Positions 1 through 64,000 of a stretch of DNA of 64,000 nt are shown piece after piece. The stretch is from assembly GCA_002261195.1 (NCBI GenBank), contig MVBO01000004.1:247746-311745 (forward strand), given 5' to 3'. The notes under the pieces were generated by a model. It searched no databases. It saw nothing but the letters and a program-made list of their open reading frames with translations, and had not been told where the DNA came from. Both the position numbers and the translations under genes were made by a program. Positions within the stretch are counted from its first letter, which is position 1. Each line of letters starts with the position of its first letter. Source of the DNA: Bifiguratus adelaidae (taxonomy: Eukaryota; Mucoromycota; Endogonomycetes; Endogonales).

Positions 1-401
1 TTGCCCTCTGCGACACTGACTCGCCTCTCAAGCACGTTGATGTTGCTATTCCCACCAACAACAAGGGTAAGCACGCCATCGGTTTGATGTACTGGTTGTT
101 GGCTCGTCAAATCCTCCGCCTCCGTGGTTCCTTGGAGTACAACCAACCCTGGAACGTCATGGTTGATATGTTCTTCTACCGTGATCCTGAGGAGGTTGAG
201 AAGGAGAACGCCGCTATTGAGGGTGCCAAGGAGGACCAATGGGCCGCTACCGCCGAACCCGAGTGGTCTGCTGAGGGTTCTGCCGCCGTTGGTGGTGTTG
301 ATCCTTCCCTCGCTGCCGCTGCCTCTGGTGACTGGGCCGCCTCTGCCACCGATAACTGGGCCGATGAGACCACCCAAGCTGCCAGCGGATGGGATGCTTA
401 A
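1..401 (+). CDS. RPS0: 40S ribosomal protein S0/SA (uS2), 3' part
   Basis: The left edge cuts this gene; the visible frame (codons from base 3) gives the last 132 residues. It begins inside the conserved uS2 core ([10 protein letters not shown], then [16 protein letters not shown]) and ends in the acidic, tryptophan-containing tail typical of eukaryotic RPSA/Rps0 (repeated DWAA/DNWADE-type segments, ending SGWDA). No intron lies in the visible part. Known role: structural protein of the small ribosomal subunit, needed for late 20S pre-rRNA processing. The 3' end faces the 3' end of the kinase gene (convergent, 134 bp). Codon use is strongly biased to C-ending codons, as expected for a highly expressed gene. 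Confidence 0.96.
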
Positions 402-535
402 ATCATTGTATGATTTGGCTATAAAATACATTCTCTAAAATGTGTAATACTTTTTCACAAGTCTATGATCATACGGTATACAAATGTTGTGAAATGAGGG
501 GATGCGTTCGATAAGAAAAGGCAGATTGACCCTGA

Positions 536-2228
536 TCACCGGCCCACGGTCAATGATCGCATATCCCCATCCATGCCCTCCGACCAAGATTGCCGCTCCA
601 TATGTACCAATATGGACGAAGGACGAGGTCGATTGCCTTCGTTTTCCACCGTCTTGCTTTCTCCTGCGGGAGCTACCGCGCCATCCTCTACCACGCTAAC
701 CGGTGGCAGCTCTTTGCCTCCATTGGCCGGTTTGACCCATTCAGGCGGTTCGCCTACCGTCATCCGTGTCCGATCAAGTATGCCCTCATAGCGCTCAAAG
801 ACGCTATAGTCAAATGTCTTGAATCGTTCCTCAATCAGCTGCATATCGCGATCGTACCGAGCTAACTGAGCGGGTGTGATGCCCGATGGATGCTTGCGTC
901 GTCGTGAGGCGGTACTGTGCGTCCGTCGTGGATCCTTATTGTCCTGCTTGTTGCGATCGCGGTCGCGCCGCGCAGCAGCGTTCTTTGATTGTCTGGCTGA
1001 ACGTCTAGAGTCAAGAGGTTCGTCTTCTAGCAGTAACTCTTCGAGATCATAGGTAGCGTCAAAGTTAATCTTGTCGCTTGAGGGTGTGAAAGGAGGAGTA
1101 ACGGTTTTTGATTCGAGGACATCGAAATCGATGCTTGCAAAGAAGGGATGGCGAGTATATGCAACCCAGTTTTCTGGCGTTGAACAAAAGCGTTTCGACG
1201 GATCAGGCTCAAGGAACTAAGCAAGAGCAACACAATGAGCATGCGAATGGCAAGATATCAACATCGAGACACTTACCCCTCGTATGGCCGAGATGCATTC
1301 GGGTGAAACGCGTACCCGAGGATTAGTGGGAAATTTTACTTTCCCTCGGCTGATTGCAGCCCTGAGTTCATCTGTATTTGTAGCCTCAAAGGGTCTCCGA
1401 CCAAAGACGCATTCATAGAACAAGACACCCAAACTCCACCAATCGACCGATTCATCATAGCCTTCCCGACCGAATACCTCTGGAGCCATGTATGCCGCCG
1501 TACCGGAATGACTGGTCATAGGCGCACTCGGCTTGGCATCCCCGCAGAACTGCCGAGGTACGAATCGCGTGGCGACATTGAAATCAGTCAAGGCAACATG
1601 ACCGGTGGCATCCAGCAAGACGTTATCCGGCTTTACATCGCGATGCACGATATGCTTTCTGTGCAAATAACGAATCGCCAAGCTAAGTTCAGCGATCCAA
1701 AATCGTATGGTAGATTCCTGAAAGACCCGCCGAGATATATGAAACCGTAAATCGCCTCCCATCCTGTACCACACACAATGTATGTCAGCATGATTGGGCT
1801 GTGTAATGGCGGAATACTTGCATGAGATCCATCACCATGTACATGTAATCCTCATCTTGCCAGGCAAAACGTAAACAGCAAACAAAGGGATGGTCCACCT
1901 CCTCCAACATTAATCGCTCGCGGAAAATGTTGCGAACCGCATCCATCTTGACACATTCATGTTTGGAAATGTACTTGAGAGCGTAAAGCTTTTGGGTATC
2001 CCGTCGTTCAACGATCCGGACCTACATCCTATAAGCCGATCTTTCTTGCGCAAACTTTTCAGTATGCTGCTCACCTTTCCAAAAGCGCCTCGACCGACGA
2101 CTCGCAGTAGCTTGAACTGAGCAAGATTGACTAAATAGGCACAACAAGGGTGAGCCACATGATCCCAAATTCCCTTCCTACTCACCTTCCTCCGTATAGT
2201 CAATGTCCCTGCCATTGACATTGCCCAT
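536..2228 (-). CDS. STK32/YANK-family AGC serine/threonine kinase
   Basis: Five exons: 2186-2228, 2075-2130, 1822-2021, 1277-1763, 536-1216; phases close to a 488-aa protein. The kinase domain shows GRGAFG (27-32), the ATP-site Lys in ALKY (49), HRDVKPDN (140-147), and DFN in place of DFG (160-162), followed by GTAAYMAPEVFG and DWWSLG. DFN, and the LMMGGDLR hinge segment matching LLLGGDLR in animal STK32A-C, identify the YANK family. The protein starts MGNVNG, a plausible N-myristoylation signal as in animal STK32. The C-terminal ~180 residues are basic, then low complexity. Intron 3 (1764-1821) is a GC-AG intron: GT-based splicing breaks the frame at the hinge. Substrates in fungi are unknown. 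Divergent from the phosphatase gene at 2981. Confidence 0.88.
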
Positions 2229-2980
2229 CTGGAAGCAAAGTAGCAGAACAAGGCAAGCAAGTGGAACAGAATACAAAGAACCCAAATCACGTGCAATCCT
2301 TTGATTTGGCGCCAAGTTGGCATAATGGAACACTTGCACATATCATGCCATTGTGCACACTATCTACCTTCGCTCTACATCCCTCTCACATGACCTCTTT
2401 CGCTCCCTCATCTCCAGGGATCGATACCACAAACCCTTCGTCCAAACGCTAAAAACGCGCCAGGTGGTGAATGAACCAATCAGATTGCAGCAAACTTTTT
2501 CTGTTAGTAACAAGCAAGGCTTGCACACCGTTGGCTGTGCACACTCTCTCTCTTTCCTTCTCACTCTACATCTCCTCTTTTCTTTTTCTTTTCTTTCTAC
2601 CTACAGTTTGCTCATTCGATAGAGTCTTTGGTCATTGTTTGTTGGGCAACACTCTACTCTGAACACTCGACTCACCAACCACTGCTGTTACTTTCAACCC
2701 CTACGGTTTTTGGGTTCGCTTACTTATGCAAAGTTTTTTCGACAACTGCAGACCCATCGTTGTGGACGTTCCTGGCCAAGCTTCCTTTGCCATTGCATTC
2801 TGCCTAGCTCAGCACCCAGCAGACAACTTTGACGGGGGCTAACTACCCACAATCGCAAAAGCATCTTTGAACTCTCCGATCAAACTCTAGCTCTCTATAA
2901 CTCGTCTCGCCATCAGCTACGGTGGCACAACTCATCTCTACTCTCTTCAACCTCACCACGTTCGCACGCAATTTCTCACC
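2229..2980. promoter_or_regulatory. Divergent intergenic region, kinase / PRL phosphatase
   Basis: This 752-bp stretch separates two head-to-head genes and contains no supported ORF. Its phosphatase-proximal part is pyrimidine-rich (CT/TTC runs near 2545-2600 and 2850-2970), which suits a leader and core promoter of a plus-strand gene. No specific operator was recognised. Confidence 0.4.
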
Positions 2981-3779
2981 ATGATCACCACTGATTATTC
3001 CCGCCACGGCTCCCGGCCATGCTTTCCGGCACTCAACCGCATGCTATCTCTCATCGAATACAAGGATTGGCCTCTTCGCTTTCTCATCCTCGACTGCCCT
3101 ACTGATTCTACTTTAAGCTTCTATATTGATCACTTTAAGCGTCTCAATGCGTCTGATGTGGTGGTAAGTGTTACAGGACTGTGATTATTCGCATTTGACT
3201 TACGCATGATGGCAGCGTGTATGCGAATCCACCTACAACACGGCGGCGCTCAATACACTCGACATTCAAGTCCATGACTGGCCATTCAAAGATGGCGGCC
3301 TTCCACCGCAGAGCATCGTTCGCGATTGGCTCGATTTACTCGACCTGCGTCTTCGTGAAGCACGACAAGCCATTGCCAATGGCAATGACAAGGAAATTCC
3401 GACGATTGCCGTCCATTGTGTGGCCGGCTTGGGACGCGCCCCAGTATTGGTGGCCATTGCCTTGATTGAAATGGGAGCGGCACCTCTGGACGCTGTTGAA
3501 TACATCCGTTCGAAGCGCAAGGGTGCCTTCAATTCGCGTCAAATCGTTTACCTCGATACTTCCTACAAGCGAACTATGAAATGGGGATCTCCCCTGGGTG
3601 CTTCTGGTTCTTCCACTTCTTTTGCTCTCGGCCGCGGTCTCGGCCCCAAAACAGACGGCAGCATGTCTCTTGGACTCGCCAAAATGTTCAAATTTGGCGG
3701 AGGACGAGGCAATGAATCCTCCAGTGGCTCTTCGACCGCGTCAACTTCCCTAAAGTCTACCGAATTAATGGCCAAATGA
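2981..3779 (+). CDS. PRL-type (PTP4A-like) dual-specificity phosphatase
   Basis: Two exons (2981-3163, 3216-3779) give 248 aa. The catalytic loop HCVAGLGRAP (Cys129, Arg135) is the PRL signature: Ala and Gly follow the Cys, and PRLs carry Ala rather than Ser/Thr after the Arg. The general-acid loop HDWPFKDG (81-88) resembles the WPFDDG loop of PRLs. The N-terminal half (NRMLSLIEYKDWPLRFLILDCPT) also fits. Unlike animal PRLs (~173 aa, ending in a CaaX box), this protein carries a Gly/Ser-rich extension and ends TELMAK with no prenylation Cys, so farnesylation-dependent membrane anchoring is not expected. ATG 2981 is the first in frame and has good context (CACCATGA). Confidence 0.88.
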
Positions 3780-3960
3780 TGCCTTGTTGTATTGTTGTAT
3801 TGTTGTAGACCAACGTTGTTTTTCAATCTAGCGTTCTCTACCTTTTGGCCGCAAAAGATTACCTGTTACCTAATAAGGAATTACCAAATAGAGTGAATGA
3901 CGTTATGGCGGCCAATGTTGCTTGCACTCGTTACGTCGCTTTAAGCTTCTTGTGCTCACC

Positions 3961-4980
3961 ATGGATGCGCAAGAGACGATACCCAGATCACAAAGTACAG
4001 TACATCCAGACATCGACCCTCCAATACCTATATCCCGTCGCGCGCGAGTACAAGGCAAGCTACGGAGTCTAACAAAACGTCAATGGGCCATTCTCGCTGT
4101 GGTCGTCGTCGCGGTCATCACCCTCATCGTCCTCTTTTTCGTCTTCAACAATAAGGTCAAAGATGCCATTCAACCTGTGGCTCTACGGATCAAGGATTTG
4201 CCAAATAACCAAGGCTATGTGATTGCGGCTTGTCTTGTCTTGGCAGCGTCCATACCACCCATGGTAGGCTTTTCGGCCTTTTGTACCATGTCTGGGTTCA
4301 TTTTTGGCTTTCCAATGGGTGTATTGCCCTGTGCTTTTGGTGCCTGGATAGGTGCAGTGATTGTGTTTGGGTAAGTGGTCAAAATGATTGTTGAGGTTGG
4401 TATTCATAGGCATGACAGTGTGGTTCGCCATTTCAAGTGCACTACCTGCGTGGATCGGCTGGTCCTCAAAGACGATCGCTTAATGGCATTTGCTGAAGCT
4501 ATCAAAGAAGGTTCACTTGTCATTCTCCTCCTTATTCGACTCAGCCCCTTTCCCTTCTCTTACGGATCAGCCCTCTTTGGTCTCATCCATACCGTCAAGT
4601 TTTGGCAATTCGCTTTGGCCACCTTTGTGGCGTCATGGAAGCTATTTGTGGAGGTGTGGCTGGGTAGTCAATTGGCAACGCTCACCGAGGGTACCACAAC
4701 AAGCACAAAGTCCAAAGTGACTGAATACGTCTATCTCTTTGTAGGTGCGGTACTCTTTCTCATCGCTGGATTCTGGTTGTATCGCGTTACCAATAAGAGG
4801 GTTCAGGAGATACGGCAGCGTAAGGCTGCAGACCCTGCATGGGAGAGCCAATTGGATATGGAGTTGGCGCAGCCAAGCCATGTGCGATACGATGTCGCTA
4901 AATTGGACGACGATGAACGCGACAGTGACAGCGCTCGACTCTCTCACGAACCCATGATTCAACCAGACAACCAAGTGTAA
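3961..4980 (+). CDS. TVP38: Tvp38/TMEM64-family membrane protein (VTT domain)
   Basis: Two exons (3961-4370, 4419-4980; 48-bp intron) give 323 aa. After a ~40-residue cytosolic N-terminus come a strong membrane segment (WAILAVVVVAVITLIVLFF), a hydrophobic pair around GFSAFCTMSGFIFGFPMGV, the family motif region ILLLIRLSPFPFSYGSALFG, and a last membrane helix (YLFVGAVLFLIAGFWLYR). The tail is acidic and charged. This is the SNARE-associated Golgi/VTT fold of Tvp38, found in Golgi and endosomal membranes; relatives act as lipid scramblases or in Golgi retention. The ATG at 3961 has a CACCATGG context and was preferred over the in-frame ATG at 3922. Confidence 0.85.
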
Positions 4981-5017
4981 ATGTATAGTGTGTAACAATT
5001 AAGATGTACTCTTGTAT

Positions 5018-6060
5018 TCAAAAAGACTCTTCGCTGTATGAATCACGATGTTGGGCTCGCTCTTTCAGATATTGACTCTCATCTTCTTCACTTGATCCAA
5101 TCTCATCCGGAGGCAAGTCCTCATCCGTGGGGCGTGCTCGTTTCACCAGGGTATCTGGTGTGGAGGCTCCCGAATCATCTTGATCTGTGGGTGACGGCGG
5201 ATTGTGATGTTGCCGATGCCGCAGTCGCTTCCCTCTGTTTTTCTACGCCATGTTTAAGTGCCATCGCACATCGAGCAATACTCACAATCTGATCCTCAAA
5301 TTCTTGCTTTCTATGCCTTATCGTTAGCTATAAGCATAGCGTATCCTTCTCCCCCTCTACCTGTGTATCGCCTCGTCCTTCTTGCGCTTCTCCTCGTCCT
5401 CTTTCATGGCCTTGAACCTCTCCAAAAACCCTCCATCATTCGAAAATACATTCAAAGGAGCCGTTGTACTTGGTAAATGTTTACCTGAGGGTTCTTGGAG
5501 CGTGTTGAGAGCGCCTGGTAGCTTTGTCTTGAGCAGTTGTGCTTCCTCTTGCTTGATATCCGTCATTGTCTGCGTGCGCGAGCAAGTATGAAAACCAGTC
5601 ACGAGAGTGAATATAGTCTTTGCTATTAATTGGAGGGATGCGTCGGCGAATTGAAAGGTATTAGGCGCAGTCTCGTCACAACCGGGTCCAAGTTTGTCAA
5701 ACACAGACACTGGGGCCCTTTTAATTTGTATGTACAACGCGCCTGTAGGTATCCAGGTAAAATAAGCGGACCCACCTTGCTAGCCCCACTTGTTCGTACG
5801 CTTATCTATGGGTCTCCCTGTGGGCAATAATGAATCGTTCGGCCTTGTTTAGCGCTCAGCATGCAAACAAAATGCATAATGATTGGTGCTACCTTGTGAG
5901 AGATGATATCGTAACCTTTGAACGCATTGCGCCGAGGTCCAGATATTCTTTGCAATGCAAAAAACGCATTCCCCGCCAATTCGAATGACAATTCGCTCGA
6001 AAAGTGACCAAAGGAGCGAGGCAGGATCTCGCGGATCCGCTTAAGGGTATCTATAAGCAT
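5018..6060 (-). CDS. Unidentified spliced gene with an FSNDG.FLERF motif
   Basis: I do not recognise this protein. Four exons close in phase (5916-6060, 5361-5742, 5286-5310, 5018-5242) to 258 aa. The N-terminal part reads LIDTLKRIREILPRSF; the middle has VFDKLGPG; then comes NVFSNDGGFLERFKAMKEDEE, resembling the FxNDGSFLxxF element near the N-terminus of the splicing protein SUGP1, though no SURP or G-patch is present. The C-terminus is charged (LPPDEIGSSEEDESQYLKER, ending YSEESF). A shorter protein could start at the internal ATG at 5566 (151 aa). The 173-bp intron 5743-5915 is longer than usual here and may hide another exon; reading through the 43-bp intron gives a different short tail. 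Nuclear/RNA function is only a guess. Confidence 0.4.
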
Positions 6061-6100
6061 ATAACAAGGAGCCAAATTAATTCGTGACAAAGTAATGGCT

Positions 6101-6836
6101 TCAGGGATGCTCCCAAGCTATGGCCAATCTGCGGTCGCCGCCGTGGATTTTAATGGTTGGCTCGCTTGGACGAGTTTCCGCCTCTTTTATTGCACTTGCA
6201 TGTCTTTCTGGATTCTCTGGAGCATCTGTAGACGATGAGCATCACCCAATCTTCTCTACCTGGGTCAATGCCGACGTAGGCTGAACAGAACACGCAATAG
6301 GATTTCCGTCGCTCCGTTGTGCTCGCTGGCATGGCATGCACTTGTACAAATTTTGTACTTGCAGTGCCTCGAATACTAAAAGAAGACATTGAAGTGCTGG
6401 ATAGCTTCACTGATATGCGAATTCACTATCTGATACCTGAAGCCTGTTCGGTAATTCTGCAACTTCTCTCGCGCGCTTTTTGATGCTGGTTTGCTTTGGT
6501 TTGTCTAAAGAATCTTGTAGATTGAGGGCGTGCTCTAGTTGCGGCTCAAGGAAGGCTCGTAATACTTAATATGAGGCGGACTCGCTCACGTTAAGGTCCA
6601 TACCTTTCTCGTTGAAGCGAGAACGAAATGAAAAATTATGTTCGTAAGACTCACTAAGCTGGGCAAATCTGACGGTAATCTGAATTTTTCAAGAGGCAGG
6701 CCAATAAAAGACGGTGCCCCGGATGCCTTACTGTACGAGATCAGCCACAGAAGCCACCGTCCTTTTCGTCCTGGTTCCTTGGTTTCACCCCTGCGGAGCT
6801 GGCATTTTGCATGATCATCCACCGAGGTTCATACAT
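6101..6836 (-). CDS. Unidentified spliced gene
   Basis: Not recognised. The first four exons (6823-6836, 6732-6770, 6604-6653, 6437-6564) keep phase and encode MYEPRTKRTVASVADLV... through a helical, charged stretch with RSRFNEKVLRAFLEPQL and KKRAREVAEL. A likely fifth exon starts at 6375 with several Cys/His residues (HCKYKICTSACH), and the last (6101-6225) ends KIHGGDRRLAIAWEHP. The donor between the last two exons is uncertain (best candidate GTCGGC). The reading is supported by exon/intron sizes typical of this genome and coding-like composition, not by homology. The gene lies head-to-head with NAA35. Confidence 0.35.
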
Positions 6837-7259
6837 CTTTAGGCCCACGCATCACAAGGTGGCGGGAGCTCACTTTGGCTGGCCAATGCTCAAGCCGGAT
6901 AAACACATGTGGAATTACAGGCGACTCCGATCCGGACCGATCAAGCATCTGAAAGGGAAAAGCGCAAAACGTGCTTGAACCGGCTTCAGGAAAGGCCAGT
7001 GACGATGTAATACGTTCTCGGAACTTGAAGTCACCTCCAGCGGATGAAGGTCAACATGTAACCAAATCAAAAAGAACAATGGAAATGAAGTCAACACAAT
7101 ATTGGATGCTTGCGGTGCGCTTTTGGAGATCACGTGAACAGAGTTTTCCAGGTAGCAAACGCATTTTGCGCAAGTTTATTGACGTGCACTAGGCGTTCAT
7201 GTCAGAAGGACAGGGTCTCTGGTGCGTTGAGCGGGTGCAGTCAAGCCTGGTGTGTACTA
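6837..7259. other. Intergenic region upstream of NAA35
   Basis: These 423 bp separate two divergent gene starts. There is no supported ORF, RNA gene or repeat. A palindromic CACGTG-like element is absent; 'atcacgtgaac' near 7128 contains a CACGTG hexamer, a generic bHLH site of unknown relevance. Confidence 0.3.
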
Positions 7260-10200
7260 ATGAGCGAGCGTAGGCATGATATAGGTGTCAGGGACACTTC
7301 ACAGCCGAGAACATGGGTAGAACAAGAGCTTTCGGGTAAGTGAACTTGGAAGAATCTCAAATCGTGCGCTGACAGGTTACATTAGGCGTGGGAGAGCTAT
7401 CACTGGACAACTCAAGAGCATTACATGATGATGACGAATTGAAGCGGGCTACTGCACCTGAATATACAGACATGACACAGCTATTGATGGATGCCACATC
7501 AGGTAGGCGCTATTTTGTGTGTTTCTTTGCCGTTTTCTTGCCTCTGACGGTGACCTCAGACTTTGCTTCGGGTCAACTTTTGCACCTCGACTCCTTCACA
7601 CTGTTTGATGCCATGAGCGCCTTGGAAATGATGGATCCAAAAATGGATACGGGCATGGTGTTAGACTCGGATAAGAACAAGGTACCGTACAATGTTCACC
7701 AGCCTTTGGATGCTTCACAAGTCTTGTACATCATGGATGAACTATTCTGCTGTGAGGTGAGCACGGTTTTGAAGGATCTGTAAGCCGAGCTAACCTCGAT
7801 ATCCAGTCAACGTGGCTTACTGGGCAGTCGCTATCACAGACAATTTACACTTGCAACTATTTCCACCACGTCAAAGAGCTAGATGCAAAGAAGATTGACT
7901 CGAGCGACCCAAGAAAACCACCCGAACTTGTATCGGTGGTCCTAAAAGGGTACATTGTCGCGACCATTAAATGCTGTCATGTGATATGGAAAGAGATGAA
8001 CCGAGGCAACGTATACGAGGTATGCTTGTATGAGGAGTCAGGAAGCATGCTTTACTTAATAATCATATCAGGAAGAGGATTTCACGACGAATTTGTTTGG
8101 ACTAGATCTCTTGGAGCACTATACGAATGCAGAAGCCGTTAATGATATCGATATGGCCATCGCATTCGTGGAAAAGCGGTTACTGGACGAGATAGGTGAT
8201 GAAGCCGAACTTTGTAAGTCAACTGTCGTCGACATTGTCAAAGTTGCTGACAATAGATTAGGGAAAGCAATATCCCAAAGATTGGCACTGCGAAAGCACC
8301 TGACCTTGGCTCTTATCCACCTTTCGAGACCTAATTGCGAAAGATACTTTGAAGCGCATAAAGAGCTGTTATGTATGGAGCCCATTGTTATGTCCAAGGA
8401 TCTTGCGTCGACGATGAAATTAGGCATAGAAGTCAACAATGGTAAGTTTGTTTGCGGGAAGATTAGTTGACCTCAAACATGAGTCTTTTAGCATTCGATC
8501 CCAGCATCAATCGGAAGTTCGCCGCGCACACTCCACCTCGTCCAATTACCCTGCTGACTCGCGAGGAGGTAGGTCAAAGTAGCCAGATCCATGACGCAGG
8601 CTTCTTACATCCGTTCCATAGTCCCTCTCACATCTTCAGTACATGCGCCTTGGTTTGCAAAGGATATGCGAAGTCGTGCACTTTGACCGACCGCAATCTC
8701 TGCTGGTGAGGTTAAGAAATTGTGCCCGCTTGTCCGCTAAGCAAATCCCACAGAACTTTTTGTATTTCTTTGCCGCCTATCGTCCCCCTCCATGTGGATT
8801 CACCCGATCCAAGATGATTGTAAGTGCTCACATACCCGTCATACTTTTTCTCAACATTGTCAAGACTACATTTTACTGCGATTTACGAATCATGGGCTCG
8901 AAACCCGTAAAGCATTTCATGAGAGATACTATATTGGACTTTTGCGGTCCGCCAGCTTGGTGGTTCGGTATCGATGAACCACCGAGATTTCGTAAAGTAC
9001 CCGACGCTGGACACAAAATCAAAGCTGCGCTCGATGTTGTCAATGGCTTGATGGAGAATGCTTCACGCGTAAGTGTCTTTTTTCTTCTCATTAAAGTATT
9101 CTCACCCTTCCGGAAGATTTTCATCGATTTCTGCAAGACGCAGTGCCATAACCGCAGTCGTCAGCGGAGGCTTCATCTGAAGTTACTTGCTGACTGGGAA
9201 GTTTTACAGGAAGAGGTAAGCAAAGTCGATTCTTTTGTCCCCAACTCACAAGTTGTCAAGGCGGAAAACGCAGATGTACAATTGCAGGAGATTGAAAGCG
9301 CGCTGAAAAACGAAGCAGCTGTAGTTGTGAGTGTGCATTCAGAATGTTGGCGCTAGTCTCAAGCTCACATCCTTACTTTAAGACTGACCCGACGCAGCCA
9401 TTCTATCTGTCATCTTGGGTGTACCACCGGAAGCTTATTGTAATAGAATATCTCCTTACCCTTGGTTTTGACAATGAGATGTACGGATTGCATGAATATG
9501 CAATGATGCTCTGGTAAGTGTTGTGTTTTTCGATGGAACGTCGACTCAGTTTCCACGGTGATCAAGGTATCTGGATTATATCCTTCAGTGCCAAGGTCAA
9601 CATTTAGAAAGGGTACACTCCCATTGCATAGCTCGCAAGCCCTCGCGTGGGTATGCTACAGGTATGTAGAGTAAAGTGACAGGTCACATCCGCAGTTAGT
9701 CATATCCTTCGCGCCTCTTTCAAGGCAAAACGTCCAAAGTAGATGGACAACGGCCGCCCACCATGTCTTCCCTCGTAAGCATTCAAATACTGAATCTGGC
9801 AAAGCAAGATCTTACCAGAGGTCTCTATCGCGTAAGATCCAGAATTTTCACCAGAACGGCCATTGAGCTAACCTCACCATTAGGCAATTCTCGCTTTCCA
9901 GAAATCTGGTCATCTAAATATACCTGCACTGCAACTGGATGACGAGGCAACCCGATTTTCGCATCGATTTGAGCGGATTAGACAATTGGCCAGTCCTTCT
10001 CCCTTGTCTTACAGTGACTATGTAGACGCGGCAGATATTGACGGTATCGAGGCAAGTACGGACCGCAGAGCAATAGGATCGATTCTAATTTTAAACAGAT
10101 ACGCGACGTTTTGCTCGCAGCGCAAGAAAGTATGCAAAGCGCTCGTTCTGCTTTAGAAAGTCTACTCAGCATGACTGTCTCCGAAACCCAACAAGAGTAC

Positions 10201-10421
10201 AGCTATGACGAGTGGAAAGAGGTACACATTTGAAAGTCACCGTTTAGAGACGACATTTTGACACCTCCTCCCTACCTTAGGACTTGCAAAGTCTGCTAAA
10301 GACGTGTATCGCCAATAGCGTCGCATTGCAAATCATGCTCAAAAACGGCATCTCAGCAACAAAGAAAGTGTTGGTCCAAAACAAATACCACGCTATATTC
10401 CCGTCCTTTACCATCACATAA
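7260..10421 (+). CDS. NAA35: NatC auxiliary subunit NAA35/Mak10
   Basis: Auxiliary subunit of the NatC N-alpha-acetyltransferase, which acetylates Met-hydrophobic N-termini on ribosomes. About 18 exons; well-supported ones: 7260-7335, 7386-7502, 7560-7756, 7807-8019, 8072-8441, 8492-8568, 8640-8705, 8754-8819, 8865-9068, 9117-9215, 9261-9326, 9398-9513, 9567-9661, 9884-10051, 10099-10221, 10281-10421. Diagnostic segments: LLHLDSFTLFDAMSALEMMDPKMDTGM near the N-terminus, RPPPCGFTRSK in the middle, and KYHAIFP close to the C-terminus. The stretch 9662-9883 is uncertain: a model with exon 9700-9774 and an 11-nt exon 9821-9831 keeps phase but needs a CAGAG acceptor. Four introns end in AAG and the one at 10052 starts with GC. 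Confidence 0.9.
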
Positions 10422-10524
10422 GTCCGAATGCTTGTATTATAGAATCCATCTAGAAAAACATGGATACTTAGACCGATCAAGCTCTATATTGAGCGAGCTA
10501 TACTACATATTGTACAGGTTTGAA

Positions 10525-11937
10525 TCATGTAAACCCGAAGATGCGAATGTTGCCGGCATGTTCCATGCGCTTCGTTTTCGGATCTCTAGCCTCCTCATCG
10601 CCAGCGTAAGCCAGCAAGTACTTGGACGGATGCCATGCGACAACATTCATTGAAGCATGACAAGCAATCTTGTGCACTGATTTTCCCGAATCCACGTGAG
10701 ACTAGGTCAATGGATACGTTAATGAGGCAGCCAAACAATGGTTATAGAGCCTTACAATCTCAATAGACAGATCTTCGGACGCAGACGCCAGGAATTCGCC
10801 ATCATAACTGAAGCTGATGGTGCGAACAGGATAGCTATGATGGCAGTGTGAGAAAACCAGGACATCCCTTGCTTGGTCAACCTACTCTAGTTCGCCAAAG
10901 GTCCGGATACACGTCCAATCACGCAGATCCCATAAGGTCATCAAGGCATCCGCGCTCCCCGTAGCCAGATAACGACCTTTGGGATCTCTATCGAGACAAT
11001 AACAACTAGCGGTGTGAGCTCGCAGGGTACGGACAAGTTTCATGCTGGGATAATCTAGGACGCGCACGTTGCCGTGACCCGTCGACAAGAAGAAATGATC
11101 GCCTGTTTTTGACCAGGCAATCTCATTCACCTTTCACACTATGAGTGTTTCAAACGGATTGAGCACGGCATGTGGGATCACTTACCTCTACATCGTACTT
11201 TATAGTGTTTTCAATCGTATAGGTCCTCGTGTCGATGAAACTAAGTTGATCGTCCTGACAAGAGAAATTACATGAGAATTGCACATAATGATTAAAAGTA
11301 TCGCATGCCTTGTTGCCCACAGCAATATGACTTCCATCCGGACTCCAACAGATATTGATGTTCTCGCCATTGGTTTCTATGGTCGCCGTACACTTGCCAG
11401 CTATTTGACCATATTCAATCATTCCGTAAACAAAACGACTGTTGCAAACACTTACTGCGCTGATCCCATATTCGCACCGTCTTGTCACAGGATGCGGTAG
11501 CCAATCGATCTATATGTGTTGGATCCCATTTCACTTGATCTACAGAGTCAGTGTGCCCTTCCAGCCGTATAGAGTTTCGTACATCCGTCTGCAAAATGGT
11601 TTGTCAACCAACCTGGCACGATACTTGAAAAGACATACTCCTTTCTCTGGCGTCCATATCCGAACCATCTTGTCTACGGACCCGCTAGCTAACCGCCTTC
11701 CATCGCTGTTCCACGAGACTGTATGTACCTTCTTGGCGTGTCCAACGTATTCTTTCCCCTTGCATTTCGCAAAGTGTTCTTTAGCCTGTAAAACGACAAA
11801 TGAGCGAGTGAGCTTAGAAAACAAGAGGCATGAGCCGTAGCAGCTGCTTCCACAGAAAGCAAGCTGCCACACGCCTCTGCAAGCCAAACACCTACCTTGG
11901 CCAGTCGCTCCTCAGCCGTGTTGATCGCCAACGGCAT
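10525..11937 (-). CDS. THOC3: THO/TREX complex subunit 3 (THOC3/Tex1), WD40 protein
   Basis: Eight exons (11896-11937, 11639-11785, 11456-11588, 11309-11400, 11186-11254, 10886-11130, 10756-10834, 10525-10701) give 327 aa, the usual THOC3 length. WD40 blades are clear: GHAKKVHTVSWNSDGRRLASGSVDKMVRIW, LATASCDKTVRIWD, INICWSPDGSHIAVGNKDD, YLATGSADALMTLWDL and LASASEDLSIEI, ending with the conserved ACHASMNVVAWHPSKYLLAYAGDE and NIRIFGF. It belongs to THO, coupling transcription with mRNA export. The intron after AVGNK (11255-11308) starts with GCATGC; it is 54 bp and open in frame, but removing it restores the family sequence. Convergent with NAA35, 103 bp apart. Confidence 0.92.
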
Positions 11938-12167
11938 GTCGTTTGTTATTACACCTTTGAATTAAGGGTACAAAAAACGCGTCCCAAAAGCGTGGCAAGA
12001 AAGAGACTTGAGGACATTGCAAACGTGAAAACGCAACTACGCAACATATCTTACAGACTAGATACAGAACTGTGTCTATCAAAAGGGGATCTGCACCAGG
12101 AAACATACATGTAAAGATTCGCAACACCTGGTTTTGGCAGGGAGGACATTGGCGTATTTTGTACATA

Positions 12168-13420
12168 TCAGCATGGAGTCAATGGCGTTTGTCGCGTTCT
12201 GGAGAGAGTCCGCTCGGGCGCTAGACGGTTATAGACACCTGTGCGTTGACGACGAACACCGTTTCGCATAGGGACGCGGCTGGAAACCAATGGCGTGGAA
12301 GCACTTGGTAAGACGACGAGGTCGGGACCGCTGAAATCTTGAGAGGCATTTGAGGAGGTGGACGTCGAGCCGATAGCCTCGTTCTCATTGACGGGAGCGA
12401 GGCCGTACATGGATTGTGGTCGTCTAGACGAAGAACTAGAATTGAAGGACATGGCGCGCGCTCGGCCAGCCAGAGGCGTCGACTTGTTCTCCACAGACGC
12501 ATTGTTTTGGCGTCGCAAAAAGTTGCCGAGATTAGCTTTTGCGCCGCTCGTTACCTCGATGAGGGCTTCAAAGTTGGAAGCAGTATACTTTTTGGGCTTG
12601 ATGTTGTACTTGTTGCGTTCAGACATGATGCCTAATAAATCAAAGAACTCGGCCTTGAGGAAGAGCGGTTCCACGTCCACATCTTGCTTGAGCACTCGAA
12701 AGATACGCGCGACATCTTCAAGGTTGTCGAAATCGGCGCCATAGATGGAGATGATGAAGGCGTCTGTATGAGGATTGCGGGTAGACACCTTGGCCGAGAT
12801 TCCCAGCTGCTTGGTATAGGTCATCTTGGCGACACGCGACCAAATAGCGTCTACATTACGAGGCTTGCACTGGATGACCCAGCGACCCCGAACAAGGTTA
12901 TATCTCTTTGCAACATTGTATAGTTGTGACTCGAGGATGGTGGGAGTGATGATGCGCGAATGTAGACCGATTTGGGAGCCGTTCGATTGGCGCAGCAACG
13001 TTTCCTTCAAAAACAAACGCTTCTTTTGCTGGTATTCGTATTGACCAAGCAACTCCTTGGCCTCCCGCAGCGCAGACGTCTCCGCTTGCGTATCTCGGGA
13101 CACCTTGTAGGTCGGGTTTTGTACGCCTATCCAGGTCGCACGAAGAGAAGGAGTGGTGGAGGGTTTGGCGCGTTGTAGAAACTTGTCGATGGGTTCTTGG
13201 GGCTCCTTGGTGATGTACTCTGTAAACATGTAGTTGCTCTGCGAGCGGCTCGGCTGCAATAATCGCGGTGCATTGACTAGTAGGTGTGAGTGTTTCAATC
13301 GATCTTGGATGATGTTCGAAACTCACTTGCTCCATCTATATCTACAGCCTCTTCCGTCTTTCTGTGTTCATGTGGAGCTTCAAAATAGTGATTGTTCTCT
13401 GGATAATAGTAATAGGTCAT
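12168..13420 (-). CDS. DUF1917 (Bles03/C11orf68-like) protein
   Basis: Two exons (13327-13420, 12168-13276) give 400 aa beginning MTYYYYPENN. The central region has the DUF1917 pattern: GRWVIQCKPRNVDAIWSRVA, LGISAKVSTRNPHTDAFIIS, then YGADFDNLEDVARIFRVLK. This matches the C11orf68/Bles03 family (eIF4E-like fold reported; cellular role unknown). The C-terminal ~110 residues are Ser/Thr/Arg-rich and presumably disordered (SFNSSSSSRR; TSTSSNASQ), longer than in the animal protein. The start is set by the upstream exon: no good ATG exists in the large exon before the conserved N-terminal segment. Confidence 0.7.
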
Positions 13421-14330
13421 ATTGCACACCTCCAAGGCAAGAGAAAGAAGGGTGCCTTGTTTGCGGCAGAGTGCCTTGTTATGTGTCTCCGTGTCACAGT
13501 GAAATTTTAAGTGTACGACCACAAAGCTCATTCGATGCGTTCTCATTGGGCCAAGGGACGTGTCACATACCTTCTGCTGTCAATCTTGTTCTTGGATCGA
13601 AAAGAGGCGTTCGGCCCGGGTTGATAGGCGCATCTCCGTATCGCGTTTTGGAGACAACATGCACGTTGGCGGGCTTTTCGTGCCTAAACGCGTCTCGTCT
13701 CCTGCGTATCGCAAGAGGACACAGCCACCCGATGACTCAGTGATTCGATATGCTTCTCTCATGTTCTGGGGCACGATGGGAATATGGCATATGACGCTGC
13801 AGATCTGTGTCAATAGCCCCATATATGGAAATGTGCTACGTGACGTTCAGGGGCAGATTTTTGGGAAATGCAAGAGCATGGATGACATAAGTGTGTGCCT
13901 TCGCGATCGTTCCCAGGGCTGGAACAATGGCAGGCAGCAAGGCATGTACGGCACTCGCAGCATAGTACGTGTCTGTGCTTTCGGTTGTGAGAGCAAGTGA
14001 TTATAATGAAGCGCACGCTCGGCGCATGCCATGGTGGCGGAGCAGGGGACCGAAGCATGTCATTGTTACGAACAGGATGCCGTTCTATATGGAGCTAATA
14101 TTGACAGGTCCGCGCACAATCTAGGCATAGCGTTCCCGTGCTAATAATATCCCCTCGAGCGGAGATTGGGTCCCGGCGATGCCGAGCCTGAGAACGCTTG
14201 ATGTCTCGTGGTCTGTACGTCTCCTACTTTAGTCCACATCGGCTGACGGATATGGTAAATATGAAGCGCCATTTGTACGGTGAGAATCACAACATTTATG
14301 GATTCGGTGACGCTCAAATGAAGCCTCTGT
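13421..14330. other. Gene-poor interval
   Basis: About 0.9 kb between the DUF1917 start and the 3' end of the pseudouridine synthase. Short ORFs on both strands show no family resemblance and no consistent splicing. It presumably holds the DUF1917 promoter and the upstream gene's 3' UTR. Confidence 0.3.
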
Positions 14331-15677
14331 CTAGTTTGCCCACGCTGGCCACATCGATTGGTATCGCCAGCCTTTTCCTGCGTAAAGTACAGCGCGCAAA
14401 TCAATGGCCATGTGTAAAGGATCAGGATCTGGCGCCGGATGCGAGCACAATTGACAGGTGTGTTTGGCATCCGGCCATAAAGGATAATCGATCGACAGTG
14501 AGTCAGTGTGCATCTGGTTTAAACGTCTAGAAGCTGGGTATGCATCATTGTAAAGTGGGTCATTCAGGATGGGATATCCGAGCAGAGAAAGATGCGCGCG
14601 GATTTGATGTCGACGTCCCGTATGCAGAATACATTGAACAATGCTGTAATCACCGTTGGCGTCATATCGTATTCGGTGAAAGATGGTCTCCGTTGGTTTG
14701 CCATGACGAGCGACCACTTGTCGTCCACTACCCTTGCCTTCGGGTGTATGAAGTGGAATGTTGCAGGTAATCTTTTGTCTATCACACGTCCATGAGCTCT
14801 TTTAGCTTCATGAAGGAGCGGTATGGCTTACTCGGGAAATCGTCCTTGGACCCTGGCGACATACACCTTTTGTAGCAACCTTTTTTCGAAGGCCTCAAAG
14901 AGTTTAGGTCTCTTGTCTGGGTCGGCTAATATCACGATACCGGATGTCAAACCATCTAGACGGTGAACCACTGCCAGAAATTAGACCTAGGCGGTTTTAC
15001 CCTACCCATCACCTACGCTGCAGACGCGGATCCAATGCCATGTCTTTGCGAAGTATGGTCAAGAGCGTGTTGAAATAATACAAGCTGTTCGGATGGACCT
15101 AATCCCGAGCATCAACAGTGCTGCCTCCGGGGCAGCAGCTCCACCTTACCGGTAGACCGTGAGGTTTGTCCACCACAAGCAACCCATCCTCTTGCTGCGC
15201 AATCTCTATAGGCCAATCTGGCACGGCAGGTTCGTGCCTGAAAGACATCAACAAGATCAGAAAAGCACATCGGTGGTATGGACGCCTTACCGATGTACTG
15301 ATCGAGTACAGATCAAATCTCCTTGGCATACCCGATGCGAAGGCTGCACTCCCACATCATTCACCAGGATCCGTCCATCCTGAATGGCCTTGACCTAATC
15401 ACCAATGAACGTGCCATCCATGAAGGTCCTCTCACGCTTACAATCATGTCTCGATCGCATCGTCTCTTGAACTCGGTGGTAAACACATCCGTGATGGAGC
15501 GCATGGATGCCCAGCGAGCTTTAGTGTTGGCTAGATAGGAGAACTCATAAGGTTCGACTTTACGTAGACCTATCCGACAATCAGTCAAAGTAAGTTACAA
15601 GATACAGTGATGAAATGTATCTCACCGTTGGCAAAAATATACTTAGCACTTGAAGGATAGAGACTCTCAAAGTCCAT
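14331..15677 (-). CDS. RluA-family RNA pseudouridine synthase (RPUSD2-like)
   Basis: Seven exons (15626-15677, 15442-15569, 15291-15394, 15150-15237, 15017-15098, 14832-14970, 14331-14778) close in phase to 346 aa. The N-terminus has the S4-like region LRKVEPYEFSY...TDVF and GRILVNDVGVQPS, followed by HRHEPAVPDWPIEI, DGLLVVDKPHGLPVHP, the catalytic motif HRLDGLTSG with its Asp, KVYVARVQGRFP, and the C-terminal HTGRRHQIRAHLSLLGYPILNDPLY. A CQLC...PDPDP segment near the C-terminus matches RPUSD2/Rib2-type enzymes. The yeast relatives Pus8/Pus9 modify U32 of tRNAs. No fused deaminase domain is seen. The N-terminus is short, with no obvious mitochondrial presequence. Confidence 0.9.
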
Positions 15678-16029
15678 TGCTGTGCGACTAGGCTGCTTAA
15701 GCCGGCTCTTTGCCAGCCTATGTGCCTGTCGCTGCAATATAGTATAGGCTGACAGAGTTATGATAAAATGAACGAAGACACCTGGTACAAGACGGTCAAA
15801 AGTATGTGACCGGATAAAAAAAATAGGGTCGTCTGCGCGTGTTTCTGCAAGTTTGGCAAAGACAAAGTCTCACGCCAAAAGACAGGCAATCGCGGTGTTT
15901 CCAAAAGATCATGCGTGCATTGGAAATACACTAGTATTCTACATGTATGATAGGCTTCTTTAACATCCCATCCTTTCTTCTTTTAACCCAGGTGTCTAAT
16001 CACCACATCTATACTTCTATAAATGACTT
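15678..16029. other. Promoter of pseudouridine synthase and HSP70 3' flank
   Basis: These 352 bp lie between two minus-strand genes. No ORF, RNA gene or repeat is supported; the HSP70-proximal part is AT-rich as expected for its 3' UTR. Confidence 0.35.
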
Positions 16030-18038
16030 TTAGTCGACCTCCTCAACTTGAGGGCCAGAGTCATCACCGGCACCAGGGAAGCCACCAGGTCCTCCAGCAC
16101 CAGGGAAACCACCAGCACCAGCACCAGGCATGCCGGGCATGCCCTCGGCACCACCAGCGCTGTAGAGTTTCATCATGATGGGGTTGGCAACTTCCTCCAA
16201 CTCCTTTTGACGGCTCTCATATTCCTCCTTGGAAGCTTCTTGGTTCTCGTCCAAGAACTTGATGGCCTCATCAATGGCGGCGTTGAGCTTCTGCTTGTCA
16301 GCTTCCTCGAGCTTGCCAGCAACCTTCTCATCTTGAGTGGTGTTGCGGAGGTTGTAGGTGTAGGACTCCAAGCCGTTCTTGGCGGAGATACGAGCAGCAG
16401 CGGCCTCGTCTTCAGCCTTGTACTTCTCAGCATCGTTGACCATGCGCTCAATTTCCTCCTTGGAAAGACGTCCCTTGTCGTTGGTGATGGTAATCTTGTT
16501 GGATTTACCGGTAGTCTTGTCAAGGGCGGAAACGTTGAGGATACCGTTGGCATCAAGATCGAAAGTGACTTCGATTTGAGGAACACCACGAGGGGCCGGA
16601 GGAATGCCAGAGAGTTCGAACTTGCCGAGCAAGTTGTTGTCCTTCGTGCGAGCACGTTCACCTTCGTAGACTTGAATCAATACACCGGGTTGGTTATCGG
16701 CGTAGGTGGAGAAGATTTCGGACTTCTTGGTGGGAATGGTTGTGTTACGTTTGATGAGGGCGGTCATGACACCACCAGCGGTCTCGAGACCGAGAGAAAG
16801 AGGAGCGACATCCAGCAAGAGCAAGTCTTGAGTCTTCTCAGAGGTATCGCCAGTCAAAATAGCGGCTTGGACAGCAGCACCGTAGGCAACGGCTTCATCA
16901 GGGTTGATGGACTTGTTGGGCTCCTTGCCATTGAAGAAGTCAGACACCAATTTTTGGACCTTGGGGATACGGGTAGAACCACCGACAAGGACAATTTCAT
17001 GAACAGAGGACTTGTCAATCTTGGAGTCACGAAGGACCTTCTCTACAGGTTCAAGAGTGCCACGGAAAAGATCTTGGCAAAGTTCCTCGAAACGGGCACG
17101 GGTGAGAGAGGTGTAGAAGTCGACACCCTCGTAAAGAGAGTCGATCTCGATGGAAGTTTGAGCAGTGGAAGAAAGGGTTCTCTTGGCACGCTCACAAGCA
17201 GTGCGGAGACGACGGAGAGCGCGAGGGTTGCTAGAAATATCCTTCTTAAACTTGCGCTTGAACTCTTGAACGAAGTGGTTCACCAAACGGTTATCGAAAT
17301 CTTCACCACCCAAGTGAGTATCACCAGCAGTAGCCTTGACTTCGAAGATGCCCTCTTCAATGGTGAGGAGGGAGACATCGAAGGTACCACCACCAAGATC
17401 GAAGATGAGGACGTTCTTCTCACCCTCGGTCTTCTTGTCTAGACCGTAAGCAATGGCAGCGGCAGTAGGTTCGTTGATTATACGGAGAATGTTCATGCCA
17501 GAGATCATACCAGCGTCCTTGGTGGCTTGACGTTGAGAATCGTTGAAGTAAGCAGGAACGGTGATGACGGCATTGTTGATCTTTTCACCGAGGTAAGCCT
17601 CCGCAGTCTCCTTCATCTTGAGAAGAACCATGGAAGAGATTTCCTCAGGAGTAAACTCCTTGGTCTCACCCTTGTATTCGACTTGAATGTAGGGCTTGCT
17701 GTTCTTATCAATGACCTTGAAGGGCCAGTGCTTCATGTCAGATTGAACCTCAGCATCAGCGAAACGACGACCGATAAGACGCTTCGCGTCGAAAACGGTG
17801 TTGATAGGGTTCATGGCGACCTGGTTCTTGGCGGCATCACCAATCAAACGCTCCGAATCGGTGAAGGCGACGTAAGAGGGGGTAGTACGGTTACCTTGGT
17901 CGTTGGCAATGATCTCGACACGGTCATTTTGCCTGCAGATAATGAGTACTTTGCATTAGATCAGAGCATATACACTTACCAGATACCAACGCAAGAGTAT
18001 GTAGTACCCAAATCAATACCAACTGCTTTGCCAGACAT
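16030..18038 (-). CDS. SSA1: Cytosolic HSP70 chaperone (Ssa type)
   Basis: Two exons (17980-18038, 16030-17932) give 653 aa, standard for cytosolic Hsp70. It starts [17 protein letters not shown] (ATP phosphate-binding loop), contains [29 protein letters not shown] and [12 protein letters not shown], a substrate-binding domain, a GGFPGAGG-type Gly/Pro-rich lid tail, and ends with EEVD, the cytosolic TPR-cochaperone tag. The single intron falls between residues GIW and QNDR. Codon use is strongly biased, consistent with high expression. The minus-strand 5' flank is only ~190 bp before the next gene ends, and contains a perfect CRE palindrome (18200-18213). A long plus-strand ORF opposite this gene is an antisense shadow. 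Confidence 0.98.
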
Positions 18039-18199
18039 GATGTGAGGAAAAGTATTAAAAAAAGTGGACAACAAGCTTTCGAATAAACAATTTATAGCGT
18101 CGCAGGAACAAACAGGGTTATGGTTAAGGTCTGATACGCGTGCCTTCCAGCACCTTCCAAAGCAGTCTCAGATTCGGAGATTGAACATCGCGAAATTAC

Positions 18200-18213
18200 G
18201 GGTGACGTCACCC
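18200..18213. promoter_or_regulatory. Perfect CRE/ATF palindrome upstream of HSP70
   Basis: GGGTGACGTCACCC is a 14-bp perfect inverted repeat with the ATF/CREB core TGACGTCA. It sits 162 bp upstream of the HSP70 start codon and 15 bp from the 3' end of the next gene, so it most likely belongs to the HSP70 promoter. Fungal Atf1/CREB-type bZIP factors drive stress genes from this site; use here is inferred. Confidence 0.5.
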
Positions 18214-18227
18214 AAACATTTCCGCTT

Positions 18228-18837
18228 TCAGTCTTTGGCAGAAGCCATGTACGAATCTAGCTCATCGTCTAGCAGCGCATTGCCTGACTTTGGGTCCTTC
18301 ATCATGTAACTCTCCAAATCTTTGTCTAGGGCATCCTTGCTTGCCGGCCTAGAAGAACGTCCACCACGACCGCGTCCACGACCACGACCACGTCCACGCG
18401 CATTGGCTGTTTTACCATCTCGTACAGTTTTGACGTTGGCTTTGGCTCCAGATTGGTTGCGTAGATTAGCAAGACCGCGTGCTGTAGCGAGCGATTTGCC
18501 ATTTTTGGGATTGGCTTTGATGCCTCGACCAATAGTAGCTTTAGTGGGCTTCACAATCGTAGACTTGCCGGCTTTGCCACCGACTTTGCCTCCCAGTCGT
18601 GCCTGTATGCCTTGACTGGCTTTGTTGCCATTCTTGTTCTTCCTTGCAGATTCCATTTGACTAAACCTGATGATTGCATGAGCAATAGCACCCTCTCGTC
18701 CAAATTCCCACTTACCGTTCATTGAGAGAGCTAACCTCTTTGCGAGCAGGTGCTGTCGTTACTTGTCGAGCCAAGGTGACATTTCTGCGTGGCGTAGTAG
18801 TTGTTCGAAGGTTGCCGCGTCGTCCTCTGGGTGCCAT
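18228..18837 (-). CDS. CHTOP/FoP-like TREX mRNA-export adaptor
   Basis: Two exons (18716-18837, 18228-18666) give 186 aa. The N-terminus MAPRGRRGNL...SSLNERFSQM resembles the SLNERFTNM start of animal CHTOP (Friend of PRMT1). A Lys/Gly-rich middle leads to an RGRGRGRGRGRGG box, a probable arginine-methylation site. The C-terminus holds the duplicated FoP motif: ALDKDLESYMMK followed by LLDDELDSYM. In animals this duplication and RGG box bind the helicase UAP56 and mRNA in TREX. THOC3, another TREX component, lies in the same window. The first ATG on the 5' exon was chosen. Divergent from symplekin. Confidence 0.72.
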
Positions 18838-19325
18838 GTCTGAGAAATTTGCACAACTAGTTGATATACTCTATAGTCGTGGTGGGAAAGAGAAAAAAGG
18901 ACAACTGTCAGTGGCGTGTCGAAGTTTTAACTGCCGTTCAAAGCGTGAGCCACCAAGCCCAGGAACTCTGCCGTCGATTCGGACAGGAAGCCATGCCATG
19001 AGACTCCCACACTAAGCAGAGCTGTCGGTACCGTCAAAGCATGCATGTAGTTTGCTACGCGCAAGCCCACGTGTGGCAGTGACTACCGCCGTCAAGATGA
19101 CAGATCTACCATGTGGTACCATCCCATTGACTTCACATCCGCAGGGAAAACAAGAGAAGACGGGTCGACTCTCCGCAGTTGGTATGACGAGACTCACTTG
19201 AGAGATGGGTGATGTAAGAGAGAACTCTACTCGCCACGAAGACTGCGCAGTAGAGGGAAGAGAAATGGAATGGGACGCCGTCACTCTCTCAAATTTCCCC
19301 TCAGGCGTGTTTTCGTGTCGGCTCC
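18838..19325. promoter_or_regulatory. Divergent intergenic region, CHTOP-like / symplekin
   Basis: 488 bp between two start codons of opposite genes. No supported ORF. No recognised factor site stands out. Confidence 0.35.
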
Positions 19326-22300
19326 ATGGACGAGCAGTGGTTGACGTCTGCTGAAAGAGCAGACAAGATCCGCATATTGGAGGATTATATAGGGCGGACT
19401 CGAGAGTCTCCTGACGATGTAGCTTTCTTTGCAACGAGTTCTTTTGTCGATACGCTCGTAATCCTCATCCAAGATCCTGTGCCATCGGTCTTGAAGAACG
19501 TTGTCCACGCTTCAGCTGGCATATATCCGTATATTCTACGCACTGTGTAAGTTGGGAGCTCTAGTCATGGGGTAATGGTTTCTGCTGTGACCTTTTGCGC
19601 TCTAATGCAATGTTTGACCTCTCTGAAACTGAATGTCATGGGTTTGTAGGTGCGACAATGAAGGCGAAAAAAATATCTGGCAGACGATGCAGCACATCAA
19701 GGAGACGATCATTGGCCTAGTTGCCCATGGGAGCGATGGCGTACGGATTGCCGTAGCGAAGTTTTTGCAAACCATCATTATCGCACAATCATTGTCGGAA
19801 TCGTCGGTAGGGTTTTTGATATATGCAGCAAACTACTAGTGACTGATCCAGGTGGTCTTTGCAGGCCAATGAATCCGAACGTGTATTTTCAATGTCCTCT
19901 ATACCCCCACATCATGCACTTTTGGACAAGGACAATCTTGCAAAGGAAAGCGAAGAAGCCGTACAATTGATGCTAAAGGCCTTGGCCGACAACACAGCGT
20001 AGGTGCACTTTACTAGCGCCTAGTGTATCCGTCATCTAATGTTAGTATAGTACTAGTACCGTGATCACCGCCATCATCAATACCTTCCCACCTTTAGTCA
20101 AGGCACGACCGTCATATACGCCAATGATATTAGAAGCTCTACAGCGAAGGCACCAGGCACAACCATCGGCGATGTCTTCAGCGCAAGCACGAAACATTTC
20201 AAAACTACTGAAAATAACCATCACGAGTTTCATGCGGTATGTAGTATGTAGATCAGTTGAAACATGAGCTAAATTGCGCTCCTTTTATTCAGCATCGAAA
20301 CGCTTGCATCTTATAGAGCGTCTATACTCGAAGCTTTGGGTGCTGTGGGCGGCAATGTCGCCCAATTCCGCCCGAGAGAGCGTGATCGTCGAGACGAAGA
20401 GTTGCGCAAGGACGCTTTGAAGCGAAACCTTGCCCAGCTGCAAGAGAATGCAGCGCGCAGCGAGGACGGCACCGACGGGAAGAGAGCACGACTGGCCGAT
20501 GGAGCCAACGACGGCAAATCATCCAGATCCACACCACGCGTCAGCACACCGATACAAAACAACATGGCAGTTTTTGCCGGCTTTAATTTCGCTGCCCTAC
20601 CCCTAAGCATTGTGATTGAATTGATTGTGGGAACATTGCAAAACGTGTCGCATGAAGCCCTCGCCGGGGCGGCAAAGGTAATCTCATGCGGAAGAGGAGG
20701 AGTTGGTGATGCTAACGCTGGGTTGTACAGAATCATGCTGCTGCAGTGACCGGTGCTGCGAATGCCAACGTTCCGATTGAGCGCAACTTGACACCAACTG
20801 GCGCGCGAGATCCGCGTGCACGACAGGTTCAAGAAACGTTTGAAAATCAGGCGGCATTGAGTATGGATATGGACGATTCGATGGCGCCAGAGAGTTCCTT
20901 GGAGATTGCAGATGTCGCTCCACAGATTCAAAATCCGGTGCGATTTGATGATTATGAAGATGAAACTCAAATGGCGACTCCTCCCACCCACCCGAAACAG
21001 GTGGTGATTCCGGTGAAGGCGGAGCCAGCGGTTCACCAACCTTCCATGCAAGAACGTGCCGTGAGATCGTTCAGGATCCAGCCTTACGCTCTCAAAGAAG
21101 CCCCAGCACTTGACTCAGAAACAAGCAGAAAGCTTGTGAAAGAGACACTGTTACGTATGCTTACGAGCGATTGTGATCTATGTGATCGATACGATCTATA
21201 CTCTGTTTCCTTGCCTTCTGACCTATCAACAATTCCTGTAAATGCTTCAACGAGAAGCCATGGAGCTGCAGACGGTGAAGGCGTTGGTCGATCAACATGG
21301 ATATCACTTTTAGTGCGACTGGTAACGACTGACTTTGCTGCAACTGTGCAGAGAGCCGCTAATCTGGTAAAAACGGAGGAAGATGGCTCGGACGGATTGA
21401 TGGTCAAGAAAGAAGAAGATGCCAACGGCCCTGAAAACGCCAACGGAAATTTGTCTGCTGAAGACGATCAGCTCGACGAATTGCGGCAAGTTTTGTTGGA
21501 CCATGTAGCAGCTGATCTCGTGAAAAGGTGAGATAGACAAAAAGGGTCGCTTCTGTAAGTGTACCTAATAGACGGCAGATTCGATCTTGCCATGGCATGG
21601 CTACATCAAGAGTGGACTATGCGGTCAAGTAGTTCGCCTACAACCACTTCTACATCTGCTTACTATCCTGTACTTCGAGCACTTGTTGAGAGCGCGTGTA
21701 AGACGTTACCTGCCAAAGATCGTACGGTCGCTCGGATCATGCTTGAAGCCCCCGATCTGGATGTTGGCACGATCAAAGTATTCACTTCAAGCATGGAACA
21801 AGGGGAGCGCTTTAATCCATCCGTGTCGATATTGCGCGACATAGGGAATGCGCGCCCAGGCCTTAAACCTACGTGCATTGATGTTTTACTTCAATACACC
21901 TCACATCCCGGTAAGATCATTTGTCCGTGGTTATCACCATTCCGACACTCATGAATTTCCACAGACATGCGAAAACGTGCTCCTCCCATTATTGTCCTCA
22001 AGAATCTCGTTCCTGATGACGAGGAATGGGCTCCTTATATAGAGGAGTCAGCCATTGGCTTACTCAAGACTCTGGCGAATGATTCGCCCCCCAGTGACCA
22101 ATGGACAGAGCTAGAGACCAAACAAGCCATTGAGAACGCAGTCGACGATGAGGAAGCTGCACAGGCATCCCGAGAGCCATTCTGGAACGACAAGACGATC
22201 TTGCGCCGTTGCGAGTTCTTTTACGCCCTTTGTACCAAAAAGAGCGAGCTTCTTAAAGAGTAAGTAACAATATCTTGCCTGATGATGAATGATAGCTAAA

Positions 22301-22660
22301 GATGCTAATCTCCATATTCTTTGCAGGCTTTTGTCTGTCTATGTGACAAGTCCTTCTGTAGTGCAGGAAGCTATAAAACAGAACATTGCAAGAATGATCA
22401 AGACAATTAATACTACTTCCCCCGGCCTACTGCAAACTATTCGTGAGTTTCCTCCAGGAGGGGAGCCACTCATAATGCGCATGTTGGCCTACATATCTGA
22501 GAAAGGCAAGTATCATCAACAACATTGCTTTCATCTATACCCTATCTCTGACCCCGTCACAGCTACGCTATCACCAGAGCTCGTGCAAGCCGTACGAGAT
22601 GTACATAAAGAACGCCAACTGCATGACGACTTTCTCTTACCCATTTCCTCAAAAGCTTGA
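19326..22660 (+). CDS. PTA1: Symplekin/Pta1, pre-mRNA 3'-end processing scaffold
   Basis: Ten exons (19326-19546, 19650-19806, 19865-19998, 20051-20236, 20293-20677, 20731-21527, 21579-21910, 21965-22259, 22327-22505, 22563-22660) give 927 aa. The N-terminus is a HEAT-like helical scaffold (VPSVLKNVVHASAGIYPYILRTV; EGEKNIWQTMQHIKE) as in the symplekin/Pta1 N-terminal domain that holds the Ssu72 phosphatase. A conserved block ERNLTPTGARDPRAR follows, then an acidic linker and a second helical half (RRCEFFYALCTKKSELL). It scaffolds cleavage/polyadenylation factor. The protein stops near LPISSKA and lacks much of the long C-terminus of the ~1,270-aa human protein, like short fungal Pta1. The last intron (22506-22562) begins with GC. 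Confidence 0.88.
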
Positions 22661-22729
22661 AGAATCGCATAGACATTTCCCATTTGGGCTCATTGTAGAC
22701 TTTGAGGGTGTTTGGCAAATGCAGTGTTC

Positions 22730-24732
22730 ATGAAGTCGTCTTTGCGCTCTCGGGTGTTTACCACCCTCTACAACTTTTCGCTCTTCTTCCTTGTATTCCT
22801 TACTGCCTTCTGTTTGATTGTTTCTGCCTATGACATTATCGTTCAGGCACTCGGTTATCAGCCACACAAGAGTGGGGAAGACATAAGGAATCTGTTAGTC
22901 GTGGGTGGAAGTTATGTCTTGCTGGTGAGTACGCTATGCCTAGAGGCTGACCTGTAGACTCGTAGTCCTCAAACCGAAGCTAGGGTCTGCTATCCGCCTT
23001 GTTCATGTTCAGTCGATACGTGACTGTTCGAAGTGCACTAGCCGATATTCCCAAAGACTATCTTCCTATCAATGCCAGTGATATTCCAGAGGTGGGTTAA
23101 GCATACAAGGCGCAGCATGATGGACGGCTCACGGGCCATGAATCGTTGTAGCAAGTATTTAAGCGGATACAAGCCAAGTTGACCTATTGCAAGAACGTTC
23201 GTGCGGAAGCTGAACCTAAAATCGAAGAAAGCGACCCCAGAGGCTTTGGGCGGATAGGTAAGTCAGCCGGGCGTACAAGGTAAGGGCGCAAAGATTCATG
23301 ACTTATTACAGGGAGTTATCTGGAAGGTGTACGCTTTCAAGACAATATGCTCCGCACTGCTGAATTGATCGGTGAGTTCAAATCCGCGCGTGACGATCTC
23401 TTGTTTCTGATGCATGCGACAGAGAAAGCTGGTGTTGCGGTTCATCCATCTCTCTTCCGTCCTTCCAACATGACGCAAAGACAATACATCGAGCTCCTAT
23501 CCATGCCGCCTAATTCTCTCATATCTCCGTCCTTAGCTCAAACTTACATACAATCCTATGAAGCAGCTCGATTTGATATGGGATTTCCAGCGTCAGGCAA
23601 TGTACCAAAGGTGTGGAAAGAGGAAGAGTATGTTGCCTTCATGAAGGTCGTGGGTGCCATTCTGAACGACATGGGGTATGATTTGGAGCAAGAGTTACAA
23701 GATGACGCGGAAGAAGAGGCTACTGGAGAAGTTTACGCTACATCCAACGCTGGAGACATTAATGAGATCATAAGCGAATCGTTTGTAGGTTCTGACAAGG
23801 GATCGCGCGTTCTGTCCAGCAATGGAAGTTGGAAGGAAAGCTCAGCTTATACGGACTCGGAGGACGAAGAGGGTTTCGATCTGACGAAGCCGATTTTTCG
23901 GTCGCATGAGACACTATCGTCTACTCGTGGCCATCCATATTCAGGCTCAACATCTTCCCGGCATTCCACCTCGAGTTCGGACTTTGAGTTTATGCGGCTC
24001 CATACGATCCTAAGTCGAGCAAGTAGTACAGGCGTTGGTACTGGATGGTATGACAAAGCAGTGCCGGTTCGAACCAATGGCTCGGAGGCGAGTGGATCCG
24101 TGCGGTATTTCGGAGAAGGGGGTACACCTGGAGACTCCGATGGATGTCAACGTACTCCACCTATACCCGAGGATGATATTTACGTGCCCGAAGGATACTT
24201 TGGTGGCAAAAATACCGAAGTTATACCTCTACGCCGCCGTTCTTCGCACGCGAATCGATTTTTAGCGTCTAGAGAACCAGGTGAGACGTCCAGGCGGCGG
24301 TCTGTAAGTAGCCAAGGCCGCAAGCCATCAACATCGAATCGAAAGCGCTCGGCCACATCGGCAACGGCGCCGACTGGCCTGCGCCACCATCGGCTTAGTC
24401 TTCGGATTCCTGGACACCGTGACAAGCGCGTGCAGGATGTCGGGCAAGAATTGGATCGCCCCCTACCTCCCATTCAAAACACTACTTCCAATCCAACCTC
24501 AGCAGAAACATCGCCGCGACCACTAGCATCACAAGATCCCGAACTTCTTGCCGAACAGCAACTTCCTCTACCATCACCCACACCCCATCTTTTCACAAGT
24601 CCCACCAATCCTTCTCATGGTCCAAACATCATGCGTTACGGCATCACACCGCCTCGTGTCCCCCATCTGTTACGGACCTCTAGGAGCAACAACAAGTTTG
24701 GGTCTAGCAGCAGTACCGCAACCCGAAAATGA
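22730..24732 (+). CDS. DLT1: Dlt1-family membrane protein
   Basis: Four exons (22730-22924, 22984-23091, 23152-23257, 23312-24732) give 609 aa. Two N-terminal membrane segments (NFSLFFLVFLTAFCLIVSAYDII; NLLVVGGSYVLL joined to GLLSALFMFSRYV) precede the family block VRSALADIPKDYLPINASDIP and a cytosolic region with YCKNVRAEAEPK. This matches fungal Dlt1 ('defect at low temperature'), whose molecular function is unknown. The C-terminal ~350 residues are Ser/Pro/Arg-rich and low complexity. The start lies 69 bp after the symplekin stop on the same strand, so its promoter must be very short or lie within the symplekin gene. Confidence 0.75.
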
Positions 24733-26260
24733 GCGCCAGAGCAGTCATTGGCCCCTTGTATTTTTGACACTGTATCCTTACCATTTAGACTTCGCCACAG
24801 CTCTTCAGTGAAACTTGTACATTAGCTACATATTCTATTAATTATGCCTTATCCTTTCGACGCAATGTCTTCTGCACCGAGTATGCTGTCTTTGAGGTCA
24901 ATGCAAATCTCTTCTTAAGAAGTTGCTCCGCAAATGACCGCCCTCGATGTGATTCGAATAGCCAATCATAGATATTCTCTGCAATTCTCCAACGAACCGG
25001 AGGATGATATTGTGATCCAAATGTATATTTATAGCTGAGCATGTGGAATAAATTGACCTAATCGCCTAATCTTATCTCAATCCTCGTCACTGCATTTAAC
25101 TTGCATTGTCCGTGTGCCCTCTAGAGAACAAACAAAAATGTTCGTGTAACCTTGCACTGCCGAGATGTCTCACGTGTAAGTGTGTTGCGTATTCCCATAT
25201 TTGGGCTCCTTATTTCGATAATCGCTTTTGCCCCCAGACAGCCTTCGTCAGCCCGGCCATGCAAACAGACACGATGAGTGCCAACATAGCGCATCGACTA
25301 AAGGTTTGCAACATATGCCAGAATTCTTTGCAGCATTTGCTGCGCTCGGCAAGGAAATTCGTCCCCGGCTCCTTCCGCAGCGGCTTGATGATTGGATAGA
25401 TCTCTGGTGTACAAATTAGATGAAATCATCTGTGTTCAACTCATAACCGCTGTGTAGCAAAAACTATGATTCACGTTTCCGCATCCAATTTACCCCACCT
25501 GCGTTAAATTTCATTGTCCGATAAATTTTCCGACCCGATTGACCATGGCCGATTTTCACTATGATGCTTTGCACCTGTTACTTAATAGTACTGGATCTGT
25601 TCGGTTACTGTATGAAGCGTACATGCCAATGCCCCGTGAAATTATTTGCTGGTACCTCCACGCCTCTCGCTGTCAGCATCGATTGACGTTGGCAGCATCA
25701 TGTGATATTTCCTTTTTTGGCTTATCGGTCCATCGTGCCCTTCCGCAAATTTCATCAATTCATTGGCAAACCCAGATCCGAAACTTTATGTGTTGCAGGC
25801 GGCGCACAGGAGTGGCACAAGGTATCCAAGGGACACACATATCGAACACCATCGACAAATACGATTGAATGGCACAAGTCAACTCAGATCTGACCAGGGA
25901 TCAGACCAAACGCATAACCACCGTGCCCATGCTGTCACTCGATGCAGTTTCATCTTATCAATAGTCGTCACATGCGCTCTTGCACAATGTGTGTGTAACG
26001 AGCATTCCGACTCTTTCCTAGTGCCAGGGACGTGGCATGAATGCCGAGTTGTCGATGGATTGTGGGTCATGGCTAATGCTTTTCGCTCAGAACAAGATGC
26101 TCATGATGATGAACTTGCCGATACATACGTATAGCCATCGATGCAGGAGGTGTCCATGGCTTACTAGTGATCCATTCGGAAAACGCAAAAAAAAATTGAA
26201 AATCAGAAAATTAGATGCGATGCTTCGGAAGGCTTAAATCTCTTAATCCATTCTGCTCTT

Positions 26261-26291
<31 letters not shown>

Positions 26292-26624
26292 TCTCTACTT
26301 CCCTCTTGTTGACGTATCTGCTAGCATCCTCAGTGCTTGTGCAAATACGTGGGTTTTAGAGTCTTCAATTCTATTGATTAGAGCTTCGACCTCATCGTAT
26401 ACTTGTCCCCCGGTCAAGAGCACAGAGAGACTGCATTTTAGGTAAGTAGTCGTAGGTGTATGCAAAAGTACACGTCCAGCGGTCACTGTTCGGCTTCCTA
26501 ACGCCTGACTTAGCTAAACGTCGGTCTTTACTCGAATAGGAATTCCGCTCGTAGATAACGCCACGGTAAGCTTAGACGACCTCTCGGAGTCCGGGCAGTT
26601 CTGATACTCGTTTCTGCCACAGTC
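24733..26624. other. Unresolved 1.9-kb interval
   Basis: No gene could be assigned. Coding-like fragments exist: minus-strand 24842-25042 (preceded by a TTAG acceptor, encoding RWRIAENIYDWLFESHRG and a basic tail), plus-strand 25163-25399 (a possible two-exon micro-protein starting MSHTAF), plus-strand ATG 25543 in a CCATGG context, and minus-strand 26295-26486 (GGQVYDEVEALINRIEDSK). None has a recognised family or complete exon set. The interval ends with a CT microsatellite and the GLT1 promoter. Confidence 0.3.
26261..26285. repeat. CT dinucleotide microsatellite
   Basis: About 12 uninterrupted TC/CT units, 340 bp upstream of the GLT1 start. Pyrimidine tracts of this kind are common in fungal promoters; no further meaning is claimed. 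Confidence 0.8.
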
Positions 26625-29600
26625 ATGACCTCCATGAACGATTATCAACAAGACCACGCTTTGGAGAACGAGTCTTGGGCCGGGGCTATTCCTGTCGCCC
26701 AGGGTCTCTATAACCCTGATTATGAAAAAGATGCCTGCGGTGTGGGCTTTATCGTCCACATCAAGGGAGAGCGCTCGCACAAGATCCTGTCGGATGCTCG
26801 AAACGTGCTGTGCAACATGACTCACCGTGGTGCCTCCGGTGCGGACATTAGAGATGGTGACGGTGCCGGTGTGATGACCGGCATCCCTCACAAGTTTTTG
26901 GTGAGCGAGGTCTCACGTGAACTTGGCTTTATCCTCCCGGAGGAAGGTCATTACGCTGTTGGCAACATTTTCATGAAGAATGAAGCCGAGACTGTAAAGG
27001 AGTCCAAGCAAGTGTTTGAAAAGCTTGCTAAAGCCCTTGATTTGCGCGTTCTTGGTTGGCGTCATGTCCCCACAGACTCCAGCATTCTTGGACCTGCGGC
27101 GAAATCAAAGGAGCCTTGCATCGAGCAACCTGTCGTTACCCTCGCCGAAGGGGTTGCTTTTGATGAACCTTATTTCGAGCGTCAACTTTATGTGCTCCGC
27201 AAGCATACCACCCACACCATCACCATGAAGAAATGGTTTTACATTTGTTCGCTTTCAAACAAAAACATCGTCTACAAGGGACAGCTCACACCTGCACAAG
27301 TCTATCAATACTACTACGATCTCGTCAATGTACAATACATCACTCACTTTGCACTGGTCCACTCGCGCTTCTCCACAAACACCTTCCCCTCCTGGGACAG
27401 AGCGCAACCCATGCGATGGGCGGCCCACAATGGTGAAATCAACACACTTCGTGGTAACAAGAACTGGATGCGATCTCGTGAAGGTGTTATGACATCCGAC
27501 AAGTTTGGCTCTGAACTAGACCTGCTATACCCCATTATTGAAGAAGGAGGTTCAGATTCCGCCGCTTTTGATAATGTCTTGGAGTTGCTTGTGATCAATG
27601 GTGTCCTCTCCCTTCCTGAAGCCGTCATGGTGATGATTCCTGAGGCATGGCAAAACAATGATCAGATGGAGCCTGAGAAGAAGGCCTTCTACCAATGGGC
27701 TGCTAATCTCATGGAGCCTTGGGATGGACCCGCTCTCTTCACGTTCTCGGATGGTCGCTACATTGGCGCATCCCTCGACCGTAATGGTCTCCGACCGTGC
27801 CGTTTCTACATCACCAATCAAGATATTATGATTTGCGCCTCCGAAGTCGGCACTGTCAAGATTGACCAAGAAACTGTAGTCCGTAAAGGTCGTCTTCAAC
27901 CGGGTAAGATGTTGTTGGTGGACACTGTCGAAGGTCATGTGGTAGACGACAAGCAGCTCAAGCTTGGTACCGCTCACCGTGCTGATTTCAAGTCATGGAT
28001 CGAGAGGCAGCGGGTCTGCATTGAAGATGTCATTGAGAAGGCGAAGGCTGCTGATAAGACTTTTGCCGATGTGGTTCTCTCGGACGAGAAGGTCCAGGAT
28101 GACCAGAGAATGAAGGCTTTCGCTTACACCATGGAACAGTTGAACCTGCTCATGTTGCCAATGGTAGGTTATGTCGGACTGACGATGGGCCACCTCTGAC
28201 AGAGTTCTTTTAGGCTTCTGACGGCAAGGAAGCGCTCGGATCTATGGGTAATGACAGCGCTCTTGCATGTCTCGCCAAACAACCTCGTTTGATCTACGAA
28301 TACTTCCGACAATTGTTCGCTCAAGTCACCAATCCTCCCATCGATCCTATCCGTGAAGACATTGTCATGTCTCTTGAATGCTATGTCGGACCTGAAGGAA
28401 ATATCTTGGAGATGAATGAGGAGCAAGCTCATCGTTTGCGCCTATTGTCTCCCATTTTGAGCATCCAAGAAATGAAGGCTGTCAAGGGCATGTCCTCTGC
28501 CTTCCCCACATGGAAAGTTCAAACCATCGACATCACCTTTAATAAGAGCGAAGGAACCGCTGGATACACTGCCGCCTTGGAACGCGTCTGTGAGGAAGTC
28601 TCAAAGGCGATAGAAGAAGAGTACAAGATCGTCGTTTTGTCCGATCGAGCTGTTAGCGCCGATCGTGTTGCCATCTCCTCTCTTATTGCTTGCGGTGGAG
28701 TTCACCACTACCTTGTGCGTAATAAGCAACGTTCAAAAATTGCGCTCTTTGTCGAAACTGCTGAAGCTCGTGAAGTTCACCACTTCTGTGTGCTGCTTGG
28801 TTATGGTGCCGATGCTATCTCGCCTTACTTGGCTCAAGAAGCCATGTACAAACTTCATCGTGAGGGTGCGGTGCGAGATGCTTTAACTCCTGATCAATTG
28901 TGGTACAACTACCGAAAGGCTGTCAACAATGGTATCCTCAAGGTTATGTCCAAGATGGGTATTTCCACTCTGCAATCTTACAAGGGTGCTCAAATCTTCG
29001 AAGCCCTCGGTATCGATGATTCCGTAATTGGTCGTTGTTTCGCTGGTACAGCTTCTCGTATCAAAGGTGTGACTTTTGAAGTCTTCGCCCTCGATGCTCT
29101 TGCGATGCACGAGAATGGTTATCCTTCTCGCAACGCTGTTCAACCTCCGGGACTCCCTGAATCAGGCGAATACCACTGGCGCGATGGTGGCGAGCCTCAC
29201 ATTGCCGATCCGACCGGCATTGCAAACCTTCAAGACGCTGTTCGGGAAAAGAACAAGAGCTCTTATGATGCTTATGCTCGCAATGCCTATGAAGCAATCA
29301 AGAACTGCACCCTCCGTGGCCTGTTGGAATTCGATTTCGCCAAGGGCAAAGAGATTCCTTTGGATCAAGTTGAGCCTTGGACTGAAATTGTGAAGCGCTT
29401 TGTCACTGGCGCCATGTCCTATGGTTCCATTTCAATGGAGGCACACTCATCTCTGGCTATCGCAATGAACAAACTCGGCGGCAAGTCCAACACTGGTGAA
29501 GGTGGTGAGGATCCTGAGCGGTCTACTCCCGATGCCAATGGCGACTTGAGACGATCCGCTATCAAGCAGGTGGCCTCTGGGCGTTTCGGTGTCACGAGCT

Positions 29601-32600
29601 ACTACCTCTCCGAATCCGATGAACTGCAGATCAAGATGGCACAAGGTGCCAAGCCTGGTGAAGGTGGTGAATTGCCTGGGCATAAGGTGTCTGAAAGCAT
29701 TGCGAAAACCCGTCACTCTACTCCTGGAGTCGGTCTAATCTCTCCTCCTCCCCACCACGACATTTACTCAATTGAAGATCTCAAGCAATTGATTTATGAT
29801 CTCAAGTGCTCCAACCCTCGCTCGCGCGTTTCAGTTAAACTCGTGTCCGAAGTCGGAGTGGGTATTGTCGCTGCTGGTGTAGCAAAAGCCCGTGCGGATC
29901 ACATTCTTATCTCTGGTCACGATGGTGGTACCGGTGCTTCTCGCTGGACCGGTATTAAATACGCTGGTCTTCCTTGGGAGCTTGGTCTTGCCGAGACTCA
30001 TCAGACTTTGGTGCTCAACGATCTCCGTGGTCGCGTTGTTGTCCAAACTGATGGCCAGATCAAGACAGGTCGTGATGTCGCCATTGCTTGTTTGCTCGGT
30101 GCCGAAGAATGGGGCTTCGCCACCACTCCCTTGATCGCCCTCGGATGCACCATGATGCGCAAATGTCATCTTAACACTTGCCCCGTGGGTATCGCAACTC
30201 AAGATCCTGAGCTTCGAAAGAAGTTTGAAGGAAGCCCAGAGCACTTGGTCAACTTCTTCTACTACGTTGGCGAAGAGTTGCGTGAGATCATGGCCAAGCT
30301 TGGATTCCGATCCCTCAATGAAATGGTTGGTCGCTGTGACTTCTTGCGGGTCAATGATTCTTTCCGCAACTTCAAGACTGCCAATATTGATTTGTCACCC
30401 ATTTTAACTCCCGCCTTCACTCTTCGACCAGGTGTTGCTACGTACAATATCAAGAAGCAACAACACAATCTCCATTTGCGACTTGACAACTATCTCATTG
30501 ATGAGGCAGACGCTGCCCTCAATAAGGGCGAGAAGGTCAATATCGAAACGGCTATTGTCAATACCGACCGTGCCTTGGGTACCACGCTCTCATACCATGT
30601 CTCCAAGAGATATAAAGAGCAAGGATTGCCCGCTGATACAATTCATGTCCGCCTTACAGGATCTGCCGGTCAATCCTTCGGTGCTTTCCTCGCTTCAGGT
30701 GTCACGCTTGAGCTGGAAGGTGACGCTAATGACTATGTCGGCAAGGGTCTCTCTGGTGGTCGTATTGTCATTTATCCTCCTTCGGAGGCTACTTTCAAGT
30801 CTGAGCAAAATGTCATCATTGGTAACGTGTGCTTGTACGGTGCCATCAAAGGTCAAGCTTTCTTCCGCGGTATCGCTGCTGAACGTTTCTGTGTACGTAA
30901 CTCTGGTGCTATCGCTGTTTGTGAGGGTGTTGGCGACCACGGATGCGAGTACATGACCGGTGGACGTGCTGTCATTCTCGGTGGCACTGGACGCAACTTT
31001 GCTGCCGGTATGTCTGGTGGTATCGCCTATGTCTTGGATCTAGACCAGACTTTCAAGTCCAATGTCAATATGGAGATGGTGGAACTTGAAACCGTCAACG
31101 AAGACGAAGAAACTGCTTATCTTCGCGGTTTAATCGAGGATCATCGTCAATACACTGGCTCTGAGATTGCTGACCGAGTACTCAAGAACTTTAACGAATA
31201 TCTACCCAAGTTTGTCAAGGTCATGCCTGTAGAATACCGCGCTGTGTTGGAGAAGCAGCGACAAGCCAAATTGGCCGAGCAAAAGCAAACCAATGGCATC
31301 GCTAATGGCCAAGTTAACGGTAATGGCACCGTCGAGCCCAAGCCTGCTGCGCCTAAGTCTCACGAACCCGTCGTGGCTGATTTGGAAGATACGTTGGTAG
31401 ACGAGCAAACCGCTAAGAAGCGCGTGGAGAAACTGGATAAGGTACGCGGCTTTATGAAGTACAGCCGCCGAGGTGACAACTATCGCAACCCTCGCAAGAG
31501 AGCTCGCGACTGGCAAGAGATTAACTCCCGATTGGATCCGGAGGACCTCAAGGTGCAAGCTGCTCGTTGCATGGACTGTGGTGTGCCATTCTGTCAATCG
31601 GACACTGGTTGCCCTATTGGTAATATCATTCCCAAGTGGAATGAGTTGGTCTTCAAAGATCAATGGCTCGATGCACTCAACCGTCTTATGATGACCAACA
31701 ATTTCCCAGAATTCACTGGTCGTGTGTGCCCCGCTCCTTGTGAAGGAGCTTGTGTGCTCGGTATCAACGAAGCTCCTGTGAGCATCAAGAGCATTGAAGC
31801 CGCCATCATTGATCGTGGCTTCGCGGAGGGTTGGATTGTTCCCCAACCTCCCAAGCAACGCACTGGCAAGAGTGTTGCCATCATTGGTTCTGGTCCCGCC
31901 GGTCTGGCAGCTGCCGACCAGTTGAACAAGGCTGGTCACTCCGTTACGGTTTACGATCGTAATGATCGTATGGGAGGTCTTTTGATGTACGGTATTCCCA
32001 ACATGAAGCTGGACAAGAAGATTGTGCAACGCCGGATTGATCTTTTGGCTGCTGAAGGTGTTACCTTTGTTCCCAATTCGCATGTCGGCGTTGACATTGA
32101 CGCGAACGCCATACGCGAGAAGAACGATGCCATGATCGTCGCTACTGGCGCTACCTGGCCCCGTGACCTCAAAATCCCTGGTCGTGAATTGAATGGCATT
32201 CACTTTGCCATGGAGTTCTTGCAAGCAAACACAAAGAGTCTTCTTGACTCCGAGTTGACCGATGGCAAATATCTTTCTGCCAAAGACAAGAATGTCATCG
32301 TCATTGGTGGTGGTGACACTGGTAACGACTGTATCGGTACATCTGTACGCCACGGTGCCAAGAGCGTCGTCAACTTTGAACTCCTGCCTCAACCACCCGC
32401 CCAACGTGCTCCCGACAACCCATGGCCTCAATTCCCTCGCGTCTTCAAGGTTGACTACGGTCATTCCGAAGTTCAAGCTCACTTTGGCAAGGATCCTCGT
32501 GAATACTGCATTCTTTCCAAGGAATTTGTTGCCGATGATAATGGCAATGTGAAGGGTATCAATATTGTCCGCGTTGAGTGGACAAAGGATTCCAACGGAC

Positions 32601-33012
32601 GCTGGAACATGGCGGAAATCCCTGGTTCAGAGCAATTCTTTGAGGCGGATCTTGTCTTGCTATCCATGGGATTCTTGGGCCCTGAGGACCAAATAGTAAA
32701 GCAACTGGCTGTCAAGCAAGATGGTCGTTCCAACATCGAAACACCGAAGGGCAAATATGCCACTAGTGTCTCGGGCGTTTATGCTGCTGGTGATTGCCGC
32801 CGCGGACAGTCCTTGATTGTATGGGGTATCAATGAAGGACGTCAATGTGCCCGAGAAGTAGACCAAGATTTGATAGGAACTACGGTAAGTGGTCTTTGAT
32901 CTACAATGTAGGGTTATAGGCTCACCTTCATTTGCAGATGCTTCCTGTTGCCGGTGGTATCCGACAGCGTAATCTAGAGCTCGCTAGTGAAGCCATCAGT
33001 GTAATAGCGTAG
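26625..33012 (+). CDS. GLT1: Glutamate synthase [NAD(P)H], GOGAT
   Basis: Three exons (26625-28163, 28214-32884, 32938-33012) give 2,094 aa, the length of fungal single-chain GOGAT. It converts glutamine plus 2-oxoglutarate to two glutamates. Order of domains: class-II glutamine amidotransferase with nucleophile in KDACGVGF (Cys38, so a 37-residue propeptide is removed); central domain; FMN synthase domain with the 3Fe-4S motif [20 protein letters not shown]-rich beta-helix; linker with [12 protein letters not shown]; then the small-subunit-like part with 4Fe-4S cysteines ([26 protein letters not shown]), FAD site [11 protein letters not shown] and pyridine-nucleotide site [11 protein letters not shown]. 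All key residues are present. Codon bias indicates strong expression. Confidence 0.98.
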
Positions 33013-33555
33013 ATAGAAAGAGATATACGCAATTCAACAACACCTGTACCATTTCCATTCAATACATCTATATAGCAATTGTGGATCTCTTTTCTCCGAA
33101 TGCTCCCTTTGGGATACTTTGTACCATGAGCTAATGTTATAGCAGACTGAATGAGCTTACGATAAGTGTTGAACTATATGTCGTAACAAGAGCAAGAGTG
33201 ATGTGCATCTATACTGTTGATCCTGAGGGGTGCCGGGAGCCCATGTTCCGCAAAAGCTCTCCATCAACATCCACTCATCTCCTGCCTTGCCAAGAAAGGA
33301 AAAGAAGTAAATGCTGACGGATCAATCGCCGAGATTATCATTGATGTTAAACGCTCAACCACACAATGTCAATGATGAACACTGACAATTTCTCTACAAC
33401 GCCATCACTCCCTTGAGATCATTTATCCATCAACCAACAAAGGTATCGATGGTCTACAGGACAATGAACGTCTGCATGAAATTGCGCGACGACTCCGTTT
33501 AGACAAGAAAATTTGAACGCGTCTGTAAACTTCATCTATCTCTCTCGCTCGCATC
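33013..33555. other. GLT1 3' flank
   Basis: About 540 bp with no supported ORF, RNA gene or repeat. Confidence 0.35.
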
Positions 33556-34949
33556 ATGTGGGTCACGAACCGATGGTTGCTGACCTTACCGGTGGTGCAA
33601 GCTGTGCCCGTGTTTACGCCCAGTAAGTATTGATTGTAATTGATATCGAGACATCGTGTGCTAGTCAACGAGGATTATCTAAATGGAACGCAATGCGCCG
33701 TACCGACGTATATGGACACTCAAATGTAAGACGATTTGCGTGTCGTCTCCTTCGGTTTGCCCTTCGGCCGTTGCGCCAGCATATCCGAATGGTTTGGTAT
33801 GGTGTCAGGATGGCCCGTGATATGGGACAGGCGACGGCTTGACGACCGTGTGCGGATGCGGCCACTCCTTGACAACGACCATGTATCCATGTTTGCCCGG
33901 ATTAACCACAAACATTCCTAACTTTAATGGCAGCATCAAGGAGCAGCAGTTTGCGGAGGCTTGCTCGGCAGCGCTCGGTATCAACGTGACCGAGTGAATT
34001 ACCGAGCCTTCCAATGGAACAGCCACGTGGTACAGCTGTCCACCTGTAAGTGGTGATGACATGCAGTATACAGGTGGAATTTGGCTATCCATGTACAATT
34101 ACGTTGGACTGCTGATGGTCATGCTGTTTTTCGTGGACCCTTTACTAGAACTTGCGGGATATGGTGAGTGGTGTAACGTGAAATTGCCTTTTTGCGGTTC
34201 CATTGTTGACAAGGGGTGCATAGTCGGTCAAGGCTCGGGATCAACCTGATGAGGTTAAACGGACAATATTGATCAGCGAAGTGCAGAGCGACAACCGATT
34301 GATGAGACGGATGATACGTTTAGCATGTTGTCTCGGACAGACGCTGGATCGTTTATTTCGGACGATAGAGGTGATCATCCGGTCATCAAGACGTATCAGC
34401 GGGACCTTTTTGGGCAAGTGGTCGCTGGGATGTTTGCCATCTCTACAGCTAGAACAACACCCTGTTTGGGTACCATCTGTCCCAAGCAATACGCACGGCC
34501 GACGACCGCGTTACAGCCTTGGTCACGCTTACCGGTACGGCCACTGACAAGGGTCAATTGGTTCAGAGGATTCTATTTCCGAGTCCAGTGAGCTCCATTT
34601 TCGATGAGCACCTTAAATTGGTGATTCTCCTTCTAATCTACGGTGTAATTTGCTTTGGATTGGCCATTTGGTTATTATCAGCCGGTGGTACTTGCGCTTG
34701 GCTTTACGGCTTTCAACCCGTTCAAGGGGTCGCGGAGTGGGAACCAGCCGCCATGGTGTGTAGGAAAAGGGCGGCAGCGGCGATGATTCGGAGAAATCGA
34801 ATGCAGTCTTTGACGAACACACGTTTGAATTTGCGAAGTTACACACCGGCCAAATGGCTACATTGAGCCCTACACCAAATCCGAAGGACACAATGTCATG
34901 CCACCCGAATTCCGATGGAAACTCTTTGGACTATCAGTCGGCCAGATGA
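33556..34949 (+). pseudogene. Decayed gene for a secreted-entry, cysteine-rich membrane protein
   Basis: Starts with a clear signal peptide (MWVTNRWLLTLPVVQAVP) and an intron with GTAAGT...CTAG, then an ectodomain with paired cysteines and N-glycosylation sequons (NGT, NGS, NVT). The ectodomain frame is interrupted by two in-frame TGA codons, 33818-33820 and 33995-33997, exactly 59 codons apart, yet composition stays coding-like across both (…VCGCGHSL…, …SNGTATWYSCPP). A frame change is needed before 33775 and again in the cytosolic part, where coding-like pieces continue in other frames: membrane segment VGLLMVMLFFVDPLL, a DTFSMLSRTDAGSF region, second segment VILLLIYGVICFGLAIWLL, and a tail ending LDYQSAR. 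No family name is claimed. Sequencing errors or unrecognised introns are alternatives. Confidence 0.5.
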
Positions 34950-35130
34950 TTTTCGGTATCTGTTGGGAGAAGTTTGTAATCCTTGCTCCTGTCCACAGCT
35001 AGCTTGCTCGCAAGTTCCCCTTGGATAGACTCAAGATTAGAATCTAGCTCATTGGACTATTGTTATTCATGTAGATTATCCTCGATGAAATAGAGCCCTT
35101 GGTCAATAGATCTAATCGCTATGTACATGT

Positions 35131-36883
35131 TCAATTCGTCAATTGTAAGGCGTCTAATCCCTGCCACACCTCTCTATAGCGGTGTCGACGTTTGGTATCA
35201 ATCTCTTGTAGACGAGAATAGATGGCCTTGTTTTTATCTTTGGTCCCTCCAGTGCGACCGGTCAAGTAAGCTAGCTCGAGTTCCAAATGCGTGATGGCTT
35301 GTAATGCCCCTATACATCCCATCGTGTTGGTATCTATCCACGTGCACCCGCACACGACTTACATTTACTATCGGGTTCCTCTTCAACAAGCTCTTGAATG
35401 ATTTGCTTTTCCTCTTCCAGCAGGCTCTGCCGATCCAATGTATGCCACGATGTAGGAAGGTTTGGCATCTTTCCAGGGTCCGCTTTGACATTGGTGCATG
35501 CGGATGCGTCTAAACACCAAGTGTTAAAACTAGAAACAGAACCAGTAACAGTTGAAGATGGCTGAGCTCACCTAGTTTGATACGGGTGACATGAAAAACT
35601 TGGTACAAGTTGTGGGGCTGAACGTATTGCGAAAACACCTGCAACTGATCTACAATTGCATCCGACTGCGCTTCAAATTCCCACGTGCATGATGTCTTGC
35701 TCTTCCCAGGAGTCGGTTGCCATACTCCCTCCACCGTTTGACCCGTTCGATCATATACGGGCAAACCGTGAACTAGCACCGGATCATCGAATTCCACTCT
35801 TATATGCCGAGCTGACACGGACCCCCGAACAGCTGTTACTGCTACCTTTGCTGAAGAAAGGAATAAGTGATTAAACCCCATGTACCTTTCTGCCACCCTT
35901 ACTCTTGCCCACGAGCCACAAATAATAAAGCCATGCTGATTGATCTTTAGGTTCGGTGAATACGGCATTATGAACAAGATCAAACTCTAAGAGAAGGCAA
36001 ATCGTGAATAATGGTATCAATGCACTATAGCCACCCTTCAGCCTACCATTCCTCGCTAGCTCATTCCTGTCCTCCTCACTCATTGTTTCTACCAAAACCG
36101 GCAGCCACTTGGACCGGTGATGCCAGGCAGAGTAGTTTGAAAAGTTTTGTTGGATTTTGGTGGTGGTAAAGTCAACCTCTTGTTTGGCAATCTTGCTCTG
36201 ATCGCCGGCACTCGGTGCCATCTTGCCAATGACAAATCGTCGATAATCCCATCCGTGAACTGCAATACATGTTCAATGAGTAAATGCTTTAGACACGGAT
36301 GGATCCCGCTTACAGTTTCTCGCATCCATTTCCAGCATTCTCTCCAACAGCTTGAGCTCCCCCTTCCAACTCGGATCCGGCATCGTCTGCAGGCACCACA
36401 TCCGATGATTCCACATCCAATACGACTTGGGGTTCACTTGAACCAATTCCATAAAGAGCGCGAGTTCTCCTTGATAGATGGTCTTTTGTTCCTCCTTACC
36501 ACTGCTGAAGGGCGTCAGACCTTGCCCATGCAAGCAACACCCTACCTTGACTTTAATGGTCCGTTCAAGAGAACCTGTCGTCGAAAGTTCCACATGGTAT
36601 AATAGTCGGGATTCCACCGTAAAATCGCTGTATTGAGCGACAAGGCTACCTTGTCATACTCGTTGCTCTCTTTCTAAGCTCATAGTTAGCACACGCGCGC
36701 GCACCGTTGCTCATCCCTTTCCTCACCTTTTGTAAGCACATGGTCACCAAGTCCCTGTACTCTACAATCTTTTGCTTCTCCCTCTCTCTCTTCTCTGCGC
36801 TCTTGGGCACGCGTTGCACTCCATGCTAACCTCCAGTGAGCTTCTAATGACCGCCTATATGCACTACTTACAACATCGGACAT
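35131..36883 (-). CDS. BET4: Rab geranylgeranyltransferase alpha subunit
   Basis: Nine exons (36872-36883, 36727-36825, 36546-36673, 36314-36501, 36047-36259, 35903-35986, 35572-35850, 35363-35509, 35131-35309) give 442 aa. It starts MSDVHGVQRVPKSAEKRERE, close to the MHGxKR start of the family. PPTA (prenyltransferase alpha) repeats are seen as LRWNPDYYTMWNFRRQVL, NPKSYWMWNHRMWCL, NFHGWDYRRFVIGK and NYSAWHHRSKWLP. The enzyme adds geranylgeranyl groups to C-terminal Rab cysteines; YPT1, which ends in CC, is a predicted client encoded 11 kb away. The 12-nt first exon is inferred because the second exon has no suitable ATG. Start codon is 26 bp from that of PMT2. Confidence 0.92.
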
Positions 36884-36909
36884 GGTGAAATAAACGTTGC
36901 TTCTTGGCC
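36884..36909. promoter_or_regulatory. 26-bp gap between divergent start codons (BET4/PMT2)
   Basis: Only 26 bp separate the two ATGs, so both core promoters and 5' UTRs must lie inside the opposite gene's first exon or intron, or the transcripts overlap head to head. Confidence 0.6.
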
Positions 36910-39746
36910 ATGGCGCATGTGGTCGACTTGCAATCTGGTGAGTTTGTGCACGCAGAGAACGATCTGAAACGGAGAGGTCGCCCGAGGTCGATGCCGTTTA
37001 GCGACGAGTATGAGGCCATGCGGCTGGAAGACCCCAATCGCATCTCGCTACGTAAGCGACAGCCAGATGACAAGTTGGCCAAGCCGCTACCACGGCGACC
37101 CCTCTCTTCCAACAAGGCAAGTAGTGCCGGAAGCCGCGTGCACGTTGCTGACGCAGAGTAGTATATCGCCTACTGGCAAAAGAACGAAGACCTGCTGATA
37201 CCACTAGTTCTCACATTGATATCCTTTTGGACTCGCTTCTATGCCATCGGTCGATCCAATATTGTCGTATGGGACGAGGTAAGTCTAACAAACACACAAT
37301 CCTTGGACCAAAACCACTCATACTGCATGCGCTACGTGTCCGGTTTTGTCACAGGCACATTTTGGCAAGGTAAGGGCAATGCGCGGATGCTATGCATGGA
37401 TGACACTGACGAGTTCATCTTTATAGTTTGGATCACACTATATCAAGCGCGAGTTCTACTTTGACGTACATCCCCCTCTGGGCAAGATTCTGGTCGGATT
37501 CTCTGGATTGTTGGCAGGTTACAATGGGAATTTCGAGTTCAAATCGGGTGAGGTGTATCCAGACAGCGTTAATTACACCTTCATGAGAGTATTTTCGGCG
37601 ATTTTTGGAGCTTTGATGGTACCCCTAGCTTACGAAACCGCCCTCGAACTCAAATTGTCTCGACGAGCATGCTTACTTGCGGCTTGCATGGTTCTGCTGG
37701 GTAAGGACGTCAAGAGTGTATGGCAAAGGCGTGGGGTTCTGACGTTGTTCACGATCCAGATACGGCATACCTGTGCATCAGCCGGTTTATCTTACTGGAT
37801 TCCATGTTGCTCTTCTTTACCTGCTCAACATTGTACTGTTTGAGTGTGTTTCACAATCTAAAGGACGAGTGAGTATCAGGAGATGCCGGTAGCAAGCATT
37901 AGAAGGCGTACTGACAGGCATATACAGGGCATTTTCTCTAGATTGGTGGATTTGGCTGGCTTTTACAGGTCTCTCTCTCGGCTGTGTGTCTAGGTACGGG
38001 AAAGGATCTACGAGACCGTTACAATTTCTAATCAATTCATTAGCGTCAAATGGGTCGGGTTTTTCATTGTCGCTCTCGTCGGCTTGTATACAATCGAAGA
38101 GTTGTGGGAGATGTTTGGAGATTTGGAAATGCCATTTGTGAGTGATGAGGCGGTACAGCAGACTACATCAGGGCATTAACCGCCCCGATAGGAACGCTAT
38201 CTTCGGCATTGGATAGCGCGTATCCTTTGCCTGATCGTGTTACCTATTCTAGTGTACATCTTCAGCTTTGCTCTCCATTTCGCTATCCTCAACCATTCTG
38301 GCCCTGGCGATGCTCAAATGAGCTCCCTCTTTCAAGCACGATTAAAGGGAAACAACTTTGACCAGAACCCACTGGGTATGTTGCTATTTGAGCCGGAGGG
38401 AGTCTGACACGTCCTTTTCAGAGCTCGCATACGGTTCCAAAGTCACATTCAAGAACTACGGCTATGGAGGAGGTCTTCTTCACTCGCACGTTCAGTCATT
38501 TCCCACAGGTTCTGAACAGCAGCAAGTCACTTGCTACCACTACAAGGACAACAACAATGACTGGGTTGTCAAAAAGACACGCGAAGCCTCAGATTACATC
38601 ACCGACGACGTGGAATTTGTCAAAAATGGTGACACTATCCGATTGGTACATGACAATACCGGGCGCAATCTCCACAGTCATGCCATCAAGGCACCGGTAA
38701 CCCAATCTGACTGGGAAATATCCTGTTACGGCAACGAGACAGTCGGTGACAACAATGATTACTGGATCGTTGAGGTTGTTGATGACATAAGCACAAAGGA
38801 CACTAGCCGGATTCGATCATTGACGACGCGCATGCGGTTCCGTCATCAACAGCTTGGGTGCTATCTCTCCGCAAACAATGTTGTTCTTCCGCAATGGGGT
38901 TTCCGCCAAGTAGAAGTGACGTGTGACAAGCGCGATCGTCCTCATGACACACATCAATGGTGGAACATTGAGCAACACTGGAATGACAAACGTAAGTAAC
39001 CGTGAGCGCCTTTCCTATGCTCACAATGTGCCTCAGTCCCACCCGCTCCTCGCAACGTCTACCGATCCCACTTTTTCAAGGACTTTTGGCACCTGAATGT
39101 GGCTATGTGGGTGTCCAACAATGCTTTGATTCCTGATCCGGACAAGGAAGACATCTTGTCATCTGCTCCAACCGATTGGCCATTACTCCTCGTTGGACTA
39201 CGCATGTGTGGTTGGGGTGACGATCAAGTCAAGTTCTACCTCCTGGGTAATCCTATCGTGTGGTGGTCATCGACCTTTGCCCTTGTCGTCTTTCTTACGG
39301 TGACCGCTGCGTACATTATCCGACTACGTCGACAAATCTACGACATGTCACCAGGTAAGGACCATATGCATCCGGCTTGACCAGAAATTCATATTGCCTT
39401 ACCTTGTTCAGCACGATGGGAGCATTTCCTGTACGTTGGCAAGACGCTATTCCTTGGATGGCTGCTTCATTACATCCCATTTGGTATCATGGGACGAGTC
39501 ACCTACCTCCATCACTACTTTCCTGCCCTCTACTTCGCCATTCTGATGGTACCGTTCCTGTTGGATCACATCACCATGCACGCTCACAAGCGAACCCGCG
39601 ATCTCATTTTTGCCATTGCCTTTTTCGCAGTCATTAGTACATTCCTATATTTTAGCCCATTAGCCTTTGGCGTCACCGGCCCCATTGAGAAGATGCGAGG
39701 TCGACAGTGGCTCCGGTCGTGGAATTTGGTAGACGGACATGACTGA
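36910..39746 (+). CDS. PMT2: Protein O-mannosyltransferase, PMT2 type
   Basis: Eleven exons (36910-37116, 37162-37278, 37355-37369, 37427-37700, 37760-37868, 37928-37993, 38044-38137, 38192-38375, 38422-38991, 39037-39354, 39412-39746) give 762 aa, the family length. After a cytosolic N-terminus the catalytic loop shows [19 protein letters not shown] with DE and HPPLGK, followed by membrane segments, a MIR domain ([48 protein letters not shown]), and a C-terminal membrane bundle ending in [12 protein letters not shown]. It transfers mannose from dolichol-P-mannose to Ser/Thr in the ER. Exon 3 is only 15 nt (AHFGK); intron 1 has a GCAAGT donor and contains an in-frame TAG, so it must be spliced. 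Confidence 0.94.
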
Positions 39747-39864
39747 ATCATTCAATAGAACGGCGGTAAACGAAATGTCTATATTTGGTAATAATGCGTC
39801 AGTGATGCAAAGTCAGTGTTTGTCGATCGGCGATTCTCTCACTCTTTTCCACACTCTGACTGAT

Positions 39865-40832
39865 ATGCAATTGAGAGATCACGACAACAAGGAAACGGAC
39901 GTGGATACGGGGGACAAGAGATCGCACGCTGACCAAGGAAAGCACGACAGCAAAAAACAAAAGACAAAGCAGGAAGAAGATAACATTGGAAACGAGACGC
40001 TCGACCATAAAGAAGCGGAAGACAGAGGTGCCAAACCACACGATGAGAGCAATGGAAAATTGCCTAAATCAACGCCTGCTAAGCAGAACAAGCAAGCGTC
40101 ACGTCCGAAGCGGAGCGAAAAGACCGGCGATCTAATTTTTGAAGACTATCCAGAGTTTCGACCAAATTTGACACCCAAGGACGTCTTGCAGATAGGGTGA
40201 GTCTCGGAAATGCTTGGATTCTTTGGGTGATTTGCAGTCGATTCATGTCTGCAACAGATCCTTTGGCGGGACTTACTTTCGGCCCATACATAGTCAAGAG
40301 ACTGGTCAAGACTACAAGGACGACTACAAGGAATTCCCGGACGACTGGTTTGAAGGCTTGGATATCGGCAAACATGTCATATCCCCAGACTACGATGCAA
40401 ACATCAATCGATTTAAAGTCAAGTGTGGACAAACATTGGAACAGTGGGAAGAACAAGGCTGGATTCGAGATCATGATCCGCGCGGTTGGTTTCAATGGTA
40501 CTGTCGCTTCTACGAGGGACGTCGTTGTGAGGACGATGCTTATCAGGCAAGTTTCTACGCTGGCAACTAGCATTGAGTAACCATGCCTAAAGATTCTGCA
40601 GCTTGGTCGCTGGAAACGGTGTGCTTCCGAACACTCTGGCCGCTGGCGTCGCATTCTTCTGGGCAAATACCGCAATGCTGGCATTACTGAAGTCAAAGAG
40701 TCAGAAGAGAATCATACATTTGCGGTCGAACGTCAAATCTTGCTCCATTGGGGCTTTAATGTAAAGCAAGATCATCTTGATGCCTTTAAGCATGAGAAGG
40801 GAGACGACGATGCTCCAGCAGATGAAGGATAA
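39865..40832 (+). CDS. Conserved fungal protein of unknown function
   Basis: Three exons (39865-40196, 40258-40546, 40602-40832) give 283 aa from the ATG at 39865; in-frame ATGs at 39775 and 39805 are alternatives. The N-terminal ~90 residues are Lys/Asp/Glu-rich and presumably disordered. The remainder is a tryptophan-rich conserved block: SFGGTYFRPIHS, KEFPDDWFEGLDIGKHV, YDANINRFKVKCGQTLEQWE, GWIRDHDPRGWFQWYCRF, GRRCEDDAYQ, GRWKRC. I recall the same block in uncharacterised proteins of many fungi; no function is known to me. Intron 2 has a GCAAGT donor. It lies between PMT2 (118 bp upstream) and VPS11 (77 bp downstream), all on the plus strand. Confidence 0.72.
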
Positions 40833-40909
40833 GCGTAGATGGCTTTTAAATGACAATGGACGCAATAATTAATTAACGTTGCTTCGTCTGGTGTCAGCTT
40901 GGAAGAGAT

Positions 40910-43900
40910 ATGTCGCTGGTGCAATGGCGACAGTTTAACTTCTTTGACTTGGAGAAGATAGACTTGGGCGACGATACTGAGGTCTTTAAGGTATGTTCAA
41001 GCGAGACGTTCGTGATGCGCGTATTGAGTGCGTTCTACAGGATATCGTGGCATGCACAAGTGCAAAGGAGCACATTATCCTCGCCGACTCGCGCGGACAG
41101 GTGCATCTTATCGATAAGGACTTTAACGTGTCGAGCTTTGTTGCCTTCCGCTATGGCAAGCTCACGCATATGAAACAGCTCAAGACGCTCAACGTATTAG
41201 TGACCATTGGTGTATGCTGTACTGACGGATAGGCACGCATTGAAGCTGACGACCTTTTTCTCCAGGAGGAGTCTCGGGATACTCCGCCTATAGTCAAGTT
41301 ATGGGATTTGGAACGAAAAGATGCAAAGTCGGCGGCAAGCATCGATGGACATCCCGCTCCTGTGTGTACGCGAACATTGAAAATGCAACATGTCGAAAAA
41401 GGAGCCTATGTAAGTATCAACAGTAGAGAGCATTCCATGCTCATTTCAATAAGGTGACCACATTTGCGGTCCTGGACAACCTCTCGCAACTTGCCATCGG
41501 TTTCAGTAATGGTTCTGCGCTGCTTTTGCGAGGTGATATTGGCAGAGATCGGTCAGTCAAGCAAAAATTGGTTACAGAATCATCTATACATGCCATTACA
41601 GGTGAGTCACAAGCATAATGATGGGACTGACAAGGAATGTGCTCCCTAGGGCTCGGGTTCGATGATCGCGACAAGCATCCTATACTCTACATTGTCACCT
41701 CTCGAAAAATTTCCTACTATAATACATCCGAATCTCGCGATCCGGTAAGTTGAATGGTTAATTTACGCCGCCGCTTATCTCTCAACATGTCGCAGATAAA
41801 GCTAGATGACCAGGGCTGCGCCCTGAATTGCGCCATATCGAACGAGCACACAAAGGAGATGGTTTTAGCTCGAAATGAGGTAAGCCGTAATGTGCCATTG
41901 CCCACGCTCACCATGCTTTAGGCTATCTACTTTTACGATCAAACCGGTCGCGGCGCGTGTTTTGCCTATGATATACCCAAATCTTCTGTCACGTATTACA
42001 AATCGAATTACCTCGTCATTGTGACACCTCCAGCTGCCACTCCCGCCCCCGTTCATCTCTCTAAAGATACCCGCTCAGAGATTTCACTCAGGCCAACAAA
42101 TGGTCTGGCTTCCTTTCAAGATCGGACAAAGGTCACCATCTTTGATACCGCAAACAAATTTGTAGCCTACGTGGGCGAGTTTGACAGCCAGATTCTCGGC
42201 ATTCTGGGTGTTTGGAACACACCGTGGGTCGTAGGTTCGAATGGACATGTACGCAAAGAGGAAATGATCGAGTTGTGACTGACCAAGGGTTAGCTCTGGC
42301 GCCTTAACGAAGTCGACAATGTTACCAAGATGGACACTTTGTTCAAAAAGAACCTATATTTATTGGCCATCAATTTGGCCCATTCGCAAAGCTTTAGTGA
42401 TGCAAATGTGGCAGAAATATTCCAGAAATACGGCGATCATCTATATAGGTAAGTCTTGTCGGTCGATTTAATCACTACTCATTCGGCTTTGTAGCAAAGC
42501 GGATTACGAAGGCGCCATGCAGCAATATATACGGACAATTGGGCATCTGGAACCTTCCTATGTCATTCGAAAGGTAGATGTCACTTTTGGTATCCGAATT
42601 TCAACGCTCACTCGCATGCTAGTACCTTGACGCTCAACGAATCTCCAATCTCGCATCTTACTTGCAAGCACTGCATTCCGCTGGACTTGCAAAAGCAGAT
42701 CACACCACCTTGCTGATTAACTGCTATGCTGAACTTAAAGACAATGCTCGGTTAGAGGAATTCATCAAGGTGGGGTGGCAAGCAACGTATGAACGTCGGA
42801 TCTAATGGGTCTCAGGCCAAGGACGAAAACATGACGTTTGATGTCGAGACAGCCATACGCGTATGCAAAGAGAGTGGCTTTTACGACTATGCCGTGTTTC
42901 TTGCTGCCAAGTTTGAGCAAAATGACTTGTAAGAAACCCATGAAGGCAAGACTGCCTTTACAATGCTGGCAACTCATATGCGATAGGTACATGGACATCT
43001 TAATGGAGAATAAGGTTGATTATGAGGCCGCCATCAAGTTTATCCGAAAGCAAACGCCATCAGACGTAAGGGCGAATAGATTGACACCGACGGCCATCTA
43101 ATATCGGTCTTAGGCGAGTCGGTATCTATTATCGTATGGCAAAAAAATCCTGCACTCAGCTCCATTACCTACTACACAACTCTTTATCGATCTATGCACC
43201 GGCCATCTCAAATTAGAATCACGCCCTCCATCTCGTGCACAATCACCCACCAAAAATCCTCTTACTCAACATCTCGGTATGCATACCCTTGCGCAGTTCA
43301 CATTTCCGCGCATGGATAGCACGAAAAAGACACAACAGAGTCCCGAGCGCGCCATATCCCCCAGTGGTGAAGTAAAATCCCCAAAGTCACCCGAAGCTGT
43401 GGGTAGCCCCGTGTCCGATGACGCAGATACCGGCTTCAAGCAGCCTGCAGCATGGAGCGAACAAACATCCGTGTCTAAATTTACGGCCTTGTTTGTCGAA
43501 CGACCAGATTGCCTATTGGCTTTTCTCGAGGAAGTCAAACAAAGGAAGTTCCCAGAGGGCTCATTTATACCACCTCCCGAAGCCAACGGAAGCATGAATG
43601 GCAGCATACCTTATGTTGAGGATTCTGCTGACCAGGGAAGGGAAAGAGAACGTCTTACTATTTTTACCGCTTTGTTTGAGCTGTATCTCATGAACGAGCG
43701 AGTGCTAGTCGACGATTACGCGACCCTCATCCTCCGGAATGACGACGGCACCTTAAAGGAGGTTTCCAAGACCGATAAGGCTTACAACGCTCATCTCGAG
43801 CGATGCAAAACGAAAGCCATGACATTACTCAAAAATGCAACGTTACCATATGACATGAATCAGGCTCTGGTTTTGTGCCATCTGAAAGATTTCGAAGAGG

Positions 43901-44764
43901 GCATAGTCTATATCAACGAGCGCATGGAGCAGTACACGGACATTTTACGGCATTTCATGGATAAAGGCGATACAAAGCAAGTGGTAGCCTCTCTCCAAAA
44001 ATACGGGTATGTACTTGGACTAAAACTGACATTGCAAGTACTGACTGCATCAAAGGTCCAAAGATCCGTCTGTTTACACTTTGACATTGTCCTATTTCAC
44101 CTCTACGCCCGAAATCCTTGAACAATGCAAAGACCAACTGTTGCATGCTATTCATCTCATTGATGCAGAAGACTTGCTGCCGTCCCTCGAAATCCTCAAG
44201 TCGCTCGGACAAAGTTCTGTAGCCACTGTGGAACTCGTATCCGACTACCTTTCGGATCGCATAGAAAAATCTCTTGCCATCCGTAAAGAGAGTGCACAAG
44301 TCATCGCTGCTTATCGCGAGGACATTGCTCATAAGCGAGAAGAGATTGCGGAACTCAAGAACAAGTAAGTCCAAAGACGTCTCGTTGGTTCGCTGGTTCT
44401 TAAGTATTCTGCAGTGCCACCATCTTTCAAGTCACGCGATGTAGTGCCTGCGGAAACCAACTCGATCTTCCTTCAATCCATTTCATGTGCAAGCACTCGT
44501 ACCATTCGCGATGTCTACCTGAGTCTGACCGGGAGTGTCCAAAGTGTCTGCCTCAATACCGTGTCGTGGCTGATATACGCCGCAAACAAGAAGACAGTGC
44601 TGCGCAGCACGATCAGTTCTTACAAAAGGCATGTCCGCACTGTGCATGGTCGATACCGGACTGACTTGACATTTTAGCTCGAGCAAGAAGAACAAGATGG
44701 GTTTGGAGTCATTGCTGATTACTTTTCAAAGAATACCCTAGCTTTCACAAAGCTTATTGATTGA
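40910..44764 (+). CDS. VPS11: Vacuolar sorting protein VPS11/Pep5 (HOPS/CORVET)
   Basis: Sixteen exons close in phase to 1,041 aa: 40910-40990, 41041-41211, 41266-41409, 41454-41601, 41650-41744, 41796-41879, 41922-42248, 42294-42448, 42495-42573, 42623-42769, 42816-42928, 42987-43065, 43114-44006, 44056-44364, 44415-44628, 44678-44764. It starts MSLVQWRQFNFFD, has an N-terminal beta-propeller (PIVKLWDLER; LAIGFSNGSALLLRGD), an alpha-solenoid (SKADYEGAMQQYIRTIGHLEPSYVI), and ends with a RING-H2 finger (CSACGNQLDLP, CKHSYHSRC, CPKC) and EQEEQDGFGVIADYF. VPS11 is a core subunit of the endosome/vacuole tethers that act with Rab GTPases. The last intron has a GCATGT donor; two acceptors are AAG. 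Confidence 0.95.
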
Positions 44765-44901
44765 GTATACTGTAATGGTTGACTCTTATCTAGGGTGGGC
44801 GTAGATATTGAATATGGTCGACGATAGCCATCCAATTGATGCGAGTCAGCTGTTTTACATTGTCAATTTATGGTACACTTGTCGTCTACATGTGCTTATG
44901 A

Positions 44902-47558
44902 TTAATCTGTAAAGGTCATACTTCGACTGCCACTCTTGGCTGCTACTGGAAGACTTGGGTCCTTTTTCTTAAACTGTACAAGGCATTAGTAAGAGTGAAG
45001 GTGTCCAAGTTGCGTTGCCCTTACCTCTTGGCTAACTTCAATGTCGCCGTAAGGATTAAACTGGGTCTTCTCCTTCTTCTTGTTCTTTTTCGTAGACTTT
45101 TCATTGCTTGATTTTGGCGTAGCGAATGTATTGGAAGCGGTTGAGTAATCGAATGCTTTGAAAGGTGGTGATTCCGTAAGTTCAGCGGCTTCCTTATTAT
45201 TCTTCTTGTTCTTCTTTTCCTTCTTTGTCTTCTTGGTGGACGTCTCATCGCCAGTATCGGCTTGTGCTGTCGCCTCTGTGTCGTCCGGTGCCGCACGCTT
45301 GGCGTTCGCCATCTTGGAGACAATGATAACCTCCGGCTCTTTCGGTTTGCTTGGTTGTTCCACGGGCTCTGCCTTTGGCTCGATGGGTAGAGCTGGCACC
45401 GTTGATCCATTGACGCCGACATCTTGCGCCGAAGCGGCAGCGTCGTTTGCCGGACTGGTGTGAACCGATATCACTTTCGGTCGGAAGCTAGAGAATGATT
45501 CTTCAGCAAGTGTCTGCTTGATCTTGTCAGCAAGCTCAGATAGACTCGATGAAGGGACATTGGCCACTGTGGCTCCGAACAAGGACGACAAGCAAGACAT
45601 GAAAGGCGTGGGATCAATGTCTAGATTTCTGACTGGAGCGCGCTCCATCATGATATCCTCTTCATGAGCACCTTCAACGTCCATATCTTCCTTCTCATCT
45701 GCATCCGCATCCTCGGCAAGGTCCTTGCCAGTCATCACGTCCACGTCATCAAACCGTGTATGTGTTGGCTTGGGTAGCTCATTGATGGAAACCCGCTCGT
45801 TCTTCTTGGCAGCCTCCACAGCTGTGGCTGCATTCTTGATAATGATGGCGATTTCTTGAGCGTACATGCGAACTAAAGGAGGGCATGGTTGACAGGCGGC
45901 AAGTACACCGCCTACCTCGAACGGCATTCGTTCGCTGAGGGTGAACAGCATATGGTTCGGTAGTGTATACCTCGTGCTCTCATCCTCATCTCGGGACACT
46001 TGATCGCGCCAAGCGTGAAGAGCTTTAAATACGGCGAATTGCTCGGCGTCAAACACTCGGTTCCATTTTTTGTACAAATTGTACCATCCACTGGGTCCAT
46101 GGCCGGTTTCGGCGTCATACGCCTCTTTTTCGTGCTTACGCGCACTTGTTTCCGCCGATCTTCTTAATACCTCCTGCATGAGATTGCCAGATTCATTTGA
46201 TTTGGTCAACAGCTCATTTCTCAAACGGTCAAAGATGTAGAGCAAAAAGTGCGTATCGGCGCGAGCGTAGTCGTACATTTCCGAAGGCAAAGGTCGTATC
46301 CGCCAATCCGCCAATTGATATTGTTTGTCGGCATCAAAGCTGCAGTATAATTTGAGTAGGTATGCCAGGCTGTGCGAACCAAATTCTGCAAAATTTGATG
46401 AGCGATGCAGAATAAATGAAGACAGGCCAACTTACCTAATACTTTGGAAGCATGGTAGGTATCAAAGAGGTCCACTATATAAACACCGAAATCGCGCTGG
46501 AGCCATATGATATCAGAGTCAGCACCGTGGAGTACCTGATCGAGAAGCTGTTAGGTCAACGTTGAACGCAATATTTTCGCTCATACTACCTTGACAATCT
46601 CGGGATTGGTGAAGCTGTCATTGAGCATCCACATGTGCTGTCTTAGTTCCAGTGTATCCACCAAGAAGTCCTGATCTCGCGTACTTATTTGCATGAGCGA
46701 CACAATGCCTTGAAAACTTCGGTAATCGTGGTGTTCCAAATCGACGGCAATCTCCTTTTGATGACTGAGCGTTATGCACAAGTCGCGTAGTTTCTCCTCT
46801 GTATCAACCCATATTCCTTGCGTTGACTCAAAGGATGTGAAGACTTGCTCAGGTGCAGGTTGGAATAATCCTTCCGGATACTCAATGTGAGCAATCTCGT
46901 AGGCGTATGGATGTGGTAGCTCGCGCAGTTCAGATCCAATACCGAGATTCTGAGTGATGTGTGAAAACATGTCAGTGGACATGTGGCTGTTGTCCGATTC
47001 TGCTGGCGTCGGCAAGCCATACGTGAGCGGCACCTTGGCATTCGGCTTTTCTTTGATTTTCCATACAAATGGTGTTGTCGAACTGTTGTCAATGATGTCT
47101 TTGAAACGCATCTGTGGTCGCTGAACGTTGGATGCATGAATCACCTTGTAATTTGCGGCATTGTTCGAAATCTGCGTAATTGTAGCATTTCCATTGACGG
47201 GATCCTGAGCGTTCTTTGCGTTTTTCTTGACGCCTTTCAGCTCATCGAGTGATGCATCAGCCTTTTCGAAGAGCGCGTCCACGATATCAATAGCCTTGTT
47301 GAATCGGTCCAACATATCCTCTTTATCAGTAAATCCGGCAAAGTCGCTCACACCCAGTGAAGCATATTTAAGCGTATCATTTGTGGTTTCGAGGAACTTG
47401 CTCGACGTGGCATCCAAAGCCTTGCCAAACTCTGGATCAAGCGTTCTATAGTAATCAAGGTCCTCAACAGGCAGAGCGTTCGCAGCCTTGGTCATGGCCA
47501 TCAGGGCCGCAAATAGTGACGTCTGAAACTTGCCAAAGTCTGCAAATGGGTCCTCCAT
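44902..47558 (-). CDS. RRP6: Exosome 3'-5' exonuclease Rrp6/EXOSC10
   Basis: Four exons (46590-47558, 46436-46535, 45025-46385, 44902-44973) give 833 aa. An N-terminal PMC2NT region ([38 protein letters not shown]) leads to a DEDD-Y nuclease: [16 protein letters not shown] (Asp, Glu), [16 protein letters not shown] (Asp) and [19 protein letters not shown] (Tyr, Asp). The HRDC domain follows ([28 protein letters not shown]). The C-terminus is Lys-rich with [14 protein letters not shown] and ends SMTF-containing, as in known Rrp6/EXOSC10. It degrades and trims nuclear RNAs. Convergent with VPS11 (137 bp) and divergent from YPT1. Confidence 0.95.
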
Positions 47559-47664
47559 GGCAAGCCAACCAAGAGCAAGCTCAACTGTCGCTGCCAAAAA
47601 CGCGCGACAAAAAAATTCAAAGAATTCAACGTTAATTCATTTGCTCTAATAAATTAAAATAGAC

Positions 47665-47696
47665 TGACGTCACAAGGGTTAGGAGAGCTGACGTCA
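47665..47696. promoter_or_regulatory. Tandem CRE octamers in the RRP6/YPT1 divergent promoter
   Basis: Two perfect TGACGTCA palindromes (47665-47672, 47689-47696), 24 bp apart start to start, lie in the 195-bp space between the divergent RRP6 and YPT1 start codons. This is an expected binding arrangement for ATF/CREB-type bZIP factors; control of either gene is inferred. Confidence 0.55.
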
Positions 47697-47753
47697 TGCA
47701 ATTCTGGAGCAAGGTCACAGTACGTTGCCTGCGCATTCTTCCATCCGCACAGC

Positions 47754-48839
47754 ATGAACCCCGAATAGTGAGTATTGAGAGAGGTGCGATGCTTTAGAGA
47801 GTCCGAGAGCATGGCGACAGGGTGTTAAAGGCATCAGTGTTTGGGGATGATGACTTACGTTGGGATGACTGCTCCATCTCCGGCAGTATGACACCTATCA
47901 CATGGGTTTTGTGCGCGTCAGGTTCTAGTCTGTCCGCACCATGGCTTATCGTTTGGGTGTGGACTTTTGGATGGTGTGAACGATCTTTTTGAGTGAGTAC
48001 TGACACTGTTCTTCTTTCCTTCCTTGTTTTGCCTCTAGCGACTACCTGTTCAAGTTATTGCTTATCGGTGACTCTGGCGTCGGCAAATCGTGCCTTCTCT
48101 TGCGCTTCGCTGACGATACATACACAGAAAGCTACATCTCTACCATCGGCGTGGATTTCGTAGGTTGAAAGAGGCTTGCGACAAGTCTTCGACTCACCAA
48201 TCATGGTTTCTAGAAAATCCGCACTATCGAGCTAGAGGGCAAGACTGTCAAACTTCAAATAGTAGGTTGGGCGCGTTCGCACATATGCACAATTGACAAT
48301 ATTCTAGTGGGATACTGCCGGTCAAGAACGTTTCCGAACAATTACCTCATCGTACTATCGCGGAGCACATGGGATCATTGTCGTGTATGATGTGACAGAT
48401 CAAGATACCTTTGCCAATGTCAAGCAATGGCTTCAAGAAATCGACCGTTATGCTTCTGAGGGAGTGAACAAGCTGCTTGTAGGTAACAAGAGTGATTTGA
48501 CGAGCAAGAAGGTGGTCGAATACGATACGGCAAAGGTACCTTGCATGCATCTCTCTACGTGCCGTCATCTAACGCTCTCGTAGGAATTTGCTGATTCCCT
48601 TACAATCCCATTCTTGGAGACATCAGCCAAGAGCGCCACCAATGTTGAACAAGCTTTCTTGACCATGGCTAAACAGATTAAGGATCGGTGAGTGTCATAC
48701 GACGCCGACTCTAGACCATGTGACTGACTCCTTGCGTAGCATGGGTTCCGCCGCTAATATGGCCAATCAGAACAAGTCCACAGTCAAGGTTGGCGCTGGC
48801 CAATCCGTGAACCAACCTCAATCCGGTGGATGTTGCTAG
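47754..48839 (+). CDS. YPT1: Rab1-type small GTPase Ypt1
   Basis: Six exons (47754-47767, 48039-48159, 48214-48261, 48308-48535, 48584-48687, 48740-48839) give 204 aa, the Ypt1/Rab1 size. Motifs: GDSGVGKS (P-loop), TIGVDF (switch I), [29 protein letters not shown] and ETSAKSA. The protein starts [16 protein letters not shown] and ends SGGCC, the dual geranylgeranylation motif served by RabGGTase. Ypt1 governs ER-Golgi traffic and early autophagy. The first exon is 14 nt and the first intron 271 bp, about five times the local norm, so it may carry regulatory sequence. Confidence 0.97.
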
Positions 48840-49006
48840 GCGAACGTGTACATTTGTGGTCGTTAGAGTTCAGCATTGTTCGGAAAGCAAAGAGGTCACG
48901 ATATTAATGGATATTCACACAATTAGTTGGTGCTGTGGAGCAGTTTTACTTCGCCGCCGTATACAGGAATGATCGTTTTCTTCATCACCATGGCTATATC
49001 GTTTGA

Positions 49007-50103
49007 TTAACTGGACGATGCTTTGAGTTTATTGGCATGTTCTAGACACTGCTTAAGTAGCATGATGGCAGACTCTATTCCTTGCAAATGGCCTTTATCC
49101 GGACCTGAATATTCTGCATCTGTGAACCAATGTGAATGCGCAAAATCAATCATGCGTAGATCTGCGAGTTTTTGGCGATGTGGTTTAGGCATTGGGCTTT
49201 TCGGTGTATCACCTAGGTTCTTGTCCTCAATGGCGAGCGCAGACAGTTGGTCTTCTAATCCAACTGTCCCTGTTGCGCCCTCTGATTCCACGAGCTCTGT
49301 TTCTTCTTCGTCGTCGTCCTCTTCTTCCTCTGAGGGTTCGGCTTCATCCTCACTATTGTACTCCCCCCTTTGTCGCTTTTTCAGATAGTTCCATCCTCTA
49401 TTAAATGCTTCGGGATCGCCTTCATAGATGAGCAATAGACTAGATCCCCATAACCGCAGTCCGTCTTGGTCCTTCATCATGTCTTGTAGCTCCTCTAGAT
49501 CAGAGAGGAATTGCCGTATAATGAAGCGTTTTTGAGCGTGTGTGAGCGATGGCTGTGCTGATGCATCCATCTCGTCCAAGAGAAAGTAATTGAGAAAACC
49601 AGACGAGATGTTGTCTTGATTGAGCGCCTTGCCATAACTTTTAGAATATGTCTTGAAGGATTGTTCCGCCGGGTGATAGACGCTCATACCAGTGATGCGT
49701 GCGCCCATACTACCGCTCGTGGTCGTTTCCGCCGTGTTTTGCATCCTCGCTCGCTTTGCTTCCGTTGCGTCCACGTCGAACAATCGAATACCAAGCTTGA
49801 GGTCCATAATCGAAGGGCGATGAAACGGACAGAGTAGGTTCTCTAGACAGACGTAGAGTAAGACGAGTCAAGGACGTTAGCATGAAAGGAAGCATTCCAT
49901 TGTAAAAGGATATCATCTGCATATGATGCATCATTGTCTTGCGGCGTGAGCGTTCCATAGTAATCGGCTAGCCAATCCAGCACTTGCGGCCGTCGCTTCG
50001 CCTCTTCATAGAACCCCCTCTCCCGCGCATTCGTTGGCTTAACGACAATAGCCGAGGATTGCTGCCTCAAGCGTTGGTGTCCTGCCACTTGCACGATAGA
50101 CAT
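49007..50103 (-). CDS. IPK2: Inositol polyphosphate multikinase (IPMK/Ipk2/Arg82)
   Basis: Two exons (49914-50103, 49007-49857) give 346 aa. It starts MSIVQVAGHQ, matching the QVAGH start of the family, with IVVKP and a YYGTLTP segment. Catalytic motifs are complete: PSIMDLKLG (78-86, consensus PxxxDxKxG), GSSLLLIYEG (SSLL) and MIDFAHSHW (IDF). An acidic Glu/Asp-rich insert (EPSEEEEDDDEEETE) lies between the last two, as in yeast Arg82. The enzyme makes IP4 and IP5 from IP3 and acts in the nucleus. The exons are joined by a U12-type AT-AC intron (49858-49913); no GT-AG or GC-AG solution restores the frame. Confidence 0.9.
49858..49913 (-). other. U12-type (minor spliceosome) AT-AC intron in IPMK
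   Basis: On the minus strand the intron reads ATATCCTTTT at its 5' end (U12 consensus RTATCCTTT), has TCCTTGAC near its 3' end (U12 branch consensus TTCCTTRAC) and ends in TTAC about 10 nt after the branch A. It is 56 bp. Removal gives phase-1 joining that creates YADVYVCLENLLCPFHRP, matching the family's LENLL segment. Every other intron in the window fits U2-type ends. Confidence 0.88.
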
Positions 50104-50186
50104 TGACCTTGTCCATGACCATTCCACTTGGACCTCATATCTTTTGTGAGCGGGCCAAGCTGCTTAGTCTTGCTCGCAGAGCGGGC

Positions 50187-53047
50187 ATGACGATCATGCA
50201 GCATGATATATACGTCAAGGGATACCAGGTCTACCTTGTGGAGCAATGGTAAGGCGAGCTGTGCGCGTTTGATAAGGCGCTCATGCATTCAGTAGGGTAT
50301 GCGAGCGCTCCAAGCCTTATAGCACGGTCAAGGTCTTCACAGGCGACGTCAATCATGAGGTAGGTTGATTTAGAAGACACTGGCTCCTGTCGTACTCAAC
50401 CACGTCTAGATACGATGCTGTGTCATTGAGATATCCGAGGAGGATCTTGCCAATCCAGAACTGGACGAGCTGTTTAGCGAGATTGACTCGGACACCAAGT
50501 CAAGACCCAAGATGGTAGCTATATAGCTTGCATTGTCCTTCAGCATCGCTCATTGAACTTTTGTAGACGGACATGGGAGTTATCCTTGTTACGGATCCAG
50601 CAAGCTTTTCATCTGACCTCGATATGGTCTTGATTTCGGATGGAGACTATCAAGCTCATATCCGGCAGTTTTGGGTAAACATTAACCTCAGGAGGATGCA
50701 TTGCGCTGGTAGGACATCGCTTAATCTGAATAAGCCCACGTAAGTACGCTACTTGTGTGCGGGCATTTGATTGACGTCGCTTGACATTATTGTAGCGATG
50801 CGCAAGAGGACAAATTTCAATCACTCTTTCTGGTATCGGACAATGTCCCCTTCAATGATGCGGTGCTTGAGATCGTCAAATTGGGACAGGCCAGTTTGTC
50901 TTTACTGGGCTATCTTCATCCTTCCTACGTCGATGGGTTGTACTGTGATGAGACCAAACTCGCGCTCGAGCGGTTCTTTGAGAGTTTGGACATGACTGAA
51001 CGGGTGGAAGTAGGCGTCGTAACTTTGCGTGTCGGTATCCTTACTAATATGACCTTTTCAAAGCTTCGTGAATCTTGGCTGGATCCACATGTGTTGGCTG
51101 TGCTGTTGAATCGAATCATGGATGCGCGTAACAAATTGCATTCCATTGGTATTCAAGTAGGTATTGCAACTCTACTCAGTGAGCACCTTCTCATCAGGTT
51201 GCAAAGGTCCCCAAAGATCCATTTCAAGACATGGCCATATTCCGAAAAGGCATCTCTCAAATTCAAAAACAGCACAAAATACATCCGCAAACGAAATGTT
51301 TGGACCCCATGACTTGGAGGCTGGTGAATAGCATCACGTTGCGAGAAGGCGCACCCACGCTCAAGGTGCACAAAGTGATCAAGAACAAGATTGAAGATTT
51401 CTCGGGCATGACCGCGCTACCGAGAGATTACGCTCAAGATGATCTGGAGGCGTTTGTTCAAATCGTACCTATTGATCGGCTTCGGACCTTGTGGAAAACT
51501 CGAGGATCTAAATTGTCTTCGCAACACGAAGGCGATCAGGATTGGCTACACGGCGGCAAGACATTATTACGTGGTGTGGCCGGCAAGACGGTAGGTTGGG
51601 CTTAGGTCTCGTGCAATCATTGACTCTAACCTCTTCCAGACCAAAACTGGTGGCGCGGCTGTAGGAATCTTTCGAAATGTTGCAGAGTAAGTCACCTTGG
51701 CATCGGTACAGCGTCGATCAATGGTTGACGCGCCTGCAGATCGTTATCCCGGAGATCCACGACCGATTTGAAGCAACGCCCGGATCGAAAACAAACGTAC
51801 CATCATGCACCAACCAATCAAACACCATCGCCCAACATGGTCGTCCCCTCCCTTGTCATATCTCCAACAGTGTCCTACGGATCCGATGTAGAGCAAACCG
51901 TCTCTGTGAGCCCAATGATGGATTCAAGCGATGCGCCAAGGTAAGGTAGCGCTGTCCGTAACCTCTTGCTTATGCGTACATCAGCGCTGGAGTGAAGCAC
52001 TTTCCCGCACAAAAGCCAACATTGAATGACCCCGAGGGACGCAAGCCCAGACGGCGACCCTCTCCCATTGATACCTCAAGTCTGTGTCATTGAACGTTGC
52101 TATCGATCTGATGTTGACTTATATCTTATAGTGTTATCGCCTCCCATTGTGGCATCGCCCAAAGATTCCGCACCCACGACACCAATGGAAATGCTTCCTC
52201 CCATCCACCTTCCCGATCTGACACCTGAGCAAACCAGTCGCCACACAAGTGTATCTCCAAGTCTCGATCAACCTCCAAGCATACAACCTTCGCTAAGGCG
52301 TCAATCCTTGGACGTGACTGCACCCTCAACACCAATTGCAGAAAACTCTGTAAACTTGGCGACTCCGAAAAAGGCTCCCTTGGAGCGAGCATATTCCACG
52401 AGTGATTTGGCGCATATGAATATGGATATGCCAGTTATCGAGATGGATGTGCAAAAGTACATTGTTTACGAACGATTGCGCCATCAGGAAGCTGCTCTCA
52501 AGAAAACTCTGGAACGGATCACCGCGTTGGATCAATGTTATGGCGATCAAGCCGCCGCTATGGTGGCCATGTACAACACAAGGCATGATCGATTTCAGGT
52601 GAGCAACCTTGCACCGGCGGTGAAAATATCTGTACTCAACCTCTTTGTAGGAACTGGATAAGAAGGCGCGTTCTGTATTAGAGCAACAGACGAAATCACA
52701 CACTACGATCAAGGATTTGGAACTGCGAGGAGCCAAGCTTCAGTATGAGCTGGCTATCCTCAGCGACAAGCTGAAAGATATCGAACAGTTCGTGAATGAC
52801 TTTGCCACGAAGGTATGTCTATCTTTTCAATCGATTGTTCATTGCAATCTCTCACACCTGGTCTTCACAGGTCCGATACTTGCAGCTCAAGATGCCAGAG
52901 TCCAAAAAGTCCATGCATACCATGCTTATCGTCGGCAATTACTTTAGTTATTATTGGCTCAAGATGCGTAATTGGATGTCCTGGCTGACTCCAAAGTCAG
53001 CGGAACAGAAGCTGGACCAAGAGCCAAAAAACGGTCATCAGGAATGA
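50187..53047 (+). CDS. Stb6/Stb2-like (Sin3-binding) fungal protein
   Basis: Twelve exons close in phase to 768 aa: 50187-50248, 50296-50359, 50410-50514, 50567-50739, 50796-51156, 51198-51590, 51640-51686, 51740-51940, 51985-52079, 52132-52598, 52651-52812, 52871-53047. It starts MTIMQHDIYVKGYQVYLVEQW and continues VCERSKPYSTVKVFTGD, a pattern I associate with the Stb6 N-terminal region of fungal proteins. The first ~450 residues look globular; a Ser/Pro/Thr-rich linker follows (SPTVSYGSDVEQTVSVSP); the end is a coiled coil (YERLRHQEAALKKTLERI) and possibly membrane-proximal helix (VGNYFSYYWLKMRNWMSW). The donor after 52079 (GTCTGT) is weak. Family call is from memory of the pattern, not certain. 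Divergent from IPMK by 83 bp. Confidence 0.55.
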
Positions 53048-53183
53048 TTATTACTATACTGCTTATTCTAATCTTGTGGATTCGTTTGTCCAACAAATGT
53101 AGCTCTCTTTGTACATACTTATGAGATACCCGTTGCAACTCGTAACATGTTTCTTGTTGCGTTTCGGCATTATGTACAGTGCC

Positions 53184-55297
53184 TCAGCTATTGCTTACGC
53201 CGTTGGCAGCGACGTCTTCCATTTCCCCTGCTGGGGTACCCACCTGAGGAGTACCATCCTCAATATGCTCATTGTACACCAGATTCAATAATTCATTGGC
53301 CCGCTTTCTCAACACCTTGTCGTCACCGGCAGCAATGTTCTCCAGGGATTCACTGGACATATTACTTGCGTCAAACAAGGATTTCCCCTGTGGTCTACGT
53401 TAATTCTGTTTCGACAGAGGGTGTGGGATCTACCTCTGGGTCCATGTGAAACAAGAGTTCAAGATAGGAGAGGCCGAGGCGTTGCAACTCTGGATCATCG
53501 GATTGAACAAACTCCATAAAAGCAGGTAGCAAATCGCGATGGGGCAAGGCCCGTACATATTGTTCACCGTGCGACGCTATGTTGATCAGACTGAAGGCAG
53601 CCTACCGTCGCGACGTGTGAGCCCTGAATTCGCCCGTCTCCAGCTACCGCTCATGCCCTACCTCTTTTCGAATGTCAAAGTTCGAATGCGTAGCTATTCC
53701 AGTCAGGATAGGTAGAAAGCCTGCATCAATGACCATGCGTAGATCATCTGGTTTTCTCCTAATGAATCATTAGGAGACTTCAGCTCAGACGTTCTCGCGC
53801 CGGTACCGGAACACATACGCGGCTGTAATATTGGATACGACACGAAGAGCCTCCTTCCTCACCGGTCTGCAATCGGACTGAACATATCCAATCATGCCTT
53901 GCAGAAATCCCGGCTGAGCTAGCAATGCATCCGTATCTTCATCCGGACCACTCGCAATGTTACCCAATGTGCGTACAAGCGATAAGCCCAATGGCCCACG
54001 CGTCGCCAATGTCGGCATATGCTTGACCTGCAAAGCGAAAAGCATAGCAGATCAGCGTGAGCCCATCGAGCCAGCTTGTACATGGATACATACAAACATG
54101 GCGGCTAGGCCGTCTTGTAATCTCTTTGTAGTAATAGCTTCAGGGAACGATGTGAGGTAGCATAGGACCCAACATATCTCGGATACGATCTCGCTCATCT
54201 AGGATGGACAATCGGGATGAGTGGTGTCAACTGAGGGTACAGGGGTATGTACCTCTTCTGTCGACAGAAGCTTCATAAGCTTATCCACCACGCCGTAGCT
54301 GATCACTTCAGACACGCGCGCATGGGGACCACGCAAAATGTTGGATATAGCAAAGCACGCTGTTTGGATCAGACCTGGGTCCTGGTCCCAGGTGTCAGTG
54401 AATCGATCGATGAGTTGGGCTCGGCAATCGCCAGTGCCATACCTGAGAGTCCAAAAGATCGATCAGGGGCTTGGTGATGCTTTCGTCGCGGAGCAATTGT
54501 CGACATTCTTCATCTTCAGCCGCAATATTTCCGAGTGCCCAAGCGGCTTGGTCTTTCAGCGACTAGTATGGATGTTGAGCAAGTGAACCATATATTACCC
54601 ATCCTCTTTGCCACTGACCACATTGTCACTCTTTAGGAGGGGGGCGAGCTTGGGAATGAGATCAAGGGTCTTTTTGCACATGTCCGGAGGACCAGCTGCA
54701 ATGTCTGAAGACCACGCAAACGCCAAATTGTCAACATTCGCCAACTTCATTACAACTTGCTAAACTTACTAGTAATGCACCATACGGCGGCTAATTGTTC
54801 ATCGGCGTTAGTCGACTCCATGGACCGCTGCAAGGACACGCGTTACAGTCATTCTGAGTGCTTCACCTTTTCGGGTAACAACCTACCTGCAACAGAGCAA
54901 CCGCATCCTCCTGCATTACAAACACTTTGACGTTATGCACTGGCTCGACCAGACGATCCGAAAGCTCCTGGAGGGCAGCGATACGGGTGTTTTCGTCCGT
55001 AGACTAACACGACAAGAGTCAGTTAGCCACGACAGGTTGGCTCTGTCGGCCGCTTGCCTGTAGGTTTGCCTTTAGCGGCGTCAAGTCGGGTGCTTCTTCA
55101 TCCGCCGATTGATCTACAGTCCGCGTTGAGCCACTGCCCACTCGCAGAGAAGTTGTAGTCAGTCCCGACGTACCGCTTTCTTCTACGTCACTGAAGCGAT
55201 ACCGCTTAGCCGTGACCAGCTGCTCTCGGTGACGTCTTCTCAAATCTCTGTCGAGCATTAACCGACGTAGTCTGTACTCTTCCAGACTAGAACTCAT
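53184..55297 (-). CDS. Importin-alpha-like armadillo-repeat protein
   Basis: Eleven exons (55058-55297, 54887-55003, 54770-54827, 54622-54704, 54443-54562, 54253-54381, 54094-54198, 53819-54027, 53662-53758, 53434-53601, 53184-53387) close in phase to 509 aa. ARM-repeat signatures with importin-type WxxxN arrays: AAVWCITNIAAGPPD, QAAWALGNIAAEDEECR, ACFAISNILRGP, EICWVLCYLTSFPE, GLSLVRTLGNIASGPDED, KEALRVVSNITA. The N-terminus YRLRRLMLDRDLRRRHREQL is Arg-rich like an IBB domain but lacks its KRR core, so it may be a divergent importin-alpha/TMCO6-type protein rather than the main Srp1. The first intron has a GCAAGC donor. The exon 54622 boundary (donor GTGGTC) is less certain. Confidence 0.75.
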
Positions 55298-57018
55298 GCT
55301 GTTTCTCTTGAACTGGGCTCGATGTGTTGGCTTCATGGGCAAGAAGTGCGGGGTAATGTGACATTTCGCAGTCACCTAAACAATGGGTGAGAAGATTTCC
55401 TTTTTGAGCATTGGCCCTGTTGGTTCGGCAATGGCCTTCTTACAATCGCTTCTCTCCCCGCAACCACGTTGAGATTGCGACATCCTCATTCAACCAAGGG
55501 TTTACGCAAACCATCTTTATTTCCTCTTCACGTTTCACCGCAAAACTCATCATTGAACGTTCAAAACATCGTCGACATCCTAACGGGTCGCAGGCTTACT
55601 GAACCGATGGAGAGGTCGCTCGCATTCTGCCAAGAGTAAGTCATTATATGCACGAGTTAATAGGATTGTATCTTTGTCATCATGTATATCTTGGCGATCG
55701 CCGATGGTGCAATTGATACCTACATTTCTTTTGCATTCATCCTCGTATTGTTGGATAATCTTCAAGTATGCTGATTTTGCTTGATAAGCTTTCTCTGTTT
55801 CGTCTCTTTTCCTTCCGCCTCTCTGCTCCTTTCCTCCGTGTACCCCTTGTACAATTCTTGCCGTCGCGGTGCTGGGTTGCCCAGTCCTTTCTATTTACCA
55901 ATGATCTTTTTGAACTTGTCTTCACGGCGGCGCCTCGACTTGAATACAGTGTAACCTAACCAGAGCTCAAACTCCCGTTTTTCGATATCGATCATATGTC
56001 CCTAGCGAGGTTGACAATATATGGAACGCAATTGCCCTTTTTCGTAGTCAAATTGGTATGGATCGCCTTGTACAGAGGCGCCTTTCATGGAAAACCATCT
56101 ACATACTTAAGTCGTTTCTCGTTACTGCTTCTTTCTTCCACAGCAACTTATCGTGAAGTACCAGCGGCTTGCCAAAGTTTTTAATACATATGAACACCTC
56201 GACAAGTCTCCGGATACTCCGAGGATGGACTTTCCGTAAATCCGGGTGCCACCCATGCTTTAGAAATTCAAGACCATGTGAAGGCAATCTGACCTTCAAG
56301 AATGCCTTACCCGAGTAGAGATCAACCACTCCTCGATTCTTTGCGAATTTACAACAGATTGCTGCGAAAAAGGATAGGAAAATAGATTAAACAACCTACT
56401 GATGACCACTGTTGAAGGAGAGCCAATCCCATTCGATGTGCTGAGATAGCATGAATGTTGTGTATGTAGTCAAGTTATCTTCCAATATATACACTTTTCC
56501 TGTCTCCATTAGAAGGGCTTGGCCATCTCCTGGCTACAAACGTTTTGGAAAAGGCACGTTCAACGAATGCGGACGGTATGTCATGCGCAAACCTTTTCAA
56601 TGTGCTGCTGCGTTTCCGTCCATCGACCAATATTTACTCGTGTCCACTTGGCAGGTGGCGGGACATGCCGCCACGTCGTCAATGAGCAGCGCTCCATATG
56701 GCGCCATTTTCTCTGGTGTAAAATACACCTTCAATTCTGTCAGTTGCCAACGCCGGCACGCCGAGTATCAACTATGCTCCTTGAAGATGGACTGTTCGCG
56801 TCATAGTGTGCTCGCCAAGTATGCTCATTTAGATGGATGACTCCCACTATCAGCCGATGAATCCTCTAACAGCATGGCCGCTCATCATCTATGCTCAATG
56901 TCTCAACATACCATCCAACACTAAAGCATCCAAGGCAAGCGCACGGACCAACTGTTCGATATTTCTCGAAATTTCATTGGCTTTCATTCTCCCCACACAC
57001 CTTGCACTTGTTCTCACC
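55298..57018. other. Unresolved 1.7-kb interval
   Basis: No gene could be assigned. Minus-strand fragments at 55580-55765 and 56099-56329 (VDLYSGKAFLKVRLPSHGL, then KVHPRSIRRLVEVF) are coding-like and could be exons of a spliced gene, and a minus-strand ATG at 56706 opens a short MAPYGALLIDDVAAC reading. No homology is recognised. The right end is the WBP2-like promoter. Confidence 0.3.
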
Positions 57019-57950
57019 ATGGCACTCAACTGGGTCATGATTGCCACCGATGGGCGCAACCCAGTCCCTCTCCCGGGCGAAAAGATCTTTTACAGTCAAG
57101 AAGGCGTTCGCATGGAACTCGATTGCAGTGGAAGGTAGGTATGCAGACCTTTAGCAACGCCAGGCTCACGCTCCTCTTAGTGGGTATCCGGGCACGTCAG
57201 GGTAAGTCGAGTGGACCTCCCTGCAGACGAGTGAGGGGGTATTAAGTTGAGTCTAGGGGTCAATTCGTCGCTGACAAGGGCATTGCGCACTTGACCAACC
57301 AACGCGTAGGTCCTCCGGTACTCGAAATCGTCACGCTCACCTTGCTTAGGTCACGTTTATCGCTACCCCGCCCACACCCGGCATCACCTCACTCAGTATG
57401 CCGCTCTTGCATGTCAAACAAGCCAAGTTTGAACAGCCCTGGTTCGGGGCCAATTACTTTGAAGCCGTCTTAACGCCGGTAGGTAGAGAGGCATCACCGG
57501 GTCAAAAGGGGTGGGACTCACATTCGATAGGTGCCGAATGGTGGATTGACGCAACCTGGAACACTCAAATTGACCTTCAAAGACGGAGGTAAGCGTGCGC
57601 CCCCGCCATCACCTCCGACAAAGGATCTGAACAATATTAGGCGGATTTGAATTCTACACCATTTTCAACGAAGTCTTGAATCGCATCCAAGGTAAGTTGG
57701 CAGACGACGATGCCAAAGATCATCCACTGAACCAATCAATCTCCTAGAAACCAATGAAACGCCGCAACATTACGAAGCCTTACCCACTTATGCTCCACCC
57801 TCTTCCTCCTCGATGCCCTCATCGTCGTCCTCCCAACCGGTCCCACCACGACCCGACGATCCATCCGCCATTGCCGTCACTCCATCCGAAGGCACGGCGG
57901 CCGTACCACCCGTCCTTGACGGCGAGCTCCCACCCGCGTACGATGGCTAG
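57019..57950 (+). CDS. WBP2-like protein (GRAM domain, PPxY tail)
   Basis: Seven exons (57019-57134, 57181-57201, 57257-57305, 57350-57478, 57531-57588, 57641-57691, 57748-57950) give 208 aa. It starts MALNWVMIATDGRNPVPLPGE, then a GRAM-like fold: AHLTNQRVTFIATPP, SLSMPLLHVKQAKFEQPWFGANY, LKLTFKDGGGFEFY, all in the order seen in WBP2 (LTPYRVIFLS..., [20 protein letters not shown]...). The tail is Pro/Ser-rich and ends ELPPAYDG, a PPxY motif that binds WW domains such as those of Nedd4/Rsp5 ligases. Exon 2 is only 21 nt. A longer ORF upstream of the ATG lacks support; the ATG has an ACCATGG context. Confidence 0.8.
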
Positions 57951-58050
57951 AGAGGTAGGGCAAAAGTGACATCGGATTTGGGTTAGATTTGGATCCATAT
58001 GTACACACATTCATACATATTACATACACGTTATCATACATACATTGGCT

Positions 58051-59064
58051 CTATTCAGCTGGAAAACTATTCGTTCTACCCGCCTTACGTTCCTCCAAAT
58101 ACTGCACAATCTCCTCAGTTGTCTTTTTGCGACCCATAATGACCGCGGGTATCGTTAGGACGGCTGACAGACCGATAAGGATGCCAAAGACCACATTGGC
58201 ATAACCCACAATCTGATCAACGTTGGGTAGCGTGAGGGCAAGGATGAGACGGAGAATGAATTCGAGGAGAAAACCGATGGCCCAGATGAGGGTGATGATG
58301 CGGCAGGAACGACGGAAATAGTAGGAATGGCGATAGAGAAAATCGTACCCCGAGTCATCGCTCTTTCGCTTGTTGTGCTTCTTGCTCCAATCAGGTAATA
58401 GCCAAGCCCATTGAGAGTGTGGGTTAACAGGCTTGGCGTCGGCGGATGGCATGGGCGATACGGAGCTTGAGACGGGTAGATTGGGAGCCGCTTCGATATG
58501 ATGGGCGGTCTTGGTCTCTTCTTCCGAGACCAATTCCTTTTCAGCTGCATCTTGCGTCTTGCTCATGGGCAGCAATTCGATATAGAGGTTATAGGCCACT
58601 GGACGCATTATGTGACGTTGACCTTTCCAACGCCAGTGAAATGGTACCAACGAAATCAAAAAGAGGACACCGAGCACTGCTGTTACCAGGGACTTTTCCA
58701 TCACCAAGATGCGCGCATTGCCCGTAGCCACAGCCACAATGGCCGACACCGCAAAAGCCACAAAGACGAGGAGGCCGATAATGTCGAGCGAGAACCGCCA
58801 GATGCCCTTGATTATCACCATCACCAAGGCAGGACAGCCAGCGATCAACAAGGCCCATACGGCCGCCAAAGGTCCAGTTGGTTGCCGCAATACAAAGTAC
58901 AAGATCACCGGCAGGACGACATCCATAAAGAGCGTCAGGGCAAGTCTTGGCAAATGAGCGAGAATCAAGGCCTTGTTGCTAGAGTTGATCGCCTTGACAT
59001 CGAATCCTGTCGGTGCTCTCTCGGGAGATGTGATTGGAGCGTCTGATGGACGATGATGATCCAT
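58051..59064 (-). CDS. VC0807-family (DUF3159-like) multi-pass membrane protein
   Basis: A single exon of 337 aa, unusual for this intron-rich neighbourhood. About six to seven membrane segments are visible: LTLFMDVVLPVILYFVL, VWALLIAGCPALVMVII, IIGLLVFVAFAVSAIVAVAT, SLVTAVLGVLFLISLVPF, and at the end IITLIWAIGFLLEFILRLIL and YANVVFGILIGLSAVLTIPAVIM. A Ser/Pro/Glu-rich hydrophilic loop of ~80 residues separates the two halves. The arrangement and GxRIxxxIWxxGFxxE-type C-terminal block resemble fungal/bacterial VC0807 proteins, whose function is unknown to me. Head-to-head with the SR protein gene (602 bp). Confidence 0.55.
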   Translation of the reverse strand: MDHHRPSDAPITSPERAPTGFDVKAINSSNKALILAHLPRLALTLFMDVVLPVILYFVLRQPTGPLAAVWALLIAGCPALVMVIIKGIWRFSLDIIGLLVFVAFAVSAIVAVATGNARILVMEKSLVTAVLGVLFLISLVPFHWRWKGQRHIMRPVAYNLYIELLPMSKTQDAAEKELVSEEETKTAHHIEAAPNLPVSSSVSPMPSADAKPVNPHSQWAWLLPDWSKKHNKRKSDDSGYDFLYRHSYYFRRSCRIITLIWAIGFLLEFILRLILALTLPNVDQIVGYANVVFGILIGLSAVLTIPAVIMGRKKTTEEIVQYLEERKAGRTNSFPAE

Positions 59065-59666
59065 TGAGTCGAGGGTATATATGTGAGTGCGAGTTTAAGG
59101 CCAACGAAAACAAAGTGTGAGCTTCGTAACGTTGAAGGTGTCTTTATAACACAATGGTCCAATGACATCAAGATATCTATATATGGTAGTCGACGTCATC
59201 ATATCGTTGGATATAATTAGCTGGCTCCCGAGGAAGAAAAGAACCCAAGCCCCCGGCAGCCGATGTCCTGGACCTAGGAGAAGGGGGGCGGTGGTGGAGA
59301 AGGGCTGGGCAAGTTGGTGGCGTGTGATGACGTAATTGAAATAGGTGGTGCGTGGCCCGTTTAGAGTCAGAGCCCTATTATTGTCTGTCAGTCAGCCCAG
59401 CCAGCTAGCCCTCCGTATTTTTGGCCATTTGTGAGAGAAGTGTCTGTGAGGGAAGGAAATTCTATTTTTCTTTGTTGGATGGGGACACAAAGGGTGTTTT
59501 GACACAGAGAGAGAGAAGTGATAGATCGATCATATGGACAACACTGGCAGATGGCGGGGGGTGGGGTAGAGATGATGGTGTGTGTATATATATAGTGTGT
59601 GAGTTTCTATTTCCTTTTCCTTTTGATTTCTGGTTTCTGGTTTTCGGTTTCTTCCTTCTCGGAGCC
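59065..59666. promoter_or_regulatory. Divergent intergenic region, VC0807-like / SR protein
   Basis: 602 bp without a supported ORF. It holds two CRE-like elements: CGACGTCA at 59191-59198 (seven of eight CRE bases) and TGACGTAA at 59328-59335. GT/GA-rich purine tracts and a TATATATATA run near 59586 precede the SR gene start. Confidence 0.4.
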
Positions 59667-60616
59667 ATGAGTTACGGTCGACAGTGTACATTGTTTGTGG
59701 CAGGGTTTGGACCCGAGATTAGAGCAAAGGATTTGGCCTATGAGTTTGAAAGGTAAGGTGTTGTGGAATTTTTGAGGGGTGCAGGGGGAGATATATGTAT
59801 GGGTGGGGAAGGGCCGCGGGAGGAAGGCGGGGAAAGGAGTATTGACACTTTTTTGTTTTTTTTTTGTGTTAAGGCACACGGATTGCGCGCCCAAGACTCG
59901 ATTCTCTCACCTTTGACCTCCCCCCTGCAAGGATCGACGAGCAAACCATGGCCTTTCTTTCCTTTCCCTTCCCTTTGGTTTTTCCTTTTCCTGTCTCCCA
60001 CGTCGCCGCCACCGCCACCGCCACGTCCTCCATGCCTGCGTATTCTTGTGGGTATATTATCTATCCATGGACTAACCCCGTCGTGGTGAACATGCTCTAG
60101 GTTTGGACCCTTGATTCGTTGTGACATTCCTGCCCCAAAGTCATCCTCCGCCAAGCCGTGAGTAGATAGAGTGAGAGGGAGAGAGGGTGTATAGATGGCG
60201 TCTATCCTTGTTTGACTGACATGCGCTTTTGCAGGTATGCATTCGTAGAGTTTGATGATCCTAGGGATGCCGAGGATGCATTTTATGACATGCATCGTTT
60301 TCGGATGGATGGTTACATTTTGAATGTTCAGGCAAGTAGAGGCGCCGGCGGGCAACAAAAATGAGAATCTGGCCATGGTGGACTAATCATCGTTTTGCCT
60401 GCACAGTGGGCCAAAAGTGCACCCAATGCCACGTGGCGTTATGAGCGTCGATCGCGTTCACCTCCGCGACACCGGTCACCCTCGCCCTATAGGCGACGTA
60501 GCTATTCACGCTCAACCAGTCGATCACCCCGCTCTTCTCGCGGGCGATCGCCCGTGCGTCGGTCCGTGTCGCCGGCCCATGGGGTGGATAGGAGTAGGTC
60601 ACGTTCCCCACGATGA
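59667..60616 (+). CDS. SR-type splicing factor (one RRM plus RS domain)
   Basis: Four exons (59667-59752, 60101-60157, 60235-60331, 60407-60616) give 149 aa. The RRM shows TLFVAGFGPEIRAKDLAYEFE (RNP2) and PYAFVEFDDPRDAEDAFYDM (RNP1 variant YAFVEF), then LNVQWAK. The C-terminus is an RS domain with many RS/SP/SR dipeptides (RRRSYSRSTSRSPRSSRGRS, ending SRSRSPR), target of SR/CLK kinases. Intron 1 is 348 bp, the longest in the window, and intron 3 (60332-60406) has a GCAAGT donor; retaining it would add eight codons and a TGA, removing the RS domain. Confidence 0.9.
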
Positions 60617-60922
60617 AATTTGAGACAGCGGAGAACCTCCGCTCGCGCGTGTTTTTCTGTTTTGTCCGAGATGCGTCTGTTGTGTTGAAAAGCAACTGCA
60701 AAATGGGCCAGGGATGGATATTTGAGATATAATAAAACGCACAATGCACACCCTATTCACCTTTCTGAGGGAGGCGTATGTCGTCTTGTGATCTTGCAGC
60801 ACCCTCCAAACATCTTTGTCCGCTTTCGGCCGCTTTTGTGTCTCTCTCGCTCTTTCTCCACACGTTAGCTAAGACGAGAAGGGAAATTGTCCAAAAGGAG
60901 TAGTATCCGCCGAGAGGGACGT

Positions 60923-60930
60923 TATATAAA
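60923..60930 (+). promoter_or_regulatory. TATA box of the DUF1479 gene
   Basis: TATATAAA lies 42 bp upstream of the ATG at 60972 in an otherwise GC-rich flank. The short distance implies a very short 5' UTR. The stretch 60617-60922 holds no supported ORF. Confidence 0.5.
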
Positions 60931-60971
60931 GGGGGGAATAAGGCGCCGAGCCATGAACTCGCACGCACCAC

Positions 60972-62346
60972 ATGGAACCACTCCCTCAACGCTTTCTTGA
61001 CCTCAAACAACAACTCGCTGCCAAAGCGGGTCCGGAAGCTCTGGACGCTTCCTTTCGCCGTCTCGTCACCCACTTTGAAAAGGAACTCGAGGAAATTCGC
61101 GCCAAGGGCCCCAATGTGGTCCCTCAAGTCGAGTTTGCCGAGCTCAAGGCCAACGGAGGTCGATTCCCTGACGCGGTGGCGGCGCAAGTCCGTAAACGCG
61201 GTTGCGTCGTCATCAAAAATGTCATTGACGATGACCTGGCGCTCCAATGGAAAGCCGAGATTAAACAGTATCTGGCCACGAATGGGACCATTGGGGGCAA
61301 CCCGCCCCACAATCCGACCATGTACGAAGTCTATTGGTCACCAACTCAAGTGGCCGCTCGACAACACCCGGATTTCAATCTGGCGGCCGTCGCCATGAAC
61401 CGTCTTTGGCACGCGGATAGCCGGACTCCCGTCGATCTAGATCATAACATGTCCTTTGCGGATCGTATGCGCATCAAGCAACCCAAGGATACCGCCTTTC
61501 ATTTAGCGGAGCATATCGATTGTGGGTCCATTGAGCGGTGGGAAGATCCCGAGTACCGGGCCAATTACCAAGCCATCTTGGATGGTCATTGGGAGGTGGG
61601 TGTGTGAGGTGATGGTCAGGGGCCAGCGTCATTGATAGCTCCTAGGATTATGATCCTTTTGACATGACGCATCGGTTGGAGGCCAACATGTCCACTTACC
61701 GCGATAGCGGGGACCAACTCATGTTTAGGTCCTTTCAAGGCTGGATTTCTATGTCGCATACAGGCAAGTCGTCCGCGATGCTTGTATCCCTTTCGCTAAC
61801 GCACATTCCGTAGGCCCCGGTAAAGGTACTCTGCGTGTCTGCCCCTTGATCAAGGAATCGACTGCCTACACCCTCTTGCGTCCCTTTAGAGCCGACACGA
61901 TGAACACGACGGCCTTTCCAGGCGCCTATCCCGGCCACTCGCAAGTATTGAGCCTCGAGGATCACCCGCACATTATCGAGGCCATGGTCAGTATGCCGGA
62001 CATGAACCCGGGCGACTGTGTCTTTTGGTCTTGTGATGGGGTCCATAGTGTCGAAGATACGAATGACGGCACCGAAGATGCCTCGGTCTTGTACGTCCCG
62101 GCCGTCCCCATTTGTCGTCGCAACTCCTTGGCGGCCGTGGGTCAACGCAAGGCCTTTGTCGAAGGCCGATCACCGCCTTCGTACCCACAAAACCATTTCG
62201 AGCTGCATGTTGAAGGACGTGCGGATGAGGCATCCTTGACGAGCTTAGGTAAGCGGTTGATGGGCTTCGAAAAGATGTCGGAGGACACGAGTACGCCGGG
62301 AGGTTTGGCGGCTCTCAAGTACCATGCCGAGGTGTTGGGCTTTTAG
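60972..62346 (+). CDS. DUF1479 (YbiU-like) putative dioxygenase-fold protein
   Basis: Three exons (60972-61595, 61646-61763, 61814-62346) give 424 aa, the DUF1479 length. Family features: RKRGCVVIKNVIDDDLALQWK near residue 80-100, PPHNPTMYEVYWSPTQVAARQHP, FRSFQGWISMSHTGPGKGTL, CPLIKESTAYTLLRPF, and MNPGDCVFWSCDGVHSVED with a His in the last cupin-like strand. Bacterial YbiU and fungal relatives have a double-stranded beta-helix resembling Fe(II)/2-oxoglutarate oxygenases; the substrate is unknown. Intron 2 (61764-61813) has a GCAAGT donor. Convergent with lipoyl synthase (159 bp, containing a CA repeat). Confidence 0.82.
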
Positions 62347-62455
62347 AAGGATGATTCGCGTTAGGGTAGACTGAACGGCATTTTGGATATGTATAAATGA
62401 TGAGGAATTGAAGATTTTATGGCATGTCAGCCCGTCGGCAGACAAAAACTATGGT

Positions 62456-62478
62456 ACACACACACACACACACACACA
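62456..62478. repeat. AC dinucleotide microsatellite
   Basis: About 11 AC units in the convergent 3' space between the DUF1479 gene and lipoyl synthase. Simple repeat; no function claimed. Confidence 0.85.
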
Positions 62479-62505
62479 TCTATGTCAAGGATAGATCTCC
62501 TTTTC

Positions 62506-63914
62506 TTAATTGGCCTTAGCATCGCTCTGTATCTCGGCCTCCTCCTGAGATAGTTCGGGCAAACCCTTGCGCTTCCGCAAGATATTGGAAATGTAGAATT
62601 CACCGGCCTTGTAACTGCTGCGTACAAGAGGACCCGAGGCCACATAGGCAAATCCCATCTCTTCACCCTTACGCTTCCAATAGGCAAATTTGTCCGGATG
62701 CACATACTCGTGTACGCGCATGTGTCGCTTGGTTGGTCGCATGTATTGTCCCAGAGTGACGCAGTCCACGTCAATCTTGCGTAGTTCCTCAAAGGCCGCT
62801 AGCACTTCATCGTCTTGTTCGCCACAGCCCAACATGATGGATGTTTTGGTGACGAGGTCAGGGCGGATCTTTTTCGCGTGTGCAAGGACAGCGAGGGATT
62901 GACGAAAGGTGGCACGGCGATCGCGGACATAGGGTGTCATGGCCTCGACCGTCTCGATATTGTGCGCATAGACATCCAAGCCAGATCGAGCGACCCGTTC
63001 GACACCTTCCAGATTGCCGCCGAAATCTCCCGTGAGGCATTCAACCAGAATATGTGGTGCTCGTGCCTTGATCTTGCGGATCGTCTCTGCGAAATGTGCC
63101 GAACCACCATCCGGCAAATCGTCCCGATCGACGCTGGTCAGGACCACATAGTCGAGACCCCATCGACGGATCGCTTCGGCCGTATGCTCTGGTTCATGCG
63201 GATCGAGCGGCTGTGGCTTCCGGTTTGTCTTGACAGAACAAAAGCGACAGCCTCGAGTACATTCGTCACCCATCAACATGATGGTGGCCGTCGCTGTTTG
63301 ATGTTCGCCTCCACCCCAACAATCGCCAATGTTTGGACACCGCGCTTCCTCACAGACGGTTGACAGCTTGAGGCCTCTTAAATCCTTCTTGATGCGGTTA
63401 TAATTATTGCCCACGGGAATTTCCGTCTTGAGCCATGGTGGTAATCGTGGCTGTTTGCTAAGGATTGGATAAGCATCTCTTGTGCTATTGCCACCGATCG
63501 TCACCGGCACTCACATTTTCTTAATCATACCCTCTTCGCCTTCCTTGTAAATGACGGGTTGCTTGAGTTCAAGTGCCTCTTCGGGCGTCAATTTGCTCTC
63601 GATCCTTGCAAACGCTTGCAAATCCTTGTCTTCCTCGGCTAGCCTTGCCCTTAGTTCTGCAAGTTTGGATTTGGCCGATTGGGCTGTGGTAGGCGGAGAA
63701 GGGGTTTCCGGAACTGTGGTCGCCAAGTGACGGATCTGGTGCTGTTGGATAGGGATATTATACGAAAGCGTTAGCGCGATCCTTGTCATATCGCCTACAA
63801 CCGGGTAGACAGCGACCCATCGATCCCAAAGGCAATACTCACCAGACTACCCAAAGCTGCCAGCGTCATTTTCCGTGTTGGCATCTGCATTCGTTGCGCT
63901 ACTCTACTCGCCAT
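62506..63914 (-). CDS. LIP5: Mitochondrial lipoyl synthase
   Basis: Radical-SAM enzyme that inserts two sulphurs into octanoyl groups of lipoate-dependent enzymes. The 3' exon 62506-63457 carries the auxiliary cluster motif [13 protein letters not shown], the radical-SAM motif CTRGCRFC (CxxxCxxC), [13 protein letters not shown], and C-terminal [12 protein letters not shown] with the conserved RSSY. Upstream exon ends EGMIKK. Two 5' models keep phase: ATG 63914 with exons 63843-63914 and 63515-63741 (417 aa class), or a start at 63789 within one exon 63515-63789 (408 aa). Both give basic, hydroxylated N-termini ([15 protein letters not shown] or [12 protein letters not shown]) suited to mitochondrial import before RHLATTVPE. 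Confidence 0.95.
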
Positions 63915-64000
63915 CGCCCTGGTGATAGGTGTGGAATGGGAGAGAGTGAGAGTAAGTGAGAGAGGAAAGACGGAAAGCAAAAATATAGTTTAATTAATAT

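Follow-up and report, generated by a model that had tools for sequence, protein, structure and literature searches.

A probable U12-type AT-AC intron in the inositol polyphosphate multikinase gene of Bifiguratus adelaidae, a fungus with candidate minor-spliceosome components

The gene encoding inositol polyphosphate multikinase (IPMK) in Bifiguratus adelaidae, a fungus placed by the NCBI taxonomy in the Mucoromycota, Mucoromycotina, Endogonomycetes and Endogonales, is interrupted by a 56-bp segment that, judging from genomic sequence, is almost certainly a true AT-AC intron that is excised by the minor spliceosome, the machinery built on U11/U12 and U4atac/U6atac. In the proposed mechanism, U11 and then U6atac would pair with the 5' splice site ATATCCTTTT, an order of events presumed from the known minor spliceosome, while U12 would pair with the branch-point sequence TCCTTGAC, leaving the branch purine bulged. 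The AC located 10 nt past the branch A would then serve as the 3' splice site, yielding an IPMK frame of 346 residues, and the intron as a whole would be one member of a small genome-wide set with common signals. Presumably the RNA is spliced in this way and unspliced transcripts yield no working kinase; the structure of the gene thus suggests that the kinase would depend upon minor splicing.

The intron and its splice signals

Positions given here are those of the window, by which we mean the whole stretch of DNA analyzed (64,000 nucleotides; contig MVBO01000004.1, positions 247,746 to 311,745); a glutamate synthase encoded in it matches a B. adelaidae protein with 100% identity. The initial annotation had proposed a 56-bp AT-AC segment of phase 1 at 49858..49913, and the signals, the frame join, and a comparison with shuffled sequence all bear this out. 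The segment lies on the minus strand, where the reverse complement of 49858-49913 reads ATATCCTTTTACAATGGAATGCTTCCTTTCATGCTAACGTCCTTGACTCGTCTTAC, opening with ATATCCTTTT and closing with TCCTTGACTCGTCTTAC. The 5' splice site (49904..49913, minus strand, read from 49913 to 49904) agrees with the minor-class rule ATATCCTT, and duplex prediction pairs it with two snRNAs from this same genome, namely U11, at its 5' end, and U6atac. Near the 3' end, the branch-point sequence (49867..49874, minus strand) agrees with the minor-class rule TCCTTRAC and is predicted to pair, with one bulged base, with the U12 of this genome. The intron ends in AC (3' splice site, 49858..49859, minus strand), with 10 nt between the branch A and the last base, and its removal restores the coding frame.

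At the junction, exon 1 ends in GAT G and exon 2 begins with TC TAC, such that the intron falls in phase 1 (G|TC). The frame break originally described between YADD and LENLL is real, with one correction of wording: splicing creates a GTC codon at the junction, and the protein sequence there becomes YADV-YVCLENLL. When the exon 1 frame is read unspliced, a stop codon is reached 23 codons past the 5' splice site. Across the whole window, the pattern ATATCCTT-N20..50-TCCTTRAY-N5..17-AC occurs in a single place, the IPMK intron (two overlapping matches with a common 5' end), and it occurred in none of 100 shuffled versions of the window.

Other frame-keeping joins of the two exons were enumerated for introns of at least 25 bp, allowing the donor to lie anywhere from -60 to +50 nt of the called site and the acceptor to lie as much as 100 nt past its called position. 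Within this range, major-class GT-AG splicing offers two joins only (35 and 80 bp), both of which remove CLENLL wholly, partly or with sequence beyond it, and each of the ten GC-AG joins likewise loses CLENLL in part, in whole or beyond. The earlier claim that no usable GT-AG or GC-AG intron exists here holds, in that every frame-keeping join of either kind that was enumerated cuts CLENLL. Many AT-AC joins keep a frame, and an ATATCC start is found only at the called donor. Two other acceptors were considered for that donor: one lies 9 nt upstream of the called acceptor and would place the end of the intron within the branch sequence itself, and the other lies 24 nt downstream and would remove CLENLL.

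The IPMK gene and its product

The exon carrying the N-terminal motifs (49914..50103, minus strand; MSIVQVAGH...KP...FYEE...YYGTLTPQDNDASYAD plus the G) was defined by translation and by alignment of its motifs with 16 relatives, while the second exon extends to the stop codon (49007..49857, minus strand; VYVCLENLL...PSIMDLKLG...SSLLLIYEGD...MIDFAHS) and lies within a 286-residue open frame that matches the Pfam IPK domain at 6.1e-47. Removal of the intron unites QVAGH, KP, FY, and YYGTL with CLENLL, PSIMDLKLG, and SSLLLIYEGD in a single reading frame of 346 residues, with the junction at residue 64. Placement of the start codon is uncertain, and an extra upstream exon is possible.

When compared with the PDB, the joined protein matches 5w2g over query residues 43-214, a stretch spanning the junction, as well as 2iew over residues 62-249, and its best five PDB matches are all named IPMK. 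Protein-database searching, with candidates restricted to 0.55-1.75 times the query length, returned 27 relatives at E ≤0.001, 19 of which carry a fungal name. Given the IPK domain, the PxxxDxKxG and SSLL motifs, and the IPMK best matches, all present in the joined protein, the gene is identified by its sequence as an inositol polyphosphate multikinase. Alignment with 16 relatives reveals invariant residues in exon 1 (K22 P23, E28, F31 Y32, G50, L52) and in exon 2 (N70, D82, K84, G86, and more). The junction itself falls in a variable stretch of IPMK, and homology therefore brackets the junction without fixing its exact base.

Two observations concern the surroundings of this junction and of the gene. 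The Rhizophagus IPMK model (P0009) contains two additional residues, located approximately one residue downstream of the junction, that have no counterpart in any of the 16 remaining aligned sequences, and perhaps reflect a mis-modelled intron there. At 50240-51500 of the window, on the plus strand and divergent from IPMK, inspection by eye indicates the start of a gene that we take to resemble SPT16 (FACT complex), apparently with short GT-AG introns.

Components of a minor spliceosome

The initial annotation had called for a search for minor snRNAs, and a search of the assembly (18,628,366 bases in 286 contigs) located three of them above the Rfam cut-off and a candidate for the remaining one below it. 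Specifically, one match each was obtained for U11 (68.7 bits versus a cut-off of 39), U12 (53.6 versus 53), and U6atac (35.6 versus 33), while the single U4atac candidate, at 45.7 bits, lies below the gathering score of 53. None of the four models matched any of 14 control genomes. The alignments display AAAGGAGAGA in U6atac, GAGUAAGGA in U12, AAAAGGG close to the 5' end of U11, and AAUUUUUG as an Sm-type stretch in both U11 and U4atac. Predicted duplexes with the IPMK 5' splice site reach -6.9 kcal/mol for U11 and -5.9 kcal/mol for U6atac, and that between U12 and the branch site, with its bulge, reaches -10.7 kcal/mol; cofolding the first 75 nt of U4atac with U6atac predicts a long helix.

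Among the minor-spliceosome proteins named by the initial annotation, a 48K-type CHHC finger was found (31.3 bits versus a cut-off of 21.1), the identity of which is uncertain, since the family also matched one of the 14 control genomes (Sulfolobus acidocaldarius) and the PDB matches of the finger are GTSF1-type proteins. Beyond the named proteins, genome profile searches detected PDCD7/59K (42.3 bits versus 27) and the ubiquitin domain of the SNRNP25 type, or 25K (45.7 bits versus 22.8). The best PDB matches of these two are U11 snRNP subunits in entry 8r7n, namely Programmed cell death protein 7 and the U11/U12 25 kDa protein, respectively. Taken together, candidates for all four snRNAs along with 59K and 25K, in an early-diverging fungus, support the original contention that this organism retains a minor spliceosome. 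The 59K/PDCD7-like C-terminal block occupies positions 1501-1650 of locus L040 (contig C35) within a 227-residue open frame, which seems to read through short introns, such that the gene model needs rebuilding.

Similar introns elsewhere in the genome

Searching the genome with RTATCCTT-N20..50-TCCTTRAY returned 14 matches as opposed to one for the reversed pattern, and relaxed or longer patterns gave 28 versus 4, 32 versus 5, and 8 versus 0, these searches overlapping such that the relaxed and longer forms partly repeat the 14 matches. To be counted as supported by Pfam, a spliced piece, in some cases trimmed, had to exceed the curated cut-off with a match spanning the junction. Of the 17 AT-type pieces, 6 did so, all from a first batch of 10 and none from a second batch of 7, and each of the six contains an AT-AC intron: a PIGB-like Glyco_transf_22 gene (L005), an LSM12_LSM gene (L008; 30.1 versus a cut-off of 29.5), ELP4 (L009; PAXNEB), an importin-type gene (L013; IBN_N), a STX6_10_61_N gene (L060), and a FANCD2-like gene (L030; FancD2). 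When ELP4 is compared with a relative that is 61% identical, the alignment is free of gaps around the junction and gaps appear only later. At L060 a closer AC is present, and the Pfam match uses the farther one. The FANCD2-like intron (C218:158281-158336) lies on the window's own contig, outside the window, and has a weaker branch site, TGTCTTAAC.

Of the four other pieces in the first batch, one, L003, which we read as PPME1 (an alpha/beta hydrolase), has an Abhydrolase_6 match just below the cut-off and downstream of the junction, two gave weak matches, and one gave none. Nine introns were tabulated (IPMK, L005, L008, L009, L013, L060, L030, L003, and L029), all of which start with ATATCCTTTT, end in AC, measure 53-84 bp, and have their branch A at a distance of 10-18 nt from the 3' terminus, a uniformity that is partly by construction since the introns were chosen for such features. 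Five loci with ATATCCTTTT and minor-type branch sites (L004, L007, L015, L022, and L029) could be assigned no firm host gene: weak Pfam matches under the cut-off were obtained for L022 and L029 and no match for L004, L007, and L015, while the frames of L015 and L022 are open when unspliced. The remaining A-type rows were rejected on account of an open unspliced frame, the lack of an AC in range, or an unconvincing join, and L020 and L033 start from 5' sites already represented by L003 and L013.

AT-AC and GT-AG subtypes

An automatic frame-join test was applied to both subtypes. Twenty-four of the 42 A-type rows were closed when unspliced, and among these an AC join was found in 13, including L055, which is located inside the L013 intron, as compared with 8 for the wrong acceptor, AG. 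Four rows that passed this test (L010, L035, L051, and L063) were nonetheless not accepted, and the FANCD2-like L030 failed it. For the G-type, represented by 17 unique rows that omit one match on contig C271, 11 were closed, of which 3 had an AG join and 4 a join to the wrong acceptor, AC, and there is therefore no excess for GT-type minor introns. Because the frame-join test is weak, the Pfam test was used instead. Pfam was run on spliced pieces from 9 of the 17 G-type rows, none of which gave an above-cut-off match across the junction, and the other 8 have no AG join within range. One G-type candidate, L014 (MFS_1), was discarded as its domain fits better unspliced (57.8 versus 49.6 bits).

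Comparing 6 of 17 AT-type with 0 of 9 GT-type pieces by a one-sided hypergeometric calculation, done by hand, gives approximately 0.05. A similar calculation setting the seven accepted introns with RTATCCTT and TCCTTRAY (IPMK, L003, L005, L008, L009, L013, and L060) against the 8:10 ratio of AT-AC to GT-AG introns reported for Phycomyces gives approximately 0.013, and is less favorable with the 8:8 count that the same source also offers. A Fisher test of 10:0 against 8:10 (p 0.0039) was set aside; it had counted all ten ATATCCTTT matches, among them L010 and three loci with no firm host gene (L004, L007, and L015).

These data invite a tentative reading, which we consider somewhat more apt to be wrong than right: B. 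adelaidae would maintain a functional minor spliceosome that serves perhaps ten to twenty introns, entirely or nearly entirely of the AT-AC subtype. Minor introns of the GT-AG subtype would have disappeared or become major-class introns, leaving those that the major spliceosome cannot take over. We hold it no more firmly because perfect-motif searches may be biased toward the AT-AC subtype, because few loci are involved, and because the census drew on unannotated genomic sequence.

Weighing other explanations

Two other accounts of the IPMK segment have to be weighed. In the first, the major spliceosome would remove the segment as one of the rare AT-AC introns of U2 type. AT-AC introns are not the sole province of the minor spliceosome, as human introns of the major class are reported to include 85 that are AT-AC or of related subtypes (PMC8280824). 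We judge this very improbable, given that the 5' and branch sites are fully minor-class, that pairing of these sites with U11, U6atac, and U12 of this genome is predicted, and that introns with the same signals are present in other conserved genes.

Less probable still, if only slightly, is the absence of any intron, with an assembly indel or a pseudogene producing the break and the signals arising by chance. A frame break by itself can be an assembly error, and no Bifiguratus appears among the names shown for the 27 length-restricted database relatives, some rows of which are nameless. Against this stand the absence of the signal set from all 100 shuffles, the presence at the break of 56 bp carrying all three signals, the open and conserved flanks on both sides, and the presence of snRNAs and similar introns in the genome. 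Removal of a genuine AT-AC intron by the minor spliceosome thus remains by far the preferred account of the IPMK segment.

Relation to known systems and significance

Phycomyces blakesleeanus and Rhizopus oryzae belong to the Mucoromycota. In the portions of their study dealing with U12-type introns, Bartschat and Samuelsson (PMC2846911) count, by the 5' rule, 8 AT-AC and 10 GT-AG introns in Phycomyces with one method and 8 of each with another. These two fungi resemble B. adelaidae in broad lineage, in the RTATCCTT 5' rule, in minor snRNAs, and in having few introns of this class, whereas Phycomyces has both AT-AC and GT-AG minor introns and the supported ones of B. adelaidae are AT-AC only; IPMK is not named in those portions (PMC2846911). 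Rhizophagus irregularis and Basidiobolus meristosporus are likewise early-diverging fungi with minor introns, 205 and 249 respectively, sets far larger than that of B. adelaidae, and for Rhizophagus the complete set of four minor snRNAs is reported along with many of the specific proteins (Larue and Roy, PMC10639083). The main text of that paper mentions neither Bifiguratus nor Mucoromycota. Minor introns of early-diverging fungi (Rhizopus, Phycomyces, Rhizophagus, and Basidiobolus) are already known from published work, and the B. adelaidae IPMK intron is an addition to them. In the literature searched, which covered main texts and few subscription papers, none of the papers listed deals with minor splicing in Bifiguratus, and none treats minor introns together with IPMK.

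The share of AT-AC introns among minor introns is approximately 26% in human and 77% in Blastocystis (196 of 253), as given in the main text of PMC10639083. Blastocystis resembles B. adelaidae in its short minor introns and in the dominance of AT-AC, and differs in having hundreds of introns with a mean below 42 bp, as opposed to a small set with nine tabulated at 53-84 bp (PMC10639083). A nearly-all-AT-AC set would be unusual, and one devoid of GT-AG introns would be more extreme than these. In human cells, CENATAC is reported to favor AT-type minor introns (PMC8280824), and its presence in B. adelaidae therefore matters; the CENATAC profile (PF14968) found no match in the assembly, and likewise none in any control genome, a lack of match that does not equate to absence.

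The IPMK intron adds a minor-intron gene, along with core minor-spliceosome parts, in a compact 18.6-Mb Endogonales genome. Should the set truly be AT-AC only, it would provide a simple natural setting in which to ask why minor spliceosomes have persisted, whether a lineage with AT-AC introns is locked by them into retaining the machinery, and whether AT-AC splicing can proceed without CENATAC. In practice, AT-AC introns may account for missing or broken gene models.
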